This document shows, piece by piece, positions 1-64,000 of a DNA stretch of 64,000 nt. Source of the stretch: Bacillota bacterium (lineage in GTDB: Bacteria > Bacillota > Sulfobacillia > JABLXB01); contig JABLXB010000002.1 of NCBI GenBank assembly GCA_013178305.1, positions 62,001-126,000 on the forward strand, written 5' to 3'. A program made the translations under genes and the position numbers. The notes beneath the pieces were generated by a model. The model had not been told where the DNA came from. It ran no database searches and saw only the letters and a list, made by a program, of their open reading frames with translations. The number at the start of each line of letters is the position of its first letter. The first letter of the stretch is position 1.

Positions 1-60
1 GGCGTACCCGGACCTAGCCCTCGCAGGGCCGTAGAGGACGTAGTGCGGTTCAAGGTTTGA
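1..60 (+). CDS. possible C-terminal end of a truncated upstream gene
   Basis: The first frame is open from base 1 to a TGA at 58-60 and would encode about 19 C-terminal residues ending RFKV. There is too little to assign a family. It could equally be chance, since short open stretches are common in GC-rich DNA. The rest of the gap up to the DegV gene shows only a ribosome-binding site. Confidence 0.25.
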   Translation, partial: GVPGPSPRRAVEDVVRFKV

Positions 61-162
61 ATGAGACAACGCGCGGCGCTGGGGGCGGAAACCGGACGAG
101 GAACAGGCGGCCACGAGCGCGAATAAGCAGTCATTCGCGTCCCCACGAACGGAGGAGAATGG

Positions 163-1014
163 TTGCACAAGATCGCCGTAGTGACCGACAGCACCTCGGA
201 CATCAGCCCTCAGACCGCGTCGGCAAACGACATCGTGATAGTCCCGCTATCGGTAATTGTGGAAGGCAAGGCATACCTCGACGGCGTCGAAATCACGCCG
301 TCCCAGTTCTACAGCACGCTTGCGTCCTCCAGGGACCTGCCGAAGACCTCGCAGCCCACTCCCGAGCAGTTCATGGGGGTGTACAAACCGCTACTCGAAG
401 CCGGCCACTCCATAGTATCCGTGCACATATCGGGGGGACTGAGCAGCACAGTTGAGTCCGCCCGCTCCGCCGCGCGGATGCTCGACGCGGCTTGCATCAG
501 GGTGATCGACTCGAAGTCAATCAGCTATGGTATCGCGTTCCTTGCCCTGGAGGCGGCGAAGGCCATCCAGCAGGGGTTGTCGCTCGAAAACATCGTCGCG
601 CGCCTCGAGAAACTGCGCCGTGAGACCGAGGTCCTCTTCACCCTCTGTACCCTGGAGTACCTCCACAAGGGCGGACGGATCGGCAAGGTGTCGGCGCTCC
701 TCGGGAGCCTGCTGGACATCAAGCCGGTGATACGGGTGGAGGATGGGATCTACGTTCCCCTGAGAAAGGTGCGCACTATAAAGCAGGCGCTCGAGGCATT
801 CGTACACTACATGCAATCGAAGGTCGGCAATTCGCCGGTCTACGTCGCCGTAGGCCACGGCAAGGCCTACGAGGCTGCACTCGCGTTGAGAGAGATGGTG
901 TCGAAGGCCGCGAATGTGGTGGGCGACATCCCCGTGTTCGAGGTGGGGCCGGTCATCGGCGCGCACACCGGGCCTGGGACCGTGGGGTTCGCGTTCAGGT
1001 CAGCCGCGACGTGA
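163..1014 (+). CDS. DegV family fatty-acid-binding protein
   Basis: This is a full-length DegV family protein of 283 residues. Known members (FakB) bind a fatty acid and present it to the fatty acid kinase FakA for phosphorylation, feeding exogenous fatty acids into phospholipid synthesis in Gram-positive bacteria. The N-terminal DSTSDI motif at residues 9-14, the SQPTPEQF segment near residue 65 and the ISGGLSST segment near residue 90 are family hallmarks that line the lipid pocket. The start is a TTG at 163, six bases after a clear GGAGGAG; a nearby ATG at 159 is out of frame. No fakA kinase gene is adjacent, so which fatty acid or partner it serves is unknown. Cytoplasmic, with no signal peptide. 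Confidence 0.93.
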   Translation: MHKIAVVTDSTSDISPQTASANDIVIVPLSVIVEGKAYLDGVEITPSQFYSTLASSRDLPKTSQPTPEQFMGVYKPLLEAGHSIVSVHISGGLSSTVESARSAARMLDAACIRVIDSKSISYGIAFLALEAAKAIQQGLSLENIVARLEKLRRETEVLFTLCTLEYLHKGGRIGKVSALLGSLLDIKPVIRVEDGIYVPLRKVRTIKQALEAFVHYMQSKVGNSPVYVAVGHGKAYEAALALREMVSKAANVVGDIPVFEVGPVIGAHTGPGTVGFAFRSAAT

Positions 1015-1120
1015 GGCACGTCATCGTGGCCCTACCCTACTTGCTTAAAGAACGCTGCAGTCTACATGAACGCTCGGGAGGACTACCGGACCTGCGACCT
1101 CGAATCTGGCCGCAGGCCGT

Positions 1121-2428
1121 CTACCCGGCTCTGCATCGCAATACCAGTACCAGCGTGGACAGTCCCAGCGAGAGTAGGGTGGGCGGAACGGCATAGTACA
1201 TCCACCTGATCCACCCCACTTTAACCCCCCGCTGTTCCAGAGAGGTGTAGCCGACCACGTTGGCTGACGCTCCGACCGGAGTCAGGTTCCCTCCGATATC
1301 GACACCGAGGGCTATTGCCCACGTCATCAAGGCAAGCCGTGTGGCGAAGTGACCTGCCGCGAGGTCCTTCGCCACGTAGCCCATGGCGAGGGCCAGGGGG
1401 ACGTTGTCTACGACCCCGCTGGCTATCCCCGAAACCCAATTGAGAGCCACGATCAGGCCTCTCGGGTGCCCCTGCGAAACGACCCCCACGGCGGAGGCGA
1501 TAGACGAGACCACGCCGGTTTCCTGCAGTCCACCGATGACCATGAAAAGGGAGATAAAGAACAGCAGGTTCTCACCGTCGATCTTCCGGAACACGTCGCG
1601 GGCCTCGTCTCCACCGATCACGAGCACTATCAGCGCAGGTAAGAGGCTGGCGATTGCCGGGGAAATCCCCGCGTGGAACCTGGCGTCTATGTAGCCGTGA
1701 GTAATCAGGAGGACGATGGCCGCCGCCAGACCGGCCAACCCCAGCCCCACGAGTCGCCTGGAGCCGATGGTGTTGTCCTGCTCGAACGATTCGAACCCGG
1801 ACTTGAGGTTCGCGATCTCGTCGGGGCTGAACGAACGGTACTCCTTCCAGGTCACGGCGAGGAAGTACCCCACCGTCAACACCAGGCAGCCCAGTGCGAT
1901 AGCCCCGGTGTTGATGAGGAAATCGGAGAAACCATAACCCAGCAGGGTGCCCAGTATCACGTTTGGGGGATCCCCCACCAGCGTCGCCGAACCCCCTATG
2001 TTTGCGGCGCATATCTCCGCCACAGTCAGCGGCACTGGGTCAACACCCAGTATCCTGGTGAGGTCGAGCGACAGCGCGACCAGGAACAGCGTGACCGTGA
2101 TGCTGTCCATGAAGGCGGACAGGAAGGCTGCCAGAATGGGGAAAACGATCATCACCAGCCGAGGGTTGTATCTGAGCCCACGGGCGACGCGCGCTGCCAT
2201 GTATCCGAAGAAGCCGGAATCGGCGAGCACCCCGATCAGGATGAACATGCCCAACAGCAGTCCGATCGTATCCCAACTGACGAATTGTACCGCCCTGTCC
2301 AGGTTCATGACCCCGGTCGTCACGAGTAGTACGGCGCCGAGCAGGGCGACGATGTGCCTCGGGACGCGCTCGCTGGCAATTCCGGCGTATGTTACGAGGA
2401 AGATGACCACCGCCGAGATCGCCCTCAC
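1121..2428 (-). CDS. ArsB/NhaD (SLC13-like) ion permease
   Basis: A 435-residue integral membrane protein of the ion transporter superfamily that includes ArsB, NhaD and citrate/dicarboxylate permeases. About eleven hydrophobic segments run the whole length. The motif GGSATLVGDPPNVI at residues 145-158 and its counterpart GGNLTPVGASANVV near residue 385 are the two inverted substrate-binding loops typical of the family. The substrate cannot be read from sequence: arsenite, sodium/proton exchange or an organic anion are all possible. Its start codon overlaps the stop of the upstream P-II-like gene by four bases, so the two are translationally coupled and the P-II-like protein probably regulates this permease (inference). 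No arsenic genes are nearby, which argues against arsenite. Confidence 0.9.
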   Translation of the reverse strand: MRAISAVVIFLVTYAGIASERVPRHIVALLGAVLLVTTGVMNLDRAVQFVSWDTIGLLLGMFILIGVLADSGFFGYMAARVARGLRYNPRLVMIVFPILAAFLSAFMDSITVTLFLVALSLDLTRILGVDPVPLTVAEICAANIGGSATLVGDPPNVILGTLLGYGFSDFLINTGAIALGCLVLTVGYFLAVTWKEYRSFSPDEIANLKSGFESFEQDNTIGSRRLVGLGLAGLAAAIVLLITHGYIDARFHAGISPAIASLLPALIVLVIGGDEARDVFRKIDGENLLFFISLFMVIGGLQETGVVSSIASAVGVVSQGHPRGLIVALNWVSGIASGVVDNVPLALAMGYVAKDLAAGHFATRLALMTWAIALGVDIGGNLTPVGASANVVGYTSLEQRGVKVGWIRWMYYAVPPTLLSLGLSTLVLVLRCRAG

Positions 2429-2790
2429 TTCGCGTCACTCCCTGGTTTCGCGTCATGGCCGAAGACATACGCGCCGAGTGCGGGCAGTATTATAACCAGC
2501 GCTTTAGTGCCCGGAGGCTTGCCACAGATCCCCTCCACGGCCACGGCCGCCGCCTCGGCCTGCGAGTGGCTCTCTACCAGGGACATTATGACCCGGTGCT
2601 TGGGCTTGCTCTCGAGCATCCCGGAAAACTGCCCCCTGATGAACGTCAAGCGTCCCAGGCGATACAGGGTACGCTCACCGTACCCCATTCCGTCGATGAC
2701 CGTTGCTCCCCTGATCCCGAGCTTGACGAAGGCCTCCAGAATGGGATCGAGCCTCTCACCTTTGTTGAGCACGACCAGCACGAGTTCCAT
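2425..2790 (-). CDS. P-II-like small signalling protein
   Basis: A 121-residue protein with the beta-alpha-beta arrangement of the P-II/P-II-like superfamily. It has an N-terminal MELVLVVLNKGERLDPILEAF strand-helix (split here only by description), a GATVIDGMGYG segment, and a C-terminal strand ending KALVIILPALGAYVFG. P-II-like trimers bind small nucleotides or metabolites and control partner transporters or enzymes by direct contact. The typical glutamine-sensing T-loop tyrosine is not evident, so it is better called P-II-like than GlnB. ATGA overlap with the ArsB/NhaD permease gene strongly suggests that permease is the partner. The ATG at 2790 has a weak upstream purine-rich stretch. The family is moderately certain and the partner is inferred. 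Confidence 0.7.
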   Translation of the reverse strand: MELVLVVLNKGERLDPILEAFVKLGIRGATVIDGMGYGERTLYRLGRLTFIRGQFSGMLESKPKHRVIMSLVESHSQAEAAAVAVEGICGKPPGTKALVIILPALGAYVFGHDAKPGSDAK

Positions 2791-2829
2791 TGACGCACCT
2801 TCTCCCGATCAGTGGCCCCGGGGAATCCG

Positions 2830-3060
2830 GGGCATATGACAGATCTGATGATAGCACTGTGGGACCGGATGGCAACCCCTCGAGGCCGTCCGGGGCACAC
2901 CCCATAGCCGGGGTCGTGCGGGACCCCACCGTCGTAATAAGGTCGTAATAAGGCGGGAGGGGAAATGCGCCGCCCGTCGAACCGTATTAGCCGGACCACG
3001 AAGGTCCCCGGGTTGGCGCGAACGCCAAGTGGACTTCGTGGTCTTTCTCATTTCTGTGCC
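2830..3060 (+). promoter_or_regulatory. structured leader of the ECF S component gene (candidate riboswitch)
   Basis: About 230 bases precede the ECF S component and contain several GC-rich helices, for example GGGGTC/GACCCC near 2911-2926 and GGCGG/CCGCC near 2952-2974. A tandem 11-base duplication (GTCGTAATAAG) lies at 2931-2952, and a terminator-like hairpin sits just before the gene. This layout is what a metabolite-sensing attenuator looks like. I could not match it to TPP, FMN, cobalamin, folate, SAM, preQ1, ZTP or fluoride consensus sequences, so the ligand is unknown. Confidence 0.4.
2994..3053 (+). terminator. attenuator-type hairpin before the ECF S component
   Basis: GACCACGAA (2994-3002) pairs perfectly with TTCGTGGTC (3035-3043). 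The helix is extended by GTCC/GGAC and capped by TTGGCG-CGAA-CGCCAA, and is followed at once by the T-rich run TTTCTCATTT. It lies between the leader and the start codon, so read-through must be regulated for the gene to be expressed. Confidence 0.6.
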
Positions 3061-3076
3061 AGGGGAGCTGATGTGG

Positions 3077-3616
3077 ATGAAAACAAAGACGCGGATGATG
3101 ACCTCGGTAGCCATGTTCGTGGCGCTGGGGATACTCCTGCCCATGGTGTTCCACGCCGTTGGGCTGGGCAAGGTGTTCCTGCCGATGCACATACCCGTAT
3201 TTCTGTCGGGCATACTGTGCGGCCCGGTGTCCGGCCTGGTCACCGGCGTGGTGACCCCGATCCTGAGCGCCGTGCTCACCGGCATGCCCGCCCTGGCGCC
3301 TCCGGTCGCCCAGGCGATGGTGTTTGAGCTCGGACTGTACGGGCTTCTCTCGGGCGTCTTCGCTCACCGCCTGAACCTCTCAGCGCTGGTGTCGCTCGTG
3401 CTGACAATGGCGGCCGGCAGGGTCGTCTACGGCCTCCTTGCGGCGTTCGCGTTACCGGTTCTCGGGTTCAAGCCGGTCCCGGTGTCATATCCCATAACCG
3501 CGGCTCTGTTGGCGAGCATGCCGGGCGTCATACTGCAGATCGTGGTCGTACCGGTTGTTGTCACTCTCGCGCGGAGGGCGGTCTCGAAACGAGCGGGAGG
3601 TAACGGAGAGAAATAG
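3077..3616 (+). CDS. ECF transporter S (substrate-binding) component
   Basis: A roughly 179-residue membrane protein with about five to six hydrophobic helices, matching the substrate-specificity (S) component of energy-coupling-factor vitamin/micronutrient transporters. The segment LPMVFHAVGLGKVFLPMHIP followed by GILCGPVSG and LTGMP is the conserved core of one S-component family. The ATPases (EcfA) and T component are not encoded nearby, so it would share a module encoded elsewhere (group II organisation). I chose the ATG at 3077 because it follows AGGGGAG by nine bases and gives the usual MKTK start; the longer frame would begin inside the attenuator hairpin. The substrate is unknown. The following flavoprotein gene begins 71 bases downstream and may be co-transcribed. 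Confidence 0.85.
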   Translation: MKTKTRMMTSVAMFVALGILLPMVFHAVGLGKVFLPMHIPVFLSGILCGPVSGLVTGVVTPILSAVLTGMPALAPPVAQAMVFELGLYGLLSGVFAHRLNLSALVSLVLTMAAGRVVYGLLAAFALPVLGFKPVPVSYPITAALLASMPGVILQIVVVPVVVTLARRAVSKRAGGNGEK

Positions 3617-3687
3617 GCAAGGCACAAGGTATCGCGCGAACAGGGTGGAACTGTCACTCCAACAGGCGATTGCGCAGGAGGGAGAGC

Positions 3688-5286
3688 ATGCACGTCATCG
3701 TGATCGGCGGCGGAGGGGCCGGGCTGCTGGCGGCGGTGAGCGCCCGCGAGGCCGGAGCCGGTGTCACACTCGTCTCAAAGGCCCCTGTCGGATTGGCCAA
3801 CTGTACAGCGCACTCCGGCGGTGGCTTTACGTTTGGCTCCGGAGATGTTGGCGTGGAACAGCACCGCACCGTCACGCTGAAAGCCGGGAAGGGCATAAGC
3901 GACGAACGCCTGGTGTCGATCATGACCGGCGAGGCGGCATCGCGGGTTATGGGTCTCAAGCGTTATGGGGTCGCCCTCCGCCTTGGACCAAGGGGCGCGT
4001 TCGCCGGCGAGGGTCTGGGCGACCTCATCAGGGGTCAGGGTATCACCAGGCCGCTTATCGAGTACGCCAGGCGCGCCGGCGTCAGGATCCTCGACAGGAC
4101 GATGGCGACGGACCTTGTACTCTACGATGGCTGCGTGGGTGCGGTAGAACTCCTCGACCTGTCGTCGGGAAAACTGGACGTGGTTCCATGCTCCGCGGTC
4201 GTCGTCGCAACCGGCGGGGGTGGGCGAATATACTCGCGAACGGACAACCCCGTCCGCACCACCGGCGACGGGTACTGGCTCCTGGCAAAGGCCGGAGCGA
4301 CATTCCGCGATATGGAGTTCGTGCAGTTCTACCCGCTGGGGCTGGACGAACCCGGTTTCCCCGTCTGGATGGTGGACCTCGGCCTCATGGATTACTGCCG
4401 CCTCACGAACGCGATGGGCGAGCAATTTCTCGAGAAGCGCTTCAGAGAATGGGGGATTTCCTCGGGCCACCAGGCCAACCTCATCGCCCGGGACTCATGC
4501 ACAATTGAGGTCGCACGACAGGTGCAGGAGACTGGCAAGGTGTTGCTATACCTTAACGAGATCGACCGCTCGAAGCTGACCTCGGCCTGGGACAGGTCCT
4601 CTCTGGAGGGGACTCTCCGGATGTACCCGAAGGGTAGGACCCCGGCGAGCGGCCCGATCGGCGTCTCTCCGATACAACACTACTTCTGCGGCGGCGTGGT
4701 CACGGACGAAACGTGCTACACCGGAATCCCGGGCGTATACGCCTGCGGGGAAGTTGCCGGCGGCGTAGACGGGGCGAACAGGGTCGGCGGGAACGCCCTC
4801 ACCAACCTGGCGGTGTTCGGGCCCATAGCAGGCCAGGCGGCCGCGCGGTTTGCACGATCGGCGGACGCTCGCCGTGGCTCGGCAGATCCGGGTGGTCCGG
4901 GCGGCAGCAGGTCGGTCCAGGCTATCGAACAGTGGCGCGAACAGGGACGCACCGGGAAGGGCACGCCCCCGGCGCAATTGAAGAAGGAGATAAGCCGCCT
5001 CTGCGACAGTCATCTCGGTCCGATACGGACCGCCGGTGGGCTGCAGGTTGCAGTGGGCTCGCTTGACTCCCTCAGGGCTGAACTGCCGAGACTGGCAGCG
5101 AGATCCGCGGGCGAACTCGCCGGGGCTTTCGAATGCGAGGCATTACTCAGCACGGCGCAGATGGTGGCGACGTCCGCCCTGCGCCGGCAGGAGAGCAGAG
5201 GCGTGCACTACAGGAGTGACTTCCCGGCCGAAGACCCGCGCTTCGCCGCTCCACTGACGCGTTCACCTGCGGAGGGCCGAGACTAA
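3688..5286 (+). CDS. FAD-dependent oxidoreductase of the fumarate reductase / L-aspartate oxidase family
   Basis: A 532-residue flavoprotein resembling the catalytic subunit of succinate dehydrogenase/fumarate reductase and L-aspartate oxidase. The FAD-binding GGGGAG turn lies at residues 7-12. ATGGGGRIY lies in the middle, and near residue 350-370 the YACGEVAGGVDGANRVGGN segment binds FAD. The C-terminal REQ...R-type region includes ESRGVHYRSDFP, which is typical of the family. The ATG at 3688 is preferred over the upstream GTG/ATG because AGGAGGGAG lies four bases before it. No iron-sulfur or membrane anchor subunit follows, so a soluble stand-alone reductase or oxidase is likely. Its position directly behind the S component suggests a link to the same nutrient. 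The exact substrate is not determinable. Confidence 0.85.
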   Translation: MHVIVIGGGGAGLLAAVSAREAGAGVTLVSKAPVGLANCTAHSGGGFTFGSGDVGVEQHRTVTLKAGKGISDERLVSIMTGEAASRVMGLKRYGVALRLGPRGAFAGEGLGDLIRGQGITRPLIEYARRAGVRILDRTMATDLVLYDGCVGAVELLDLSSGKLDVVPCSAVVVATGGGGRIYSRTDNPVRTTGDGYWLLAKAGATFRDMEFVQFYPLGLDEPGFPVWMVDLGLMDYCRLTNAMGEQFLEKRFREWGISSGHQANLIARDSCTIEVARQVQETGKVLLYLNEIDRSKLTSAWDRSSLEGTLRMYPKGRTPASGPIGVSPIQHYFCGGVVTDETCYTGIPGVYACGEVAGGVDGANRVGGNALTNLAVFGPIAGQAAARFARSADARRGSADPGGPGGSRSVQAIEQWREQGRTGKGTPPAQLKKEISRLCDSHLGPIRTAGGLQVAVGSLDSLRAELPRLAARSAGELAGAFECEALLSTAQMVATSALRRQESRGVHYRSDFPAEDPRFAAPLTRSPAEGRD

Positions 5287-5518
5287 TTGGTGCCGCCACC
5301 GGGCTTCCCAGCACGCGCAGCCCCGCCGCGGTGAAGTTATCAGGGTGGATCGCAGCGATGCACGCCAGTTCGTCCCCGTCCAGGAAGCCGGGATTAGCCC
5401 GGGCGAAGAACTCAACGTGCGGGTCGCGCAGGCGGTGCGGCGGGATTTCGGCGAGGTCCTTACGCAGGGGCGCAGCCTTGGCGAATCGGACGATCCCGGT
5501 TCCCGGGTCCCTGTACAA
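5147..5518 (-). pseudogene. possible gene remnant in the FAD-gene downstream gap
   Basis: A 123-codon frame begins with TTG at 5518. Only its first 77 codons, which lie exactly in the gap after the FAD gene, look protein-like (segments such as HVEFFARANPGFLDGDELACIA); the rest runs antisense through the FAD gene and reads as low-quality sequence. No ribosome-binding site precedes it. It may be the truncated end of an unrecognised gene or chance. Otherwise the 305-base gap 5287-5591 holds only a hairpin. Confidence 0.28.
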
Positions 5519-5525
5519 ATGGGGA

Positions 5526-5560
5526 GGCGACAGTCGCGGTAACCACCACAGACTGTCGCC
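5526..5560. terminator. hairpin between the FAD gene and the opposing GAF operon
   Basis: GGCGACAGT (5526-5534) pairs with ACTGTCGCC (5552-5560) around a 17-base loop. It sits between two convergent transcription units and is followed on the minus strand by CTCCCCATTTG, on the plus strand by a short GTGTTT, so it could serve both. Confidence 0.45.
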
Positions 5561-5591
5561 TGTCAGGTGTTTACGTCATTTGTATCGGGGC

Positions 5592-5774
5592 TCAGGCGCC
5601 TTCGGTTCCTTTCCCGGTTCCGTTGACTTCAGAGAACCGGGGCTGGTACAGCGATCCCAACACCCTTACGCGCTCGCACGCTTCCTTGACGTTTTCCTCG
5701 GATACGAGCGGCTCATTCACCCGCTCGTACAGTCCTTTCTTGCCCTGCACAGGAACCCACCTGGCCGTGTTCAA
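5592..5774 (-). CDS. small protein translationally coupled to the GAF gene
   Basis: A 60-residue hydrophilic frame beginning with TTG at 5774, which overlaps the TGA of the GAF gene (TTGA). GGCGGGAG lies just upstream inside the GAF gene, so coupled translation is plausible. The protein is rich in charged residues and has no recognised domain; the segment KKGLYERVNEPLVSEENVKEACERV (abbreviated) looks like a helix. A longer version starting at 5810 would overlap the GAF gene by 40 bases and is less likely. Function unknown. Confidence 0.5.
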   Translation of the reverse strand: MNTARWVPVQGKKGLYERVNEPLVSEENVKEACERVRVLGSLYQPRFSEVNGTGKGTEGA

Positions 5775-6484
5775 CCAAGACTCCCGCCTTTCATCACGTT
5801 CCTGAGGCACAGTACGTATCCTCTCAGAGCGTCGACAAAACCGTCATCCTTGAATAGCGCTTCGTCGGGGACTATCTTGTCGTCCAGATTCAGGACTCCC
5901 TTGACCTGATCGCCGACTTTTATCGGAATGCTGAGAACGGCCTCGATCTCCCGCGTCATCTCGTACTGCTGCTTTGTGATCCCCCACGGCCACCGTCCGT
6001 CGTTTGCCTTACACGTTTCTTCCCACGTATCTTTATATGTCGCCCCGATGTCGCCCACCACTGTTCTACCACTATCGAAGGCATGTCCGCAACAACCTTG
6101 CCCCGGGGCATATTCTATATCTCTGTCGGGTTCGTCGTCCATTCGATAAGAGGCGACGATCCGGAGTTTGCCGCGCTTGAGCGTCATGACACTGGCCCGC
6201 AGCGTCCCCTTACCTACCCTATGCTGAATCTCCTCCGCGTGCGCCACGCAGGCCCTCAGGACGTCCCTGGCCTCGCCCGACGCGATGGTCCTCCTCGCTT
6301 TCGCGTCCTTCACGAGGTCCAGCAGCTCACCGGCCACAATCAGGGCGAATGCGGCGATCCCGATTCCCGCTCCCACCCAGTCCACGGGTCGCTTGAGGTA
6401 CGGTCTCACCGCGAGGGCCAGGGTAACGACAGCCTTCAGCATACGGACGACAGACGAGAACGCCTCTACGCCCGGCATCAGCAT
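5771..6484 (-). CDS. membrane-anchored GAF domain protein
   Basis: A 237-residue protein with two hydrophobic stretches near residues 15-30 and 35-58, then a GAF-type sensory domain from about residue 85 to the end. Visible GAF features are the EYAPGQGCCGHAFDSGRTVVGDI segment, shown here by its core GQGCCGHAF, and the IPIKVGDQVKGVLNLDD core IKVGDQVKGVLNLD. GAF domains bind small ligands or redox/haem cofactors; the paired cysteines in GCCGHAF could matter but no ligand is evident. There is no output domain, so it probably signals through a partner or modulates its coupled small protein. ATG at 6484 follows GGAAGGGG. It reads towards the FAD gene and ends at the hairpin described at 5526-5560. 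Confidence 0.8.
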   Translation of the reverse strand: MLMPGVEAFSSVVRMLKAVVTLALAVRPYLKRPVDWVGAGIGIAAFALIVAGELLDLVKDAKARRTIASGEARDVLRACVAHAEEIQHRVGKGTLRASVMTLKRGKLRIVASYRMDDEPDRDIEYAPGQGCCGHAFDSGRTVVGDIGATYKDTWEETCKANDGRWPWGITKQQYEMTREIEAVLSIPIKVGDQVKGVLNLDDKIVPDEALFKDDGFVDALRGYVLCLRNVMKGGSLG

Positions 6485-6499
6485 CTGCCCCTTCCTGGT

Positions 6500-6547
6500 T
6501 CAACCCGCCGCTTGTCCCACCCCCCTTCCAAATAGTTCTACTTCCAT
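6500..6547 (-). CDS. possible 15-codon leader ORF before the GAF gene
   Basis: An ATG at 6547 sits six bases behind a strong AGGAGG, opens a 15-codon frame and ends 15 bases before the GAF start. Such short frames can be regulatory leaders, or the strong ribosome-binding site may be fortuitous. No amino acid runs that would suggest attenuation are present. Confidence 0.25.
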   Translation of the reverse strand: MEVELFGRGVGQAAG

Positions 6548-6763
6548 TACCTGCCTCCTGCTTTGAGGGTTCCTACCTCGTGGCGCGGTAATCAGAAAGG
6601 GAATCCAAGCGAACAACCGGCTTCGCAGTAGACGACATCTTCGCAGCATCTCGCCAGGCTGGGACGCAGCTCGTGGAGAAGGGGTCGGCCGGAATCACAA
6701 GACGTGCGTTGAAAGTGGCGTGGGGTCTTGCCCCACGTCACCTCGTTTTCAGGCTAGGCATGT

Positions 6764-7264
6764 TTAGTGGGGACTTAGCCTCATTGCCAGGCTCTCGCGC
6801 AGGCGCCTCCACTGATCGACGAGACGCGACCAGATTCCGTTTGCCAGGGGGCGCGGTGGCCTGGGCTTAGGGTAGATCGTGAGGCTACCGTTGACAGCGT
6901 CCACGTCGGCGGGGACGGCGGACGGATGGGGTTTCACACAATAGAAGACGGTCTCGCCCGGCTCCAGGAGCTGCGCCACACCCCGCAGGATGGGGTCTCC
7001 CCCACTGCAGTTCTCGTCTGGGGCGGGGAGTTCCGTGGAGAGGATCTGAATCGGTTCCGGGCCCTTGTTGGTCAAGACGATCTCCACAGCCGTGCCCGGG
7101 TCTTCAAATGCAAGGCCCGGCAGCGGGAGGCGGGCTGAACCGTTACGCCCCGAGCCGTCGCCATTGCCAGATCTGCTCTGCACAACGGTCACTATCGTGG
7201 TCAAGCAGGGTAGCGCCAACCACATCAGTTGTCCCAGCGTTACGGTGCTCAGGGAAACGTCCAT
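6764..7264 (-). CDS. hypothetical protein with one N-terminal membrane segment
   Basis: A 166-residue protein with a hydrophobic segment at about residues 9-28 and a soluble remainder rich in proline and glycine (for example PKPRPPRPL near the C-terminus). The middle looks beta-rich and resembles a small extracytoplasmic domain (VEIVLTNKGPEPIQILSTEL region). I recognise no family. GGTGAGGT precedes the ATG at 7264. It is separated from the GAF gene by 279 bases in which I see only the short leader frame, so it is probably its own unit. Confidence 0.6.
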   Translation of the reverse strand: MDVSLSTVTLGQLMWLALPCLTTIVTVVQSRSGNGDGSGRNGSARLPLPGLAFEDPGTAVEIVLTNKGPEPIQILSTELPAPDENCSGGDPILRGVAQLLEPGETVFYCVKPHPSAVPADVDAVNGSLTIYPKPRPPRPLANGIWSRLVDQWRRLRESLAMRLSPH

Positions 7265-7457
7265 ATAACCTCACCACCGCGATCGGCGAGTATCGCCAAA
7301 AGGCGCTGTGCGTGGAATTCTTTGACATGATTCCCGCATTTCCTCTTTGCTCCGCCTTTATCGTCTGGCTTCTGCGGCGTGCCCAGGCACGTGATACGTT
7401 CCACCATTATGTATTCGTGCGCCGTCGCTTATCTGTGTCGGTCCATCGCAGCATCCG

Positions 7458-7486
7458 TTGATCCCGCACCCGGCTGGTATTATTAT
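7458..7486 (+). promoter_or_regulatory. sigma-A-type promoter and operator of the MarR-ABC operon
   Basis: TTGATC (7458-7463), a 17-base spacer and TATTAT (7481-7486) form a near-consensus vegetative promoter. The palindrome GCATATGC at 7489-7496, directly after the -10 element, is a plausible binding site for the MarR repressor encoded by the first gene (inference). Confidence 0.72.
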
Positions 7487-7517
7487 TAGCATATGCAATA
7501 GTTAGAAGGTGAAATAA

Positions 7518-7958
7518 ATGTTCGATCCGCGGGATTGCGCCCGGCAGATCATGGAGGTCGTGCCGGCTGCAATGCGGTCGATACGAGCCGAAATGCGCCG
7601 GCAGTGCGAGAATCAGCTTTCGGTCCCCCAGTTCCGGACCATGGCTTACCTCCACCGTCAACCGGGAGCCTCGCTCGCCGCCGTGGCGGAGCACATCGGC
7701 GTCACGCCCCCTGCAATGTCGAGGATGGTGGATAGGCTGGTAGAGCGCGGGCTGGTCGCCCGGCAGAGCCACCCCGACAGCCGGCGCCAGCTGACGCTGG
7801 CGCTCACTCCGCACGGCGCGGCAATGTTCGAGGCCGCCCGCGCCCGAACCCACGACAGGATCGCAGGGATGCTCGGGACGCTGGCAGCCGAAGATCTGGC
7901 GTCGATCGAGAGCGCTCTGACACTGCTCGCGCGGGTCTTCGTCAAAGGGGGCTCCTGA
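7518..7958 (+). CDS. MarR family transcriptional regulator
   Basis: A 146-residue winged-helix regulator. Residues 45-110 carry the MarR signature: QFRTMAYLHRQPGASLAAVAEHIG is the recognition region (core LAAVAEHIGV), then MVDRLVERGLVARQSHPDSRRQL is the wing (core DRLVERGLVAR). MarR proteins usually repress their own operon and are released by drugs or phenolic ligands. The start ATG follows AGAAGGTGA. The stop codon abuts the ATG of the ABC ATPase gene, so it is the first gene of a three-gene operon and most likely the local repressor of the exporter. Confidence 0.93.
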   Translation: MFDPRDCARQIMEVVPAAMRSIRAEMRRQCENQLSVPQFRTMAYLHRQPGASLAAVAEHIGVTPPAMSRMVDRLVERGLVARQSHPDSRRQLTLALTPHGAAMFEAARARTHDRIAGMLGTLAAEDLASIESALTLLARVFVKGGS

Positions 7959-8756
7959 ATGGACATAGTGGAGGTCGTATCACTTACGCGGAAATACGGT
8001 TCGTTCACCGCGGTTAAGGGTCTATCCTTTCAAGTGCGCGAACGGGAAGTGTTCGGGCTGGTGGGCCCCAACGGCGCCGGCAAAACGACCACGATCAGGA
8101 TGTTGACCACACTTCTGCCGCCATCCGGAGGACGGGCCACGCTCGCAGGCTACGATGTGGTGCGGCAGGCCAGCCAGGTGCGACGTGTGATCGGTTACGT
8201 CCCGCAGGTCATATCCGCAGACGGATCCCTCACTGGGTACGAGAACTTGCTGGTCTTCGCGAAGCTCTACGACGTCCCGGGCGCCGATAGAATGCAGCGC
8301 GTCGAGGCCGCTCTGGACTTTATGGGGCTGTCCGAAGCCGCCGGTACGCTCGTGCGACACTACTCAGGAGGCATGATCAGGCGACTGGAGATCGCACAGT
8401 CGATGATGCACCGGCCGAAGGTTCTGTTCATGGACGAGCCCACGGTGGGCCTTGACCCGGTCGCCCGCAAGGCGGTGTGGGACCACATACGGAAACTCCG
8501 GCAGGAATATGGCACCACCATCTTCGCAACAACGCACTACATGGAGGAGGCTGACAACATCTGCGACAGGGTGGCGATCATGCACCACGGTCAGGTAGCG
8601 GCGCTGGGCTCGCCTGCCGAACTGAAGTCCGGCATTGGCATACCGGACGCCACGCTCGACGACGTGTTCACGCACTATACTGGCGATACCCTTGAATCGG
8701 GAGGAAACTATCGTGAAACGCTCCGAGTTCGAAGGACAGCTCGGCGCCTCGGCTGA
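7959..8756 (+). CDS. DrrA-like ABC exporter ATP-binding protein
   Basis: A 265-residue ATPase of the daunorubicin-resistance (DrrA) class of ABC-2 exporters. The Walker A motif GPNGAGKTT is near residue 40, the signature YSGGMIRRLEIAQ near residue 136, Walker B VLFMDEPTVGLDP near residue 155, and the switch histidine in TTHYMEEAD near residue 190. The C-terminal LDDVF segment is typical of this class. It starts immediately after the MarR stop and overlaps the permease start by about 44 bases, so all three genes are one operon. It powers export of a drug, antibiotic or lipid-like compound; the substrate is unknown. Confidence 0.94.
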   Translation: MDIVEVVSLTRKYGSFTAVKGLSFQVREREVFGLVGPNGAGKTTTIRMLTTLLPPSGGRATLAGYDVVRQASQVRRVIGYVPQVISADGSLTGYENLLVFAKLYDVPGADRMQRVEAALDFMGLSEAAGTLVRHYSGGMIRRLEIAQSMMHRPKVLFMDEPTVGLDPVARKAVWDHIRKLRQEYGTTIFATTHYMEEADNICDRVAIMHHGQVAALGSPAELKSGIGIPDATLDDVFTHYTGDTLESGGNYRETLRVRRTARRLG

Positions 8757-9567
8757 TGCTCCGGTCGATCCAGCCAGGCGGGACCTGCTGTCAGCCCTGG
8801 CTGGCTTCGCCGCCAAGACTCTAGCCATAACGGAGGTAGAACTACGGAAGCTGCTGCACGATCCCTGGGAACTGCTTACCCGTGCCGTACAGCCGGCTCT
8901 CTGGCTGCTCGTATTCGGGCAGGTGTTCAACCGGACGCGCGCCATACCGACGGGCTCCCTCAGCTACCTGGAGTTCATGGCCCCCGGGATCCTGGCGCAG
9001 AGCGTCCTGTTCGTTGCCATTTTCTACGGGATAATCGTGATCTGGGAGCGTGACCTCGGAATCCTGCACAAGTTCCTCGTGAGTCCCACTCCGCGAGGAG
9101 CGCTCGTGCTGGGCAAAGCCCTTTCAGCAGGCGTCAGGGGGGTGTCCCAGGCGGTTATCATCTACACCCTGGCTCTGCTTCTGGGGGTGAAGTTGAACAA
9201 GAACGCGTTCGCGCTACTCGGCATGATTATCATGGTGATCCTGGGGTCAGCTTGCTTCTCCACCTTCTCGCTAATCATCGCGTGCCTGGTGAAGACGAGA
9301 GAACGCTTCATGGGCATTGGCCAGGTGCTCACAATGCCGCTGTTTTTCGCCAGCAACGCGATATACCCAATTTCGATGATGCCCGGCTGGCTTCAGGTGA
9401 TTTCTCACGCCAACCCGCTGACCTACGAAGTAGACGCACTGCGGATCCTCATGCTGTCGCCGGGTGCGGGCACGTTTGGCCTGGCCCTGGATTTCGCTGT
9501 GGTCACAGCGGTTGCCACCGCGCTCATCGCGATAGCGGCGCGCATCTATCCCACTGTAATCATCTAG
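8713..9567 (+). CDS. ABC-2 type exporter permease
   Basis: A 284-residue membrane protein of the ABC-2 (DrrB/NodJ) family with six predicted membrane segments. The region around MAPGILAQSVLF and the C-terminal half with SNAIYPISMMPGWLQVISHANPLTY (core NAIYPISMMPGWLQ) are characteristic. The start is the GTG at 8713, six bases after GGGAGGAAA; the longer frame would run deep into the ATPase gene. Together with the preceding ATPase it forms a homodimeric-type exporter under MarR control. Confidence 0.92.
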   Translation: MKRSEFEGQLGASADAPVDPARRDLLSALAGFAAKTLAITEVELRKLLHDPWELLTRAVQPALWLLVFGQVFNRTRAIPTGSLSYLEFMAPGILAQSVLFVAIFYGIIVIWERDLGILHKFLVSPTPRGALVLGKALSAGVRGVSQAVIIYTLALLLGVKLNKNAFALLGMIIMVILGSACFSTFSLIIACLVKTRERFMGIGQVLTMPLFFASNAIYPISMMPGWLQVISHANPLTYEVDALRILMLSPGAGTFGLALDFAVVTAVATALIAIAARIYPTVII

Positions 9568-9605
9568 AACCCGGGAGGAGCGGGGTCCTCGTGAGCAGGT
9601 TCCGC

Positions 9606-9634
9606 TTGACTCCTCCTTCCAGATGATGTACAAT
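9606..9634 (+). promoter_or_regulatory. sigma-A-type promoter of the DEAD-box helicase
   Basis: TTGACT (9606-9611), a 17-base spacer and TACAAT (9629-9634) closely match the vegetative consensus. The predicted transcript would have a leader of about 100 bases with a small hairpin (CGATAC/GTATCG at about 9694-9720). Long leaders are common for RNA helicases that respond to cold, but no specific motif was recognised. Confidence 0.75.
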
Positions 9635-9741
9635 CAGGTTTTGTGAGGATGGGCGAGCGAACTATGTGACACCAAGTCGCCTGTCGAGACTGATCGATAC
9701 CGTACCGAAGTAACCGTATCGAGGACTATGAGGAGGATACA

Positions 9742-10950
9742 TTGAGGTTTTCTGATTTCGCACTGGACGCGCGGCTGCAGCGGGCCGTTACCGTGGCTGG
9801 CTACACCGCACCCACCCCGATCCAGGAGGCGGCCATACCGCTGGGCCTGGAAGGACATGATTTGATCGGCACGGCTCAAACCGGAACCGGCAAGACCGCG
9901 GCGTTCGTCTTGCCGGTCCTTCAGTTGTTGCTGACCCGTCCGGTCACCGCCAGGCGCACCCGTGCCCTGGTCGTGACCCCTACTCGCGAACTTGCCGAGC
10001 AGATCCACGCCAGCATCCGGATGCTTGCGAGACACACCGGCCTGCGTTCTGCCGTCGTCTACGGCGGCGTCGGCATGCGGCCCCAGGAACAGGCTTTGAG
10101 GCAGGGGATTGAGGTGATCGTCGCCTGCCCGGGCCGGCTTCTCGACCACATGGACCGTGGCAACGCGGACCTGAGCGGGGTCGAGGCTCTCGTACTGGAC
10201 GAGGCCGACAGAATGCTCGACATGGGCTTCCTGCCTTCCGTGAAGCGGATCGTTGCCAAATTGCCGCGAGAACGCCAGACGATGCTGTTTTCGGCAACCT
10301 TCGCACCGGAGCTCGAAGAGCTCGCCGCGAAGACCCTTCGAAGCCCCGTGAGGGTAGACATGGGGACAGCCACACCGGCGAAGACGGTGTCACACGCCCT
10401 GTACCCGGTGCCACAACACCTGAAGACAGCCCTGCTGCTGAAGCTCCTGGGTGAGACGGATGCCGGCTCCGTGCTGATATTCGCGCGCACGAAGCACAGG
10501 GCGGATCGTGTGGCAAGGCAGGTTCGACAGGCAGGCTACACCGCGGCGATCATCCACTCGAACAGGTCGCAGAACCAGCGGCAACAGGCCCTGGACGGTT
10601 TCCGTCAAGGGAAGTTCCCGTTGCTCGTTGCCACTGACATTGCGGCACGTGGCCTGGATGTGGTGAGGATCTCCCGCGTTATCAACTACGACATCCCGGA
10701 CACCGCCGACACGTACATCCACCGCATCGGCCGCACGGGGCGCGCCGAGCGTAATGGCGATGCGCTTACACTGGTCTCGACCGAAGACTCTGCCGTGGTG
10801 CGCGACATCGAACGCACCCTGGGGAGACCGATCGAGAAGAAGACCGTAGCCGGTTTCGACTACAGCGCGCCCGTCCCACCGCACGGTGGGCGCAGCCAAC
10901 CGCCGCAGGCAAGACGCCGGACGAGGCCGTGGAATCGCACAACGGCATGA
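9742..10950 (+). CDS. DEAD-box ATP-dependent RNA helicase
   Basis: A 402-residue RNA helicase of the RhlE/CshA type that unwinds RNA in ribosome assembly or mRNA decay. All motifs are visible in order: Q motif (TAPTPIQEAAIP), motif I AQTGTGKT, Ia PTRELAEQI, motif II DEAD, motif III SAT, motif IV LIFARTKHRA, motif V TDIAARGLD and motif VI HRIGRTGRA. The start is a TTG at 9742 behind AGGAGG. The C-terminus is a short basic tail (RRRTRPW) that may contact RNA. A stand-alone gene with its own strong promoter. Confidence 0.95.
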   Translation: MRFSDFALDARLQRAVTVAGYTAPTPIQEAAIPLGLEGHDLIGTAQTGTGKTAAFVLPVLQLLLTRPVTARRTRALVVTPTRELAEQIHASIRMLARHTGLRSAVVYGGVGMRPQEQALRQGIEVIVACPGRLLDHMDRGNADLSGVEALVLDEADRMLDMGFLPSVKRIVAKLPRERQTMLFSATFAPELEELAAKTLRSPVRVDMGTATPAKTVSHALYPVPQHLKTALLLKLLGETDAGSVLIFARTKHRADRVARQVRQAGYTAAIIHSNRSQNQRQQALDGFRQGKFPLLVATDIAARGLDVVRISRVINYDIPDTADTYIHRIGRTGRAERNGDALTLVSTEDSAVVRDIERTLGRPIEKKTVAGFDYSAPVPPHGGRSQPPQARRRTRPWNRTTA

Positions 10951-11164
10951 TCGACGTCCGATGTACCCCTGTCTGAGCCAGGCGCGAGCGTACCGGACGG
11001 GCACCTCCAATGGGGGTCGGGTCGCAGTATTCGCTGCAATCGTAGCATGGACTGACAGGCACGGCATCGCCCTGCAGACGTGATACGGGGTGTGCATTCC
11101 GGCGCAAGTTCCCGTGCAAGCTCCGAGCTCCGGGGCGTTTATCGCTGGCGCAGGAGTGGGACTT

Positions 11165-12265
11165 CTATCCGGTGATGTGGATGAGCCAGAAAACATGGTC
11201 GTCCTCAGACCCCAGGTCCCACGGGACGTGGTAGCGGTCGGCGGTATGGCTGTTGACCACCACCCTTCCGTCGGCATCCCTGCCAGTGACTACGCACACG
11301 TGCTTGACTGCGCCGAGCTCTTCGTAGGCTATTATATCGCCGGGTTGAAGCCGCGAGAGGAGCGGCGCGACGGCCGAGTATTTGCCCCGTTTCACCAGTG
11401 TGGCGCGGCCGTTATACAACATGTGGCCGACGAACCCGCCCGAGCGTATCCACGCGTCGGTGCCTTCGCCGGCCTCGTAGAACCAGCCGCCGTCCATGGG
11501 GAGCCCACCGGCCTCCCGGTCCGCCAACACCTGTGAGGCAAAGTTCGCACAATCGCCCCCGAGGTTGGTGAAATCACGATACCTGGGGTTGTACCTGCCC
11601 GTGCTCGTACCCGTTTTCACGCCACAGTACCGGTCCGCGTACTCGACTGCGGCGGTTCTGTTGTACGAGGAACCGCTTGCGGCAACCGGCACCTCATCCG
11701 GGTCCGGCGCCGTCGCCGGTTCGATTTCGGCAGGTACTCGCGGTCTTGAGCTGCTCCCTAACGGGTCCCAAAACCAGTCCTTGCGGATCAGCCAGCGCCC
11801 GTCCATCCGGACCAGCTCCATCCAATGGACGGTCCGCACACCCATATGGTTGAGAGCCTGACTCTGGCGGCGCCTGTAGGTAAGTACCACATTGTGGCAG
11901 ATGGATGCCCACGCTTGTTCCCCGCCGGCACCGGCGTCGATGGTCTTGAGCGAGGAATCCACCGACACAACCTCTATTAATCGTTTGGAGAGCCATTCCC
12001 GGAAATACCTGACCCTGCCGACTTCGTGTTCGAATGCCCACGTCCCCGAGACTGTTGTGGTATCGTACACGCCTTCCAGGTCCCGGGCGTCACCCGACAA
12101 GAGACACCTCAGGCGAATGCCCGCGATCTCGTGCAAGACGGGCTCCAATCCAGGGTGGGGAACGCTGAAAATGGCGGGGGTGTCATGGAAACTGGCGCAC
12201 AGAGCCACAGCAAGCGTAAGCCCGAACAGGAACCACGCCAGCCTCCGCAACCGCTCCGCCCCCAT
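11165..12265 (-). CDS. exported amidase-like protein (Amidase_6 domain)
   Basis: A 366-residue protein with an N-terminal hydrophobic segment (residues 9-27) suggesting secretion or membrane anchoring. The C-terminal 170 residues match the putative amidase (Amidase_6) domain of Gram-positive bacteria: YNRTAAVEYADRYC, then NLGGDCANFASQ with the candidate catalytic cysteine, and VVNSHTADRYH with a candidate histidine. Such domains are NlpC/P60-like and may cleave peptide bonds in the cell wall. The N-terminal half (residues 40-170) resembles a stalk with a WLIRKDWFWDP strand. The GTG/ATG start choice is uncertain by a few codons. It ends convergent with the helicase; the 214-base gap between them shows nothing clear. 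Confidence 0.85.
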   Translation of the reverse strand: MGAERLRRLAWFLFGLTLAVALCASFHDTPAIFSVPHPGLEPVLHEIAGIRLRCLLSGDARDLEGVYDTTTVSGTWAFEHEVGRVRYFREWLSKRLIEVVSVDSSLKTIDAGAGGEQAWASICHNVVLTYRRRQSQALNHMGVRTVHWMELVRMDGRWLIRKDWFWDPLGSSSRPRVPAEIEPATAPDPDEVPVAASGSSYNRTAAVEYADRYCGVKTGTSTGRYNPRYRDFTNLGGDCANFASQVLADREAGGLPMDGGWFYEAGEGTDAWIRSGGFVGHMLYNGRATLVKRGKYSAVAPLLSRLQPGDIIAYEELGAVKHVCVVTGRDADGRVVVNSHTADRYHVPWDLGSEDDHVFWLIHITG

Positions 12266-12704
12266 CAGAACCCATCTGATAGAGATGTCTATTCAGGGCG
12301 CGACGGTGAGAAAACCGCACGAGATTTATCCCCGCGGCAGTCCACCTGAACCACCCGATGGGGGCGTCGTAGAAGTACCGGGCGTCTGCCCTCAGCAACG
12401 CTGCCAGTTCGAGTAAGCCCGGCGGGGTAGGCCTCGTGCATTTTGCGTTCGAGGTCGGACCTGCAGTCGTGGATCGGGCACAGGTGCTCGCCCTAGAACA
12501 CCCACTCGAGCTCGACGTCGCCGAGACCCAATCCGCGACTACGACCCAATCAGGCGCCGGGTTGTTGCCGAAGGGCCGGCCCAGCACGAGTTGTTGCGCG
12601 GCCGACACCCATGACACCAGCGCCACCAGCACTACGATGACCCACAGCCACCACTGGCGGGGCACCTGCACTTCACGAAAGTCCACCGGCATCTCCGGTA
12701 TCAC
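12183..12704 (-). pseudogene. probable broken small membrane protein gene
   Basis: The first 57 codons look genuine: a membrane segment (WLWVIVVLVALVSWV) followed by LVLGRPFGNNPAPDW, which resembles a family of small DUF6141-like membrane proteins of about 150 residues. After DWVVVADWV the frame degenerates into serine/cysteine/arginine-rich sequence that does not continue the family and overlaps the next gene by 83 bases. A frameshift or internal deletion near 12530 is the simplest explanation. The family assignment is tentative. Confidence 0.4.
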
Positions 12705-12791
12705 CCCCGCCCCAGTTTACACCAATTAGCCTGCCACCGCACAGGGTGAGGTGCTGGGGTCCGGGCTGCGGAATGCCCGCGGCAACATCAG

Positions 12792-12817
12792 GACCGGGCG
12801 ACTACTGGCGCCCGGTC
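12792..12817 (-). terminator. hairpin after the 61-residue gene
   Basis: GACCGGGCG and CGCCCGGTC form a 9-bp stem with an eight-base loop that overlaps the stop codon of the 61-residue gene. There is no T run, so it is only a possible terminator. Confidence 0.42.
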
Positions 12818-12987
12818 TTCTCACTGATGTCCGTCTTGATGTCTTTGTACATTCCGTGCTGGTGAACGCTCTCCAGTTGCGCCTTCTGCGACCTCGCCTC
12901 CCTGTTGACAGGCTTGCCCTTGGGCCTGTGCTGGTCTTCCGGCAGGTCATTCGGCCGGATAATCCCGTCGTCCACCCTACCTGTCAC
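12802..12987 (-). CDS. small hydrophilic protein coupled to the DUF2512 gene
   Basis: A 61-residue, highly charged protein (for example PNDLPEDQHRPKGKP, then YKDIKTDISEKTGRQ at the C-terminus). Its GTG start overlaps the TGA of the DUF2512 gene (GTGA), which suggests coupled translation and a real gene. No family was recognised; composition resembles small sporulation- or stress-associated proteins, but that is a guess. Confidence 0.55.
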   Translation of the reverse strand: MTGRVDDGIIRPNDLPEDQHRPKGKPVNREARSQKAQLESVHQHGMYKDIKTDISEKTGRQ

Positions 12988-13343
12988 GGGGAGACCTCTC
13001 TCGCGCGGAACAGATATTGGTGGAAGACATATTCCGCAATCGCGACGAGCACTCCGAACAACACGAGCGACAGGAAGTTGGTCCGGAATGCTGGCAGGAA
13101 CAGATCGACCAGGTACGCCACCACCGCCGCCAGCACCCCGTCGCCCACGGACGCCACGAGGTTGCCGTACCTGGGCAGGACCATCAGGTCACCGAGAACG
13201 TAGTTGACAATAGTCCCCACCACGGCCAGCAGAACGATCTGGTCCAGCGGGTTGAACCCGACCCAGGAGAACGCGATCCAGGCGGCCACGAGCGTCAGCA
13301 GGAATCTTACGATGAGGGCCGTCACAGTCCGGCTGAGCTGCAC
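12984..13343 (-). CDS. DUF2512 family membrane protein
   Basis: A 119-residue protein with four membrane helices, matching the DUF2512 (YndM-like) family of spore-forming Bacillota. Recognisable segments are TIVNYVLGDLMVLPRYGN and the ending YVFHQYLFR. The function is unknown; members are frequent in spore formers. It is the first gene of a two-gene unit with the coupled 61-residue protein. The start at 13343 follows GGGGGGATGCCGCG; the upstream 180 bases are shared with a divergent sensor kinase gene. Confidence 0.86.
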   Translation of the reverse strand: MQLSRTVTALIVRFLLTLVAAWIAFSWVGFNPLDQIVLLAVVGTIVNYVLGDLMVLPRYGNLVASVGDGVLAAVVAYLVDLFLPAFRTNFLSLVLFGVLVAIAEYVFHQYLFRAREVSP

Positions 13344-13524
13344 GCGGCATCCCCCCTTTCCTTATACTGTTCGCTAGTCTTTGTACGGGAGATCCGCGAT
13401 ATTCACCGGGCGCGGCGGCGCGCGGCGCGGGTTACAGGCGGTGATCGTACCAGTCAATCATTGACAGTGCCATGGACAGGTTCTCGCGGGGATATCCAAC
13501 CGGTCGCTCGAAGGAGTTTGCCGG

Positions 13525-15153
13525 ATGCTGCGTGAATCTGGAAAGCGGGAAGGGGTATCCATGCGAAACGGAAAGCATCTGGTCGCCATACTGGTGCGCC
13601 ACCGGCGGGAGCTCGTTGGCATGATCGCCAGCGGGCTTGAGGACTCGAACCTCACAACCCCCGGCTACAAGAGTTTCCTGGCCAGCAGTAAAGGTAGGCG
13701 CAGGCTCAGAAAATATATCGACCTCGTCACCGACGCGTTGCGCGGGAGCCTCGAACCTTTCTGGGACGACCAGAAGGTGATGGGAAAGGCACGGGCGGCC
13801 CAGGGCATCGGGCTGGAGGAAGTACACGAGGTCGCGGAGCACGCGAGGATGGCGATATGGGACGTGGTCCTCCGCCGGTATGACGACAGGGGCTCGATCC
13901 CCACCGGTGTGATGAAGGAACTTCGTTTCCTCGAATGGCTGCTGGACAGGTCGCGGGCGATTCTCGCCAGGAGCTACATCGAGGCGCGGGAGAACGAGAT
14001 TATCAAGCAAAGCTCGTACCTCCAGGAAGCATACAGGATGACCCTTTCGGCCTTCTCGTCGATCGAGGTCGCCCCGCTGCTGAAAAGGATAACCCAGACC
14101 GTGAGGGACACGTTCCACGCTGTCGACTGCGGCGTCATCTTGACGAAGGGCGCCACCGAACTGTCGGCCGGCGGGAATGCGAGGTTCAAGCCGCTCAGCC
14201 ACCGCGTCCAGGTCCGGCTGTTGAAGGCGCCCCTGAGCGAGGCCGGCTACGGCAGGGCTCGTGTAATCAGCGCCCAAGCAGGAGCGAGGAAAGCCGAGTC
14301 GTGGCTTCTGGTGCCGGTCCGGGCCTACGGAGAAACCCTCGGCCTGCTATACGTAGTGAACCCATCCACCAAGATGGGGATGGATGAGGAGAACTTGCTG
14401 AGGGCGTTCGCCTCGGCTCTCGCGGGCGCGGTAGCCAGCGTGAGGCTGTACTCTGAACTCACAGAGAAGCAGAACGTGCTGTCGGCGCTCGCGCGGAACG
14501 TGATCCAGGTCCAGGAGGACGAGCGCAAGGTACTCGCCGCCGAATTGCACGATGGGGCAACGCAGGCGCTTGTGGCCGCACTGTATCACCTCGAGGCGTG
14601 TAACAATCTCCTGATGCAATCGAAGTCCGGTGAGGCCTCGGGGGAACTGCAGAGGGCGAGGCACCTCGTGACCGGCAGCCTCGAAGAAATGAGGACGATG
14701 GTACAGAACCTGAGGCCGCCGGTGATCGACGATCTCGGCCTTCCCGCGGGGATCAGGGCCCTGGCCAAGTCCTTGTTCGATGGGACGGAAACGAAGGTCC
14801 GGTTCACTGCTTTCTGCCAGGAGGACCTGCGACTTCCCCCTCACGTCGAGCTCACGCTATACAGGGTCACACAGGAGGCGCTCAACAACGTCAAGCGTCA
14901 CGCCGTGGCCAGGAACGTGGGTATAGAGCTCCGGGTGGAACCTGGACAGGTCCGCCTCAGCATCCACGACGATGGTGTGGGCTTTGACGCGGGGGAAAGT
15001 CCCGGGAGACTGGCGCACTCAAACAGGTTTGGTATGATAGGTATGTCTGAAAGGATCAGGAGGCTCGGCGGGGAGTTCAACATAGCGAGCAGGGTTGGCG
15101 CAGGCACCTCGATTTCAGTCGCAGTTCCGCTCATAGATTCGAAGCCGGGGTGA
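13525..15153 (+). CDS. NarL-type sensor histidine kinase with GAF domain
   Basis: A 542-residue soluble histidine kinase. Residues about 15-150 resemble the RsbRD/N-terminal helical sensor bundle of stress kinases, about 180-310 form a GAF domain, about 325-390 carry the HisKA_3 dimerisation domain with the phospho-accepting histidine in ERKVLAAELHDGATQ, and the remainder is the HATPase domain (ALNNVKRHA for the N box, then DDGVGFD and GMIGMSERI). There are no membrane segments, so it senses a cytoplasmic signal. AAGGAG lies nine bases before the ATG at 13525. The stop overlaps the start of the response regulator gene, so the two form a classic pair. Confidence 0.93.
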   Translation: MLRESGKREGVSMRNGKHLVAILVRHRRELVGMIASGLEDSNLTTPGYKSFLASSKGRRRLRKYIDLVTDALRGSLEPFWDDQKVMGKARAAQGIGLEEVHEVAEHARMAIWDVVLRRYDDRGSIPTGVMKELRFLEWLLDRSRAILARSYIEARENEIIKQSSYLQEAYRMTLSAFSSIEVAPLLKRITQTVRDTFHAVDCGVILTKGATELSAGGNARFKPLSHRVQVRLLKAPLSEAGYGRARVISAQAGARKAESWLLVPVRAYGETLGLLYVVNPSTKMGMDEENLLRAFASALAGAVASVRLYSELTEKQNVLSALARNVIQVQEDERKVLAAELHDGATQALVAALYHLEACNNLLMQSKSGEASGELQRARHLVTGSLEEMRTMVQNLRPPVIDDLGLPAGIRALAKSLFDGTETKVRFTAFCQEDLRLPPHVELTLYRVTQEALNNVKRHAVARNVGIELRVEPGQVRLSIHDDGVGFDAGESPGRLAHSNRFGMIGMSERIRRLGGEFNIASRVGAGTSISVAVPLIDSKPG

Positions 15154-15803
15154 GTACATTGGCGATAAGGGTCGTAATAGTCGATGACCAGGTCATCGTC
15201 CGCGAAGGGCTGAGGGCGATGCTCCGGCTCGAGCCAGATATCGAAATAGTGGGGGAGGCTTACGACGGGCCGTCGGCGGTCGAAACGTCCAGGCTGCACA
15301 AGCCCGAGGTGGTCCTGTTGGACGTCAAGATGCCGCAGAGCCGCGGGAGCGACTACATAGGCCCGATAAGGGAGGTATCTCCCTCAACGCGGGTGGTCAT
15401 GCTGACCGCCTACGACGACGAAGAATACGTGCAGCAGGCAATACGCATGGGTGCCGACGGCTACGCCCTGAAGAACCTGTCGGCGGCCGAACTGGTTGAC
15501 GCGATACGAAGTGTCCACGCGGGGTCCGGTTACATCGACCCCGCGGTCGCGCGCGCGGTTATGGACACGGTGAGTTTCAACACCAACGTTTCGTCCCTGA
15601 CTGCCCGCGAACAGGAGGTCCTGGCCCTCATCGCCGAGGGCTTAACCAACGTCCAGATCGCGGAGAGACTGTACCTGAGCATCAACACCGTGAAATTCCA
15701 CGTGGCGCAGATCCTGCGCAAGCTCGGGGTACAGCGGCGAACCGAAGCGGCGGTCGCCGCGCTCAAGCAAGGCTACATCCCAAACAAGACTCAGCCGGAT
15801 TGA
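15150..15803 (+). CDS. LuxR/NarL-family response regulator
   Basis: A 217-residue response regulator. The receiver domain has the acidic pair VDD at 11-13 and the phospho-accepting aspartate at residue 58 in VVLLDVK, with the conserved T and K later (MLTAYDD, ALKNLSA). The C-terminal LuxR helix-turn-helix spans about 148-210 (LTAREQEVLALIAEGLTN core, then NTVKFHVAQILRKLGV). Its GTG start overlaps the kinase stop by four bases, so the kinase is the cognate partner. Target genes are not evident locally. Confidence 0.95.
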   Translation: MSTLAIRVVIVDDQVIVREGLRAMLRLEPDIEIVGEAYDGPSAVETSRLHKPEVVLLDVKMPQSRGSDYIGPIREVSPSTRVVMLTAYDDEEYVQQAIRMGADGYALKNLSAAELVDAIRSVHAGSGYIDPAVARAVMDTVSFNTNVSSLTAREQEVLALIAEGLTNVQIAERLYLSINTVKFHVAQILRKLGVQRRTEAAVAALKQGYIPNKTQPD

Positions 15804-15955
15804 CCTGACGGCCGGCGGCATCGGTTGTCCGCACCTCGTGACCGGCCGCGACGAGCATCTCACCCACCCTTACGCACGCGCGGACCGCCACCTCGTCCGC
15901 GAGGGAAGCACCCTCCCGGGAGCCATCGAGTATTATCAATCCCAACCTCCCACGC

Positions 15956-16852
15956 TTAAGGCAACGGTTGGACCACTCGGAACATCTCGGCGTACTCGAG
16001 CCCCGACGACTCTCCCGCGGCGTAGTTCTGGTCGACCGCGCCTCGGCCCCCGGTCCGCCCGAACTGGGTGCGGTGAGCGTGTATCGCCGCGAGCTTTCTG
16101 TCAACAAGCTGTGTTATATCCACCACCGCGTTTGGCTCAGCGGAACTGAAGAGATAGGCTGTCGCCGGTTTTTCGCGCTTCTCGTGAAGGATGCTCAACA
16201 CGGCGTGACCCACGGCCTGGTGGTCGGGGTGCACGTACGGGCGCGACGGGGACTCGGCGTCGAACGTCAGCACGATGTCGGGTTTCACCTCGTCCCACAC
16301 GGCTGCAATGCGTCCCTTCAAGTCGTCCGCGCGGGATACGCCCCTGTCGGGGATCTCAAGGAAAACCGTCCTGGTGTATCCCATGATCCTCGCGGCTTCC
16401 TGTTGTTCGCGCCTCCTGATCGCCGCCAGTTCACCCGAGCTCGGCGCGCCCCTGCCGCGTTCGCCGTCGGTTGCCACGATTACGGTGACTTTCGAGCCGG
16501 CCGCCACCGTCCTCGCCAGCGTCCCGCCGCAGTACCACTCGGCATCGTCGGGGTGGGCTACCACCGCCAGTACCGACAGTCCGCCGTGTGTGACAGGCTC
16601 GCCGAGAGCCCTGGCCAGAGCGGGGTCTTTCGGGGCTGGTCGCCTGCCGGTGAACATGGGCCAGGCAAACCACAGCGCGTAGAGGCACCCGCTCGCGACA
16701 GTAACGCTCAGCACGATGGCCAGCGCCCTCCATGCCTGGCGGCCACCCGCCTTGCCCAACCCTCTTATCACCCCGGTGGCAAACCACAGCGACCCCGCCA
16801 GGGCCACGCACACGACAGCGACGGCCCCCCATACCATGACCCTCCAGGACAC
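15956..16852 (-). CDS. membrane-anchored PIG-L family deacetylase
   Basis: A roughly 298-residue protein with two N-terminal membrane segments (about residues 5-25 and 37-60) and a LmbE/PIG-L zinc-dependent de-N-acetylase domain. The hallmark AHPDDAE lies at about residue 100 and the second metal/catalytic segment YVHPDHQAVGHAV near residue 210. Relatives deacetylate GlcNAc in mycothiol, bacillithiol or glycolipid synthesis. I chose the GTG at 16852 because AGGGGG lies seven bases upstream and it keeps the divergent AlkD-like gene intact; the longest frame would overlap that gene by over 100 bases. The outward-facing catalytic domain suggests a cell-envelope substrate (inference). Confidence 0.88.
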   Translation of the reverse strand: MSWRVMVWGAVAVVCVALAGSLWFATGVIRGLGKAGGRQAWRALAIVLSVTVASGCLYALWFAWPMFTGRRPAPKDPALARALGEPVTHGGLSVLAVVAHPDDAEWYCGGTLARTVAAGSKVTVIVATDGERGRGAPSSGELAAIRRREQQEAARIMGYTRTVFLEIPDRGVSRADDLKGRIAAVWDEVKPDIVLTFDAESPSRPYVHPDHQAVGHAVLSILHEKREKPATAYLFSSAEPNAVVDITQLVDRKLAAIHAHRTQFGRTGGRGAVDQNYAAGESSGLEYAEMFRVVQPLP

Positions 16853-16940
16853 CGGTCGACCCCCTCGGAGCGGTGCATGTTTGCTCCTCACATGATACCA
16901 TAGGCGTGGCGACAAGACCTTGGGAAAGGGCTGGGGCGGA

Positions 16941-17294
16941 ATGGGTGGTAAACCCCGTGTTGAGGATGTCGTTGCCAGGATCGAGTCCCTTGCGAGGCCG
17001 GAGGCGGTCGAGGGCATGGCCCGCTTCGGCACAGCCGGTCGTAAGGTGTACGGGGTTCCCATACCCGACCTGCGTGAGATGGCCCGCGGTCTGAAGCGGG
17101 ATCACGAGCTTGCCCGGGATCTTTGGGCAGTAGACTCCCGCGAGACGCGCATCCTCGCGGGGATGATCGACGACCCAAAGATGGTTTCTCCAGAGCAGAT
17201 GGACCAGTGGGTGATGGAGTTCGATAGCGAAGCCGTGCAGTCAAAGCTCCGCGGCAGCCGGTGCGCGGCCAGGCGCCGGACTGAGGCCGAGACG
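16941..17294 (+). pseudogene. truncated AlkD-like DNA alkylation repair domain
   Basis: Residues encoded here match the N-terminal HEAT-repeat half of DNA alkylation repair (AlkD-like) proteins: VYGVPIPDLREMARGLKRDH, then ELARDLWAVDSRETRILAGM and IDDPKMVSPEQMDQWV. The match stops after EFDS, about 95 residues in, where intact proteins continue for another 120 or so. The frame then runs without a stop into the EamA transporter. The catalytic pocket residues of AlkD in the C-terminal half are missing, so this is either a dead remnant or the N-terminal part of a fusion protein. Confidence 0.7.
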
Positions 17295-18254
17295 ATGGCT
17301 TCCGGTTACGCTCTCGCATTCGCGTCGGCTGCTTTCATCGGCCTCAACACGGTGGCGAACAAGGTCATCCTGAGCTCGGGCGTCAGCGACATGGTCGCCG
17401 GCGCCTGGACGTACCTGTTTGCCACTTGCCTGTTTATCCCGCTTGCCGCCCGCGCCACTACGCGAGGCGCGCTCGGGTCGCTCCTCAAGAGCGCCGACCG
17501 GAGAACGACGCTGCTACTTGCCGCATGGCTCCTCGCGGGTGGCGCCGGCGGACCGATGCTGTACTTCCTCGGCCTCAGCAGGACCAGCGCCATCCACGGC
17601 TCGCTGCTCAATAACCTCGAAGCGGCATTCACAGCGCTTCTGGCATTCGGGATGTTTCACGAGGGCATCGGCCCGCGGGGAATCGCGGGGAGCGTCATCG
17701 TGCTGGCGGGTTCGGCGTGGCTCTCCTGGCCGGCGGGCGCTGCGGCCGCGGGTGCCGGGGCCGGCGGAGCCACGGTCCTGGGTGACGCCCTGATATCCCT
17801 GGGGTTCTTCTGCTGGGCCTTGGAGTGTAACCTGCTGCGCGTAATCGGCCCGCGATTGCCGGTCGTAACCATGCTCGCAGCCAAGACCACGACGGCCATG
17901 CTCGTAATGGGCGCCCTCGCCCTGTCTCAAAACGGGTCGCTGGCGATCCCGCGGGGCGTGGTTCCCGTCACCGTGGCGAGTGGCCTCGTCTTCCTCGCAC
18001 TATCGATACTGTTCGGCTACTCGGCCATCCGCCGGATAGGCGCGGGCCTCACGGGGTTGATCATCACGACCTCCGTCATATTCGGCGTGCTCGGATCGGT
18101 CGTATTTCTCGGGGAATCGTTGCACCTGTCGATGCTCGCACCGGGCGCCGCGATAATCCTGGGGCTGGCCGCGCTGGCGACCGACCCGGCGACGGGCGCT
18201 AGCCTGCCTCCTCGAACGACCCCTCGCGACGATACTGAGCGATCTTGTTCCTGA
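17295..18254 (+). CDS. EamA/DMT family transporter
   Basis: A 319-residue ten-helix drug/metabolite transporter with two EamA repeats. Visible segments include GLNTVANKVILSSGVS in the first repeat, SAIHGSLLNNLEAAFTALLAF at the repeat boundary (core LLNNLEAAFTALL) and the second-repeat ending SVVFLGESLH. It probably exports or imports amino acids or other metabolites. The ATG at 17295 has GAGG eight bases upstream, but the frame is continuous with the upstream AlkD-like fragment, so a fused product is possible. It overlaps the tail of the opposing NtrC-type regulator gene by 56 bases. Confidence 0.85.
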   Translation: MASGYALAFASAAFIGLNTVANKVILSSGVSDMVAGAWTYLFATCLFIPLAARATTRGALGSLLKSADRRTTLLLAAWLLAGGAGGPMLYFLGLSRTSAIHGSLLNNLEAAFTALLAFGMFHEGIGPRGIAGSVIVLAGSAWLSWPAGAAAAGAGAGGATVLGDALISLGFFCWALECNLLRVIGPRLPVVTMLAAKTTTAMLVMGALALSQNGSLAIPRGVVPVTVASGLVFLALSILFGYSAIRRIGAGLTGLIITTSVIFGVLGSVVFLGESLHLSMLAPGAAIILGLAALATDPATGASLPPRTTPRDDTERSCS

Positions 18255-19566
18255 GGTTTCTCTCGCTGATGCCGAGGCTCCGCGCCGTGGCGCGCCTGTT
18301 CCCGCCGTGCCGTTTCAGTGACTCGATTATGGCTGCGCGCTCGATGTCCGCCAGTCGCTCGTGACGCGTTGTAGCCCTAACGCTGTCGCGCACTTCCGCG
18401 TCACCGGACAGCCACTCCGGGAGGTCCGGGGCCGTAATGGTCTGTCCGTCGGCGAGAGCGACCGCCCGCTCGATGATGTTCTCGAGCTCCCGCACGTTGC
18501 CAGGGAAACCATAGCGTTCGAGGATCTTGAGCGCCCCACCGTCAATCCCGGTGATCGCTTTGCTAAACCGGTCCCCGTACCGCTTGATAAAGTGCGCTAC
18601 CAGGAGCGGTATGTCCTCCGCCCTCTCCCTCAGCGCCGGGACGCGTATGTTGATCACATTCAACCTGTAGAACAGGTCCTGCCGGAACCTGCCGGTCTCT
18701 ACCTCGCGCGACAACTCCTTGTTCGTCGCGGCGATGATGCGGACATCCACCCGCCTCGGCTGCGTGGACCCCAGTGGCGCGAATTCCCTGTTCTGTATCA
18801 CCCTCAGCAGTTTGGACTGGAGGCCCATGTCCATCTCCCCGATCTCGTCGAGGAATACGGTCCCCCCGTCCGCCATCTCGAAAGACCCCGGTTTTCTCGC
18901 GTACGCGCCGGTGAACGCCCCCTTTTCGTGGCCGAACAGCTCGCTCTCGAGGAGGGCGGCGGGTATTGCAGCGCAGTTCACAACCTCGAACCTGGAGCGC
19001 GCCCTCCGGCCGCCGAAGTGTAACGCCCGCGCGACGAGTTCCTTCCCCGTCCCGCTCTCGCCGGTGATGAGCACGTTTGCGTCGATATCCCTCACTTTGG
19101 TGATCAGACCAAACACCTTCTGCATCGCCTTACTGCTGCCGACAATTCCCGAGGCGTACCTGTCGCTGAGCTCCCCCTCGAGGTACTTTATCCGGCGCTT
19201 CATGGCCGCGAACTCCCGGGCCTGTCTGAGCAGGTGCCGCACCTCTTCCATGTCGAGCGGCTTTGTGACGTAATAGTAGGCGCCCGCCCTCATGCATTCC
19301 ACCGACGAGCGGATGCTACCATAGGCGGTCATGACGATCACCGCGGTGTCCGGGAAATGCGACTTGACTTCGACCAGCACGTCGTAGCCATTTGCCTTGC
19401 CCAGTTTGAGGTCGAGCAGGACCAGCCCCACATCGTCCGACTCCATGACGTTAATGGCGCCCGGCTGATCAGAAGCCGTCCTGACGTCGTATTCGTCCTC
19501 CAGGGCGAACCTCAAGGACGAGCAAATCGCCTCTTCGTCGTCGATTATCAGCAACACCGGCTGCAT
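18199..19566 (-). CDS. sigma-54-dependent NtrC-type response regulator
   Basis: A 455-residue NtrC/AtoC-class regulator. The receiver domain has IIDDEEA and the phospho-accepting Asp52 in LLDLK; the AAA+ domain has Walker A GESGTGKE, the sigma-54-contacting GAFTGA loop and Walker B-like GGTVFLDEIGEM; the C-terminus ends in a Fis-type helix-turn-helix (NRRATARSLGISERNLRNK core). I prefer the ATG at 19566 (AGAGGAG eight bases upstream). It lies 25 bases after the kinase gene and divergent to the TAXI transporter, whose upstream region carries a sigma-54 promoter and paired palindromes; it is therefore the likely activator of that transporter. Confidence 0.95.
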   Translation of the reverse strand: MQPVLLIIDDEEAICSSLRFALEDEYDVRTASDQPGAINVMESDDVGLVLLDLKLGKANGYDVLVEVKSHFPDTAVIVMTAYGSIRSSVECMRAGAYYYVTKPLDMEEVRHLLRQAREFAAMKRRIKYLEGELSDRYASGIVGSSKAMQKVFGLITKVRDIDANVLITGESGTGKELVARALHFGGRRARSRFEVVNCAAIPAALLESELFGHEKGAFTGAYARKPGSFEMADGGTVFLDEIGEMDMGLQSKLLRVIQNREFAPLGSTQPRRVDVRIIAATNKELSREVETGRFRQDLFYRLNVINIRVPALRERAEDIPLLVAHFIKRYGDRFSKAITGIDGGALKILERYGFPGNVRELENIIERAVALADGQTITAPDLPEWLSGDAEVRDSVRATTRHERLADIERAAIIESLKRHGGNRRATARSLGISERNLRNKIAQYRREGSFEEAG

Positions 19567-19591
19567 ATCCGTGCTCCTCTCCGGCGGATAC

Positions 19592-21628
19592 TCACGCAAG
19601 TCTCAATCGGACGGTGACCGTCGTGCCGGCGCCCTCAGCGCTCCTGAGCTCGATATCGCCGCCGTTTTCTTTCGTAAGCTCGTACGCTATCCATAACCCG
19701 AGGCCGCTGCCCTTCTCCTTCGTTGTGAAGAACGGGTCGAAGACCCTGCCCAGATCCTTCTCGGAAATTCCAGGGCCGTTATCCTCAACCGCTATTACCC
19801 CGCGGTTATCGACCGCCGCCCCCGAGACGGCCACACGGCCTCCTCCCTCAGTGGCCTCCACCGCGTTCAACATCAGGTTGATCATTATCTGTTTGAGCTG
19901 CCCCTTGTCGGCCCTCACCCGCAGAGTGGGCTGGACGTCCACGCTCACCAACACGCCGGCGCCGTCCGTGCGGGACTTGAACAGCACGAGGATGTCGTCG
20001 ATGATCTGCCTGACCTCAACGTCCTCCTCAACCGGTCGCCTGGGACGCGAGTACTCGAGAAGGTCCGAGATGATGCGGTTCAACCTGTCGATCTCCGCCG
20101 GAACGTGTCTCGTAACCTCGGCCCGGTAGGACTCGTTATCATACTTGGCCGGGAGCATCTCCAGAAACGCCTTGATCGCGGTGAGCGGGTTCCGGATCTC
20201 GTGGGCGATCCCCGAAACGAGTTCCCCCAGCGCTTCCATCTTGTCTCGCCGCGCCAGCGTCGCTTGCAGCTGTTTGTTCTCAGTTATGTCGTCGAAGGAA
20301 ACCAGGGCCCCACCGTGGTTCCCGCCGGCCGCGTACAGTGGCCCGGCGTTGTATCCCAGCACCACTTCCGAGCCGTTTCGTTTCAGCCGGGTCTCCAGGT
20401 TCCGGTAGGTCGAGCCCAGGCTCAGGACATCGGCGATCAGGTCCCCGTCGAACATGTGCCGCAAGTAGGTGTCCGTCCACGGCTTCCCCTGGATCTCCGC
20501 GCGTTCAACACCCATGAGTTCGAGGGCACGGTTGTTTGTCGCAAGGACCCGGCCATCCTCGGAAATCGCCGCAATGCCCGCGAACGAACTGTTGAGGATC
20601 CGGTCCTTCAACGCATCGCTGCGAGCCAGTGCCGCAGTGCGCACGGCCACTTCCTTCCGTAACGTCCTGTTCCACCGGACAACGGCAAGACCTATTACGA
20701 GCGCCACCGCGAGCACGCCCTGTAATATCGCAAGAGTACGCTTGAGGCCTGCCGCGGGCGGCTGGATCTCCTCCCCGAACCACTTGGCGTAGATCTTCTC
20801 GTACGTGCCCTTCTTCTTGATAGTATCCAGCCCCGCATTGAGCAGGGAGGCCAGTTCGCGGTTGCCTTCTTTGACCGCCACGCAGTAGTCCGCGGGATCG
20901 ATCGGATTACCGGCGATCTTGAGCTCGGCGGTGCGGCGCCTGCGCTGGGCTACGTACTGGCCGGCGAACCTGTTTCCCACAAAAGCGTCGACAGCCCCCG
21001 AAAGGAGAGCGTCCATGGCGGATTCCTGGTTCTCAAACACCACGGTCTCCACCCCGTGGATCTTCTTCACGATCTCGTGCCCGTAATCACCCTCCTGCAC
21101 CGCCACTTTCAGTCCTGCGAGGCTCTCCAACCCCGAAACCGAGAGGTTGTCAGATTTGACGAATATCCCCTGAGCGCTTCTGAAATAGGGAACACTGAAA
21201 TCCAGTACCTGATCCCTCTCGCGGCTGTACTTCATCCCCTGAATAGCGTCGACGAAACCCAATTCGAGGGCGTCACGGGCCGAGGCCCACGGCATAGGCA
21301 CGAGCTCGAGGTCGAGTCCGAGTTCCAGCGCGATGGCCCTCATGATGTCGACGTTGAATCCCTTGTACTCACCGCTTGCCGAGACGAACTCGAACGGCGG
21401 GAAGTTGTTGTCCCCGGCCATCCTGACGACACGTGTCCTCGTTTCGACCAGCCGGACCCCCACGACTCCGCCCGTCCCTGTCCCGGGCCCTCCCGGTGAA
21501 TCGTACTGACCGGGCGCGGCGGCGACAAAGGCTACCGCGTTCAGCCAGAACGTAGCCAGCAGCGCCCCAGCCGGAAGCAGCCGGGAAACGCGTCGCCAGG
21601 CAACGGGTCTGGCGTTGGATACCGGCAT
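19592..21628 (-). CDS. sensor histidine kinase with periplasmic solute-binding domain
   Basis: A roughly 678-residue membrane kinase. After an N-terminal signal/membrane segment comes a bacterial solute-binding (SBP_bac_3) domain from about 60 to 290 (DNNFPPFEF, then YKGFNVDIMRAIALELG core and VDAFVGNRFAGQYVA), one membrane helix (TLAILQGVLAVALVIGLAV, about 305-323), a PAS domain, HisKA with the histidine in ELVSGIAHEIRNPLTAIKA (core AHEIRNP) and a HATPase domain (DNGPGIS, GLGLWIA). Such kinases sense an amino-acid-like solute outside the cell directly. The ATG at 21628 has GTGAGG just upstream. It is paired with the following NtrC-type regulator. Confidence 0.93.
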   Translation of the reverse strand: MPVSNARPVAWRRVSRLLPAGALLATFWLNAVAFVAAAPGQYDSPGGPGTGTGGVVGVRLVETRTRVVRMAGDNNFPPFEFVSASGEYKGFNVDIMRAIALELGLDLELVPMPWASARDALELGFVDAIQGMKYSRERDQVLDFSVPYFRSAQGIFVKSDNLSVSGLESLAGLKVAVQEGDYGHEIVKKIHGVETVVFENQESAMDALLSGAVDAFVGNRFAGQYVAQRRRRTAELKIAGNPIDPADYCVAVKEGNRELASLLNAGLDTIKKKGTYEKIYAKWFGEEIQPPAAGLKRTLAILQGVLAVALVIGLAVVRWNRTLRKEVAVRTAALARSDALKDRILNSSFAGIAAISEDGRVLATNNRALELMGVERAEIQGKPWTDTYLRHMFDGDLIADVLSLGSTYRNLETRLKRNGSEVVLGYNAGPLYAAGGNHGGALVSFDDITENKQLQATLARRDKMEALGELVSGIAHEIRNPLTAIKAFLEMLPAKYDNESYRAEVTRHVPAEIDRLNRIISDLLEYSRPRRPVEEDVEVRQIIDDILVLFKSRTDGAGVLVSVDVQPTLRVRADKGQLKQIMINLMLNAVEATEGGGRVAVSGAAVDNRGVIAVEDNGPGISEKDLGRVFDPFFTTKEKGSGLGLWIAYELTKENGGDIELRSAEGAGTTVTVRLRLA

Positions 21629-21686
21629 TGTCCTCACCCCGTGGCATCGACCTTCGATAGAGCGGGGCGGTTCACCTGCCGGGATC

Positions 21687-21701
21687 CGGCAAAACTTGCC
21701 G
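21687..21701. promoter_or_regulatory. candidate activator-binding palindrome 1
   Basis: CGGCAA and TTGCCG arms flank AAC, a perfect 6-bp inverted repeat. Its centre is 31 bases from that of the second palindrome, three helical turns, as expected for two dimers on one DNA face. It lies about 130 bases before the sigma-54 transcription start predicted below. Confidence 0.6.
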
Positions 21702-21717
21702 CCTGTCGTGGTGCGAG

Positions 21718-21732
21718 CGGCAGGTTTTGCCG
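21718..21732. promoter_or_regulatory. candidate activator-binding palindrome 2
   Basis: CGGCAG-GTT-TTGCCG differs from the reverse complement of palindrome 1 at one base. Its distance of roughly 95 bases from the predicted transcription start is typical of NtrC-class enhancer sites. Confidence 0.6.
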
Positions 21733-21795
21733 CTTGGCCGAATCCTCCGTGAAGACATGGCCTGCTCAGTGCCGATTTCCCCGGGCGTCAGGGGC

Positions 21796-21811
21796 TGGCA
21801 TGGAGGTTGCA
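21796..21811 (+). promoter_or_regulatory. sigma-54 promoter of the TAXI transporter
   Basis: TGGCATGGAGGTTGCA matches the sigma-54 consensus TGGCAC-N5-TTGCA, with the invariant GG at 21797-21798 and GC at 21809-21810 ten bases apart. It lies 76 bases upstream of the start codon of the TAXI substrate-binding protein gene. Confidence 0.8.
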
Positions 21812-21887
21812 AGGGTTGTGACCCAGCAAGCCTGGCCGGCCGATAAGCCAGCCGGCACAAGAGCTCGATAAAAGGGGGTTAGCGCTC

Positions 21888-22967
21888 ATGTCAAGGAGGC
21901 TCCGACAGGCGGCGTCCGTGCTGGTGGTCGTCGCGGTAGTCCTCTCGTTCTCCGCTTGCTCGGGTCAACAACCTGCGCCAGAGCCCAAGAAGGAGGTGCA
22001 ACCCGCGCAGCCGGTCCCGCAGCAGCCCCAGCAAGGGGGTAAGAAGTTCATCACGATCGTGACGGGTTCCACCGGCGGAACCTACTACCCTGTTGGGACC
22101 ATACTCGCCAACCTGTGGAACGAGAAGCTCGGCTCTACCGGGGTTGCTGCGTCCGCGCAGTCATCCGGAGGCACAGTTGAGAACCTCAACATGATCAAGG
22201 GCGGCGAAGCCCAGCTCGCCATCGCGATGACGAACCTGTCGCTCTTCAATTTCCAGGGCGCGGAACGATTCCAGGGCAAGGCCAACCCGAAGCTTCGCTT
22301 CCTCACAGCGCTCTGGCCCGATGTCACGCAGTTCGTAGTTACCCAGGCATCCGGCATTAACTCGATCAAGGACATCAAGGGCAAGAGGTTCTGCGTCGGC
22401 GCGGCTGGAAGCGGCACCGAATACAGCACCAGGATGATCCTGAAGGTGATCGGCGGCCTGACGTTCGACGACATCAGGAAGGAGCACCTCGGCTACTTCG
22501 AGTCCTCCCAGGCCATGCAGAACGGCCAGATGGACGGCATGAACGCCGAAGGCGGCGTCCCCACGTCGGCCGTCTCGGAGATATTCGCGTCGGCTACAAG
22601 GGTGAAACTCCTGGAGTTTTCCGACGATGACTACAAGAAGCTGTCGAAGGAAGTCCCGTTCTACGTACAGCATGTGATTCCAGCCAACACGTACAAGGGC
22701 CAGGACAGGGACGTCAAGACGCTCGGCGTGAAATGCGCCATTGTGGGCAACTCCGACCTCCCCGAGGACCTGGTCTACAACCTGGTCAAGACCATGTATG
22801 AGAACCTCGCCTCGACCAAGACCGCTCACAAAGCGCTCGAGTACCTAACGCTGGAGAAGGCGGTCCAGGGGTTACCCCCTGTCCCCCTGCACAAGGGCGC
22901 TCTGAAGTACTTCAAGGAGAAGGGGCTCAAGGTCCCGGACGACCTGGTCCCGCCCGAAGCCAAGTAG
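21888..22967 (+). CDS. TAXI family TRAP transporter solute-binding lipoprotein
   Basis: A 359-residue extracytoplasmic solute-binding protein of the TAXI (TRAP-associated extracytoplasmic immunogenic) family. The signal peptide ends in a lipobox (SFSACSG), so it is a lipoprotein. Family marks are ITIVTGSTGGTYYPVG near residue 55 and KRFCVGAAGSGTEYST near residue 165. TAXI systems take up glutamate, dicarboxylates or other anions driven by an ion gradient. It is followed after about 70 bases by the fused TRAP permease, and its promoter is sigma-54-type, so it is very probably controlled by the divergent NtrC-type system. Confidence 0.96.
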   Translation: MSRRLRQAASVLVVVAVVLSFSACSGQQPAPEPKKEVQPAQPVPQQPQQGGKKFITIVTGSTGGTYYPVGTILANLWNEKLGSTGVAASAQSSGGTVENLNMIKGGEAQLAIAMTNLSLFNFQGAERFQGKANPKLRFLTALWPDVTQFVVTQASGINSIKDIKGKRFCVGAAGSGTEYSTRMILKVIGGLTFDDIRKEHLGYFESSQAMQNGQMDGMNAEGGVPTSAVSEIFASATRVKLLEFSDDDYKKLSKEVPFYVQHVIPANTYKGQDRDVKTLGVKCAIVGNSDLPEDLVYNLVKTMYENLASTKTAHKALEYLTLEKAVQGLPPVPLHKGALKYFKEKGLKVPDDLVPPEAK

Positions 22968-23040
22968 GCCGCCGGACAGGTTCTTGACGGGGCGCGCGCC
23001 AACGCCACGCGCCCCGTTCTCCTCGTGGAGGGGGGTTAAC

Positions 23041-24981
23041 ATGAAAACCGGGTGGTTCAGCAGGTTCCAGATGAAGATGGCCGAACCGGCCGTGCAGCGA
23101 ACTCTCGAAGGCTGGCAACTGAGGTTCGTCGTCGTGCTCGCCGTGGTGGCGTCACTGATCCACATATGGATGAACAGCTTCTCACTGATGATCGCGATAA
23201 AGCGGAACGCCATTCACCTGGCATTGATGCTCTCGCTGACCTTTCTGCTCTACCCCGGCGGCAAACGCTCGAGCCTGAAGGGGTTTTCCGCCCTGGACGC
23301 GGTGCTTGCCGTCCTGTCTGCCGCGGTCGGCCTGTACCTCTACTTCGTCTACGACTCGGTCGTTGAGAGGGCCCTCGTACTCGATCCCTTCGACTATGTG
23401 GTGGCGCTCATCGCGGTCCTGCTCGTCCTCGAGGGCGCGAGGCGGGCGATCGGCGGTATTCTACCCGTGCTGGCAATCGTGTTCCTGCTTTATGCGAAGT
23501 ACGGCTACCTTCTCAGCGGGCCGTTCGCGCACCGCGGTTTCACCTGGGCACGTATACTCAACCGGATGTATTACACAGACGAGGGCCTGTTCGGCGTGAC
23601 CCTGATGGTCTCGTCCTCATACGTGTTCATGTTCATCGTGTTCGGGGCGTTCCTCAGCAAGACCGGGACCGCCAAGTTCTTCAACGACTTTGCGCTGTCA
23701 TTCGCGGGGCGGCTGAGGGGCGGGCCGGCGCAGGTAGCGGTGTTCGCCAGCGCGATAATGGGCACTATCAGCGGGAGCGCGCAAGCCAACGTGGTCACCA
23801 CGGGGACATTCACGATACCGTTGATGAAGAGCATCGGCTACAAGCCGTACTTCGCCGGCGCCGTCGAGGCGGTCGCCTCCACCGGGGGAATTCTCATGCC
23901 GCCGATTATGGGTGCTGCGGCATTCATGATGGCGAGTTTCCTCGGCATACCGTACCTGCGCGTAATGATGGCGGGCTTCATCCCCGCGTTGTTCTACTAT
24001 TTCGCCGTGTTCCTCATGGTCGACCGGGAGGCTGCCAAATTGGGCCTCAAAGGCCTGCCGCGCGAGCGACTCCCCGAGCTGCGGAAGGTCCTGGCGGAAG
24101 GCTGGCACCTGATGCTACCGATCGTCGTCATCGTGGTGCTACTCGTCCGTGGGCTGACGCCGCTCTACGCGGCGTTCTTCGGCCTCATCGCGACTATCGT
24201 GGGGAGCTACCTGAAACCCCAGACGAGACTAACACTGCCGAAGCTGATCGAGGCCCTGGACGAGGGGGCGCGCGCCGCGATTGGGGTCGGGACGTCATGC
24301 GCGGTAGTCGGTTTCATTGTGGGTGTAGTGGCAATGACAGGGCTCGGGCAGGTCATCGCCCTGAACATCATGCAGCTGGCGATGGGCAGGCTGTGGCTTG
24401 CGCTCGTCCTGGTCATGCTGGCATCCATGTGCCTTGGTATGGGTCTCCCGGCGGAGGCGTGCTATATCATAACAGCCAGCGTGGCCGCACCTGCGCTGGT
24501 CAGGATGGGAGTACTGCCGCTCGCGGCGCACTTCTTCGTCTTCTACTACGGGACGCTGTCGTGCGTCATCCCACCAGTAGCTCTCACCTCATATACAGCC
24601 GCGGGGATCGCGAAGGCCAACCCCACTCAGGTGGCGCTTACCGGCCTAAAGCTGGCGATGGCTGGGCTGATAATCCCGTACCTGTTCGTTTACCAGCCGA
24701 TCTTGCTGATGGAGTCCGTCGACATCGGCCACCTCGCGTGGGCCGTGGTTTCCGGTACGCTTGGGGTGTTCTGCCTGGCCATAGCCGCGCAGCGATACTT
24801 CCACGAACCGGTGACCAGGCTCGAGCAGATGGCCATGTTCGGCGCAGCGATATGCCTGATCGACCCGGGCCTGGTGACCGACGCCATCGGCGCGGTGCTT
24901 CTCGTGATCGGCTTCGGCGCGCATTTAATAAGGACGAGAAGGCGCAAGGCGGCGGCATTGCGCTGTGGTACCTGCAGGTAG
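23041..24981 (+). CDS. TRAP transporter fused permease (4TM+12TM)
   Basis: A roughly 646-residue fused TRAP permease joining the small DctQ-like and large DctM-like membrane subunits, as usual for TAXI-type systems. At least fourteen hydrophobic segments are visible, with the typical MGTISGSAQANVVTTG and CLGMGLPAEACYI segments in the DctM part. The ATG at 23041 follows GGAGGGGGG and replaces the longer frame. It works with the upstream lipoprotein and the co-transcribed arrangement suggests one operon. Confidence 0.96.
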   Translation: MKTGWFSRFQMKMAEPAVQRTLEGWQLRFVVVLAVVASLIHIWMNSFSLMIAIKRNAIHLALMLSLTFLLYPGGKRSSLKGFSALDAVLAVLSAAVGLYLYFVYDSVVERALVLDPFDYVVALIAVLLVLEGARRAIGGILPVLAIVFLLYAKYGYLLSGPFAHRGFTWARILNRMYYTDEGLFGVTLMVSSSYVFMFIVFGAFLSKTGTAKFFNDFALSFAGRLRGGPAQVAVFASAIMGTISGSAQANVVTTGTFTIPLMKSIGYKPYFAGAVEAVASTGGILMPPIMGAAAFMMASFLGIPYLRVMMAGFIPALFYYFAVFLMVDREAAKLGLKGLPRERLPELRKVLAEGWHLMLPIVVIVVLLVRGLTPLYAAFFGLIATIVGSYLKPQTRLTLPKLIEALDEGARAAIGVGTSCAVVGFIVGVVAMTGLGQVIALNIMQLAMGRLWLALVLVMLASMCLGMGLPAEACYIITASVAAPALVRMGVLPLAAHFFVFYYGTLSCVIPPVALTSYTAAGIAKANPTQVALTGLKLAMAGLIIPYLFVYQPILLMESVDIGHLAWAVVSGTLGVFCLAIAAQRYFHEPVTRLEQMAMFGAAICLIDPGLVTDAIGAVLLVIGFGAHLIRTRRRKAAALRCGTCR

Positions 24982-25103
24982 AACAGTTCTCCAACAGTCA
25001 AGTACTGGACCTGGCCATACGCTGATAAGCTCTCGCGGACGCGCACCATCTCCCCGTCCACCGTGTATAGTGCATTGGTACTGGAACGGGGATGGTGAAC
25101 TCC

Positions 25104-26951
25104 GTGTGCGGCATCGCGGGCTGTGTCAATTGGGAACGAGACATCTCTCTACAGGCTGATACTATCAGAAGCATGGGCTCGGCGCTCGCGTGCCGGGGGC
25201 CGGACGATGAGGGGCTCTGGCTTTCACAGCGCTGCGGATTCGCGCACCGGCGGCTCGTGGTCGTCGATCCGGCGGGCGGAGCCCAGCCCATGTTGCGTCA
25301 CCGCCCCACCGGCGGCGCGTGCGTCATCGTCTACAATGGCGAACTGTACAACACCCCGGATATCCGCGACGACCTCCGCGCGAAAGGCTGGACGTTCCAG
25401 GGGCATTCCGATACCGAGGTGCTGCTCAAGGCCTACATAGAGTGGGGCCCGCCGTGCGTCGAACGGTTCAACGGTATTTTCGCCTTCGCAATCTGGGACG
25501 AGGCATCGCAGAGCCTGTTCATGGCCAGGGACCGCCTCGGAGTCAAGCCCCTGTTCTACGCCCAGCGCGGAAGCGCTTTCATCTTCGGCTCGGAACCTAA
25601 GGCGCTGCTGAGGAACCCCCTGGTTCAGCCCGAAGTGGATGCCGAAGGGTTGGCCGAGGTCTTCGTCATGGGCCCATCAAGGACCCCCGGACACGGGGTC
25701 TATCGTGGGGTATCCGAGCTGAAGCCCGGGCACGCGTTGCGGCACGATGCGACCGGTACCCGGGTGACGCAGTACTGGCGCCTCGAATGCAGGCCGCACG
25801 AGCACGACTTCGACACGTCCGTCGCTACCATCCGGGGGCTCCTCGAGGATACAGTGGAGCGGCAGCTCGTGTCCGACGTCCCTGTCTGCACCCTACTCTC
25901 CGGCGGCATTGATTCCAGCGCAGTAACGGCATTTGCGGCGATGTCGTTCAGACACGCGGGTCTAGATGCGCTCCACACCTACTCCGTGGATTACGTCGAT
26001 AACGACAGGCATTTCCGCTCGGACGCATTCCAGCCCGACGCGGACGGGCCGTGGGCGAGGCTGGTCTCGGAGCAGTTCGGCACCCGGCACCACGTGGTCA
26101 TGGTGGACACCGGTGAGCTTGCGAAGTGCCTTACCAGGGCTGTCCACGCGCGCGACCTGCCTGGCTACGCCGACATCGACACCTCCCTGTACCTCCTCTG
26201 CCGCGAAGTGAAAAAGGGAGCTACAGTCGCGCTGTCCGGCGAGTGCGCGGACGAGATATTCGGCGGTTACCCGTGGTTCCGCCGCGAGGACGACCTGCGG
26301 GCCGGGACATTCCCCTGGATGAGAAAACTCCAGCAGCGGACGAGACTGTACTCCCCCGCGCTTCTCGATTATGTTCGGCCCGAAGCGTACCTCGAGCGGC
26401 GCTATCGTGAGGCGCTGGACGAGGTCCCCCGCCTGCCGGGCGAGGACCCCCACGCCGCACGGATGAGGGAAGTCCTGTACCTGACCCTGACCAGGTTCAT
26501 GGCTGCCCTGCTGGACCGCAAGGACAGGATGAGCATGGCGGTCGGCCTCGAAGTCCGCGTGCCGTATTGCGATCACAGGCTCGTGGAATACGTCTGGAAC
26601 ATCCCCTGGGCGATGAAAGACTGTGACCAGCGGGGTAAGGGAATCCTCAGGCGCGCGCTCGTGGGGGTGCTGCCCCAGGACGTGCTCGCCAGGAGGAAAA
26701 GCCCCTACCCGAAGACCCACGACCCGTCTTACCTCGCCAGGGTTCGCTCGCGGGTACTCGATATCCTCGACGACCCGGCGTCCCCCCTCCTCCCCCTCGT
26801 TGACGCGGAGGCCGTCCGGCATTTTGCGAACTCAGACGCCGGGACGTTCAACCTCCCGTGGTACGGCCAGCTCATGACCGGACCGCAGCTCCTGGCATAC
26901 CTGATACAGGTGGATACCTGGTTGAGGGACTACCGCGTCATGATAAGGTAG
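25104..26951 (+). CDS. asnB: asparagine synthetase (glutamine-hydrolysing)
   Basis: A 615-residue class II glutamine amidotransferase/asparagine synthetase that makes asparagine from aspartate, glutamine and ATP. The GTG at 25104 is chosen because it makes cysteine residue 2, the catalytic nucleophile (MCGIAG), as required; the upstream ATG in the same frame would add three residues before it. RGPDDEG, YNGELYN and HSDTE mark the glutaminase; SGGIDSS near residue 270 is the ATP-binding loop of the synthetase half. Length matches the family. It is 156 bases upstream of a PEP-binding-domain gene on the same strand, but no shared function is evident. A GC-rich stretch with repeated CCTGCGCC words lies between them. 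Confidence 0.95.
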   Translation: MCGIAGCVNWERDISLQADTIRSMGSALACRGPDDEGLWLSQRCGFAHRRLVVVDPAGGAQPMLRHRPTGGACVIVYNGELYNTPDIRDDLRAKGWTFQGHSDTEVLLKAYIEWGPPCVERFNGIFAFAIWDEASQSLFMARDRLGVKPLFYAQRGSAFIFGSEPKALLRNPLVQPEVDAEGLAEVFVMGPSRTPGHGVYRGVSELKPGHALRHDATGTRVTQYWRLECRPHEHDFDTSVATIRGLLEDTVERQLVSDVPVCTLLSGGIDSSAVTAFAAMSFRHAGLDALHTYSVDYVDNDRHFRSDAFQPDADGPWARLVSEQFGTRHHVVMVDTGELAKCLTRAVHARDLPGYADIDTSLYLLCREVKKGATVALSGECADEIFGGYPWFRREDDLRAGTFPWMRKLQQRTRLYSPALLDYVRPEAYLERRYREALDEVPRLPGEDPHAARMREVLYLTLTRFMAALLDRKDRMSMAVGLEVRVPYCDHRLVEYVWNIPWAMKDCDQRGKGILRRALVGVLPQDVLARRKSPYPKTHDPSYLARVRSRVLDILDDPASPLLPLVDAEAVRHFANSDAGTFNLPWYGQLMTGPQLLAYLIQVDTWLRDYRVMIR

Positions 26952-27107
26952 CCTGCGCCCGCCTGCGCCGCCCACTCCGAGGCCACCTGCGCCGCTTGCG
27001 CCACCCGCGCCGGAACTCCCGCAGCCACGGATACCCAGGAGGGAATCCGGGGACACGACGGTGAACCTAGAGAAGAGGCTCATACTTATTCCGTGGGGTG
27101 AGTTCCG

Positions 27108-28826
27108 GTGGCAATGGCCGCGAAGATCAACGAGTACATAACCTTCGACCCCCTGTCCATGCCCGAATACAGGGACAGGGCGTTCGGCGGGGGTTCCCTC
27201 GGCGGCAAGGCGAGGGGGCTGATATTCGCCCAGGAAGTCCTGAAGAAGCACAAGGACGAGATACTGGCGAGGGTCGACATCCCCGAAAGCTTCTTCGTCG
27301 GGACCGCCGTCTTCGATCAGTTCATGCGGATGAACGACCTCTGGGACGCGTATCCGAGCCGCCTGCCGTTCGAGGAGATGGAGCGGATGTTCCTGCAATC
27401 CCACCTGCCACCTGAATTCGAAGCCCATCTGGTAGGAATTCTGGAGAGGATCCGCTACCCACTGGCGATCAGGTCATCGTCGCTCATCGAGGACAACATC
27501 AAGTATTCGTGCGCGGGCAAGTACCTTACCACGTTCATCCCGAACTCCGGCACCGAAAAGCGGCGGTTCAGCCAGCTGAAGACTGCCATCAAACAGGTGT
27601 ACGCCAGCACTTACGGTCCGAACGCCGTGGCGTACAAGAAAAAGCACGGGCTGAGCGGCGATAAGATGGCGATCATCATCCAGCGCCTCGTCGGGAAGGA
27701 GAGGGGCGGCCACTTCTACCCCGAGATCGCCGGCGTCGGGTATTCGAAGATGTACAGGCGCTGGACGGAACGGATCCGCAAGGAGGACGGCGTGGTGCGC
27801 ATCGTGTTCGGCCTGGGCACGCGCTGCACGGGCCGCGGCTACGCCCGCACGATATCGCTGACGAACCCGCTGCTACGCGCGGAGGGGCACAACCCCTACG
27901 AGATCGCGAAATACTCCCAGGAAACGTACGACGCGCTCGAGATGGTGCGGTGCGGATTCAAATCCTACAACATCAACGAGCGGCCCGAGACCATCACGTA
28001 CCACCCGGGGATCGGGAAGTACATCCAGGTCTACTCCCAGCGCACCAACGAGCTGAGGGCGATGGATGTCACCGGCTCGCTCGGCCCGGGCGAGAGGATG
28101 GTGTTCTCGTTTGAGAATGTCGACAGGTACTATCCTCAAATGTTCAAGCGCATGAAGAGGCTGTTCGAGGTGCTCGAGGGAGAGATGGGGATGCCCGTCG
28201 ATATCGAGTTTGCTTACGAGCCGGAGGAGGACATGTTGAGTCTTGTCCAGGCCAGGCCTCTTTCGAGCCTGGAGGAATACAGCCGCGTGACCATCCCGGC
28301 ATCGGTGCGCGAGGATGACGTGATCCTCAAGGGCGACAGGATGCTTGTCAACGGCAAATTGGAGGGGGTCACCCGGCTCGCGTGCGTCGACCCCGACGAA
28401 TACCAGTCAGCTCAGGACAAATACGCGGTGGCCAGGGCGGTGGGGTACGTCAACGACTCCCTGAGGGGCGAGCGCTACATCCTCGTCGGCCCCGGACGCT
28501 GGGGTTCGACTAACCCGCAGCTCGGGGTGCCCGTACGATACAGCGAGATAGCAGGCGCCGGCCTGCTCGTCGAGCTCGGCGTCAAGAAGGGCGGCTTCGT
28601 GCCCGAACTGTCGTATGGGACTCACTTCTTCGCCGACCTGGAGAGCGACGGCGTACTCTACCTGCCGGTGTTCGACTCGATCGACACCAACATCTTCAAC
28701 AGCGAGTGGTTCCGGAGCGCCCCGTACGAGGAGACCGATCACCCCGCCGTGCGCGTGTACAGGGGGAAGTTCTCAGCGTTCCTCGACGGCGAGGCCAACG
28801 TGGGAGTGATAGTCAAGGAGGCCTGA
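27108..28826 (+). CDS. PEP/pyruvate-binding-domain protein (PEP synthase-like)
   Basis: A 572-residue protein whose N-terminal part is the ATP-grasp, nucleotide-binding domain of pyruvate phosphate dikinase/PEP synthase (IRSSSLIEDN is the core phosphate loop, and FAYEPEEDMLSLVQARPL ends the domain). The swivelling histidine domain and PEP-binding barrel of true PEP synthases are absent. Instead there is a C-terminal domain with GPGRWGSTNPQLGVPV and ELSYGTHFFADL that is characteristic of a stand-alone branch of this family. The reaction is unknown; a phosphotransfer role is likely. It follows asnB and precedes a flavin reductase relic. GTG 27108 has GGGGTGAG upstream. Confidence 0.85.
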   Translation: MAMAAKINEYITFDPLSMPEYRDRAFGGGSLGGKARGLIFAQEVLKKHKDEILARVDIPESFFVGTAVFDQFMRMNDLWDAYPSRLPFEEMERMFLQSHLPPEFEAHLVGILERIRYPLAIRSSSLIEDNIKYSCAGKYLTTFIPNSGTEKRRFSQLKTAIKQVYASTYGPNAVAYKKKHGLSGDKMAIIIQRLVGKERGGHFYPEIAGVGYSKMYRRWTERIRKEDGVVRIVFGLGTRCTGRGYARTISLTNPLLRAEGHNPYEIAKYSQETYDALEMVRCGFKSYNINERPETITYHPGIGKYIQVYSQRTNELRAMDVTGSLGPGERMVFSFENVDRYYPQMFKRMKRLFEVLEGEMGMPVDIEFAYEPEEDMLSLVQARPLSSLEEYSRVTIPASVREDDVILKGDRMLVNGKLEGVTRLACVDPDEYQSAQDKYAVARAVGYVNDSLRGERYILVGPGRWGSTNPQLGVPVRYSEIAGAGLLVELGVKKGGFVPELSYGTHFFADLESDGVLYLPVFDSIDTNIFNSEWFRSAPYEETDHPAVRVYRGKFSAFLDGEANVGVIVKEA

Positions 28827-28890
28827 ACCGCCCTTACGGAGAACTTCTTGACGCCGCCACAGGCGAAGGACTCGTACGGAGGCAGGACCG

Positions 28891-28977
28891 GTGAAGGTAC
28901 TCGCAGTATTCGGCAGCCCGCGTAAGAACGGGAACACGGCGAGGCTCGTTGAGCGCTGTCTCGACGTTTCACGCTGA
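28891..28977 (+). pseudogene. N-terminal remnant of an NADPH-dependent FMN reductase
   Basis: A GTG behind GGAGG opens a 28-codon frame whose protein begins MKVLAVFGSPRKNGNTARLV, a textbook flavin-phosphate loop of the flavodoxin/NADPH-dependent FMN reductase family. The frame stops after a further eight residues, whereas the family is about 180-200 residues. A 5-prime end of a reductase gene therefore survives here after deletion. Confidence 0.65.
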
Positions 28978-29039
28978 GCCATCACGGCGCCATCGCGCCG
29001 TTCGCGCGGCCGAGTCTCCGCGCCGGTGGGCGCCTGGTA

Positions 29040-29801
29040 TCAGCCCAGCCTACCCGTAACGTAGTCGTTGGTCCTGGGGTCCTTCGGGTTGGTGAACAGC
29101 AGCCTGCTCGGCCCCGACTCCACGAGCTCCCCGTTCAGCATGAACACCGTTTCGTTGGATGCGCGCGCCGCCTGCTGCATGTTGTGGGTCACGATGATTA
29201 TCGTGTAGTCCTTGGCCATCTGCGCCAGCAGGTCTTCTATCCTCAACGTCGTGAACGGATCCAGCGCCGAACAAGGCTCGTCCAGGAGCACTATCTCGGG
29301 CCTCGTCGCAATCGCACGCGCGATGCAAAGCTGCTGCTGTTGTCCCACGGAGAGGTCCAGCGCCGGCCTGCGCAGCCCGTCCTTCAGATCGTCCCAGAGG
29401 TTGACCTCCGAGAGAGCCCTGCGGACGATGTCCTCCAACTCAGCCCGGGATGTAATGCCGTGCACGCGCGGCGCCACGGCCACGTTGTCGAACACCGTCA
29501 GCGGGAACACGGTGGGGCGCTGGAACACCATTCCCACCCGCCTGCGCAGGTCCATCACGTCGCAGTCGGCAGCGTAGATGTCGCGGTCATCGACGAGTAC
29601 CTTGCCCTCCACGCGAGCACCGGGCACCCGGTCGTTCATCCTGTTGATGCACCTCAGCAGGCTGGACTTCCCGCAACCCGACGGGCCGATAATGGCGGTG
29701 ACAGACTTCTCGCGAAAGCCTACCGTCACGCCCTCGAGGGCGAGGTGCTTACCATAGTACAGCCTGAGATTTTCGACCTTCGCCTTGAACTGTGTCTCCA
29801 T
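29040..29801 (-). CDS. pstB: phosphate ABC transporter ATP-binding protein
   Basis: A 253-residue ATPase of the high-affinity phosphate importer. The Walker A GPSGCGKSS, an RRVGMVFQRP Q-loop, the signature LSVGQQQQLCIARA and the Walker B IVLLDEPCSALDP are all visible, and PstB-specific segments such as LRCINRMND occur after Walker A. Its start codon shares bases with the stop of the preceding second pstB (TGATG), so the two are coupled. It is the last gene of the pst operon; no phoU follows. Confidence 0.95.
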   Translation of the reverse strand: METQFKAKVENLRLYYGKHLALEGVTVGFREKSVTAIIGPSGCGKSSLLRCINRMNDRVPGARVEGKVLVDDRDIYAADCDVMDLRRRVGMVFQRPTVFPLTVFDNVAVAPRVHGITSRAELEDIVRRALSEVNLWDDLKDGLRRPALDLSVGQQQQLCIARAIATRPEIVLLDEPCSALDPFTTLRIEDLLAQMAKDYTIIIVTHNMQQAARASNETVFMLNGELVESGPSRLLFTNPKDPRTNDYVTGRLG

Positions 29802-30556
29802 CAGCCCAACCTACCGCTGACGAAATCCTCCGTCAGCCTGTTCTTGGGATTGGTGAACACCTCTTTCGCGGGGGCTACTTCGAGAAGCTCCCCCTCGAAG
29901 AGGAAACCCACGCGCGAACCCACGCGCGCCGCCTGGTGAGGGTTGTGGGTCGCAAGGATCAGGGTGTACTTGCCGGTGAGTTCCCTGAGCAGGTCCTCGA
30001 TCTTCAATGTGGATATGGGGTCGAGCCCCGACGTCGGCTCGTCGAGGAGTATTATCTCCGGGTCGAGGGCGAGCAGCCTGGCCAGGGCGAGGCGCTGCTG
30101 CTGACCGCCCGAAAGCCTCTCGGCGCGGTCGTCGAGCCTGTCCTTCACCTCATCCCACAGCGTCGACGCTACCAGCGCGCGCTCGACCTTCTCCCCTATG
30201 GTCGCGCGGGACGTCACACCGGCCCGCCTCGGGCCGAACGCCACGTTCTCGAAGATGCTCATGGGTAGAACCGTCGGTACCGCGAAGACCATTCCCACCC
30301 GCCGCCTGAGCAGCGTCACGTCGATCGAGGAAGCATATACGTCTTCCCCGTCGATCCTCACGGCGCCTGACGGTTTCCCGGCCTTGACCAGGTCGTTCAG
30401 GCGGTTGAGGCAACGCAGGAGCGTGGTCTTCCCCGCGCCGGTCGGGCCCATCATCGTGAACAACTCGTTCTCCACGATCTCGAGGTTGATGGACTTCAGC
30501 GCCTGGATCTTCCCGTACGAATATCTGAAGCCCTCGAACGCGATCTTGGCGCTCAC
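29801..30556 (-). CDS. pstB: second phosphate ABC transporter ATP-binding protein
   Basis: A 251-residue paralogue of the downstream pstB with the same motifs (GPTGAGKTT, LSGGQQQRLALARL, ILLDEPTSGLDP) and LLRCLNRLND. The start is the GTG at 30556 with GGAGGG eight bases upstream; a longer frame begins inside pstA. Two pstB copies in tandem are known from Bacillus, and the copies may form a heterodimer. The two differ enough in sequence that a recent duplication is unlikely. Confidence 0.92.
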   Translation of the reverse strand: MSAKIAFEGFRYSYGKIQALKSINLEIVENELFTMMGPTGAGKTTLLRCLNRLNDLVKAGKPSGAVRIDGEDVYASSIDVTLLRRRVGMVFAVPTVLPMSIFENVAFGPRRAGVTSRATIGEKVERALVASTLWDEVKDRLDDRAERLSGGQQQRLALARLLALDPEIILLDEPTSGLDPISTLKIEDLLRELTGKYTLILATHNPHQAARVGSRVGFLFEGELLEVAPAKEVFTNPKNRLTEDFVSGRLG

Positions 30557-30572
30557 GCCACCAACCCTCCCC

Positions 30573-31436
30573 TCAAGACCTGTTGGAGAACCTGGCCATG
30601 ATGAGGTTCGCAGCAACCTCGATGACCAGAACGATGAAGAGCAACACGGCGGCCGTCCCGTACGCGTTTGAGAGAGAGATCCCTTCCCTCGCCAGGACAT
30701 AGAAATGCACCGGGAGGGTTCGCACCGGGTCCATGATCCCCCTCGGCAGCCTGAGAGATGACCCGGCGGTGAAAATCACGGCGGCGGTCTCCCCCACCGC
30801 GCGGCCGAGTGCCAGCATAACCCCTGTTATGATACCAGGCAGGGCGCTCGGCAGCAACACGTGCACGACAGTCTGCCACCTGCTCGCGCCCAGCGACAGG
30901 CTTACCTCCTTGTACTCCCGGGGGACCGACCGTAGCGACTCCTCGGATGTGCGGATGATGGTGGGCAGCACCATCGTCGCCAGCGTGAGCCCGCCCGACA
31001 GCACCGACCAGCCGAACCGCAGGAACACCACGAAGAATAGGAAGCCGAACAGGCCGAATATGATCGACGGGATCCCCGCGAGGCTCTCCGCGCCGAACCG
31101 GATCACCTTGGAGGCACGCCCTTCCTCCGTGTACTCCGTGAGGTATATAGCGCTGGCAATGCCCAGCGGCGCGCTTATGGCCAGCGCCACAATGGTGAGC
31201 GCGAGAGTCCCGACAATACTGGGGAGTATGCCGCCCGCGCGCCCCATCCGCTGGGGCGCCTGGGTGAGAAACTCCAGCGTCACGACCGATGCGCCCTTCA
31301 CAAATATGAAAACTATGATGAAAGCCAGCGCAACGAGCGCGATCCCTGTGGCCGTGGCGACCAGGCCGTAGGCGAACCTGTCCACTGCCTTCGGTATCTC
31401 CACCCTGCTCCTCTTTTCCCTGCGGGCAAGGCTCAT
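30573..31436 (-). CDS. pstA: phosphate ABC transporter permease PstA
   Basis: A 287-residue permease with six predicted membrane segments. The conserved inner-membrane loop EYKEVSLSLGASRWQTVVHVLLP (core SLGASRWQTVVHV) is the EAA motif that docks the ATPase. The gene lies 16 bases before pstB2 and 6 bases after pstC in the transcription direction, so it is part of the operon. It forms the phosphate channel with PstC. Confidence 0.95.
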   Translation of the reverse strand: MSLARREKRSRVEIPKAVDRFAYGLVATATGIALVALAFIIVFIFVKGASVVTLEFLTQAPQRMGRAGGILPSIVGTLALTIVALAISAPLGIASAIYLTEYTEEGRASKVIRFGAESLAGIPSIIFGLFGFLFFVVFLRFGWSVLSGGLTLATMVLPTIIRTSEESLRSVPREYKEVSLSLGASRWQTVVHVLLPSALPGIITGVMLALGRAVGETAAVIFTAGSSLRLPRGIMDPVRTLPVHFYVLAREGISLSNAYGTAAVLLFIVLVIEVAANLIMARFSNRS

Positions 31437-31442
31437 GCGGAC

Positions 31443-32318
31443 TTAACCCTCCGAACCCTTTTTGCCCCCGTACGCGGCGCCGCGCGAGATCACCATCCGC
31501 GTGAGGAGGTTCAGGCACGCGATCATGACAAACAGCACGACCGCGGTGGCGAACAGCGCGTCGCGGTGACGCCCCGCAGCGTACCCCATTTCCAGGGCGA
31601 TGTTGCTCGTGAGAGTCCTCACCGGCGAGAGCACGGAACCTGGCATCGCGGGGGCGTTCCCCGCCACCATCAGGACCGCCATCGTTTCGCCGAGCGACCT
31701 GCCGATACCGAGGATGATGCCGGCGATTATGCCTGACGACGCCGCGGGCAGCAGGACCATGCGTATCGACTGCCAGCGCGTGGACCCCAAGGCGGCCATG
31801 CTATCGCGGTAAGCCACTGGAACTGCGCGGAGCGACTCGAACGAGACGCTCGCAATGGTAGGAATTATCATTATGGCCAGCACTATGGCCGCCGCAAGCG
31901 CTGAGAACCCCGGCGTCCCGGTCGCCTGCCTGATCGCAGGCACGAGGGTAGTAAGCCCGATGAACCCATAGACAACCGAGGGGATCGCCGCCAGCAGCTC
32001 GACGAGGGCCTTGAGAAACACGCCCATGCGCCCCGGCGCCATCTCGGAGAGGAATACGGCACATGCGACGGCTATGGGTACCCCGATAACGAGCGCGCCG
32101 ACCGTGACCACCACAGACCCCGCGATCATGGGAAGGATGCCGAACGTCGTGCGGCTCGGCGACCACACAGTCCCGAGGACGAAGCCGAGCGGCCCCGTCC
32201 TGAACAGCTCCGGGACTCCCTCCCTGAAGATAAACCCGGTTATCAGCGCAAGCGCCGACACCGCCGTCAGGGCGCATGCGAAGAGTACTCGTTCGATTAA
32301 CCACTCCCGTTTCGTCAC
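31443..32318 (-). CDS. pstC: phosphate ABC transporter permease PstC
   Basis: A 291-residue permease with six membrane segments, paired with PstA. The EAA loop is SMAALGSTRWQSIRMVLLPAA (core ALGSTRWQSIRMV). PstC-like features include the early AGSVVVTVGALVIGVPIAVA segment. It overlaps the pstS gene by four bases and is coupled to it. Confidence 0.95.
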   Translation of the reverse strand: MTKREWLIERVLFACALTAVSALALITGFIFREGVPELFRTGPLGFVLGTVWSPSRTTFGILPMIAGSVVVTVGALVIGVPIAVACAVFLSEMAPGRMGVFLKALVELLAAIPSVVYGFIGLTTLVPAIRQATGTPGFSALAAAIVLAIMIIPTIASVSFESLRAVPVAYRDSMAALGSTRWQSIRMVLLPAASSGIIAGIILGIGRSLGETMAVLMVAGNAPAMPGSVLSPVRTLTSNIALEMGYAAGRHRDALFATAVVLFVMIACLNLLTRMVISRGAAYGGKKGSEG

Positions 32319-33151
32319 TGTCGCTCTCCTGTTTTCTCGCGTATCAGGCCGTTTTCTTCGAGCACGGCCTGACCGTGGTCTGACAGCACGAAATCGATGA
32401 ACTCCTTCACAATCCCCGCGGGCTTGCCCCGGGTCGCGAATATGAACGGCCGGACGATCTTGTACTCGCCGCTCCTTGCAGTGTCGTGTGTCGGGGGTAC
32501 CCCGTCGAGGGCCACCGCCCTGACCCTGTCGTCCACCAGGCCAAGCGAAACGTAGCCGATGGCGTTCGGGTCCGACGCGACGGTCTCGAGGATGGCGCCG
32601 TTCGAGTCCTGCACGACCGCGGAACTCATGACCATGCCATCGCCGATGACGGTTTCATCGAATGAGCCGCGCGTTCCGGAACCGTCCTCCCTCGTGATGA
32701 CGTGGATGGGCCGGTCCGGTCCGCCGGCAAACCGCCAGTTGCGGATCTCTCCCGTGAATATCCCCCTCAGCTGGGCGGTGGTGACTCCGCTTACGGGGTT
32801 CGACGCATGCACGACCACCGCGATCGCATCCGTCGCGATGGTCACAGGGATAACGTCGGCCTCCTCCGCCTTGAGGCGGCGCGACAGCATCCCGATCTGA
32901 GCGGCCCCGCTCTTCGCAGCCCTGTAGCCGGTGCTGGAGCCGCCGCCCTGGACATTGACGCTGACCCCGTGGTGATTGGTCATGAACTCCTCGGCCAGGA
33001 TCTCAGCGAAGGGTTGGACCGACGTTGAACCCGCAAGGGTTAGAGTGGTCCTGGAACCTGAGGGTGAGCATCCGCTCAGGACAAGCGAAGCGGCGACCAG
33101 TAACAGTCCTATGTTACACGCTGCAGTAAGAGCATCACGCTGAAAGGCCAT
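32315..33151 (-). CDS. pstS: phosphate-binding lipoprotein PstS
   Basis: A 278-residue phosphate-binding protein with a signal peptide ending in a lipobox (SLVLSGCSPS). The N-terminal phosphate loop LAGSTSVQPFAE and the central TREDGSGTRGSF segment match the family. No clear ribosome-binding site precedes the ATG at 33151, which is unusual for the operon's first gene and leaves the start slightly uncertain. No PhoP box was found in the upstream region. It captures phosphate for PstCAB. Confidence 0.93.
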   Translation of the reverse strand: MAFQRDALTAACNIGLLLVAASLVLSGCSPSGSRTTLTLAGSTSVQPFAEILAEEFMTNHHGVSVNVQGGGSSTGYRAAKSGAAQIGMLSRRLKAEEADVIPVTIATDAIAVVVHASNPVSGVTTAQLRGIFTGEIRNWRFAGGPDRPIHVITREDGSGTRGSFDETVIGDGMVMSSAVVQDSNGAILETVASDPNAIGYVSLGLVDDRVRAVALDGVPPTHDTARSGEYKIVRPFIFATRGKPAGIVKEFIDFVLSDHGQAVLEENGLIREKTGERQ

Positions 33152-33205
33152 AACAATTTGTTATTCGACCACCGCGCCCCTGACACCTGCTTGAGCGAAA
33201 GGTAA

Positions 33206-33233
33206 ATCGCCCGCCGTGAATCAGGCGGGCGAT
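33206..33233 (-). terminator. terminator of the GNAT gene
   Basis: ATCGCCCGCC pairs with GGCGGGCGAT around an eight-base loop. On the minus strand the hairpin is followed by TTTACCTTT, so it ends the riboswitch-controlled GNAT transcript before pstS. Confidence 0.72.
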
Positions 33234-33309
33234 CCGGACGGTCAGTCAAACCGGTACTTGAACCGGCGTAGCGGAGGTGAGTCGCACGGCTTGCGGCGGA
33301 TGGTTTCTG

Positions 33310-33951
33310 TCATCTGAGCGCGCGAGTCACCTTTTTCCTGTAAACGAGCGAGGTATATGTCGTGCCATCGATCCTCTCGTACCGGATCCCGGCCAGCTGG
33401 TAGTTCTGTTTCCGGCGGAATTCGAGGGAAGCGAAGTTCGGACTCGGTGCAATCACCGTTTCCGCGAGCATGTTCTCGACACCGTGCAATCTCAAATCGT
33501 TGAGCAGGCGTTCGTACAGGAGGCTGCCGATCCCCTGCCCGGTCATGCCCGCCATCACGGCGGTCTTCTCGACCACGACGAACCTCTCGATATCGGCGGC
33601 GTCGAACTCGGGGTGCCAGTGGATCTGCGACAGCCAGCTGGGGTTATGCTGCAGCCAGCGTTCTCTGTCGTACGCCATGAGGAACCCGCACACACGCCTG
33701 CCCTCAGCCACGTAGAAGAAATCGGTATCGGCCATCCCTGCGGCGATGTCCTCGAGAAATCCCAATGGATCCGCCGCGTAGTTGGTGATGAGGAACCCGA
33801 GCTTCGGGTCTTTGACGGAGTTTCCGACGCTGCATGCGACCCGCACGATGTCGTGAATATCGGCGCGCGTCGCCTTGCGGACTCTTACGGGCTGCCCGGC
33901 CGATCTTGGGACGGAGCGGGCAGTTGTTTCAGCAGATAGATTGCCGAGCAT
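33310..33951 (-). CDS. GNAT family N-acetyltransferase
   Basis: A 213-residue GNAT acetyltransferase. The acetyl-CoA-binding loop is GMTGQGIGSLLYERL near residue 150 (RxxGxG/A variant), and the sensor-side VRKATRADIHDIVRVA opens the fold. The substrate is unknown; candidates include small amines or compatible-solute precursors. The start ATG at 33951 has AGGAGG nearby, directly after a c-di-AMP riboswitch, so expression is probably set by osmotic or cell-wall state. It is a single-gene unit with its own terminator. Confidence 0.86.
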   Translation of the reverse strand: MLGNLSAETTARSVPRSAGQPVRVRKATRADIHDIVRVACSVGNSVKDPKLGFLITNYAADPLGFLEDIAAGMADTDFFYVAEGRRVCGFLMAYDRERWLQHNPSWLSQIHWHPEFDAADIERFVVVEKTAVMAGMTGQGIGSLLYERLLNDLRLHGVENMLAETVIAPSPNFASLEFRRKQNYQLAGIRYERIDGTTYTSLVYRKKVTRALR

Positions 33952-33968
33952 AGGACTACCTCCTCTTT

Positions 33969-34088
33969 CAACGCTTACGAGGTTAGCTGACGGGTTCGGG
34001 TCGAAAGAGTTAACCCTACTCGCGCCGTGGCGCGAGACTCACCCCAAAAACCTGGGTTCCCCGTTCCTCATCCGAGGATTAAGCGTTG
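33969..34088 (-). promoter_or_regulatory. c-di-AMP (ydaO/yuaA) riboswitch
   Basis: Read on the minus strand, this 120-base RNA begins CAACGCTT and ends AAGCGTTG, a perfect P1 helix. Conserved ydaO segments appear in order: GAGGAACGGGGAACCCA, TTGGGGTGAGTC, TAGGGTTAACTCTTTCGACCC (shown by its core GGGTTAACTC) and CCCGTCAGCTAACCTCG. The aptamer ends eight to ten bases before the AGGAGG of the GNAT gene, which suggests translational control. A CTCTTTC segment in the aptamer is complementary to GAAAGAG next to the ribosome-binding site and may form the alternative fold. The rest of the 324-base gap up to 34275 contains only its likely promoter region. Confidence 0.94.
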
Positions 34089-34275
34089 TGTGATCTCTCT
34101 TCTCAACAAACCCCGTTGTCGGCTACGCATCACCGTCCTTTGAACGTGCGCGCGCAGGACCCTGTCGCGCCGCGCGTGTTGGACTAGTAATGATATTTTA
34201 CCACACAAATGGCTCGTCTGGAAACCATGACGCAGCCCTCGAGAGATGTGTTCCCTGAGGTGGTCGTGCTGGAAT

Positions 34276-35193
34276 TCAATTGGAAACCCGCGGCGCGGGC
34301 AATTCCCAGTTGGCTTTGAGGTACTCGTGGACCCGCCGGGACAAGGCGGATATGACGTCGCAGGCAGCGTCCACGGATGGGACGTCTTTAGACATAACGG
34401 CGAGGACGTAATTGATCTCACCATCCCAGACGATCCCCACGTCGTTCACGGACCCGGGCCACGTTCCGATCTTGTTGGCCACCTTGACCTGGGGCGGCAG
34501 GCCGGCGGCTATCCTGTCCTTGTGCTCCGTCTCGATGAAGTACCCGAGGAGTTCATCGCCGAGTTCTCCCCCGTCCTGCGAGAAGCGCCAGAGTCGTTCC
34601 GCAAACAGCCCGAGGTCGGCGGGGCTGGACACATTGGATTCGACGGGGAGCACGGCCGCCCCGGATCGCGTCTGGTATTCGAGGAACCTGTCCTTCCCAA
34701 GGCGACGGACAAGCATGTTGCCGGCCACGTTGTCGCTTTTCACAACGGCCAGTTCGGCCAGCTTCCGCAGGCTGAATTGAGAACCGTACCTGTATCCCAC
34801 GATTATCCCCGTCCCGAGCTCGCGGTCTTCGCGGGTGTACTCTACCTTCTCTTCGAGGTCTATCTCGCCGGAGGCGGCCATCTCGTAGAGCATCAGCACG
34901 AGCGGCATCTTGTAGCAGCTCGCGGCGAAGAACGCCTCCGAGGAGCGGATATCCACGACCTGACTGGTCCCCAGCAGCTTGAAGTACACTCCGTACGTCC
35001 CCTTTGCAGAGCCGATGGCGTCCAGGATCTCCGACTTGAGGCGCGCGGTATCGATCTCCGGGAGCGCAGGCTGCGGCTCCCGCGGCGCGGCCGCAGGCGT
35101 GTGTCCGTACACCTTTACGAACACCACCAGCAGCACCGCGATGGCCCCAAGACAAATCGCGAGCCTGGCGTGGCGGGATGCCTCTCTCGTCAC
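34276..35193 (-). CDS. class A beta-lactamase-like serine hydrolase
   Basis: A roughly 305-residue exported protein with an N-terminal membrane anchor (LAICLGAIAVLLVVFVKV, about residues 12-29) and a penicillin-binding fold. The SxxK motif is in AASCYKMP, the SDN motif is exact (VKSDNVAGN), and the KTG position reads KIG (VANKIGTWPG). The fold is that of class A beta-lactamases and LD-carboxypeptidase-like enzymes; whether it destroys beta-lactams or acts on cell wall is unclear, and the altered KTG makes a lactamase less certain. The GTG at 35193 has AGGCGGGG upstream; a longer frame is unlikely. A short distance from the c-di-AMP riboswitch, but in a separate unit. Confidence 0.86.
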   Translation of the reverse strand: MTREASRHARLAICLGAIAVLLVVFVKVYGHTPAAAPREPQPALPEIDTARLKSEILDAIGSAKGTYGVYFKLLGTSQVVDIRSSEAFFAASCYKMPLVLMLYEMAASGEIDLEEKVEYTREDRELGTGIIVGYRYGSQFSLRKLAELAVVKSDNVAGNMLVRRLGKDRFLEYQTRSGAAVLPVESNVSSPADLGLFAERLWRFSQDGGELGDELLGYFIETEHKDRIAAGLPPQVKVANKIGTWPGSVNDVGIVWDGEINYVLAVMSKDVPSVDAACDVISALSRRVHEYLKANWELPAPRVSN

Positions 35194-35514
35194 TTGTTGA
35201 CCCCGCCTGCCTTGATGGCGCAGTTCACGCCGGCCACCCGGTGAGCCACGGCGGCCCGCACTCCGGCCGCGGTTGAGTTCGGTATAGGTCAGGTGGTATC
35301 TTGTGCCGGAGTCCATGGTCGCGGCGCTTGCACCTCCCGATACTTGTTTCAATGTCCACACAGCGTTTTCCTACCCGTATTCCCCACGGAAGGTGGCCGC
35401 GCCCAAGTCCTCGAATAGCCGGATCGGTATCCGGCGCCGGGGCATCGTTGCGTGGCGGGTGGCAATGATGAAGATCGCGGGTGCATGCAAAGGGCGCGCA
35501 AGGAGATGGTAGGA
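35194..35514. other. 321-base gap between the serine hydrolase and nitrilase genes
   Basis: Divergent upstream region of the two flanking genes. It contains a small palindromic hairpin GCCGGAT-CGGT-ATCCGGC at about 35413-35430 and no recognised promoter, riboswitch or small gene. Confidence 0.5.
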
Positions 35515-36306
35515 ATGGAGTCTCTCAACGTGATCGCCATACAGGTCGGTTGCGGCCCCGACAGGCGCGACAACCTGGCGCGAGCCCTCTCACTTCTGCG
35601 GCGCGCGCTCCAGCATTACCGGCGCGTGGATGCGGTCGTCCTCCCCGAACTCTTCTACGTGATGCCTGAGGACCTTGCGGACAATGACGCTGCGGCCGAA
35701 CTCGCGGCCGGCCTGTCGAAGGCTGCCTCCGAGAACGGCGTGTGGATCGTGGGTGGAACCGTGCCGCAACGGGTCGCGGGGGGAAAGACCAGGAACTACT
35801 GCATGGTGTTCGATCCGCACGGTTCAAACGTCGCAGGCTACTGCAAGACCCACCTGTTCGACGCCCTCGACTATGCCGAATCGGAGACGACCGAGCCGGG
35901 GGAAGGGCTGATCACCTTCGACATCGGCGAGGTCAAGGCCGGAGTCATCGTCTGCTACGAGCTGCGATTCCCCGAGATCATAAGGACGCTCACGCTGAAG
36001 GGAATCAGGGTGCTGTTCGTGCCTTCGGCGTTCATGTCCCCCCGCCACGATCACTGGGACACCCTGATACGCTCGGCGGCGCTGCAAAACCAGATCTACG
36101 TCGTAGCGGCCAACCAGCTGGGAAGGTACGGCAAGCATGTCTTCTTCGGCCGAAGCATGGTTGCGGATCCCTGGGGCATCGTGGTGGCGCAGGCGTCCGA
36201 TCACGAGACGTTCGTGGGGGCTGCGCTGGATTTCGACTACCAGGACTCGGTACGCTCGCGGCTTCCGGTGTTCAAGCACCGCCGCCCCGACCTGTATTCA
36301 GTATAG
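35515..36306 (+). CDS. nitrilase-family carbon-nitrogen hydrolase
   Basis: A roughly 263-residue nitrilase superfamily enzyme. The catalytic Glu-Lys-Cys triad is visible: LPELFY (Glu), YCKTHLFD (Lys) and VIVCYELRFPE (Cys). Such enzymes cleave amides or nitriles, for example omega-amidase. The ATG at 35515 follows AAGGAG by about eight bases and is preferred over earlier in-frame starts. Cytoplasmic. Its substrate cannot be named from sequence. Confidence 0.93.
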   Translation: MESLNVIAIQVGCGPDRRDNLARALSLLRRALQHYRRVDAVVLPELFYVMPEDLADNDAAAELAAGLSKAASENGVWIVGGTVPQRVAGGKTRNYCMVFDPHGSNVAGYCKTHLFDALDYAESETTEPGEGLITFDIGEVKAGVIVCYELRFPEIIRTLTLKGIRVLFVPSAFMSPRHDHWDTLIRSAALQNQIYVVAANQLGRYGKHVFFGRSMVADPWGIVVAQASDHETFVGAALDFDYQDSVRSRLPVFKHRRPDLYSV

Positions 36307-36331
36307 GTTGGGTGCGTCCTCACGCCAGGGG

Positions 36332-37126
36332 TTAGCGTGCGAGCGAGCCGATCAGCGCTTTGACCGCTATTCCAGTGCCAAGCGCGATGAGGGCGCTCGT
36401 GAGGGTACCTATGAGGTAGTACTCCGCGAAGTTCTGCTTCTCCATCTCCCTGAGCCTGGAGAGGGACTTGGCAGCAATCACAAACCCTATTGAGGATATT
36501 GAATTGGCCAGTACCAGAGTCAGTAGGATTGCCCGTTCCAGCACCCCGATGTAGGCACCCGACCGGACTGTGACATCCCCCGCGCTATCCGTCAAGGGCT
36601 TGTTCAGTACACCGGATGCATCCAGCACCTTCCGCACGAGAATGGCCCCTCCGAACACCGCCAATACGTAAGCAGTCGCCATTAACAGGACGGTGTCAGC
36701 CTTGTGTGAGAGGAAGACCTGAACGCCTCGGGGGACGGCCATAGACCAGATCTTTTGATAGGCGCTCACGATCCCCGGGTTGACAGGCGGGTCAAGGAGG
36801 TTTGCGGGTATCGTTATCGTCGCAATGTGTAGTGCCTGGTCACAGGCGAGTGATACAACAACACCACCCACCCCAACGTGCCGTGCCGTCAGGCCCACGC
36901 GTACGAGAAAGTCAACAGTCACGTGTAACGCCGCCACAATTAATGAGTATATCAAGCCAGGCAGCGCGTAGGCGTGAGTGGCGACGAACGTACACACCAG
37001 GACGTGAATCCCGTGCCTGATGTAAGCGTACTGACTGCGGCCATCTTTGCCACGGGCTATCTCGTCAGACTGCAACACGAAGTCGGCTACGCTGTGAGCA
37101 AGGTATCCCAGCAATGCCAACGTCAT
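36332..37126 (-). CDS. DUF3307-type membrane protein
   Basis: A 264-residue protein with five to six membrane segments matching DUF3307 proteins (N-terminal LAHSVADFVLQSDEIARGKDGRSQYA; shown by its core HSVADFVLQSD, with RHGIHVLVCTFVATH). Its start overlaps the satD stop (ATGA), so the two are coupled. The family is of unknown function and is often next to SatD genes. A 50-nt hairpin shared with the satD leader lies 14 bases before its start codon. Confidence 0.82.
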   Translation of the reverse strand: MTLALLGYLAHSVADFVLQSDEIARGKDGRSQYAYIRHGIHVLVCTFVATHAYALPGLIYSLIVAALHVTVDFLVRVGLTARHVGVGGVVVSLACDQALHIATITIPANLLDPPVNPGIVSAYQKIWSMAVPRGVQVFLSHKADTVLLMATAYVLAVFGGAILVRKVLDASGVLNKPLTDSAGDVTVRSGAYIGVLERAILLTLVLANSISSIGFVIAAKSLSRLREMEKQNFAEYYLIGTLTSALIALGTGIAVKALIGSLAR

Positions 37127-37803
37127 TTGGGCACCTCACATTTCACCCTCCACAGGGCGAAATGGTCGTTTTCGCCCATAGGAGGGCAAACGCACGCAAG
37201 CTGCTCGCCGAGGGCCCTGAGCGCGACTTCCGCCTGCTTGATCGTCTCCCATCTGGCCGCTCTACATCGTTTCGCTATGCTTGTCAGACCGACGCCCAGG
37301 AGTTCGGCGGCCTTCTTGTATGTGCCCTCAGTATCGTAGGCTTGTACGGCTTCCCATTGGCCGTCGGTCCATCTTCCCTGTATGGCGTCAACAAGGGACC
37401 ACATCGCACTGGCTATTAGATCAAACGTCTCGTTGCCCGACTTGACAGCCGTGCCCGAACCGCGGGAATTCAGGCAAGTCTCCAGGGCCTCCCTCGCCAA
37501 GATGAACGGCGGGCCGCTGAGGTCCCAAGGGCTCGAGGCAGATGGAACGTCGTCTAGCAGCCCGATACCGAGCCCTACACGTATCTTGGCTGGTCTCAGA
37601 ACATACCTTAACCGCCTGACAAGGCCAGGATTCTGTAGCCATCCCTCTGTCACAGCCTGGATCTCGTCCCCTCGAGAAAGCTCGAAAGGCGTGAGAAGAC
37701 TTGAGCTTCTCATGCCAGACACCTTCCGCTTCCACGTATCCATCTGCCCTGTGAGGTTCCGCGACCCTATTACGTCTGCGGTGATGACAGTGACTCTCCG
37801 CAT
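37123..37803 (-). CDS. SatD family protein
   Basis: A 226-residue SatD family protein. The N-terminal VTVITADVIGSRNLTG (core ITADVIGSR) is the family signature; residues about 160-200 look like a helix-turn-helix (KKAAELLGVGLTSIAKRC), so DNA or RNA binding is possible. SatD was described in Streptococcus mutans as part of an acid-tolerance locus, but its biochemistry is not known. It is co-transcribed with the DUF3307 gene. A repeated 50-nt hairpin lies immediately before its start codon and again within its last codons, so it may regulate itself and its partner. Confidence 0.82.
   Translation of the reverse strand: MRRVTVITADVIGSRNLTGQMDTWKRKVSGMRSSSLLTPFELSRGDEIQAVTEGWLQNPGLVRRLRYVLRPAKIRVGLGIGLLDDVPSASSPWDLSGPPFILAREALETCLNSRGSGTAVKSGNETFDLIASAMWSLVDAIQGRWTDGQWEAVQAYDTEGTYKKAAELLGVGLTSIAKRCRAARWETIKQAEVALRALGEQLACVCPPMGENDHFALWRVKCEVPK
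37141..37190 (-). repeat. 50-nt hairpin repeat A, before the DUF3307 start
   Basis: On the minus strand this element forms an outer CCCTCC/GGAGGG helix, a 3-by-3 internal loop (TAT/TGT), and a perfect inner GGGCGAAA/TTTCGCCC helix around the loop ACGACCA. It lies in the last codons of satD and ends 14 bases before the DUF3307 ATG. It matches repeat B at 34 of 50 positions. Confidence 0.75.
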
Positions 37804-37814
37804 GGCAGTCTCCC

Positions 37815-37864
37815 TTTTGCCCTCCTACGGGCGAAACCGTCAAGTTCACCCTTGGATGGGCTAA
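37815..37864 (-). repeat. 50-nt hairpin repeat B, before the satD start
   Basis: The same architecture as repeat A, with GGGTGAA/TTCGCCC (one G-T pair) as the inner helix and GCCC/GGGC as the outer helix. It ends 11 bases before the satD ATG, with GGGAGA between. The changes relative to A preserve pairing, which suggests a functional RNA or operator. Confidence 0.75.
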
Positions 37865-37984
37865 TTGGGGATTCTGCGGTAGCCGCCGTATTCCCTTTCC
37901 GCTGGATGCCCTTTCCTCTGACCTTCCGCGCTGTCCCCACATATTGTGTCACTGCAACAAGGGGGATGAGGAGGCTTAACAGTC

Positions 37985-39160
37985 ATGTTTGTGAACCGTC
38001 AACCAGGCGGCCGGGCGCGGGGCCGTGCGGCGTCAACCCACGGTCTCCGTCCGCTGTTCGCCACCGCCCTGCTGCTGGTCATCCTCGCGGTGTCACTGGT
38101 CCTGCCGGGGTGCGTCCGGGCGCCCGAGCCGCCCAGGGAAGCGCCCAAACCTGCTCAACCGGCGCAGCCACAGCCGCAGAGGCCCAAATGGTGGGGCGGC
38201 GTGGAACCGCTATCGCCCGCCGTGAAAGTGAGAGCCGGCCTCAAGGGCGTCCCGTCGGACGGCGGTGTGCTCATCGCCAAGGACCGCGGATACTTCCAGG
38301 ACATGGGCCTGGACGTCGAGATCCTCAACTTCAACTCCGGGCAGGAGATCATCAACCCCATGGCCGCGGGTCACCTCGACGTCGGCCTCGCCGTTACGGA
38401 CGCCGCCCTGTTCAACGCGATCCTTCGAGGGCTGCCGATCAAGATCGTCGCCGACAAGGGAACTAACATCCCGAAACGCCCCTATTACCACCTCGTGGTC
38501 AGAAAAGACCTGCAGGACAAGATCAAGGACTACAAGGACCTCAATGGCAGGAAGCTGGCTGTCGTCGGCACGGGGTCCCTGGACGAGATCTGCCTCGACA
38601 GGGTGCTGAAGAAGGGCGGCATGAGCACGAAGGGCAACGACATCGATCTGGTCGTCATAAAGGCTTTCCCCGACATGCTTGCCGCCATGGCCAACAAGTC
38701 CATAGACGGCGCAATGCTCATCGAGCCGTTCATAGTGAACGGCGTGGAGAAGGACATCTGCGTCCGGTGGAAAGACCCCTCGGAGTACGAGCCCGACGCG
38801 CAGATCGCCATCGTGATATACGGCCCCAGCATGACGTCGAAGCCGGAGGTGGCGAAGCGGTTCATGATGGCGTACCTGAAGGCTCTCCGCGACTATAACG
38901 ACGCCTTCATCAAGAACAAGGGCGTTGACGCAATGATAGACACGTTGTGCAGGGTGTCGCTCACGAAGGACCCCGCGCTCTATCGCAAGATGAACCCCGC
39001 CGGGTTGAATCCCAACGGCTACGTGAAGGTCTCGGGGATCGACGCCGACCTCGCCTGGTACAAGGACCGCGGGCTGCTCAAGGGTGAGATCAAGGCCGCC
39101 GACGTGGTCGACCACCAGTACGTCGAGTTCGCGCTCAAGGCCATGGGCAAATACGAGTGA
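37985..39160 (+). CDS. NitT/TauT-type ABC transporter substrate-binding lipoprotein
   Basis: A 391-residue NMT1/SsuA-like binding protein with a lipobox (LVLPGCVRA). The binding-domain segments KDRGYFQDMGLDVEI and HLDVGLAVTDAALFNAIL (core DVGLAVTDAA) match the family. Substrates in this family are sulfonates, nitrate, thiamine precursors or similar. It is the first gene of a three-gene operon with a permease and ATPase. GAGGAGG lies about ten bases before the ATG. Confidence 0.94.
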   Translation: MFVNRQPGGRARGRAASTHGLRPLFATALLLVILAVSLVLPGCVRAPEPPREAPKPAQPAQPQPQRPKWWGGVEPLSPAVKVRAGLKGVPSDGGVLIAKDRGYFQDMGLDVEILNFNSGQEIINPMAAGHLDVGLAVTDAALFNAILRGLPIKIVADKGTNIPKRPYYHLVVRKDLQDKIKDYKDLNGRKLAVVGTGSLDEICLDRVLKKGGMSTKGNDIDLVVIKAFPDMLAAMANKSIDGAMLIEPFIVNGVEKDICVRWKDPSEYEPDAQIAIVIYGPSMTSKPEVAKRFMMAYLKALRDYNDAFIKNKGVDAMIDTLCRVSLTKDPALYRKMNPAGLNPNGYVKVSGIDADLAWYKDRGLLKGEIKAADVVDHQYVEFALKAMGKYE

Positions 39161-39187
39161 ACCGGGCGCAGGCGTGAGGAGGGGGTA

Positions 39188-39952
39188 ATGTTGAGGCAGC
39201 GGGGCAGTCCGGTGTATCCGGTACTCTCGAGATTCTCCCCCCTCCTTCTCCTGGCCGCTTGGGAGGCCGCGTCGAGGGCGGGCCTCCTCGACCAGCGCTT
39301 CTTCTCCGCGCCGTCCAGGATAGCGGCCTCGTTCGGCGAACTCCTGGCGTCGGGCGAGCTGGTGCTCAATTGCGCGGTCAGCCTCTGGCGGATCGCTGCG
39401 GGGTTCCTCCTCGGCGCAGTGCCCGGCGTCGCGGTCGGGTTGACAATGGGCCTGTTCCCCGTGGTCAGGGCGTTCCTCGAGCCATCCATGGCGGCCGTCT
39501 TCCCTATTCCGAAACTCGCCATACTACCACTCATCCTGCTCATATTCGGCATCGGCGAAGCCTCAAAGATCGTGATCATCGCCATCGGCGTGTTCTTCCT
39601 CGTGATGTTCAACAGCATGGCGGGCGTGGTGAACATCGACCGCATCTACCTCGACGTGGCGCGGAATCACGGGGCCGGCAGGAAGGACTTTTACTTCACG
39701 GTCGCGCTCCCGGGCGCCCTGCCGATGGTGTTCACCGGGTTCAAACTGGGAATGGGCACCGCTCTCCTCCTGATAGTCGCGGCCGAGTTCGTGGGCGCGC
39801 GATCCGGGGTGGGCTTCATGATCTGGGAGTCGTGGGACATGTTCGACATAGAGCGGATGTTCGCGGGGCTGATCACCGTGTCCGGCATTGGATACGTCAC
39901 GTCCGCCTGCCTGGACCGGCTTGAAAGGTTGGTCATCCCGTGGAAAGCATGA
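39188..39952 (+). CDS. NitT/TauT-type ABC transporter permease
   Basis: A 254-residue permease with six membrane segments and the typical EAA-like loop (VARNHGAGRKDFYFTVALPGALP; core GAGRKDFYFTVALP). GAGGAGGGGG precedes the ATG. The gene overlaps the ATPase gene by four bases. Confidence 0.95.
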   Translation: MLRQRGSPVYPVLSRFSPLLLLAAWEAASRAGLLDQRFFSAPSRIAASFGELLASGELVLNCAVSLWRIAAGFLLGAVPGVAVGLTMGLFPVVRAFLEPSMAAVFPIPKLAILPLILLIFGIGEASKIVIIAIGVFFLVMFNSMAGVVNIDRIYLDVARNHGAGRKDFYFTVALPGALPMVFTGFKLGMGTALLLIVAAEFVGARSGVGFMIWESWDMFDIERMFAGLITVSGIGYVTSACLDRLERLVIPWKA

Positions 39953-40782
39953 TCCTCGTCGACCGCGTGACCAAGGTGTTCGAGTCGAGGGCCGGCGCCA
40001 GGAGGGTCCTGGCCCTCGACGGCATCTCCCTTGCGGTGCCGCCGGGCCAGTTCCTGTGCGTGGTGGGGCCGTCGGGGTGCGGCAAGAGCACCCTTCTCAG
40101 GATCCTCGCGGGCCTGGAACACCAGTCCTCGGGAACTGTGCGTGTATTCGCCGGGGGCAACGGCCGGACGGCCAACACGATGGTGTTCCAGGAACAGTCG
40201 GTCTTCCCGTGGATGACCGTGCTGGACAACGTCGCATACGGTCTGATGACACGCGGCGTCCCGAAGGCCCAGAGGGAGCGGGCCGCACGTGAATTCATAG
40301 CGAGGATGGGGCTCTCACGGTTCGCCGGCGCTTACCCGCACCAGCTCTCGGGTGGCATGAAGCAGCGGGTGAGCGTGGCCCGCGCGTTCGTCACCGACCC
40401 TGAGATACTCCTCATGGACGAACCATTCGGGCTGCTGGACGAGCAGAACCGCCTGCTCCTGCAGGAAGAACTACTCCGGATATGGGAGGGAACCAGCAAG
40501 ACCGTGGTGTTCGTGACCCACAGCGTGGATGAGGCGATCTCCCTGGGAGACCGGCTGGTGGTGATGACCGCCCAGCCGGGGAAGATAAAGGCCGACCTCG
40601 ACGTGGACCTGCCGCGCCCGCGCGAGCTCGCAGCGCTGAGGGGTAGCCGGAGGTTCGCCGAGCTGTTCGCGTACGTGTGGGGGCTGCTGAAAGAGGAGGT
40701 CACGCGCGGCGATGGAGCAGCGGGGCCGCCCCCTGCTGGAGCGGCCCGTTCCAGCACTAGTCTAGAACCGTCACCTTCGTGA
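39949..40782 (+). CDS. NitT/TauT-type ABC transporter ATP-binding protein
   Basis: A roughly 277-residue ATPase. Walker A GPSGCGKST, the Q-loop, signature LSGGMKQRVSVARA and Walker B ILLMDEPFGLLDE are clear; TAQPGKIKADLDVDLPRPR is the SsuB/TauB family C-terminus. The ATG at 39949 overlaps the permease stop (ATGA). It overlaps the tail of the opposing SLH gene by 26 bases. Confidence 0.95.
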   Translation: MILVDRVTKVFESRAGARRVLALDGISLAVPPGQFLCVVGPSGCGKSTLLRILAGLEHQSSGTVRVFAGGNGRTANTMVFQEQSVFPWMTVLDNVAYGLMTRGVPKAQRERAAREFIARMGLSRFAGAYPHQLSGGMKQRVSVARAFVTDPEILLMDEPFGLLDEQNRLLLQEELLRIWEGTSKTVVFVTHSVDEAISLGDRLVVMTAQPGKIKADLDVDLPRPRELAALRGSRRFAELFAYVWGLLKEEVTRGDGAAGPPPAGAARSSTSLEPSPS

Positions 40783-42763
40783 CGACGTCCCCGGCGAGGC
40801 GAACCACCACACTGGCGCCCTGCTTGAGATCACGCGGTGTCAGTGACTTCGACCCTTCCTTTATGATAACGTTGGGTATCATGGAGTACGTCGTCGTCCC
40901 TGCTGATGTCTTGAGACGGAGCCTGTAGTAGCCGTCGTCGAGGACAACCGAGGCCACCTGACCGAGGACGTCGGACGTCGTTCTCTGTTTGATGGTCACC
41001 TTGCGAACCTTCGAACTCGAGACTCTCAGCGAAACCTGGTCACCCACAACGACGTCCTCGATCTCGAGGGGCAGCCCTTCAAACTCGACGCTTACGGTTG
41101 TGTATAGTTCGAGAGTCTTGCTGGATCCATTCGAAGTCTTGATCGTGATCTTGCGCGTCGAGGTGTCGAGGCTGAGGCGGGTGACCTCGCCGGTGTAGTC
41201 GCTCGATGACACGCTGCCGGCCTCTATCCGGACGGCCTCCCAATCCTGCATCCCTATCTCGACCTCGTCGTCTTCCCGCAGGGAATTGAGGCTCACGGAT
41301 TCGCCATTACGTTTGATGCTGGCGTTCTCGCTGACGATGATCGCTTTCGTTGAGCCGTCACCGGTCTCAACTATCAGGCTGTACCTGTCCGACCGGACCG
41401 ACAGGATCGTCCCCGTGATGACCTCATCCTCCGAGATAGCTTCTGCCAGGATGCCGAACGTGACCTTGACTACCTCCCCCGAAACGATCTCGAGGGTTAC
41501 CCTGTCACCAGCGCGAATGTCCTCAACCCACGATTCCCTGCCCGAGGTGAGTCGCACCCTGCAATCGTCGGCGATCCTGTACGTGCGGGTCCGTCCGTCA
41601 TTGTCGCGCATGGTGATCTCGCGGTAATTCTTGAGCTGGATCGATTTCACCGTGCCTGCGACCAGTTGAGAGGCATTGGAGTCATCATCAACATCTTCAC
41701 CAACATCTTCATCTTCGTCCTCGTCTACGTCCTCGCGGTCGTCATTCTCTTCAGTATAGTCATCGATTTCCGTCGAGCCGGGCCAGCCGGCGATGTCGCC
41801 CGTACTCGCGTCAATGACGCTGGCCTCGTCGTCGCCCGATTTCAGTACCACGACCCTGTATCCCGAGCGCAAATTACCGAGTGCAGCATATTTGTCGTCA
41901 ACGAGGATCAGCGCGAGAGGCGACACGTTAAGCGTGGTACTGCCACTGAACACCTCGTCCTCGTCGGCGTCCTTCCGGTTCCCGGACCACCACTCGCGGT
42001 CGTAGAGCCTGATGGACATCTTCTGCTTGTCGGTGTCGACCGAGGATATGACGCCCCTCAGTTCGGACGACGCCCTTGGCGCCATCCACTCGTCGCACCT
42101 GTCGAGAATCACGGCCAGTTCACCCCTGGTCACGGAGTAGTTCGGCCTGAAATTGTTGTCCGACCCGGTCATGATGCCCTTGTCCCGCATCACCGCGACA
42201 TAGCCGACCTTGTTCGCGGGTATCAGGTACTCGTCGCGGTAGCCGAGCGTAGCCGACATCTTCGCCAGCGCCGCTGACTCCAGGCCCATCGCTCGCGTGA
42301 ATACCTCAGCGGTCCACAACCTCGTCGCCAGCTTGTCGGGCTGGAACCTGTCGGATGAGGATCGGAGGATACCGTGGTTCAGCGCCGCCGACAGGTACCC
42401 GGCCGCCCACGAGTAGCTCGACCTGATGAACGCCTCGTCGGCGAACGGCAACGAGCTGCCCGACCGGGACTCAGCCTCGTCATCCGCGTCGATGAGCTTC
42501 ACGGCAGCCGCGATGAGGTCGACGCGGGATACCGAGGCGTTCGGTTTGTACCGGCCGTCGGAGTACCCCGATATGAGACCCTTCGCCTTCATCTTGGCCA
42601 TGTAACCGACCGCCCACGGGGCTTCGTCCTCGTCCAGGAACATCTTCTTGAGCCATCCCGGCCCCCACACGTCCCTCGAAGCCCCCGCCCGGCCGGAGGG
42701 TACGAGCGCGCCGGCGGCCAGCACGCCTACCAGCGCCACGGCTGCGAGAATACGAGTTCTCAC
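40757..42763 (-). CDS. SLH-domain surface protein
   Basis: A roughly 668-residue exported protein. A signal peptide (about residues 1-33) is followed by three SLH repeats (about residues 38-215; SGYSDGRYKPNASVSR and GSDNNFRPNYSVTRGELA are diagnostic) that anchor it to secondary cell-wall polymers. Next come a highly acidic linker near residue 330 (runs of Asp and Glu) and repeated small beta domains (several VTGTI..., VVGDQVSLRV segments) that resemble OB-like DUF5666 modules. The GTG at 42763 follows AGGAGGG; the larger frame upstream is unsupported. It ends convergent with the ABC ATPase gene. Confidence 0.93.
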   Translation of the reverse strand: MRTRILAAVALVGVLAAGALVPSGRAGASRDVWGPGWLKKMFLDEDEAPWAVGYMAKMKAKGLISGYSDGRYKPNASVSRVDLIAAAVKLIDADDEAESRSGSSLPFADEAFIRSSYSWAAGYLSAALNHGILRSSSDRFQPDKLATRLWTAEVFTRAMGLESAALAKMSATLGYRDEYLIPANKVGYVAVMRDKGIMTGSDNNFRPNYSVTRGELAVILDRCDEWMAPRASSELRGVISSVDTDKQKMSIRLYDREWWSGNRKDADEDEVFSGSTTLNVSPLALILVDDKYAALGNLRSGYRVVVLKSGDDEASVIDASTGDIAGWPGSTEIDDYTEENDDREDVDEDEDEDVGEDVDDDSNASQLVAGTVKSIQLKNYREITMRDNDGRTRTYRIADDCRVRLTSGRESWVEDIRAGDRVTLEIVSGEVVKVTFGILAEAISEDEVITGTILSVRSDRYSLIVETGDGSTKAIIVSENASIKRNGESVSLNSLREDDEVEIGMQDWEAVRIEAGSVSSSDYTGEVTRLSLDTSTRKITIKTSNGSSKTLELYTTVSVEFEGLPLEIEDVVVGDQVSLRVSSSKVRKVTIKQRTTSDVLGQVASVVLDDGYYRLRLKTSAGTTTYSMIPNVIIKEGSKSLTPRDLKQGASVVVRLAGDVVTKVTVLD

Positions 42764-42934
42764 GGACAACCCTCCTGTCGAAACGCTTGAACTCGGCGTT
42801 CTGCGAAACGCGCCCACGCCGACATTCTTCGCCCGGCCAGAACATTCTCCTCTTCCCCGGCTATCGCCTGGCGCTACATCCAGCCTCTGACAGTGATAGG
42901 GACGTTGCCCGTGGCGAATTGTTCCGAAAAACGT

Positions 42935-42969
42935 CGAGGACAGGCGGTCGAAAACACCGCCTGTCCTCG
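42935..42969 (-). terminator. terminator of the CAP-domain gene
   Basis: A perfect 14-bp stem CGAGGACAGGCGGT/ACCGCCTGTCCTCG with a seven-base loop, followed on the minus strand by ACGTTTTTCGG. It ends the CAP-domain transcript and separates it from the SLH gene. Confidence 0.88.
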
Positions 42970-42999
42970 GGCTTCGTTTCATGGCCCCAATCCCTGGAC

Positions 43000-43602
43000 T
43001 CAGCCGATGAAATACTGGGTCCAGTAGTGGCCGTATGTCCCTCCTGTCACGTGGCCCACGCCTATCGTCGTGAAGTTGGGGTTCAGGATGTTTGCCTTGT
43101 GACCCGCGCTGTTCATCCACGCGTTCATGACTTCCTGCGGCGTCTTCTGGCCCGCGGCGATGTTCTCACCGGCGGTCCTGTATGAGATGCCGAAGTTCTT
43201 TATCATCTGGAACGGCGAGCCGTACGTGGGGGACTGGTGCGAGAAGTAGTTCTTGTCCCTCATGTCGGCCGCCTTGAACCGCGCGACCCTGGAGAGTTCC
43301 GCGCTCGCCTGGAGAGGCCTCAGCCCCGCCTTCGCGCGCTCGGTGTTGACGAGATTGACTATCTCCCACTCCCAGCCGCTCATCTGCATCGACCCGACTC
43401 CGGTAGACGGAGCGGGCGACGGCTTGGGCGCGGGCTGCGCCGGAATCGGCTTGTAGCCGTATCCGTAGTAGTATGGGTAATACCCGTAGTACCCGTACGA
43501 GTATCCCGCGGCGTGCGCGGTGGACGCTACGGACAGAAGGGCTATCGTAAGGACGGCCGTGATGACGAGGCGCGCCATGGTTCTGGTAGTCTTTCCTGTC
43601 AA
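43000..43602 (-). CDS. CAP (SCP/YkwD-like) domain protein
   Basis: A 200-residue exported protein. A signal peptide ends near AHAAG (about residue 32), followed by a short Tyr/Gly-rich repeat region (YGYYGYYPYYYGYGY) and a proline-rich linker, then a CAP/SCP domain from about residue 75. CAP motifs are LVNTERAKAGL, HQSPTYGSPF, GENIAAGQ and NPNFTTIGVG. Many Bacillota members are spore-coat or cell-wall proteins. The TTG start follows AAAGGAG. The Tyr/Gly repeat could be an adhesive or coat segment (inference). Confidence 0.93.
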   Translation of the reverse strand: MTGKTTRTMARLVITAVLTIALLSVASTAHAAGYSYGYYGYYPYYYGYGYKPIPAQPAPKPSPAPSTGVGSMQMSGWEWEIVNLVNTERAKAGLRPLQASAELSRVARFKAADMRDKNYFSHQSPTYGSPFQMIKNFGISYRTAGENIAAGQKTPQEVMNAWMNSAGHKANILNPNFTTIGVGHVTGGTYGHYWTQYFIG

Positions 43603-43752
43603 GACGATCGCTCCTTTCCCTGCGTATTGGCTGTTTTGATACAGCCCCGCTATTGTAACACGAGCGATCGCCGCTTTTCAGCCTGTAATTTGTGCCAGAA
43701 CGCTGGGAGAACGGTCCCTCAACGCACAGCAACGCGCGCGGCGCGAATCCCT

Positions 43753-44748
43753 TCACCGGGCTTCCGGGTGGTCTGCCACTCCATCGTCCGGCTGTTCGAC
43801 CGATCGGCCCCTCGCTGCTTCGCCAGGGAGGACGCCGGGCGCGGCACGTTCCTGGGGCGAGACCAGGGCGGCGGCCCCCGCCACGGCGCCGGCGATATGA
43901 AGGCCTGCCGCCAGCGTATCCCCGGTCTCGTCGAAATCGGGGTTGTATCCGGTTAGCGCCGCGCCCACCAACCTGAACCTCGAGGCGACGTGACGGCACG
44001 CCTCCGCCACGGTCTCGGCCGGGAGCCCCCAACCCGCCCTGGTGAACTCGTTGGCGGCTGCCTTGCCTGCGCCCGTGACGTCGATGTCGATGTGCAGGTA
44101 CACGTTGCGGACGCGGGTCGAGAGACCGTCCAGGGTTGGCACCAGCGCATCGGCTATTCCGTCGCGGGCGATCTGTTCCGCGCTCACTACGGTGACCCCC
44201 GAACCAACCAGGAACCGCTCCTCGCCTTTGTCGATTTCCCGTACCCCTGCAAGCACGACATCCTGCGCGGAGACCGGGCGAAACCCGGGCACCCTCCGTA
44301 CCAGGGACCTCCAGCTCAGGCCCGTGGCGGCCGACAGGGGCATCCCGTCAAAGTATCCCGACAGGGTGGTGTCGGGTGTGTTGAAGTCGGCGTGCGCGTC
44401 GAACCAGACGATCCCGGTGTCCCCGTTACCTGCCCCGGCAAGGACCCCGAGACACGAGTTGCAGTTGCCGGCGAGTACCAGCGGGAACCCTCCCGAGGCG
44501 ACGGTATCTCTCACAATTGCGGAAAGCATAGTGACAACTTCCATGGCAGTCCCGATCTCGTGCCTGAACGTCACGTCCGAATCCCAGCGCCGGAGGCGCG
44601 CCTCCCGGCCGCTCTCCACGACGGCCCCCGCCACGACGCCCTCTACGCCCGCTTCGATGAACCGCGCGGGACCGGCACCTACGCCTACGCTCTTGCGACC
44701 TAGATGATACGGGACCTCGATAATCACGATCGGTCCGGTGGAATCCAT
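43753..44748 (-). CDS. arginase/agmatinase-family hydrolase
   Basis: A 331-residue ureohydrolase-family protein. Metal ligands are seen in VWFDAHADF and in HIDIDVTGAG, but the first ligand motif, normally a GGDHS-like segment, is AGNCNSCLG with no histidine, and the usual SxDxDxxDP has lost its last Asp and Pro. So the family is clear but activity towards arginine or agmatine is uncertain; a formimidoylglutamase-like or unrelated hydrolase role is possible. GGGGGAAA precedes the ATG. The C-terminal 40 residues are polar and look unstructured. Confidence 0.85.
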   Translation of the reverse strand: MDSTGPIVIIEVPYHLGRKSVGVGAGPARFIEAGVEGVVAGAVVESGREARLRRWDSDVTFRHEIGTAMEVVTMLSAIVRDTVASGGFPLVLAGNCNSCLGVLAGAGNGDTGIVWFDAHADFNTPDTTLSGYFDGMPLSAATGLSWRSLVRRVPGFRPVSAQDVVLAGVREIDKGEERFLVGSGVTVVSAEQIARDGIADALVPTLDGLSTRVRNVYLHIDIDVTGAGKAAANEFTRAGWGLPAETVAEACRHVASRFRLVGAALTGYNPDFDETGDTLAAGLHIAGAVAGAAALVSPQERAAPGVLPGEAARGRSVEQPDDGVADHPEAR

Positions 44749-44911
44749 TTCGCTTTCCCCCTCGCGTACGGGTCACGCAATAAACAACTCAATCTTAGGA
44801 GGCGGCACCGGGGTCTGTCAACAACGCAACGGCCTCCAGAGTTAAGCGCAGGGTTAACCATTATTTTAAGGACACTCAACATGACCTCAGCTCGCCTCCA
44901 ATAGAATGAAG

Positions 44912-44929
44912 CTGGTACAATCGTACCAG
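44912..44929 (+). promoter_or_regulatory. palindrome at the alkaline phosphatase promoter region
   Basis: CTGGTAC-AATC-GTACCAG is a perfect 7-bp inverted repeat overlapping a -10-like TACAAT at 44916-44921. It may be an operator or a transcript hairpin. No -35 element is obvious, so the promoter may need an activator. Confidence 0.35.
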
Positions 44930-44964
44930 GACTTCCACAATATTAACGAAATGGAGGAAATTCG

Positions 44965-46590
44965 ATGAACAGGCAAGGCAGGGCTATCTGTCTCGCGCTC
45001 AGCGTGTGCATCCTCGTAACCCTGTCCAGCGGCTTCAGCCTGGCCGCAGCCGGCGCCGTCAAGAACGTAATCGTGCTCGTCCCGGACGGGTGCGGGTCCA
45101 CCCACACGACGCTCGCGCGGTGGTACAAGGGAAGCCCCCTGGCGCTCGATGAGGTCCTCACAGGCGGCGTCAAGACCTATGCGGCCGAATCGCTGATCAC
45201 GGACTCGGCCCCTGCGGCCACAGCGTTCGCCACCGGCTACAAGTCCAACTCCAAGTTTGTCTCCGTCCTGCCAGAGAAGGTCACCATCCCGGGCCTGGCG
45301 CAGCAGGGTGACCCATTCAAGCCTGTTGCGACCGTACTCGAGGGCGCGAAGCTCGCAGGCAAGGCGACGGGCATCGTGGCCACGTCCAACATCCAGCACG
45401 CGACCCCGGCGGCGTTTTCGTCCCACAACTTCAACCGGAACGACTACAACGACATCGCGGAACAGCAGGTTTACCAGGGAATGGACGTCGTGCTCGGCGG
45501 CGGCAAGAAGTACCTCCTGCCGAAAAGCGCGGGCGGCGCCCGCACCGACAACGAGGATTTGGTCCAGGTACTCCGCAGCATGGGCTACGATATCGTTGAG
45601 AACACCGGCGCATTGATGAACTCCTCGGCGTCCAGGATCTGGGGCATGTTCGCCGGCGACGCCATGGCATATGACATGGACAGGGATCCCGCGAAGGAGC
45701 CCAGCCTGGCGCAGATGACGCAGAAGGCAATCGAGGTTCTCTCCAAAGATCCCGACGGGTTCTTCCTCTTCGTCGAGGGCAGCGAGGTAGACTGGGCGTC
45801 GCACGCCAACGACCCGGTGGGAGTGATCGGTGACGTGCTGGCGTTTGACGCGGCCGTCATGGTCGCGCTGGACTTCGCGAAGAAAGACGGCCAGACGCTG
45901 GTCGTGGCCTTCACCGACCACGGCAACGGCGGCATGAGCATAGGCTCGAAGCAGAGTGATCACAACTACGACAGGCTCCCCTATTCGGCAGTCCTCGACC
46001 TCCTGAAGAAGGCCAAGATCTCGGGCCAGGGTCTCGAGGCGAGGCTCAGCGCCGACAGGAGCAACATCATTGAGGCGGTTGCGCAGTACTACGGCATTAC
46101 CGACCTGAAGCCCGAGGAGATCGAGGCCATCAGGACGGCGAAACCCGGCAGCATGAACTACGCGGTCGGGCCCATCATCAGCGGTCGCTGCAACGTCGGG
46201 TGGACCACGACCGGCCACAGCGGAGAGGACGTTTTCCTGTACTCATATGGACCGTCGAAGATAACCGGGCTCGTTGAAAACGCGGAAATAGCTGCGAAGG
46301 TCGCGGAGGCGATGGGGTTCTCGCTCAACGACCTTAACTCGAAGATGTTCGTGAAGGCCCGCCCCGCGTTCGAGGCACTCGGCGCGAAGGTGGACTGGAA
46401 CAATATCGACGCCGCTAACCCTGTACTGGTGGTGGAGAAGGGTAACGTGAAGGCCGAGCTCCCCGTCAGCAAGAATGTCATAACGATCAACGGAGGAATA
46501 CGGTACATGAAGGGTCTGACCGTGTTCAGCAGGGGCACGACGTTCGTACCCCGGGAAGCCCTGGACCTCTTCGCCGCCGTGGCGAAGTAG
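44965..46590 (+). CDS. exported alkaline phosphatase with C-terminal stalk domain
   Basis: A 541-residue protein with a signal peptide (about residues 1-30), the alkaline phosphatase domain, and a C-terminal copper-amine-oxidase-N-like stalk. Metal and nucleophile signatures are VLVPDGCG, TDSAPAATAFATGYK (core TDSAPAATA, nucleophile Ser), the metal-binding SEVDWASHAND, and TDHGNGG later. The final 100 residues (ARPAFEALGAKVDW and GTTFVPREALDLF) match the stalk domain, which may hold the enzyme on the cell surface. GGAGG precedes the ATG. Likely supplies phosphate to the Pst system (inference). Confidence 0.94.
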   Translation: MNRQGRAICLALSVCILVTLSSGFSLAAAGAVKNVIVLVPDGCGSTHTTLARWYKGSPLALDEVLTGGVKTYAAESLITDSAPAATAFATGYKSNSKFVSVLPEKVTIPGLAQQGDPFKPVATVLEGAKLAGKATGIVATSNIQHATPAAFSSHNFNRNDYNDIAEQQVYQGMDVVLGGGKKYLLPKSAGGARTDNEDLVQVLRSMGYDIVENTGALMNSSASRIWGMFAGDAMAYDMDRDPAKEPSLAQMTQKAIEVLSKDPDGFFLFVEGSEVDWASHANDPVGVIGDVLAFDAAVMVALDFAKKDGQTLVVAFTDHGNGGMSIGSKQSDHNYDRLPYSAVLDLLKKAKISGQGLEARLSADRSNIIEAVAQYYGITDLKPEEIEAIRTAKPGSMNYAVGPIISGRCNVGWTTTGHSGEDVFLYSYGPSKITGLVENAEIAAKVAEAMGFSLNDLNSKMFVKARPAFEALGAKVDWNNIDAANPVLVVEKGNVKAELPVSKNVITINGGIRYMKGLTVFSRGTTFVPREALDLFAAVAK

Positions 46591-46664
46591 CAGCGGCATT
46601 GGCAGCGGCGTCACGAGTAGCAGCGCCACGCGCCCGGTGCGCCAACAGCGCGACCGGTGGCACA

Positions 46665-46689
46665 GGAGCCCGGGCAATGCCCGGGCTCC
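46665..46689 (+). terminator. terminator of alkaline phosphatase gene
   Basis: A perfect 11-bp stem GGAGCCCGGGC/GCCCGGGCTCC with a three-base loop, 75 bases after the stop. No T run follows, but it is strong and could be bidirectional with the opposing nitroreductase gene. Confidence 0.65.
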
Positions 46690-46761
46690 ATCATGTCGCA
46701 CGGAGGCAGTCACTCCCGCAGTCTCACATTGCGGACCCGGCTGGCAACCATCCGGCCGCCC

Positions 46762-47295
46762 TCACCGGTGGCCGTATACCTGCCAGAAAGTGACCTCTTC
46801 CACCGCCTTCTTGGGCGGCGGTTCGGGCCAACGGAGGGCTTTGCCCACCATGACCATGGCCATGATCTGCATATCCCCGGGAACGCCGACCAACTTCACG
46901 AGATCCTCCAGGCGGCTCTGCAGCTGTCCGTCGACCCAGCAGGCGCCGTGACCCATTGCGGTCGCAGCCAGGAGTATCGTCTGTATCGCGGCCCCCGCGT
47001 CTTTCGCGGCATAAAGCCAGTTCTTCGGCATCAGCACGGTGATTATGGCGCTCGCCCCATCGAAGTAACCCTGTTCGTTGGTGGGGTATTCCTTCCTCGC
47101 CCTGGGGAGGAGTGAGAGGATCTGCGATACGATGCCTCTATCCGTGGTGATCACGAAATGCCACTTCTGGGCATTGGTCGCCGCCGGCGCGAGCCTGGCG
47201 CATTCAACCATCCTCAAAAGATCGGCGTCGGGTACCGGCTCCCCCGTGAAGTTCCTGATGCTCCTGCGTTTCGCAATTGCCTCGAAGACGTCCAC
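46762..47295 (-). CDS. nitroreductase family protein
   Basis: A 177-residue FMN-dependent nitroreductase. The N-terminal FMN phosphate segment KRRSIRNFTGEPV, the central LAPAATNAQKWHFVI and the GHGACWVDG segment match the family. The GTG at 47295 follows AGGAGG about ten bases upstream. Cytoplasmic; substrate unknown, likely quinones, flavins or nitroaromatics. Confidence 0.94.
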   Translation of the reverse strand: MDVFEAIAKRRSIRNFTGEPVPDADLLRMVECARLAPAATNAQKWHFVITTDRGIVSQILSLLPRARKEYPTNEQGYFDGASAIITVLMPKNWLYAAKDAGAAIQTILLAATAMGHGACWVDGQLQSRLEDLVKLVGVPGDMQIMAMVMVGKALRWPEPPPKKAVEEVTFWQVYGHR

Positions 47296-47404
47296 TGCGG
47301 CTCAACCTCCTGTGACGGTCGTGTGGGCGCGGTCGCCCGCCTCGCGTTGACCTCCCGGTGACCTGGATGTAGAATGTCGTTGTTGTCCAGGGAGGTAATA
47401 CGAT

Positions 47405-48430
47405 TTGAACATACCGTTGATAGGACTCCCCGCGTCCGGAAAGAGCTCGCTCTTCGCGCTCCTCGCCCGGTCGCGGTCCGGTAACGGAAAAAGTAACGGC
47501 ACGGGTGTGGCAAGAGTTCCAGACCCCAGGGTGGATTTCCTCTCGGGCATGTACAGCCCCGGGAAGACCACACACGCCCAGGTGTGCCTTCAGGATAACC
47601 CCGGCTACTCGGCCGCCGCCGCTGCATCGCTTGCCCGGAAGGCCGATGCCGTCGTGTTGATGGTGGGCGCTTTCGCTGCCGCCGCGGGCGACGGCCAGGT
47701 AGTGCGCGAATTCGATTCGCTGCTGTCCGACCTGGTGATCGCGGACCTGGCGCAGGTTGAATCAACCCTCGAGCGAATGCGCAACCCCAGAGGAGGCCCC
47801 CACCGGGACAACGAAATCGCGGCGCTTGCCCAGGTGCAGGGCGTCCTCGAGTCAGGCCTGCCGGCATCCCTCGCAAACCTGAGTCCTGAGGACCGGACAC
47901 TCCTCGGCGGGTACGGCCTGGCCACCTGGAGGCCCATCGTCGTGGCCGTCAACCTCTCGGAAGAGCAGCTCGGACAGGCCGGCTACCCGGGGAAGGCCGA
48001 ACTCGCCCGCCGCTGCCGGGAGTCAGGGGGGCAGATGGTGGAATTCGGCTGCCTCGTTGAGAATGAGATCGCCTCTCTCCCGCCGGAGGATCAGCAGTCG
48101 TTCCTCTCGGAGTACGGACTCCAGGAACCCGGAATACACCGTCTGGCCAGGGCCGTGTACGAGAGTATGGGTCTCGTCTCGTTCTTCACCGTCGGGGAGG
48201 ACGAGGTCCGCGCCTGGCCGTTGAGGCGGGGATCGAATGCCCGTCAGGCCGCCGGGAAGATACACAGCGACATCGAGCGGGGCTTCATACGGGCCGAGAT
48301 CTTCTCCTTCGACGACCTCGTCCGGCTGGGTTCGGCGCGCGCCGTGAAGGAATCCGGGAGGTTGCGCCTGGAATCCAGGGATTATATCATCCAGGACGGA
48401 GACATCTGTTCCTTCAGGTTCAACGTGTGA
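47405..48430 (+). CDS. YchF/OLA1-like GTPase
   Basis: A 341-residue YchF-related P-loop NTPase. G1 reads GLPASGKSS (YchF usually GLPNVGKST), G3 is DNPGY, and G4 is NLSE, an NxxE motif that in YchF gives ATP preference over GTP. The C-terminal TGS/DUF933 domain is intact (FFTVGEDEVRAWPL, then GDICSFRFNV at the end). It may act at the ribosome or in stress responses. It starts at TTG 47405 behind GGGAGG. The genuine ychF may be elsewhere, so this could be a paralogue. Confidence 0.85.
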   Translation: MNIPLIGLPASGKSSLFALLARSRSGNGKSNGTGVARVPDPRVDFLSGMYSPGKTTHAQVCLQDNPGYSAAAAASLARKADAVVLMVGAFAAAAGDGQVVREFDSLLSDLVIADLAQVESTLERMRNPRGGPHRDNEIAALAQVQGVLESGLPASLANLSPEDRTLLGGYGLATWRPIVVAVNLSEEQLGQAGYPGKAELARRCRESGGQMVEFGCLVENEIASLPPEDQQSFLSEYGLQEPGIHRLARAVYESMGLVSFFTVGEDEVRAWPLRRGSNARQAAGKIHSDIERGFIRAEIFSFDDLVRLGSARAVKESGRLRLESRDYIIQDGDICSFRFNV

Positions 48431-48457
48431 ATCCGGTCCGGGGAGGACGGGCTGTCG

Positions 48458-51400
48458 TTGAACAGGTTCCTGTCCGCTCTTGCGGGTATCTGCTCGAAGC
48501 ACCTGCTCGACACGAAAGTGCTGGTAGTGCCGTCCAGACAGGCCGGCATACAGGCGGGTGAGGCGCTGGCGCGCGGGGGGACACCGTGGGTGAACCTCCG
48601 CACGATGACTCCGGAGGACCTGGCCCTCGAGGTGATCGCGGGCATCCTCAAGGAGACCGGCCGCCGGCAGGCCACAGACACGATGTGCCGCAGTCTCATG
48701 CTCAAGATCATTCTCGAGTTGTCCTCATCCGGCCGCCTCGCGGGTTTTGAGCGCCTGAAGGCCGGCCCCGCGGTGGCGGAAATGGTGTTCCGCTCCATAC
48801 GCGACCTTTCCATGGCGGAAGTGGACCCGGCCATCGCGGACACCCCCGTGCGTGACGCCGCGTGGCTTTATTCCCTGGGACTGGAGTCGAGGCGCTGGGT
48901 CGACTATCCATCGCTACTGAGGTGGGCAGCGGACTCCTGCTCAACCGCCGGCTCCGTTGGCGCACCCCGCGCCGTGTTCATGGTGCCGTCCTCCGCCGCG
49001 TTCAAACCGCTCGAGTGGAGGCTGATCAGAGCGGTCTCTGGCGACCGCTGCCTGGCCATCCCGTCGGACGAAGTGCACGGGCTGGCCGTCCCGCCCTCGA
49101 GGAGGCACAGGCCGTGGCCCGCGGAATCCCGGGCAGGATCGCCGTCCGCCGCCGGATCCTCGCCATTCTCCTGGCTCTACGCCCCGGATCAGGCACCCGC
49201 CCCGGGAGGGTCGCCCGGCGAGTGCGTTCGCCTGCACCTTTTCTCGGCCACGGGGGGCGCGAACGAGGTGCGAGAGGTTTTCCGCCGCATCGTTTCCGCC
49301 GGCATACCAGCCGATTCCGTTGAGATCGTGTACACGTCGGGCGATGTCTACGTCCCGCTGATCTACTCCCTCGGAAAGCAGTACGGCCTCCCCGTGACCT
49401 TCGCGGGTGGAGTCCCCGTTTCACTCACGGGCCCCGGCCGCGCCTTGTTGGGGTTTATAGACTGGCTGTCATCCGATTTCTCGGCGGCTGCCTTCCGCCG
49501 CATGATCGTATCGGGGGATCTGGTACTGCCGCCCTCCGCAGGCGGCGGCGCTCCAGGCGCAGCCCGCCTGTCGCGGGTACTCGTGGAGGCAGCCGTTGGA
49601 TGGGGGCGCGAGAGGTACACGACCGGTCTGGTGTCGCTGGCCGAGCGCTACGATCTCGACGGAAGCGGCGCCGCGCGCCGGGATGCGGAGGCCGCGAGAT
49701 ACCTGGCCGCGGTCACCGGGGCGCTGATCGACGCGGTCCCCGACTTGACGGGGGCGGTCGACGTGGCATCCATCGCCGGGGCGTGCAAGGTGTTCGTGGA
49801 ATCCTTCTCTCGCGGGGCGAGCGAGGAGGACCGCGAGTCCCAGCTCACGCTGGTTCGCGAGATGGAGGAGCGCGCTAGCGTCACCGGGATCGTCCTTCCG
49901 GCAAGAGATGCCCTGCGATACGTCCGGGATTGGCTGCTGGAGCTCACCACAGCCCCTTCCACGCCGGAGGCGGGGCGGGTCCACGCCTCGCACTACGGCA
50001 CGGGTGGCGTCAGCGGTCGCCCGAACACCTACGTCGTGGGACTTGACGCGGGGAGTTTCCCCGGGGCCGGAGCACAGGACCCGGTACTGCTCGACGAACT
50101 GAGAACAGTGCTCAGCCCGCAATTGTCGCTTTCGGCCGAAAGCCCGGCTGAGAACACATATTCAATGGCGTCCTTGCTCGCGGGCATCCGCGGAAACCTC
50201 ACCCTCAGCTATTCCTGCTATGACGTGGTCGACGGCCGCGCGTGCGCCCCCGCGGCGGTGGTCCTCCAGGCCCACCGGCTGAAGACCCGGAGGCATGACG
50301 ACTACACGGCGCTTACCGCGGCGGTCCAGCCGCCAGCCGGCTTCGAGGCGGCGGCCGCGCAGGTCGCGCTGAATGACGCCGAATGGTGGCTGCAATCCCT
50401 GACCGTCGACGAGTCGTTCCGGCGCTGCACCCCACGGGTGGCCGCGGCGTACCCGGGAATACGTCGTGGGCTTGAAGCGGAGGAGGCGCGGAACGGAGAC
50501 AGCGTAACGGAATACGAGGGGTGGATCGACCACCCGTACGACCTGGGTACCGCCGGGGGGACGCGGCCGGCGGCCTCCGCGACCAGCATCGAGGACCTCG
50601 CGCGCTGCCCGCTCGCGTTCTTCTTCAAGTACGTCTTGAGGGTCAGGTCGCCCGAGGAGTTGCTCTACTCCCCAAACCGCTGGCTCGACCCCTCCTCCAG
50701 GGGCGAGCTGCTACACCGGGCGTTCCGCGAAGTGCTTGAAGGGATCGTCCTCCGCGGCGAGCGCGTGGACAGGTCTAAGCACCATACCGAAGCCGTCGAG
50801 GTAGCGAAGCGCCTGGCTGAAGAGTACCTCGCCAGGATACCCGCACCCAGCCGGGCCGTATTCGAGCAGGAGCGCCGCGAGATAGTGTCCGCGATGGACG
50901 TGTTGCTCAGGATGGAAGAGGAGTCGAGCGACGAGAGCAGCCCCGCCCACTTCGAGCTCGAGTTTGGCTCCGGCCGCGCGGATGTGACCCCGCCCTGTTC
51001 CGCGGACCCCGTGGAGATCACGATCGAGGACGGGCGCGCCATGGCGGTGCGTGGCCGCGTGGACCGGGTCGACCGCCTGGTATCCGCGGCCCCCGGAGAG
51101 GAGTACGCGGTGTGGGACTATAAGACCGGCGGCTCGAGGAGGTACGGCGACAACGCCCCATTCGGTGGGGGCCGGCGGCTGCAGCACGCGGTGTACGCTG
51201 TCGCAGTCGAAAAGATGCTCCGGGCGTCCGGCCGGCCGCGGGCTCGGGTCGTGCGATCCGGATACCTCTTCCCCACCGAGCGAGGCGAGGGCCGGCGCCT
51301 GGCATACGATGCCGGCAACCCGGCGAAGCTCCAGGGATTACTCCGCGCCATCGCCGACCTGCTGGCGGCCGGCGCTTTCACCCCAACTGATGACAGGGAT

Positions 51401-51523
51401 ACTTGCGACCATTGCGATTACGCCCCCGTGTGTGACGGCACGGGGGCTCCCGAAGTGGTCAAGCGGAAGATGGCAACCTCGCCCATCCTGGATCCGCTGC
51501 GGAGGCTCAGGAGCTATGACTAG
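48458..51523 (+). CDS. addB: AddB-like helicase-exonuclease subunit
   Basis: A 1021-residue AddB-type protein with a degenerate helicase region and a C-terminal PD-(D/E)XK nuclease. The nuclease core is GELLHRAFREVL, then RGRVDRVDRL and VWDYKTGG. Four cysteines that bind an iron-sulfur cluster are visible, one in RCPLAFFF and three in CDHCDYAPVC. The start is a TTG with GGGGAGG upstream. The addA start overlaps its stop by eight bases, so the two form an operon for double-strand break repair. Confidence 0.88.
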   Translation: MNRFLSALAGICSKHLLDTKVLVVPSRQAGIQAGEALARGGTPWVNLRTMTPEDLALEVIAGILKETGRRQATDTMCRSLMLKIILELSSSGRLAGFERLKAGPAVAEMVFRSIRDLSMAEVDPAIADTPVRDAAWLYSLGLESRRWVDYPSLLRWAADSCSTAGSVGAPRAVFMVPSSAAFKPLEWRLIRAVSGDRCLAIPSDEVHGLAVPPSRRHRPWPAESRAGSPSAAGSSPFSWLYAPDQAPAPGGSPGECVRLHLFSATGGANEVREVFRRIVSAGIPADSVEIVYTSGDVYVPLIYSLGKQYGLPVTFAGGVPVSLTGPGRALLGFIDWLSSDFSAAAFRRMIVSGDLVLPPSAGGGAPGAARLSRVLVEAAVGWGRERYTTGLVSLAERYDLDGSGAARRDAEAARYLAAVTGALIDAVPDLTGAVDVASIAGACKVFVESFSRGASEEDRESQLTLVREMEERASVTGIVLPARDALRYVRDWLLELTTAPSTPEAGRVHASHYGTGGVSGRPNTYVVGLDAGSFPGAGAQDPVLLDELRTVLSPQLSLSAESPAENTYSMASLLAGIRGNLTLSYSCYDVVDGRACAPAAVVLQAHRLKTRRHDDYTALTAAVQPPAGFEAAAAQVALNDAEWWLQSLTVDESFRRCTPRVAAAYPGIRRGLEAEEARNGDSVTEYEGWIDHPYDLGTAGGTRPAASATSIEDLARCPLAFFFKYVLRVRSPEELLYSPNRWLDPSSRGELLHRAFREVLEGIVLRGERVDRSKHHTEAVEVAKRLAEEYLARIPAPSRAVFEQERREIVSAMDVLLRMEEESSDESSPAHFELEFGSGRADVTPPCSADPVEITIEDGRAMAVRGRVDRVDRLVSAAPGEEYAVWDYKTGGSRRYGDNAPFGGGRRLQHAVYAVAVEKMLRASGRPRARVVRSGYLFPTERGEGRRLAYDAGNPAKLQGLLRAIADLLAAGAFTPTDDRDTCDHCDYAPVCDGTGAPEVVKRKMATSPILDPLRRLRSYD

Positions 51524-54500
51524 GACGCCGCTACCCGACGAGGCCGCACGCCTCGCCGTAGCGACCGACCTCGACAGCACGATGCTCGTGGAAGCGGGCG
51601 CGGGCTCGGGAAAGACGGCGAGCCTCGTGAAGCGAATGGTCGCCCTGGTCGTGGAAGGGCGCTGCCCCGTCGAACGGATGGCGGCCGTGACGTTCACGCG
51701 GAAGGCGGCCTCCGAGCTACGCGAGCGTTTCCAGATCGAGCTCGAATCGGCCGCTCGCGCCGCCCGTACGGGCGAGACCGGCGCGGCGGGGCCGCGACAG
51801 CATCGCCTCGAACTGGCCTTATCCGATCTGGACCGCTGTTTCACAGGCACGATCCACTCGTTCTGCGCCCGCCTTCTGCGCGAGAGGCCGGTCGAAGCAG
51901 GCGTCGACCCCGATTTCGACGAGATCGAGGGCGCCGTCGAGACCCACCTGCGCAACACCTCGTGGGAAGAGCACCTGGATGGACTGCGTTTCGAAAAGGG
52001 AGAACCCATCCTGGAACTCGAGCGCCTCGGGGTCACCCTGGACGACCTCAGGCAGGTCTACGAGAGGATCACGCTGTTCCCAGACGTCGAGATCGTGCGC
52101 CGGCCGGCTCCGGCGCCCGATACGGCGGGCGTCAGGGCCCGGACGGAGGAGTTCCTGCGCTGGGCCCGGGAGAGACTGCCATGGATCGCGCCACCAAACG
52201 GTTGGGATGACGCCCAGGCTACGGTCAGGAGGTGCCTGCGCGTGGCCAGGGCGACCGACATCTCGCAGCCGCGCAACCTGTTCAACCTCCTCGGCATGCT
52301 CGACCGCAACGTCCGGGTTACCCAGAACAGGTGGCCGTCCAGGGCGGACGCGATCGAATTCGGCGAGCACCTCGAGCGGTTCCGCGAGGAGGTGGCCGCT
52401 CCGGCGCTCAAGGCGTGGCGCGAACACCGCCATTATCCCCTGATAGGGCTGGTACTCCCGGCGGCCGAGCGGTTCGCCGAAAAGAGGAGGGCGACGGCGC
52501 AGCTCAATTTCCAGGACCTATTGATGATCGCGTCAGCGATGCTTAGGGAGCACCCACATGTGCGATCATATTTCCAGAACCGCATCACGCACCTCCTCGT
52601 GGACGAGTTCCAGGACACCGACCCAATCCAGGCGGAGATAATGTTCTACCTCACGGGGACGGACGTCGAACAAAAGGATTGGATGAAGCTCGTCCCGCGC
52701 CCCGGGTCGCTGTTCGTGGTGGGAGACCCCAAGCAGTCCATCTACAGGTTCAGGCGGGCCGACATCGACACCTACAACACCGTGAAAGACCTGCTCTCCG
52801 CCTCCGGGGGGCGCATCGTGCGCTTGACCTCCAATTTCCGGTCCGTGCGGTCTATCGCCGGTTGGGTGAACAGCGTGTTCGGGGGCATGCTACCCCCTGC
52901 CCCCACACAGCAACAGGCCCAATTCGCCCCAATGGATCCGGTGCGTGAACCGCGCCCCGGGACGGTCTCCGGCGTGCGCAGGATGACCGTGCCCGCCGTC
53001 TACCGGCACAACTCGCTCGACATCGCCTCAATCGACGCGGAGCAGATCGCGGGCTGGCTCCGCCACGCGTTTGATGCGACCTCGCTCTCGCCCGGGGACG
53101 TGCTCATCCTGACCATGAGGCGAAGGCACCTCGGCGTCTACGCAAGGGCGCTCGAGAAATACGGCATCCCGTTCGGGACAGCCGGTGGCAACGCATTCGC
53201 GGACTCAAAGGACGTCAGGGAGTTCCTCAAAGTGCTCAGGTGCATCGCCGAGCCCGATAACCCGGTCCTGCTCGTCGCCGCGCTACGTGGCGCCTACTTC
53301 GGCGTGAGCGACAGGCAGCTGTATGAATTCAGCGAAGCGGGCGGCGTCTTTTCGCTGCTCGTCGTGCAGGAGGGTTCCGGCGCTGCGCCTGATGCGGGGT
53401 CCGGCGCAGTGGTCGAGGAGTGCGTGCGGACGCTCTCCCTGTTGCACACGCTCTCGTGCCACGCGCCGCCGAGCGCGGTCATCGACACCGCCGCCTCGGA
53501 ACTCGGCGTAATCGCGCTGGCGGCCTCTGGCGAGATGGGGTCGAGCCGCGCAGGCAACGTGCTCAAGTTCATCGAGATGGCGAGGAGCGCCGAATCCAGG
53601 GGATATGCGACGTTCAGAGAGGTCGTCGCGTTCCTCGATCTGGCGGTGACTGAGGGCGAGGTTGACGAGATGTCCGCCTTCCCGGTCAGGCGCAACGCCG
53701 TCCGCCTGATGAACCTGCACAAGGCCAAGGGCCTCGAAGCCCCCGTCGTCTTCCTGGCCGACCCCGCCGGCGAGAGAGACCACGAACCGACCGAACACGT
53801 GGCGCGCGGCGAAGGCGGCCGCACCGCACACTTCACGATTTTCCGCGAATCCGGCCGCGGTCGCGAGGTGCTCGCAGTCCCGCCCGGCTGGGACGAACTT
53901 CGGGCCAGGGAAGAGCTGTTCCAGGAGGCCGAGAGGCGCCGCCTCCTCTACGTTGCGGGGACCCGCGCGCGGGACCTGCTGGTGATCAGCGAGTACGCGG
54001 GAAAGCCGGAGGCGAGTCCGTGGAATGCGCTGCTTGAGGGCCAGGACATCGAGGAATTGGCGCCGGCCGTCCCTCCTGCCGTCGTAGCCCCGGCGAAAGC
54101 CTGGGTGCCGCTCACGGCGCCTGAGTCCAGCGGCGACCCCGCGATGGCCTCCCGGCTCCGGAGAGAGGCGTTGCACAGGGTCACGATCCCCACCTACTCC
54201 GTGATCGCCGTCACAACCTGGGTGGACCGGGCCCGCCGCGACCTGCCGCCGGGGGAGCGTGCGCCGGAGCAGGCGACGCGGACCGCGCCGGCGAGCGTGG
54301 CCGGCCCCCAGGGCCCTCTCGGAGTGGGGGCGGCCGCCGGCAGGACGGCGCACCGCGTGCTCAGGGCGATCGGAGAAAATGAAGCGCTCGAGGCCGATAT
54401 GCCGGCCGTGGTGCGCTCGATGGCGGAGGATGGCGGCGACGAACCCGGCGCGGTCGAAGGCCTCATCAACCTGGTTGTGCCCGTCGTACGCTCGCCGCTG

Positions 54501-54833
54501 TGGTCCCGCATGCGGAACGCGGAGATGAGGCTGTTCGAAGTGCCCTTCGCGACCCGGGTGGATGCCGGGTCACCGCTGACGGTGGTCACCGGCGTGATCG
54601 ACCTTGTGTTCAAGGAGGCGGATGGCTGGGTGCTCGTTGACTATAAGACGGACACCGGCGCGGACGACCGCGAGCTGTTCCAGCGCTATGCCGCGCAGGT
54701 GCTGGCGTATTCGACATTGTGGGAAGACCTCACGCGGGAGCGTGTCAAGGACGCCTACATAGTAAGGTGCGCCACCGGCGGAGCGGTGGCGGTGCCTTGC
54801 ACCCATAAGCTGGACAACGCCTGGGGCCAGTGA
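51516..54833 (+). CDS. addA: AddA helicase-nuclease subunit
   Basis: A 1105-residue UvrD-type helicase with a C-terminal nuclease. Walker A EAGAGSGKTA is near residue 28, motif II LVDEFQDTD and the VGDPKQSIYRFR motif follow, and the nuclease core is VVTGVIDLVF with LVDYKTD. With AddB it resects DNA double-strand breaks to start recombination. The ATG at 51516 is coupled to the end of addB. The start reported here is much shorter than the longest frame, which runs through addB. Confidence 0.96.
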   Translation: MTRTPLPDEAARLAVATDLDSTMLVEAGAGSGKTASLVKRMVALVVEGRCPVERMAAVTFTRKAASELRERFQIELESAARAARTGETGAAGPRQHRLELALSDLDRCFTGTIHSFCARLLRERPVEAGVDPDFDEIEGAVETHLRNTSWEEHLDGLRFEKGEPILELERLGVTLDDLRQVYERITLFPDVEIVRRPAPAPDTAGVRARTEEFLRWARERLPWIAPPNGWDDAQATVRRCLRVARATDISQPRNLFNLLGMLDRNVRVTQNRWPSRADAIEFGEHLERFREEVAAPALKAWREHRHYPLIGLVLPAAERFAEKRRATAQLNFQDLLMIASAMLREHPHVRSYFQNRITHLLVDEFQDTDPIQAEIMFYLTGTDVEQKDWMKLVPRPGSLFVVGDPKQSIYRFRRADIDTYNTVKDLLSASGGRIVRLTSNFRSVRSIAGWVNSVFGGMLPPAPTQQQAQFAPMDPVREPRPGTVSGVRRMTVPAVYRHNSLDIASIDAEQIAGWLRHAFDATSLSPGDVLILTMRRRHLGVYARALEKYGIPFGTAGGNAFADSKDVREFLKVLRCIAEPDNPVLLVAALRGAYFGVSDRQLYEFSEAGGVFSLLVVQEGSGAAPDAGSGAVVEECVRTLSLLHTLSCHAPPSAVIDTAASELGVIALAASGEMGSSRAGNVLKFIEMARSAESRGYATFREVVAFLDLAVTEGEVDEMSAFPVRRNAVRLMNLHKAKGLEAPVVFLADPAGERDHEPTEHVARGEGGRTAHFTIFRESGRGREVLAVPPGWDELRAREELFQEAERRRLLYVAGTRARDLLVISEYAGKPEASPWNALLEGQDIEELAPAVPPAVVAPAKAWVPLTAPESSGDPAMASRLRREALHRVTIPTYSVIAVTTWVDRARRDLPPGERAPEQATRTAPASVAGPQGPLGVGAAAGRTAHRVLRAIGENEALEADMPAVVRSMAEDGGDEPGAVEGLINLVVPVVRSPLWSRMRNAEMRLFEVPFATRVDAGSPLTVVTGVIDLVFKEADGWVLVDYKTDTGADDRELFQRYAAQVLAYSTLWEDLTRERVKDAYIVRCATGGAVAVPCTHKLDNAWGQ

Positions 54834-54885
54834 TATGATATGTGCAGCGCTTTTTGCGCAAAGCAAATAGTTTGGAGGTAAGAAA

Positions 54886-55089
54886 TTGCGAGGTACGGTA
54901 AAGTGGTTCAACGCTGAGAAGGGCTACGGATTCATCAGCAAGGAAGACGGCACCGGAGACGTTTTCGTCCATTACACCGCCATCCAGTCCGAGGGCTTCA
55001 GGAGCCTCAACGAGGGCGATGTCGTGGAGTTCGACGTCGAAGAGGGACGCAAAGGCCCGCAGGCCCAGAACGTGACGAAGGTTGTCTGA
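54886..55089 (+). CDS. cold-shock domain protein
   Basis: A 67-residue CspA-family protein with RNA-binding motifs RNP1-like KGYGFI and RNP2-like VFVHYTA. It binds single-stranded nucleic acids and melts RNA structure. The TTG start follows GGAGGTAAG. It lies 52 bases after addA and has its own strong terminator; a small GCGC-TTTTT-GCGC hairpin precedes it. Confidence 0.97.
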
Positions 55090-55118
55090 AACTGTAATAC
55101 AGTGATAATGACAATCGA

Positions 55119-55155
55119 ACAGAACTGCCGCTCTGGGGCGGCAGTTCTGTTGTTT
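55119..55155 (+). terminator. terminator of cold-shock gene
   Basis: A 13-bp stem ACAGAACTGCCGC/GCGGCAGTTCTGT with a six-base loop, followed by TGTTT. Confidence 0.88.
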
Positions 55156-55190
55156 AACGGGGCTGGACCCGGCTGTTCGGGCCGGATGCC

Positions 55191-55439
55191 CTACTCCATC
55201 TTCTTGATCCCGTCAGCGCGGGCGTCGCCCTCCCGTGTTACGAAGGTCTTGCAGCAGGTATCCATGCAGCTTTTCACCGGTGTGTGCGGGAAATCGGCCG
55301 CCTGCAGGGCGTTGAAGGTGTGGGGCGTGGTATCCCCGGTCCTATCGGAACTCACCATTATCTGCTCCGCGTTGCAGTAGTTGTCCTTCGCCCAGTAGTG
55401 GCAGTTGTTCACGCTGCACCTGATGGCTTTGTTTGCCAC
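55191..55439 (-). CDS. DUF1540 cysteine-rich protein
   Basis: An 82-residue DUF1540 protein. The cysteine pattern CSVNNCHYW ... CNAEQI and CMDTCCKTF is diagnostic. The family is common in spore-forming Bacillota and probably binds a metal. AGGTGATACC precedes its start. Function unknown. Confidence 0.9.
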   Translation of the reverse strand: MANKAIRCSVNNCHYWAKDNYCNAEQIMVSSDRTGDTTPHTFNALQAADFPHTPVKSCMDTCCKTFVTREGDARADGIKKME

Positions 55440-55577
55440 GGTATCACCTCCGGTTCTGTTTTTCCCGAACGTTACGTCAAGTATACTGTGCTTTACTTAC
55501 GTGCGGCTGTCCGCTAGGATGTGGACAAAGGTTGCCAAAAATCGAGGCAAGGAACACAGACACGGGAGGGTCACATC

Positions 55578-56561
55578 ATGTCACAGTTCAAGGTGTTCGT
55601 CACGCGAGAGATACCGCGGGCAGGTCTTGACCTGCTGGGAACGAGGTGCGAGTTCACGGTAGGGTCGTATGAGGAAAAGCCGCTCGCGGAGGCCGAGATA
55701 AGGAATGGACTGAAGGGGGCAGACGCGCTCCTTTGCCTCCTGACCGAACGAATCACGAGGGAGATCCTCTCCGACTGCCACGTCAAGATCGTCGCCAACG
55801 CTGCGGTTGGATACGATAACATCGATGTCAAGGCCGCGACCGAACTCGGTATCCCCGTCACGAACACGCCGGGAGTTCTCACGGAGACCACGGCGGACTT
55901 CGCGTTCTCCCTGCTCATGTCGTCGGCAAGGAGAATCGCGGAGGCGGACAGGTTCGTCAGGGCCGGGAAGTTCACCGGCTGGGGTATGATGATGCTCCTC
56001 GGCAACGACGTGTACGGCAAGACCCTGGGCATCGTGGGCATGGGCCGGATCGGGCGCGCGGTCGCGAAGCGCGGCAAGGGATTCGGGATGAAGATAGTCT
56101 ACACTGACCAGGCGCGGAATCCCGAGGCAGAGGCCGAACTCGGCGCGGAGTTCGTCTCGAAGGAGACGCTGTTCAGGTCGGCCGACTTCGTCTCCCTCCA
56201 CGTCCCGCTCACGCCCGAGACGCGCCACTTCGTGGGTGCCGCTGAGTTCGCACTGATGAAGCCCACCTCCCACCTGATCAATACTGCCAGAGGGCCGGTC
56301 GTCGACGAGCAGGCCCTGCTTCAGGCGCTCAAGGACAGGAAGATCGCCGGCGCCGGCCTTGACGTGTACGAGCGCGAACCTCAGGTGACAGCCGGCTTGA
56401 TGGAACTGGACAACGTCACCCTCGCCCCGCACCTCGCGAGCGCGAGCGTGGAAACGCGGTCGCGAATGGCCACCATGGCCGTGGAGAACATCTTCGCGGT
56501 TATGGACGGCCGGCGTCCTCCGAATCTGGTAAACCCCGACGTCTACGCAGCGCGAGGCTGA
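55578..56561 (+). CDS. D-2-hydroxyacid dehydrogenase (glyoxylate reductase-like)
   Basis: A roughly 327-residue NAD(P)-dependent dehydrogenase. The nucleotide-binding loop is LGIVGMGRIGRAVAKR, the active site includes NTARGPVVDE, and the catalytic histidine is in LAPHLASAS. It probably reduces glyoxylate or a related keto acid. The ATG at 55578 follows GGGAGGG and is preferred over the upstream start. It ends before the hairpin shared with the agr-like operon. Confidence 0.93.
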   Translation: MSQFKVFVTREIPRAGLDLLGTRCEFTVGSYEEKPLAEAEIRNGLKGADALLCLLTERITREILSDCHVKIVANAAVGYDNIDVKAATELGIPVTNTPGVLTETTADFAFSLLMSSARRIAEADRFVRAGKFTGWGMMMLLGNDVYGKTLGIVGMGRIGRAVAKRGKGFGMKIVYTDQARNPEAEAELGAEFVSKETLFRSADFVSLHVPLTPETRHFVGAAEFALMKPTSHLINTARGPVVDEQALLQALKDRKIAGAGLDVYEREPQVTAGLMELDNVTLAPHLASASVETRSRMATMAVENIFAVMDGRRPPNLVNPDVYAARG

Positions 56562-56584
56562 GCTCGCTCTCCCGCCGCGAAAGA

Positions 56585-56615
56585 GAGAATAGGGGCAAGA
56601 AACGCCCCTATTCTC
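56585..56615. terminator. bidirectional terminator between dehydrogenase and agr-like operon
   Basis: GAGAATAGGGGC pairs perfectly with GCCCCTATTCTC around AAGAAAC. It lies between converging genes and could end both transcripts. Confidence 0.75.
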
Positions 56616-56643
56616 CCCCAACCAGATGAGCAAAAATCGGTGG

Positions 56644-56748
56644 CTACTCGACCTCCGGCTGGTAGAACACGCAGACGCATGCTCCAGCTACGTTGGCTGC
56701 TGCGACAATGCTGATAAGGGTTGCAAGGATGGTAAGTACCTTCTTCAT
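56644..56748 (-). CDS. agrD: AgrD-like cyclic autoinducer propeptide
   Basis: A 34-residue peptide starting at ATG 56748 behind a strong GGAGGTGA. It has a basic N-terminus (MKK), a hydrophobic helix that should attach to the membrane, then ACVCVFYQPEVE. The C-terminal PEVE resembles the conserved PEVP motif of AgrD propeptides. By alignment with clostridial AgrD (for example the CLWFT pentapeptide), the mature signal should be a thiolactone formed by Cys24 and Phe28, CVCVF. AgrB lies 59 bases upstream in the transcription direction, as expected. It is the last gene of its operon. Confidence 0.88.
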   Translation of the reverse strand: MKKVLTILATLISIVAAANVAGACVCVFYQPEVE

Positions 56749-56807
56749 GGTGTCACCTCCCCGCGAGTTGTGCGGTGGTTAGCCGCCGGTTTCCGCTCAA
56801 GGCCTCT

Positions 56808-57440
56808 CTAGTCGACGCCAACGGCATCAAGTAAACTGTCAACTCCCATTATCAGGCGGGCGCCGGGTTCCGTCACACTGCACGACTGCCAAAGGCAACC
56901 GGCGGCAACAGCACCTGCGATGGAAGACGCAAACGAGGAATGCCCTAAGTATTGGAGTGATAACAACAAGTAAGTCAGCAGAACGAAGACTGCTACCGGA
57001 CGGAATCTCAGGTTTCTCAAGTCCCTCGAGTCTCGTGGGGCGGTCCGGGCAAACAGACACGCCGCCGACACAGTATAGGTTGCCGCGACAAAGATAGGAC
57101 TCGTGGCCAAACCGTGGACAGCGGCGGCTTTCCCGATTGTACTGTAGACGACAACAGTCACCAGCGCGCACCTGCCGGAGGTGCTGCAGTGGGCCCCGGC
57201 CGAGAACACGCGCAGAATGAACGCGGCCGCAGCTGCGGTAAGGCCCTGGGCAAACGAGCCCAGAAGAAAAGACACCGCGGCTACCAGCCCCATCCCTGTA
57301 AGCCACGAGAACACGATGTCGAATCCAAACCGCAGGGTCTTTTCATGGGCGGCCCCCAGATCGAGTTGCCCAGCAAGCCACCGTCCTGCAGCCGCAGCAG
57401 CCGGAGTCGTGTTAAGCAGCCGGATGCGTCTTGCTTGCAT
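56808..57440 (-). CDS. agrB: AgrB-like propeptide-processing protease
   Basis: A 210-residue membrane protease of the AgrB family. The catalytic His and Cys lie seven residues apart in GAHCSTSGRC, as in Staphylococcus AgrB, preceded by the family-typical LRVFSAG. About five membrane segments follow. It cleaves the C-terminal part of AgrD and forms the thiolactone. Its start overlaps the end of the upstream membrane protein gene by 29 bases, so the operon order is membrane protein, AgrB, AgrD. Confidence 0.88.
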   Translation of the reverse strand: MQARRIRLLNTTPAAAAAGRWLAGQLDLGAAHEKTLRFGFDIVFSWLTGMGLVAAVSFLLGSFAQGLTAAAAAFILRVFSAGAHCSTSGRCALVTVVVYSTIGKAAAVHGLATSPIFVAATYTVSAACLFARTAPRDSRDLRNLRFRPVAVFVLLTYLLLSLQYLGHSSFASSIAGAVAAGCLWQSCSVTEPGARLIMGVDSLLDAVGVD

Positions 57441-57897
57441 GCCTACGAGTCCTCACTCCTCGAATCCAAAGCACGAGCATAACGTAGAGGGCCAGGACTG
57501 TCGGCGTCACAAGGCCGAAGACCGACCTCATAGCTATGTTAGCCAGCATGTCCTCGATGTGAATCCCAAGCACTCTGAGTACATAGAAGCATACGACTTC
57601 CTCTACAAATAGGAACAGCGTGAATCCGCCGAACGTGGCGCACGAGGCTGTCAAGAACGGTGGTCTGAACATGTAATAGATCAACGGAAGCAACACAAAC
57701 ATCATGAGAATAGTGTGAATTCCAAACCGTAGCGGCATGATCCGGATGACTTGAGCCGCAGTCGTGCCGATTACTCCAACGATCATGAGCCTCCTAAGAT
57801 CGAATCTGATCCCCCAAGTTGCCATGCCGGCTGCGGATATTGTCATAAACTCGAGCCAGCCATGAATGATGGTTACTGCCAATGATGCTGCGTCCAT
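57412..57897 (-). CDS. membrane protein resembling an AgrC sensor domain
   Basis: A 161-residue protein of about five membrane helices with a short basic C-terminal tail. It lacks any kinase domain. Its length and helix layout resemble the sensory part of AgrC-like histidine kinases that detect the peptide, and its place at the head of the agr-like operon supports a role in sensing, immunity or export (inference). GAGGAGG lies six bases before the ATG at 57897. No cognate kinase or response regulator is adjacent. Confidence 0.65.
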   Translation of the reverse strand: MDAASLAVTIIHGWLEFMTISAAGMATWGIRFDLRRLMIVGVIGTTAAQVIRIMPLRFGIHTILMMFVLLPLIYYMFRPPFLTASCATFGGFTLFLFVEEVVCFYVLRVLGIHIEDMLANIAMRSVFGLVTPTVLALYVMLVLWIRGVRTRRHASKTHPAA

Positions 57898-58081
57898 CTG
57901 CTGCCTCCTCTACAAGCTCCCCCCGAAAGCCCATTTCTCTGGTCGTTTCCTGCAGTTTCGGCGAACCTGGCAGAATTACCTTCTGATGGTCCGCGTTTCC
58001 AGCAGGAGAACTCGTGTTTCCGCCGGAAAACCGCAATGAGTACGGGACTTGACCAATGGGATCTGACGGAGGTCATCGAGG

Positions 58082-59716
58082 ATGGCTGAACGTGCTGACT
58101 GGATTCTGATTAACGCGACCATCCATACTGTCTCGTCTGGAGTTGCCCGTGCGATGGCACTGCGGGACGGCCGTGTCATGGTGGTCGGAGAGCGCGAGCT
58201 CGTTAAGGGTTACGCGGGCCCGCGCACGAGGGTCACCGACCTCGGCGGTGCGACGGTGGTCCCCGGACTGATAGATTCCCACCTGCACTTCGAGAAACTT
58301 GGGATGGCGAACCTGCAACTCGACTTCGCTCTGAAATCGAAGGACGAGACACTTGACATTCTGGCGGAGGCAGCGCGGGCAACGGCTACGGGCAAATGGT
58401 TGGAGGGCCGCGGCTGGAACAACGCGCTCTGGCCGGGCGGCGAGTACCCGACTCGTCACGACCTGGACAGGGTGAGCCCGTCCAATCCGGTGTTCCTCAA
58501 GAGGGCCTGCGGTCACGCATGCTGGGTCAACTCGCTCGCCCTGGCTATGGCCGGCGTGGACCGGAACACGCCCGACCCACCGGACGGCGAGATCGTCCGT
58601 GACGAGACGGGCGAGGCGACGGGTATCCTCGTCGAGAAGGCCATGGCGCTGGTGTCCAGGGTTATTCCCCCACCCGGCGCCGCCGAGCGCAAGAGGGCGA
58701 TGGTGGAGGCGGACAGGCTCTGTCTCGCCGCCGGCCTCACCGGTATCCACGACGCGGGGGTGGACCTCGAAACAATCCCGCTCATCGAGGACCTGTTGAA
58801 GGAGGACGCCGTGCGCGTCCGCCTGTACGAGATGCTTCTCTGGGACGTCACCGGCCGTAATTATCTCAGGGAAGCCAGACCGGTCGCCAGCCGGTTCCAT
58901 GACCGACTCACGGTGCGGTGTATCAAGGCGATCGCGGACGGCTCCCTGGGCACCCGCAGCGCGGCAATGCTGGATGGTTACTCCGACAGGCCGGATTGGT
59001 CCGGCGTCGTGAATTACTCGGAGGAACAGGTATCGGAAATGATAACCTCCTGCCTCGAGTCGGGGTGGCAGCTGGCACTCCACTGCATCGGCGACAGGGC
59101 GAACCGCCTGTTCCTCGACCAATACGAAGAGGCGGCGTGGGCCCGCGGCCTCGCGGGGCGGCCTACGGGTGACTCTCCGCGGTTCAGGTGCGAGCACGCG
59201 CAGGTGGTCGCCCCTGGCGACATACCGAGGTTCGCGTCTCTCGGCATCATCCCTTCAATGCAGCCCGTGCACGCCAGTTCGGATATGAACATGGCGGAAT
59301 CCCGGGTCGGAGCAGAGAGGGTCCATGGGGCCTACGCCTGGCGTTCGTTCCTGGCTACGGGCGCGAGGATCCCCGCCGGGAGCGACGCGCCCGTCGAATC
59401 CCCGAATCCGTTCTGGGGGATCTATGCAGCTGTAACCAGGCAGGACTTCAACGGCAACCCGCCGGGCGGGTGGTACCCGGAGCAGCGTATGTCGAGACAG
59501 GAGGCGCTCCGCGCGTTCACTATCGACGCCGCGTACGCCGCATTTGAGGAGGACCTCAAGGGTTCGTTCGAGCCCGGAAAGTTGGCAGATGCGGTGATTA
59601 TCGACCGGGACATCATGACCTGCCCCGCGCTGGAGATCCGTGACACCAGGGTCCTGGGCACGATCTCCGGCGGCAGGATGGTCTACAGGTCAGCCGATCT
59701 CGCTGTCCCCGAATGA
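58082..59716 (+). CDS. YtcJ-like metal-dependent amidohydrolase
   Basis: A 544-residue amidohydrolase of the YtcJ family. Metal ligands are seen in GLIDSHLHF (HxH) and later in LHCIGDRAN and GSDAPVE. YtcJ enzymes cleave amides or related bonds; the substrate is unknown. GGAGGTCATCGAGG precedes the ATG. It may be co-transcribed with the following small membrane protein. Confidence 0.94.
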   Translation: MAERADWILINATIHTVSSGVARAMALRDGRVMVVGERELVKGYAGPRTRVTDLGGATVVPGLIDSHLHFEKLGMANLQLDFALKSKDETLDILAEAARATATGKWLEGRGWNNALWPGGEYPTRHDLDRVSPSNPVFLKRACGHACWVNSLALAMAGVDRNTPDPPDGEIVRDETGEATGILVEKAMALVSRVIPPPGAAERKRAMVEADRLCLAAGLTGIHDAGVDLETIPLIEDLLKEDAVRVRLYEMLLWDVTGRNYLREARPVASRFHDRLTVRCIKAIADGSLGTRSAAMLDGYSDRPDWSGVVNYSEEQVSEMITSCLESGWQLALHCIGDRANRLFLDQYEEAAWARGLAGRPTGDSPRFRCEHAQVVAPGDIPRFASLGIIPSMQPVHASSDMNMAESRVGAERVHGAYAWRSFLATGARIPAGSDAPVESPNPFWGIYAAVTRQDFNGNPPGGWYPEQRMSRQEALRAFTIDAAYAAFEEDLKGSFEPGKLADAVIIDRDIMTCPALEIRDTRVLGTISGGRMVYRSADLAVPE

Positions 59717-59821
59717 CGCTCAGGGTCGCGGCGAGCCAGCAGGTATCGGCCGTGTCACCGGGGAATACCTATTGACGCCCGGTGCCTCGCGAAGGAGGGC
59801 CCGCGCGCGGCAGGTGTACTC

Positions 59822-60295
59822 ATGGCAACCCTGTTTCAGATGTTGAGCAAGCACTTTCTCGGCGGCATCAGATACGTGTGGATCGCGGCCCTCCCCGTGT
59901 CCGAACTGCGGGTCGCCATCCCTCTCGCGATACACGCCGGGGTCAATCCATTTGAGGCCTTGGCTTTGTGCGTAATCGGAAACCTCCTCCCCGTCCTGCC
60001 TCTACTGTGGGTATTCCAGCCGGTCACCTCGTGGCTCCGGAGACACGCCGCGCTCAAGCGGCCCGTTGAGTGGATGTGGGCCAGCAATCTCAGGAAATCC
60101 CGCTCGATCCGCGCTTACGGCCTCGTGGGGCTCGCCGTGTTTGTCGCCATACCGGCTCCCGGTACGGGCGCGTGGACGGGGGCAATCATTGCCTCTCTGC
60201 TCAAGATGCCGTTCTGGTCTTCGGCGGTTGCCCTTTCCATGGGCGTCGTGATCGCGGGGATAATCGTGACGGCCCTCAGTGTCATGGCCCTCTAA
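59822..60295 (+). CDS. small multidrug export family membrane protein
   Basis: A 157-residue protein with four to five membrane segments matching the Sm_multidrug_ex family (LPVSELRVAIPLAIHAGVNP, core SELRVAIPLAI; PAPGTGAWTGAIIA). Members have been linked to drug export but the activity is not well established. The ribosome-binding site is weak. A strong hairpin follows. Confidence 0.88.
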   Translation: MATLFQMLSKHFLGGIRYVWIAALPVSELRVAIPLAIHAGVNPFEALALCVIGNLLPVLPLLWVFQPVTSWLRRHAALKRPVEWMWASNLRKSRSIRAYGLVGLAVFVAIPAPGTGAWTGAIIASLLKMPFWSSAVALSMGVVIAGIIVTALSVMAL

Positions 60296-60314
60296 GCCCC
60301 CATGAAAAGGCCGA

Positions 60315-60341
60315 GCGCCCGGGCGGTTATTCCCCGGGCGC
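60315..60341. terminator. terminator hairpin between opposed genes
   Basis: GCGCCCGGG and CCCGGGCGC pair around a nine-base loop. It is followed on the minus strand by CTTTTC, so it likely ends the small minus-strand gene, and it may also end the plus-strand gene. Confidence 0.65.
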
Positions 60342-60353
60342 CCTGGGTGTCGA

Positions 60354-60446
60354 TCAGAAGTCGCCGAAGATGAGAAGGATCAGGATCAGGAAGATGATGA
60401 ACGCGAAGTTCCCTCCGAAGAAACTGCCGCCTTTACCCTCTACCAC
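60354..60446 (-). CDS. small hydrophobic protein, YjcZ-like
   Basis: A 30-residue peptide starting at GTG 60446 behind a GGGGGG, with a glycine-rich start (GKGGSFFGG) and one membrane helix (AFIIFLILILLIFG). It resembles the tiny YjcZ-type sporulation proteins of Bacillota. The gene ends just before the terminator above, which supports it. Function unknown. Confidence 0.58.
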   Translation of the reverse strand: MVEGKGGSFFGGNFAFIIFLILILLIFGDF

Positions 60447-60513
60447 TGGTGTACCCCCCTTTCACTTGCACCTGCATTTTATGCGGGGGGCTATGCAGCC
60501 GTTACATAAGTGA

Positions 60514-60565
60514 CGCTTACGGCTACACCGCTTGCTGCCGCGCCGCTTACGGCTACACCTCTTGC
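60514..60565. repeat. 30-base tandem repeat, two copies
   Basis: CGCTTACGGCTACACC followed by CTTGC occurs at 60514-60535 and 60544-60565 with one mismatch, a period of 30 bases. Both strands are open here but no convincing gene covers it; in one frame it would read as AYGYT repeats. Confidence 0.6.
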
Positions 60566-60589
60566 GGCCAGGGCGGGGCCGCTCAATGC

Positions 60590-61021
60590 TCAGGGCAGTC
60601 CCCGCGAGAGCAACCTCTCGACGAGCCGCACGTCGGCTCCAACCATCCGCCCGTCGTCCAGTTCACGGAGGCCTTCAAGGTCCACCCACCTGACGGATTC
60701 GCACTCGAGGGCTCGGGGCTCCCCGTCAACGATGGCGCACCTGTAGCACAGCAGCAGGACGCGGGACTCAGGGTAATCGTGGAAGAAAGCGTGATAGATG
60801 TCACCCGCCCTCACTTCTATACCGAGTTCCTCGCGGAGTTCGCGCTCAATGCACTGTTCGGGGGACTCGCCCGGCTCGATTTTCCCGCCCGGGAACTCCC
60901 ACTTGTACGCCAGGTCGGAGCCTCTCCGCCTCTGCGCGATCAGCACCTTCCCCTCCCGCTCGACGATGCCGGCCGTGACGATGACGGTCGGGCGGGCACG
61001 TTCGTCTCCATACTGCAACAC
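60590..61021 (-). CDS. NUDIX hydrolase (MutT-like)
   Basis: A 143-residue NUDIX hydrolase. The NUDIX box is GGKIEPGESPEQCIERELREELGIEV (core GESPEQCIERELREELG). The closest match is MutT, which removes 8-oxo-dGTP. Its ribosome-binding site GGAGGAATAGG lies in the last codons of the MFS gene, so the two are one operon. Confidence 0.94.
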   Translation of the reverse strand: MLQYGDERARPTVIVTAGIVEREGKVLIAQRRRGSDLAYKWEFPGGKIEPGESPEQCIERELREELGIEVRAGDIYHAFFHDYPESRVLLLCYRCAIVDGEPRALECESVRWVDLEGLRELDDGRMVGADVRLVERLLSRGLP

Positions 61022-62221
61022 CTATTCCTCCATCGTGGCTCCCCCGCGGCGTGGCGCGGAGGACGTCAAGTACGCGAACAACGCGGCCGCCCCTACCATC
61101 ACGGCCGCGGCGAGATAGAACGCCGGAGCGGGGTCCCCCGAGGGCGTGGCCAGGAAGCCAGCCGCAACAGGCCCGAGGCTGCCTCCCACCAGCGCGACAC
61201 AACCGTGCAGCGATGATGCCGCTCCCCTATACGATTCCCCAGCACACTCTATGATGATCGACAAGAGCGACGGGTTTACGAGGCCCGAGCCCGCGCCCCA
61301 GAACGCGAACATGAGGGCCATGGAGCCCTCCGACCATGCCAGGGCCATGCCGCACGCCGCGATCGTGAGCAAGGCAAACCCCACCATCGTGAGCATCCTG
61401 GAAGAGAATCTCTCCGTGAGCCTCCTCAGGCTGAGCGCGGAGGCAGCCCAGGTAATTCCCATCGGGATCATGAGCAGCCCCGCCAGGAAGCTCGAACCGC
61501 GAAGGCGCAGCGCGACCATGAACGGCGCCGACGTGAGGAGCACGAAGTACGCGCCCGTGGCCGCGAACTTCGCCACCAGCGCGGCCAGCATGGCTCGCGA
61601 CCCAAGGACTGGTGCGAGCCCCCGGGCGTATTCCGCCGTGCCACGCCTCGACAAACACGGGCGGGGCAGGACTGCGACGCAGAGAACGGCGGCGGGGATG
61701 GCAAGCGCGTACACGGCAAACGGGGCTTTCCAGCCCAGTTGCGCGAGGGCGCCCCCCACGAGGGGGACGGCCACCTCCGAAATGGCTATCGTCCCCGTCA
61801 CCGTCCCGAGCACCCTGTTCCTGTCCTGCGGACAGGTATAGGCGTCTCCGATGAGGCCGTAGACACTCGACATGAGGCCGGCGCCGCCGACTCCCTGCAC
61901 GGCCCGACCCGCCAGGATCATCCCGAAATCCCTGGTGAACAGGGGCAAGACGCCACCGCCGGCGTACAGTAACAGCGCGGGGATGAGCACCCTCTTGCGG
62001 CCGGCGCTGTCGGCGGCCATCCCCACGAACAACGCGGAGATACCCGAGCTGATGGTGTAGGCTGTAATCAGCATCCCGACCACGGGTCGCGTGACGCCGA
62101 GGCCGGTTGCCACCAGGGGCAATCCGGGGACGATTATGGAGTTCGGCGTCATCGCCACCACGGTGACGAAGAGGAGCGCCGGGACGAGAAGTGCGTTCGA
62201 AATGTCCAACGGAACCACCAA
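61022..62221 (-). CDS. MFS family transporter
   Basis: A roughly 399-residue, twelve-helix major facilitator protein. The loop motif GMAADSAGRKRVLIPA (core DSAGRKRVL) after helix 2 is diagnostic, and the motif C segment GRAVQGVGGAGLMSSVYG lies in helix 5. Likely a drug or metabolite exporter. I chose the TTG at 62221 because AAGGAG lies nine bases before it; the 35 residues before it in the longer frame are low-complexity and arginine-rich. It is divergent from the homoserine dehydrogenase gene by about 130 bases. Confidence 0.92.
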   Translation of the reverse strand: MVVPLDISNALLVPALLFVTVVAMTPNSIIVPGLPLVATGLGVTRPVVGMLITAYTISSGISALFVGMAADSAGRKRVLIPALLLYAGGGVLPLFTRDFGMILAGRAVQGVGGAGLMSSVYGLIGDAYTCPQDRNRVLGTVTGTIAISEVAVPLVGGALAQLGWKAPFAVYALAIPAAVLCVAVLPRPCLSRRGTAEYARGLAPVLGSRAMLAALVAKFAATGAYFVLLTSAPFMVALRLRGSSFLAGLLMIPMGITWAASALSLRRLTERFSSRMLTMVGFALLTIAACGMALAWSEGSMALMFAFWGAGSGLVNPSLLSIIIECAGESYRGAASSLHGCVALVGGSLGPVAAGFLATPSGDPAPAFYLAAAVMVGAAALFAYLTSSAPRRGGATMEE

Positions 62222-62352
62222 GAGCGAATTCTCCTTGGCTTCGCGGTTTCCTGCCCGGGCCGGAGGCTGCCGTCGCGCACGGCGAGAAGGCCGCGGAGGT
62301 CCCGGCGTAGAACTCACATGCTCCACGACGGTTTCCCCGGGAGGTGTCGATA

Positions 62353-63375
62353 GTGTCAGGAGTGGCTCGAAACATCGCGGAGGGGCGGTTCCGGATCGGG
62401 ATGGTGGGGTTCGGGAACGCCGGAAGGGAATTCGCGCGAATCCTCCTCGAGCGGGGAGACGAGCTGGGGCGTCAGGCCGGCGTCAGGCTGCTCGTCACCG
62501 GGATCCACACCCGCACCAGGGGAACGGTGTCCGACGGGGAAGGGATCGACCTCGCGGCCGCGCTCGAGCACCTCGACGAGACGGGCCGCCTGCCGTCCGC
62601 CGGGGAACACGCGCCGGAAACGAGGGATTCCGTCTCTTTCATCCGCTCGTGCCCCGCGGACGCGATAGTCGAAGTTACTACGCTGGACGTCATGAGCGGC
62701 GAGCCCGCTACCACCCACATCGAGACCGCCTTCCGCGTGGGGATGCACGTCGTCACGGCCAACAAGGGGCCAATCGCGTGGCATTACCGGCGCCTTGATG
62801 CCCTCGCCCGCGAGGCCGGGAGGCGGCTCCTGTTCGAGTCGACGGTCATGGACGGTGCGCCCGTCTTCAACCTGGTGAGGCGATGTCTCAAGGGGTGCTC
62901 CATAAGCGGTTTCACCGGCATCCTGAACTCGACGACGAACTTCATCCTGGACCGCGTCAACGCGGGGGAATCGTTCGATTCGGCCTTGAGGCGGGCGCAG
63001 GCAATGGGCATCGCCGAAGCGGACCCGAGTCTCGACATCGACGGGTGGGACTCGGCGGCCAAGACCGCGGCCCTGATGAACGTACTAATGGACGCCGGTG
63101 TGACCCCCCTCGACATCCGGCGGGAGGGCATACGGGGCGTCACCCGCCCCCGAGGCCCGCTCAGGCTGGTGTGTCGCGGCGGTCGCCAGGGCGGCAGCGT
63201 CCGGCTCGAGACCGTCCCCGAGGGGCACCTGTTCACGACCGTCGCGGGGACCTCATCAGTTCTCGTGCTCCATACCGACCTGATGGGTGATCTCGTGATC
63301 GTCGAGAACGAGCCGGGCGTCACGCAAACTGCCTACGGAATACTGAGCGACATACTGGAACTCACAGGCAATTAA
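62353..63375 (+). CDS. homoserine dehydrogenase
   Basis: A roughly 340-residue homoserine dehydrogenase without the C-terminal ACT domain. The NAD-binding GFGNAGRE, the catalytic-domain segment NSTTNFILDRV and the family signature ADPSLDIDGWDSAAK are visible. It makes homoserine for threonine and methionine synthesis. Lack of an ACT domain implies no threonine feedback through this protein. The GTG at 62353 follows GGGAGG better than the GTG at 62344. Confidence 0.9.
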   Translation: MSGVARNIAEGRFRIGMVGFGNAGREFARILLERGDELGRQAGVRLLVTGIHTRTRGTVSDGEGIDLAAALEHLDETGRLPSAGEHAPETRDSVSFIRSCPADAIVEVTTLDVMSGEPATTHIETAFRVGMHVVTANKGPIAWHYRRLDALAREAGRRLLFESTVMDGAPVFNLVRRCLKGCSISGFTGILNSTTNFILDRVNAGESFDSALRRAQAMGIAEADPSLDIDGWDSAAKTAALMNVLMDAGVTPLDIRREGIRGVTRPRGPLRLVCRGGRQGGSVRLETVPEGHLFTTVAGTSSVLVLHTDLMGDLVIVENEPGVTQTAYGILSDILELTGN

Positions 63376-63432
63376 CGTCGCACCAACCCCCTGCATATTA
63401 TGTAATGCTTAAACGGAATCAGGGGGGTTTGC

Positions 63433-63990
63433 ATGATGAGAGGCACAACGAGAGCGCCGGCGACTCTTCCGGTAACGTCGCCGATCACTTCACCGTTGCC
63501 GTCGCCCGCTCCGACACCCGGCTTCCCGCCGGTAGTTTCGCCAATAGTCTCTCCCATCACCGAACCGATCGGGTCGTTCCCGCCTACCTGCCCGCCGATG
63601 TTCCCGGTCGCGCCGATAACACCGCCGATGTATCCACCAAGTCCGCTAATGCCGCCCGTATGCCCCCCAATGGGGCCTCTTTACCCTCCGGGCTACGGGT
63701 GGGCCGGCATGCCGGGGTATCCTTGTATGCCCGGGATGATCGGCGGGGAATACGCTGAGGCCTGCCCGCCCATGGGTGGCTACGGCGGAATGCCTGGCGG
63801 GATGATGCCGTACGGCGGGATGATGCCGTATGGCGGGATGATGCCGTATGGCGGGATGATGCCGTACGGCGGGATGCCGGGTGGAATGTACGGTGACATG
63901 TACGGCGGAGCACCCTGCATGTGCCCGAGGTGCGGGTACATGCACAGGTACGGCGAAGCACCGTGCGGCACGCCAGGCGGGTGCGGTTGA
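63433..63990 (+). CDS. Pro/Met/Gly-rich repeat protein
   Basis: A 185-residue, low-complexity protein. The first 75 residues are proline/serine/threonine-rich with TSPITSP-type repeats, the middle holds PPM and YPP repeats, and residues about 122-145 repeat GGMMPY four times. The C-terminus has CMCPRCGYMHRYG, a possible metal-binding knuckle. Composition suggests an extracellular or spore-surface structural protein (inference). GGGGGG lies near the ATG. Confidence 0.68.
   Translation: MMRGTTRAPATLPVTSPITSPLPSPAPTPGFPPVVSPIVSPITEPIGSFPPTCPPMFPVAPITPPMYPPSPLMPPVCPPMGPLYPPGYGWAGMPGYPCMPGMIGGEYAEACPPMGGYGGMPGGMMPYGGMMPYGGMMPYGGMMPYGGMPGGMYGDMYGGAPCMCPRCGYMHRYGEAPCGTPGGCG
63796..63867 (+). repeat. 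four 18-base tandem repeats encoding GGMMPY
   Basis: GGCGGGATGATGCCGTAY is repeated exactly four times in frame with the Pro/Met/Gly-rich protein, followed by a partial fifth copy. Third-position changes (TAC/TAT) show some divergence. Confidence 0.88.
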
Positions 63991-64000
63991 CGGCCGGCAA

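Follow-up and report, generated by a model that had tools for sequence, protein, structure and literature searches.

We identified a three-gene operon in a 64,000-nucleotide stretch of a Bacillota genome (hereafter, the window) that probably encodes an agr-type peptide signalling system with a split receptor. The genes lie on the minus strand between 57897 and 56644, in the order receptor-domain gene (57897-57412), agrB (57440-56808) and agrD (56748-56644), with an overlap of 29 nt between the first gene and agrB. We propose that the 161-aa protein from the same operon would sense the peptide in the membrane and then relay the signal to an output protein whose gene lies elsewhere in the genome. 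The family membership of AgrB and AgrD, the conservation of the three genes, the homology to AgrC receptors and the complementary split seen in relatives are all directly supported. The agr system itself is well known and the split-receptor operon is a variant of it, and the stand-alone receptor half with its likely partners is of more interest than the two-cysteine ring of the pheromone.

The biosynthetic pair is recognized by curated family models. AgrB, a membrane cysteine endopeptidase of 210 aa, matches PF04647 with 68.9 bits (E 4.8e-19), above the gathering cut-off of 23, and its H84 and C91 are invariant across the aligned AgrBs (n=6), which bears out the original prediction of an AgrB with an H-x6-C pair (H84-x6-C91) preceding agrD. 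No other AgrB was found in the genome that holds the window. The signal-peptide precursor AgrD (34 aa, MKKVLTILATLISIVAAANVAGACVCVFYQPEVE) scores 36.3 bits against TIGR04223, for which the curated cut-off is 19, and its gene follows the Shine-Dalgarno sequence GGAGGTGA (56753-56760, minus strand). Both an AgrD-like 34-codon gene behind a strong ribosome-binding site and the reading of the locus as an agr-type peptide operon, as first proposed, were thus upheld, the latter by TIGR04223 and PF04647 together. AgrD had no match among phage records. We regard it as nearly certain that AgrB and AgrD make a peptide.

The sole close relative found is a Bacillota MAG from a sister genus (L007; G001, from the same family, is apparently this very contig), whose contig is only 3.7 kb long and which carries the same three genes. 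Protein identity between the two operons ranges from 55 to 65% (sensor ~60%, AgrB 55%, AgrD 22 of 34 residues), and dN (sensor 0.28, AgrB 0.44, AgrD 0.20) is far below dS (saturated for the sensor, 1.87 for AgrB and 1.15 for AgrD). The agrD start context, GGAGGTGACACC-ATG, is the same in the sister genus base for base, including the Shine-Dalgarno sequence (GGAGGTGACACCATG in L007). Because a sister genus retains the operon, its C-x-C motif and its short AgrD tail, at a dN far below dS, sequencing error and chance are excluded as its source on comparative sequence grounds.

The operon is flanked by a dehydrogenase gene and an amidohydrolase-like gene. Beyond the agr operon, L007 also keeps the dehydrogenase and DUF1540-like genes, and the order DUF1540-like protein, 2-hydroxyacid dehydrogenase and agr (window 55191-56561) is conserved there; just past the DUF1540-like gene lies a likely cold-shock gene (54886-55089). 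The space between agrD and the convergent dehydrogenase gene contains a 17-pair hairpin (56583-56619, minus strand), a probable terminator that lacks a long T run and was missed by a scan for T-run terminators; its 76-nt fold has a predicted energy of -34.8 kcal/mol (z -4.49), and none of 200 shuffles was equally stable. A search against Rfam gave no match. Elsewhere in the window, a 30-aa ORF at 60354-60446 (MVEGKGGSFFGGNFAFIIFLILILLIFGDF) resembles small YjcZ-type sporulation proteins.

Within the window AgrD, A-G-A precedes C24 and Y29-Q-P follows F28, in keeping with the family layout of a Cys or Ser five residues ahead of Tyr/His-[Gln/Glu]-Pro (C24...F28-Y29-Q-P). The ring is accordingly predicted at C24-V-C-V-F28 (codons at 56665-56679, minus strand), and the proposed ring CVCVF with its second cysteine is supported by the alignment of 129 AgrDs as well as by the boundaries of the Clostridium thermocellum autoinducing peptide (AIP). 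The sister AgrD ends in ACICIFYQPEID, with the ring CICIF and the tail QPEID in place of CVCVF and QPEVE. To place these features, we compiled 129 distinct AgrDs from class and phylum searches; as these are the best-scoring among the matches listed, the rates that follow are estimates. Of these, 92 close the ring with Cys and 34 with Ser, and the ring is followed by Tyr in 116 and by His in 13. Eight of the 92 that use Cys have another cysteine within the ring, always at ring position 3 or 4. Two-cysteine rings recur, since these are seven independent cases among the matches listed when the window and its sister are counted once: C-x-C is found in the window, the sister and L230 (CICLI), and C-x2-C in L148, L151, L184, L199 and L217. 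The C-x-C ring is therefore not unique to the window, and the description of the pheromone as an unusual two-cysteine peptide holds in the sense of uncommon and fails in the sense of exceptional.

The tail of the peptide precursor proved to be as short as first noted, and alignment with other AgrD families placed both the tail and the ring. Counted from QP, it comprises five residues in the window (QPEVE) against a modal ten among the 129 AgrDs listed, and a five-residue tail occurs only in the window and its sister. It also lacks P-x-x-P, the reported AgrB binding site in the AgrD tail (PMC3901668), which is usual in AgrD and is no requirement of TIGR04223; four of the 129 lack it, including L199, which also has two ring cysteines. 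As judged from these sequences, the short tail without P-x-x-P is a rarer trait than the two-cysteine ring. An AgrD-like ORF at L089 (1-135), directly before a fused sensor kinase, has Thr (NTLWSAYEP) at the usual Cys/Ser position. A DNA pattern for C-x-C-x-x-Y-[QE]-P yielded mostly chance matches across 398 genomes, with frequent matches in the reversed control as well, and was left out of the counts.

The chemistry of the peptide may be predicted from characterized relatives. LC-MS/MS identified the C. thermocellum AIP as a lactone of five residues, Ser25 to Phe29, which begins after Ala24 and ends directly before Tyr30 (PMC5322536), a layout matched in the window by Ala23, Cys24-Phe28 and Tyr29. 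Pentameric thiolactones free of an exotail convert to head-to-tail cyclopeptides; the Listeria monocytogenes peptide does so at pH 7 with a half-life of 1.3 min (PMC11297923). By analogy, AgrB (H84/C91) would cut AgrD after Phe28, Cys24 would capture the acyl group to form the five-residue thiolactone CVCVF, and a second cut between Ala23 and Cys24 (AGA/C) would leave no exotail; the thiolactone could therefore rearrange by an S-to-N acyl shift into a head-to-tail cyclopentapeptide with two free thiols. We give slightly less than an even chance to cyclo(CVCVF) with a free dithiol as the product, which would be secreted. The computed m/z values are 552.23 for cyclic CVCVF, whether thiolactone or head-to-tail isomer, 550.22 for the disulphide-linked form and 623.27 with one exotail Ala. 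Of the possibilities first raised for the second cysteine, two equal thiolactone registers are unlikely because Cys26 would close a three-residue ring. The second cysteine could instead be functional in its own right, in which case the signal would be a disulphide-bridged peptide or a cyclic dithiol that responds to redox state or metals, rather than a plain thiolactone. The retention of C-x-C in the sister while neighbouring residues change from V to I is consistent with this, as is the confinement of second cysteines to ring positions 3 or 4 in the eight of 92 AgrDs; yet conservation across two genera is a small sample, and receptor fit could account for it. We consider such a role doubtful, though it concerns the peptide only and is compatible with a split receptor.

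The interval 57897-57412, which the original prediction left uninterpreted, is the third conserved gene. Its 161-aa product matched no Pfam or NCBIfam model and was assigned by profile homology and structure prediction. In hhalign, a profile of 41 relatives aligns with fused AgrC-like kinases over their residues 19-177 (probability 99.8%, E 3.4e-30), and four of the five fused kinases compared carry SPOB_a and GHKL domains, like AgrC-type kinases. The window protein alone reaches 56.5 bits on the fused-kinase HMM (positions 11-152), against at most 6.5 bits for any of 500 shuffles, and three of the 41 relatives match the Staphylococcus AgrC model, with alignments shown at model positions 9-127 and 10-129. 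AlphaFold2 predicts, at a pLDDT of 94.4, main helices at 3-27, 34-53, 60-77, 81-110 and 121-157; five membrane helices are predicted, and the chain stops after its fifth long helix. All 41 relatives share R52 and H61, and E16 and G59 are nearly invariant. The protein thus has the membrane receptor domain of an AgrC, and its chain carries no kinase domain (DHp and ATPase). As judged by this homology, the third gene likely encodes an AIP receptor half, that is, an AgrC without its kinase half. A PDB fold search with the model returned nothing significant, so it is from homology that we infer peptide binding. A search of BFVD returned one phage protein (A0A8S5PKY4, TM 0.70, E 0.015), which is suggestive only, and one receptor relative searched against phage records had no match. 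The receptor alignment contained no segment of sufficient conservation for a scan of viral sequences.

Stand-alone receptors of this kind are widespread. A profile built from five class-level relatives matched 7 of 154 genomes of the class, including 5 of the 6 that bear agr, and a phylum search found the receptor domain in 138 of 398 Bacillota genomes. Among 148 receptor matches listed, 133 are in ORFs that do not exceed 290 aa, most of them 150-200 aa long, and the other 15 are as long as kinases; the stand-alone form is usually the form that the AgrC receptor half takes across Bacillota. At least 73 of these 133 have a listed AgrD no more than 5 kb away, and at least 67 of the 151 listed AgrDs have a stand-alone receptor at such a distance, both being lower bounds among the matches listed; for 10 kb taken at random from a genome of 3 Mb, well under 1% would be expected. 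We also read 20 neighbourhoods, a non-random sample picked for a sensor or agr match, and in all 17 loci read with a stand-alone sensor the sensor-agrBD cluster has an output gene next to it, coding for a histidine kinase or a GGDEF/HD-GYP protein. Five of these loci (L090, L093, L095, L096 and L098) have a sensor that covers positions within 11-162 of the fused-AgrC model and a separate kinase that starts at 175-197 and runs to 446-457; by sequence alignment, this is AgrC split in two at one place. Other outputs beside stand-alone sensors are HisKA kinases (L085, L086) and GGDEF/HD-GYP proteins (L084, L087, L097, L100, L102).

Several further arrangements were observed in these neighbourhoods. 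Two or three receptor genes stand in tandem beside one agrBD in L090, L092, L095, L100, L101 and L102, comparable to gp44/gp45 of phage Davies, and the copies possibly serve different peptides. At L087 (5887-7748), a stand-alone receptor domain without agrBD lies ahead of an HD-GYP/GGDEF protein and is a possible eavesdropper. A second five-helix input domain forms the N-terminus of GGDEF/HD-GYP proteins and kinases beside agrBD and stand-alone sensors (L084 6850-7419, L097 3077-3646, L102 4842-5411, L100 431-1000, L099 4402-4971 and L101 7209-7778); the window genome lacks this partner domain.

The operon has no adjoining output gene in the window or in the sister, whose contig is short. Searches of the window genome with GHKL, LytTR, SPOB_a, HisKA and the five-helix partner domain revealed no convincing AgrC-type kinase. 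The GHKL matches were rejected as ordinary HisKA kinases, and the SPOB_a match as a Spo0B-like protein beside apparent ribosomal protein genes; the two-helix AgrC layout is absent from the readable HisKA matches. The single LytTR gene found has a LytS-like kinase as neighbour and belongs to a different contig; the locus is thus not a complete agrBDCA system with an AgrC kinase and the LytTR regulator AgrA. Because the genome is 97.7% complete in 22 contigs, a gene missing from it is possible and not likely. We lean towards an output in trans, and infer the identity of the partner from the relatives, in which the receptor appears to signal to the kinase or GGDEF/HD-GYP protein next door. At L234 (1198-2031), a Spo0B-like protein is encoded in an apparent ribosomal protein (rplU/rpmA) neighbourhood, and the organism probably has a sporulation phosphorelay.

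Against a split receptor stand the missing adjacent output gene, the failure to find an AgrC-type kinase in the genome, the PDB fold search with no significant match and an AgrD without P-x-x-P, and other explanations have to be weighed. The 161-aa protein might be an AgrB accessory that aids peptide maturation through substrate handling, export or immunity, as its overlap with agrB, its co-orientation with agrBD and a locus devoid of a kinase would allow. Position alone is indecisive here because AgrC is also adjacent in S. aureus-type systems, whereas the homology points to the receptor region of kinases, the neighbouring kinase in five relatives lacks exactly that region, and the L087 copy occurs without agrBD ahead of an HD-GYP/GGDEF protein; we judge an accessory role unlikely. 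Slightly less probable still is a decaying agr locus that has lost the kinase half and AgrA, leaving a receptor half and agrBD as remnants or as a means only to eavesdrop or jam. Such decay would explain why the AgrC kinase half was not found and why the AgrD tail is short and lacks P-x-x-P, but it is difficult to reconcile with purifying selection on all three genes across the two genera (dN of 0.20-0.44, dS of 1.15 or more) or with a ribosome-binding site conserved to the base. Moreover, the window receptor need not be a truncation, because the stand-alone form is common in the phylum.

That the 34-codon ORF is a short lipoprotein gene or a chance ORF beside a membrane gene is highly improbable. 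Its product does have a hydrophobic, signal-like leader followed by Cys, but AGAC is a poor lipobox, the YQP motif is present, and the ORF is conserved together with AgrB in the sister genus; the lipoprotein reading was rejected on the family match, which scores above the curated TIGR04223 cut-off. A split receptor remains our preferred reading of the operon.

The window operon has much in common with known agr systems. With the C. thermocellum AIP (PMC5322536), C. difficile agr1 (PMC8534292) and others of the TIGR04223 kind it shares a short leader and a five-residue ring before Tyr-Gln-Pro, and as in C. difficile agr1, AgrB lies beside AgrD and an adjacent AgrC kinase and AgrA are absent (PMC8534292). 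It differs from these clostridial pairs in its second ring cysteine, its five-residue tail without P-x-x-P and its stand-alone receptor gene. The logic of AgrB and AgrD is that of S. aureus agrBDCA, and the third protein matches the AgrC membrane region through the profile of its relatives, whereas the window has no kinase domain and no adjacent AgrA. A precedent comes from phages Davies, Emery and Abouo, for which AgrC-like proteins lacking the kinase were described in 2014: one or two small membrane proteins, by agrB and agrD, without a HATPase domain (PMC3901668). The window receptor is likewise kinase-less; it is chromosomal and has 161 aa, while the phage proteins are longer (219-222 aa) and were mentioned in passing, with no family defined (PMC3901668). 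Davies gp44 and gp45, encoded side by side, score 23.5 and 20.3 bits with the receptor profile, which is weak but above AgrB controls. We found no description of the stand-alone receptor as a family in the open-access literature, to which our search was confined, subscription papers lying outside it.

In several clostridial agr loci, including C. difficile agr1, agrB and agrD occur without a recognized receptor and the signalling route is an open question (PMC8534292). The stand-alone receptor may explain how agr operons with no recognizable receptor signal; being a small membrane protein that no Pfam or NCBIfam model covers, it is readily labelled hypothetical, and the 41-sequence profile offers a direct means of searching for it. 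The two-cysteine ring matters less, though it offers an exact mass prediction and a possible redox-sensitive signal. Co-location with GGDEF/HD-GYP genes suggests links from agr peptides to c-di-GMP. We give an even chance to the broader proposition that split receptors are modular on a large scale in Bacillota, with interchangeable outputs, and that the window is an instance with an output in trans and a dithiol pheromone. If so, the five-helix receptor domain would work with AgrC kinase halves, other histidine kinases and GGDEF/HD-GYP enzymes, agr peptides could act directly on c-di-GMP and on other outputs, and one output could be shared by several operons.
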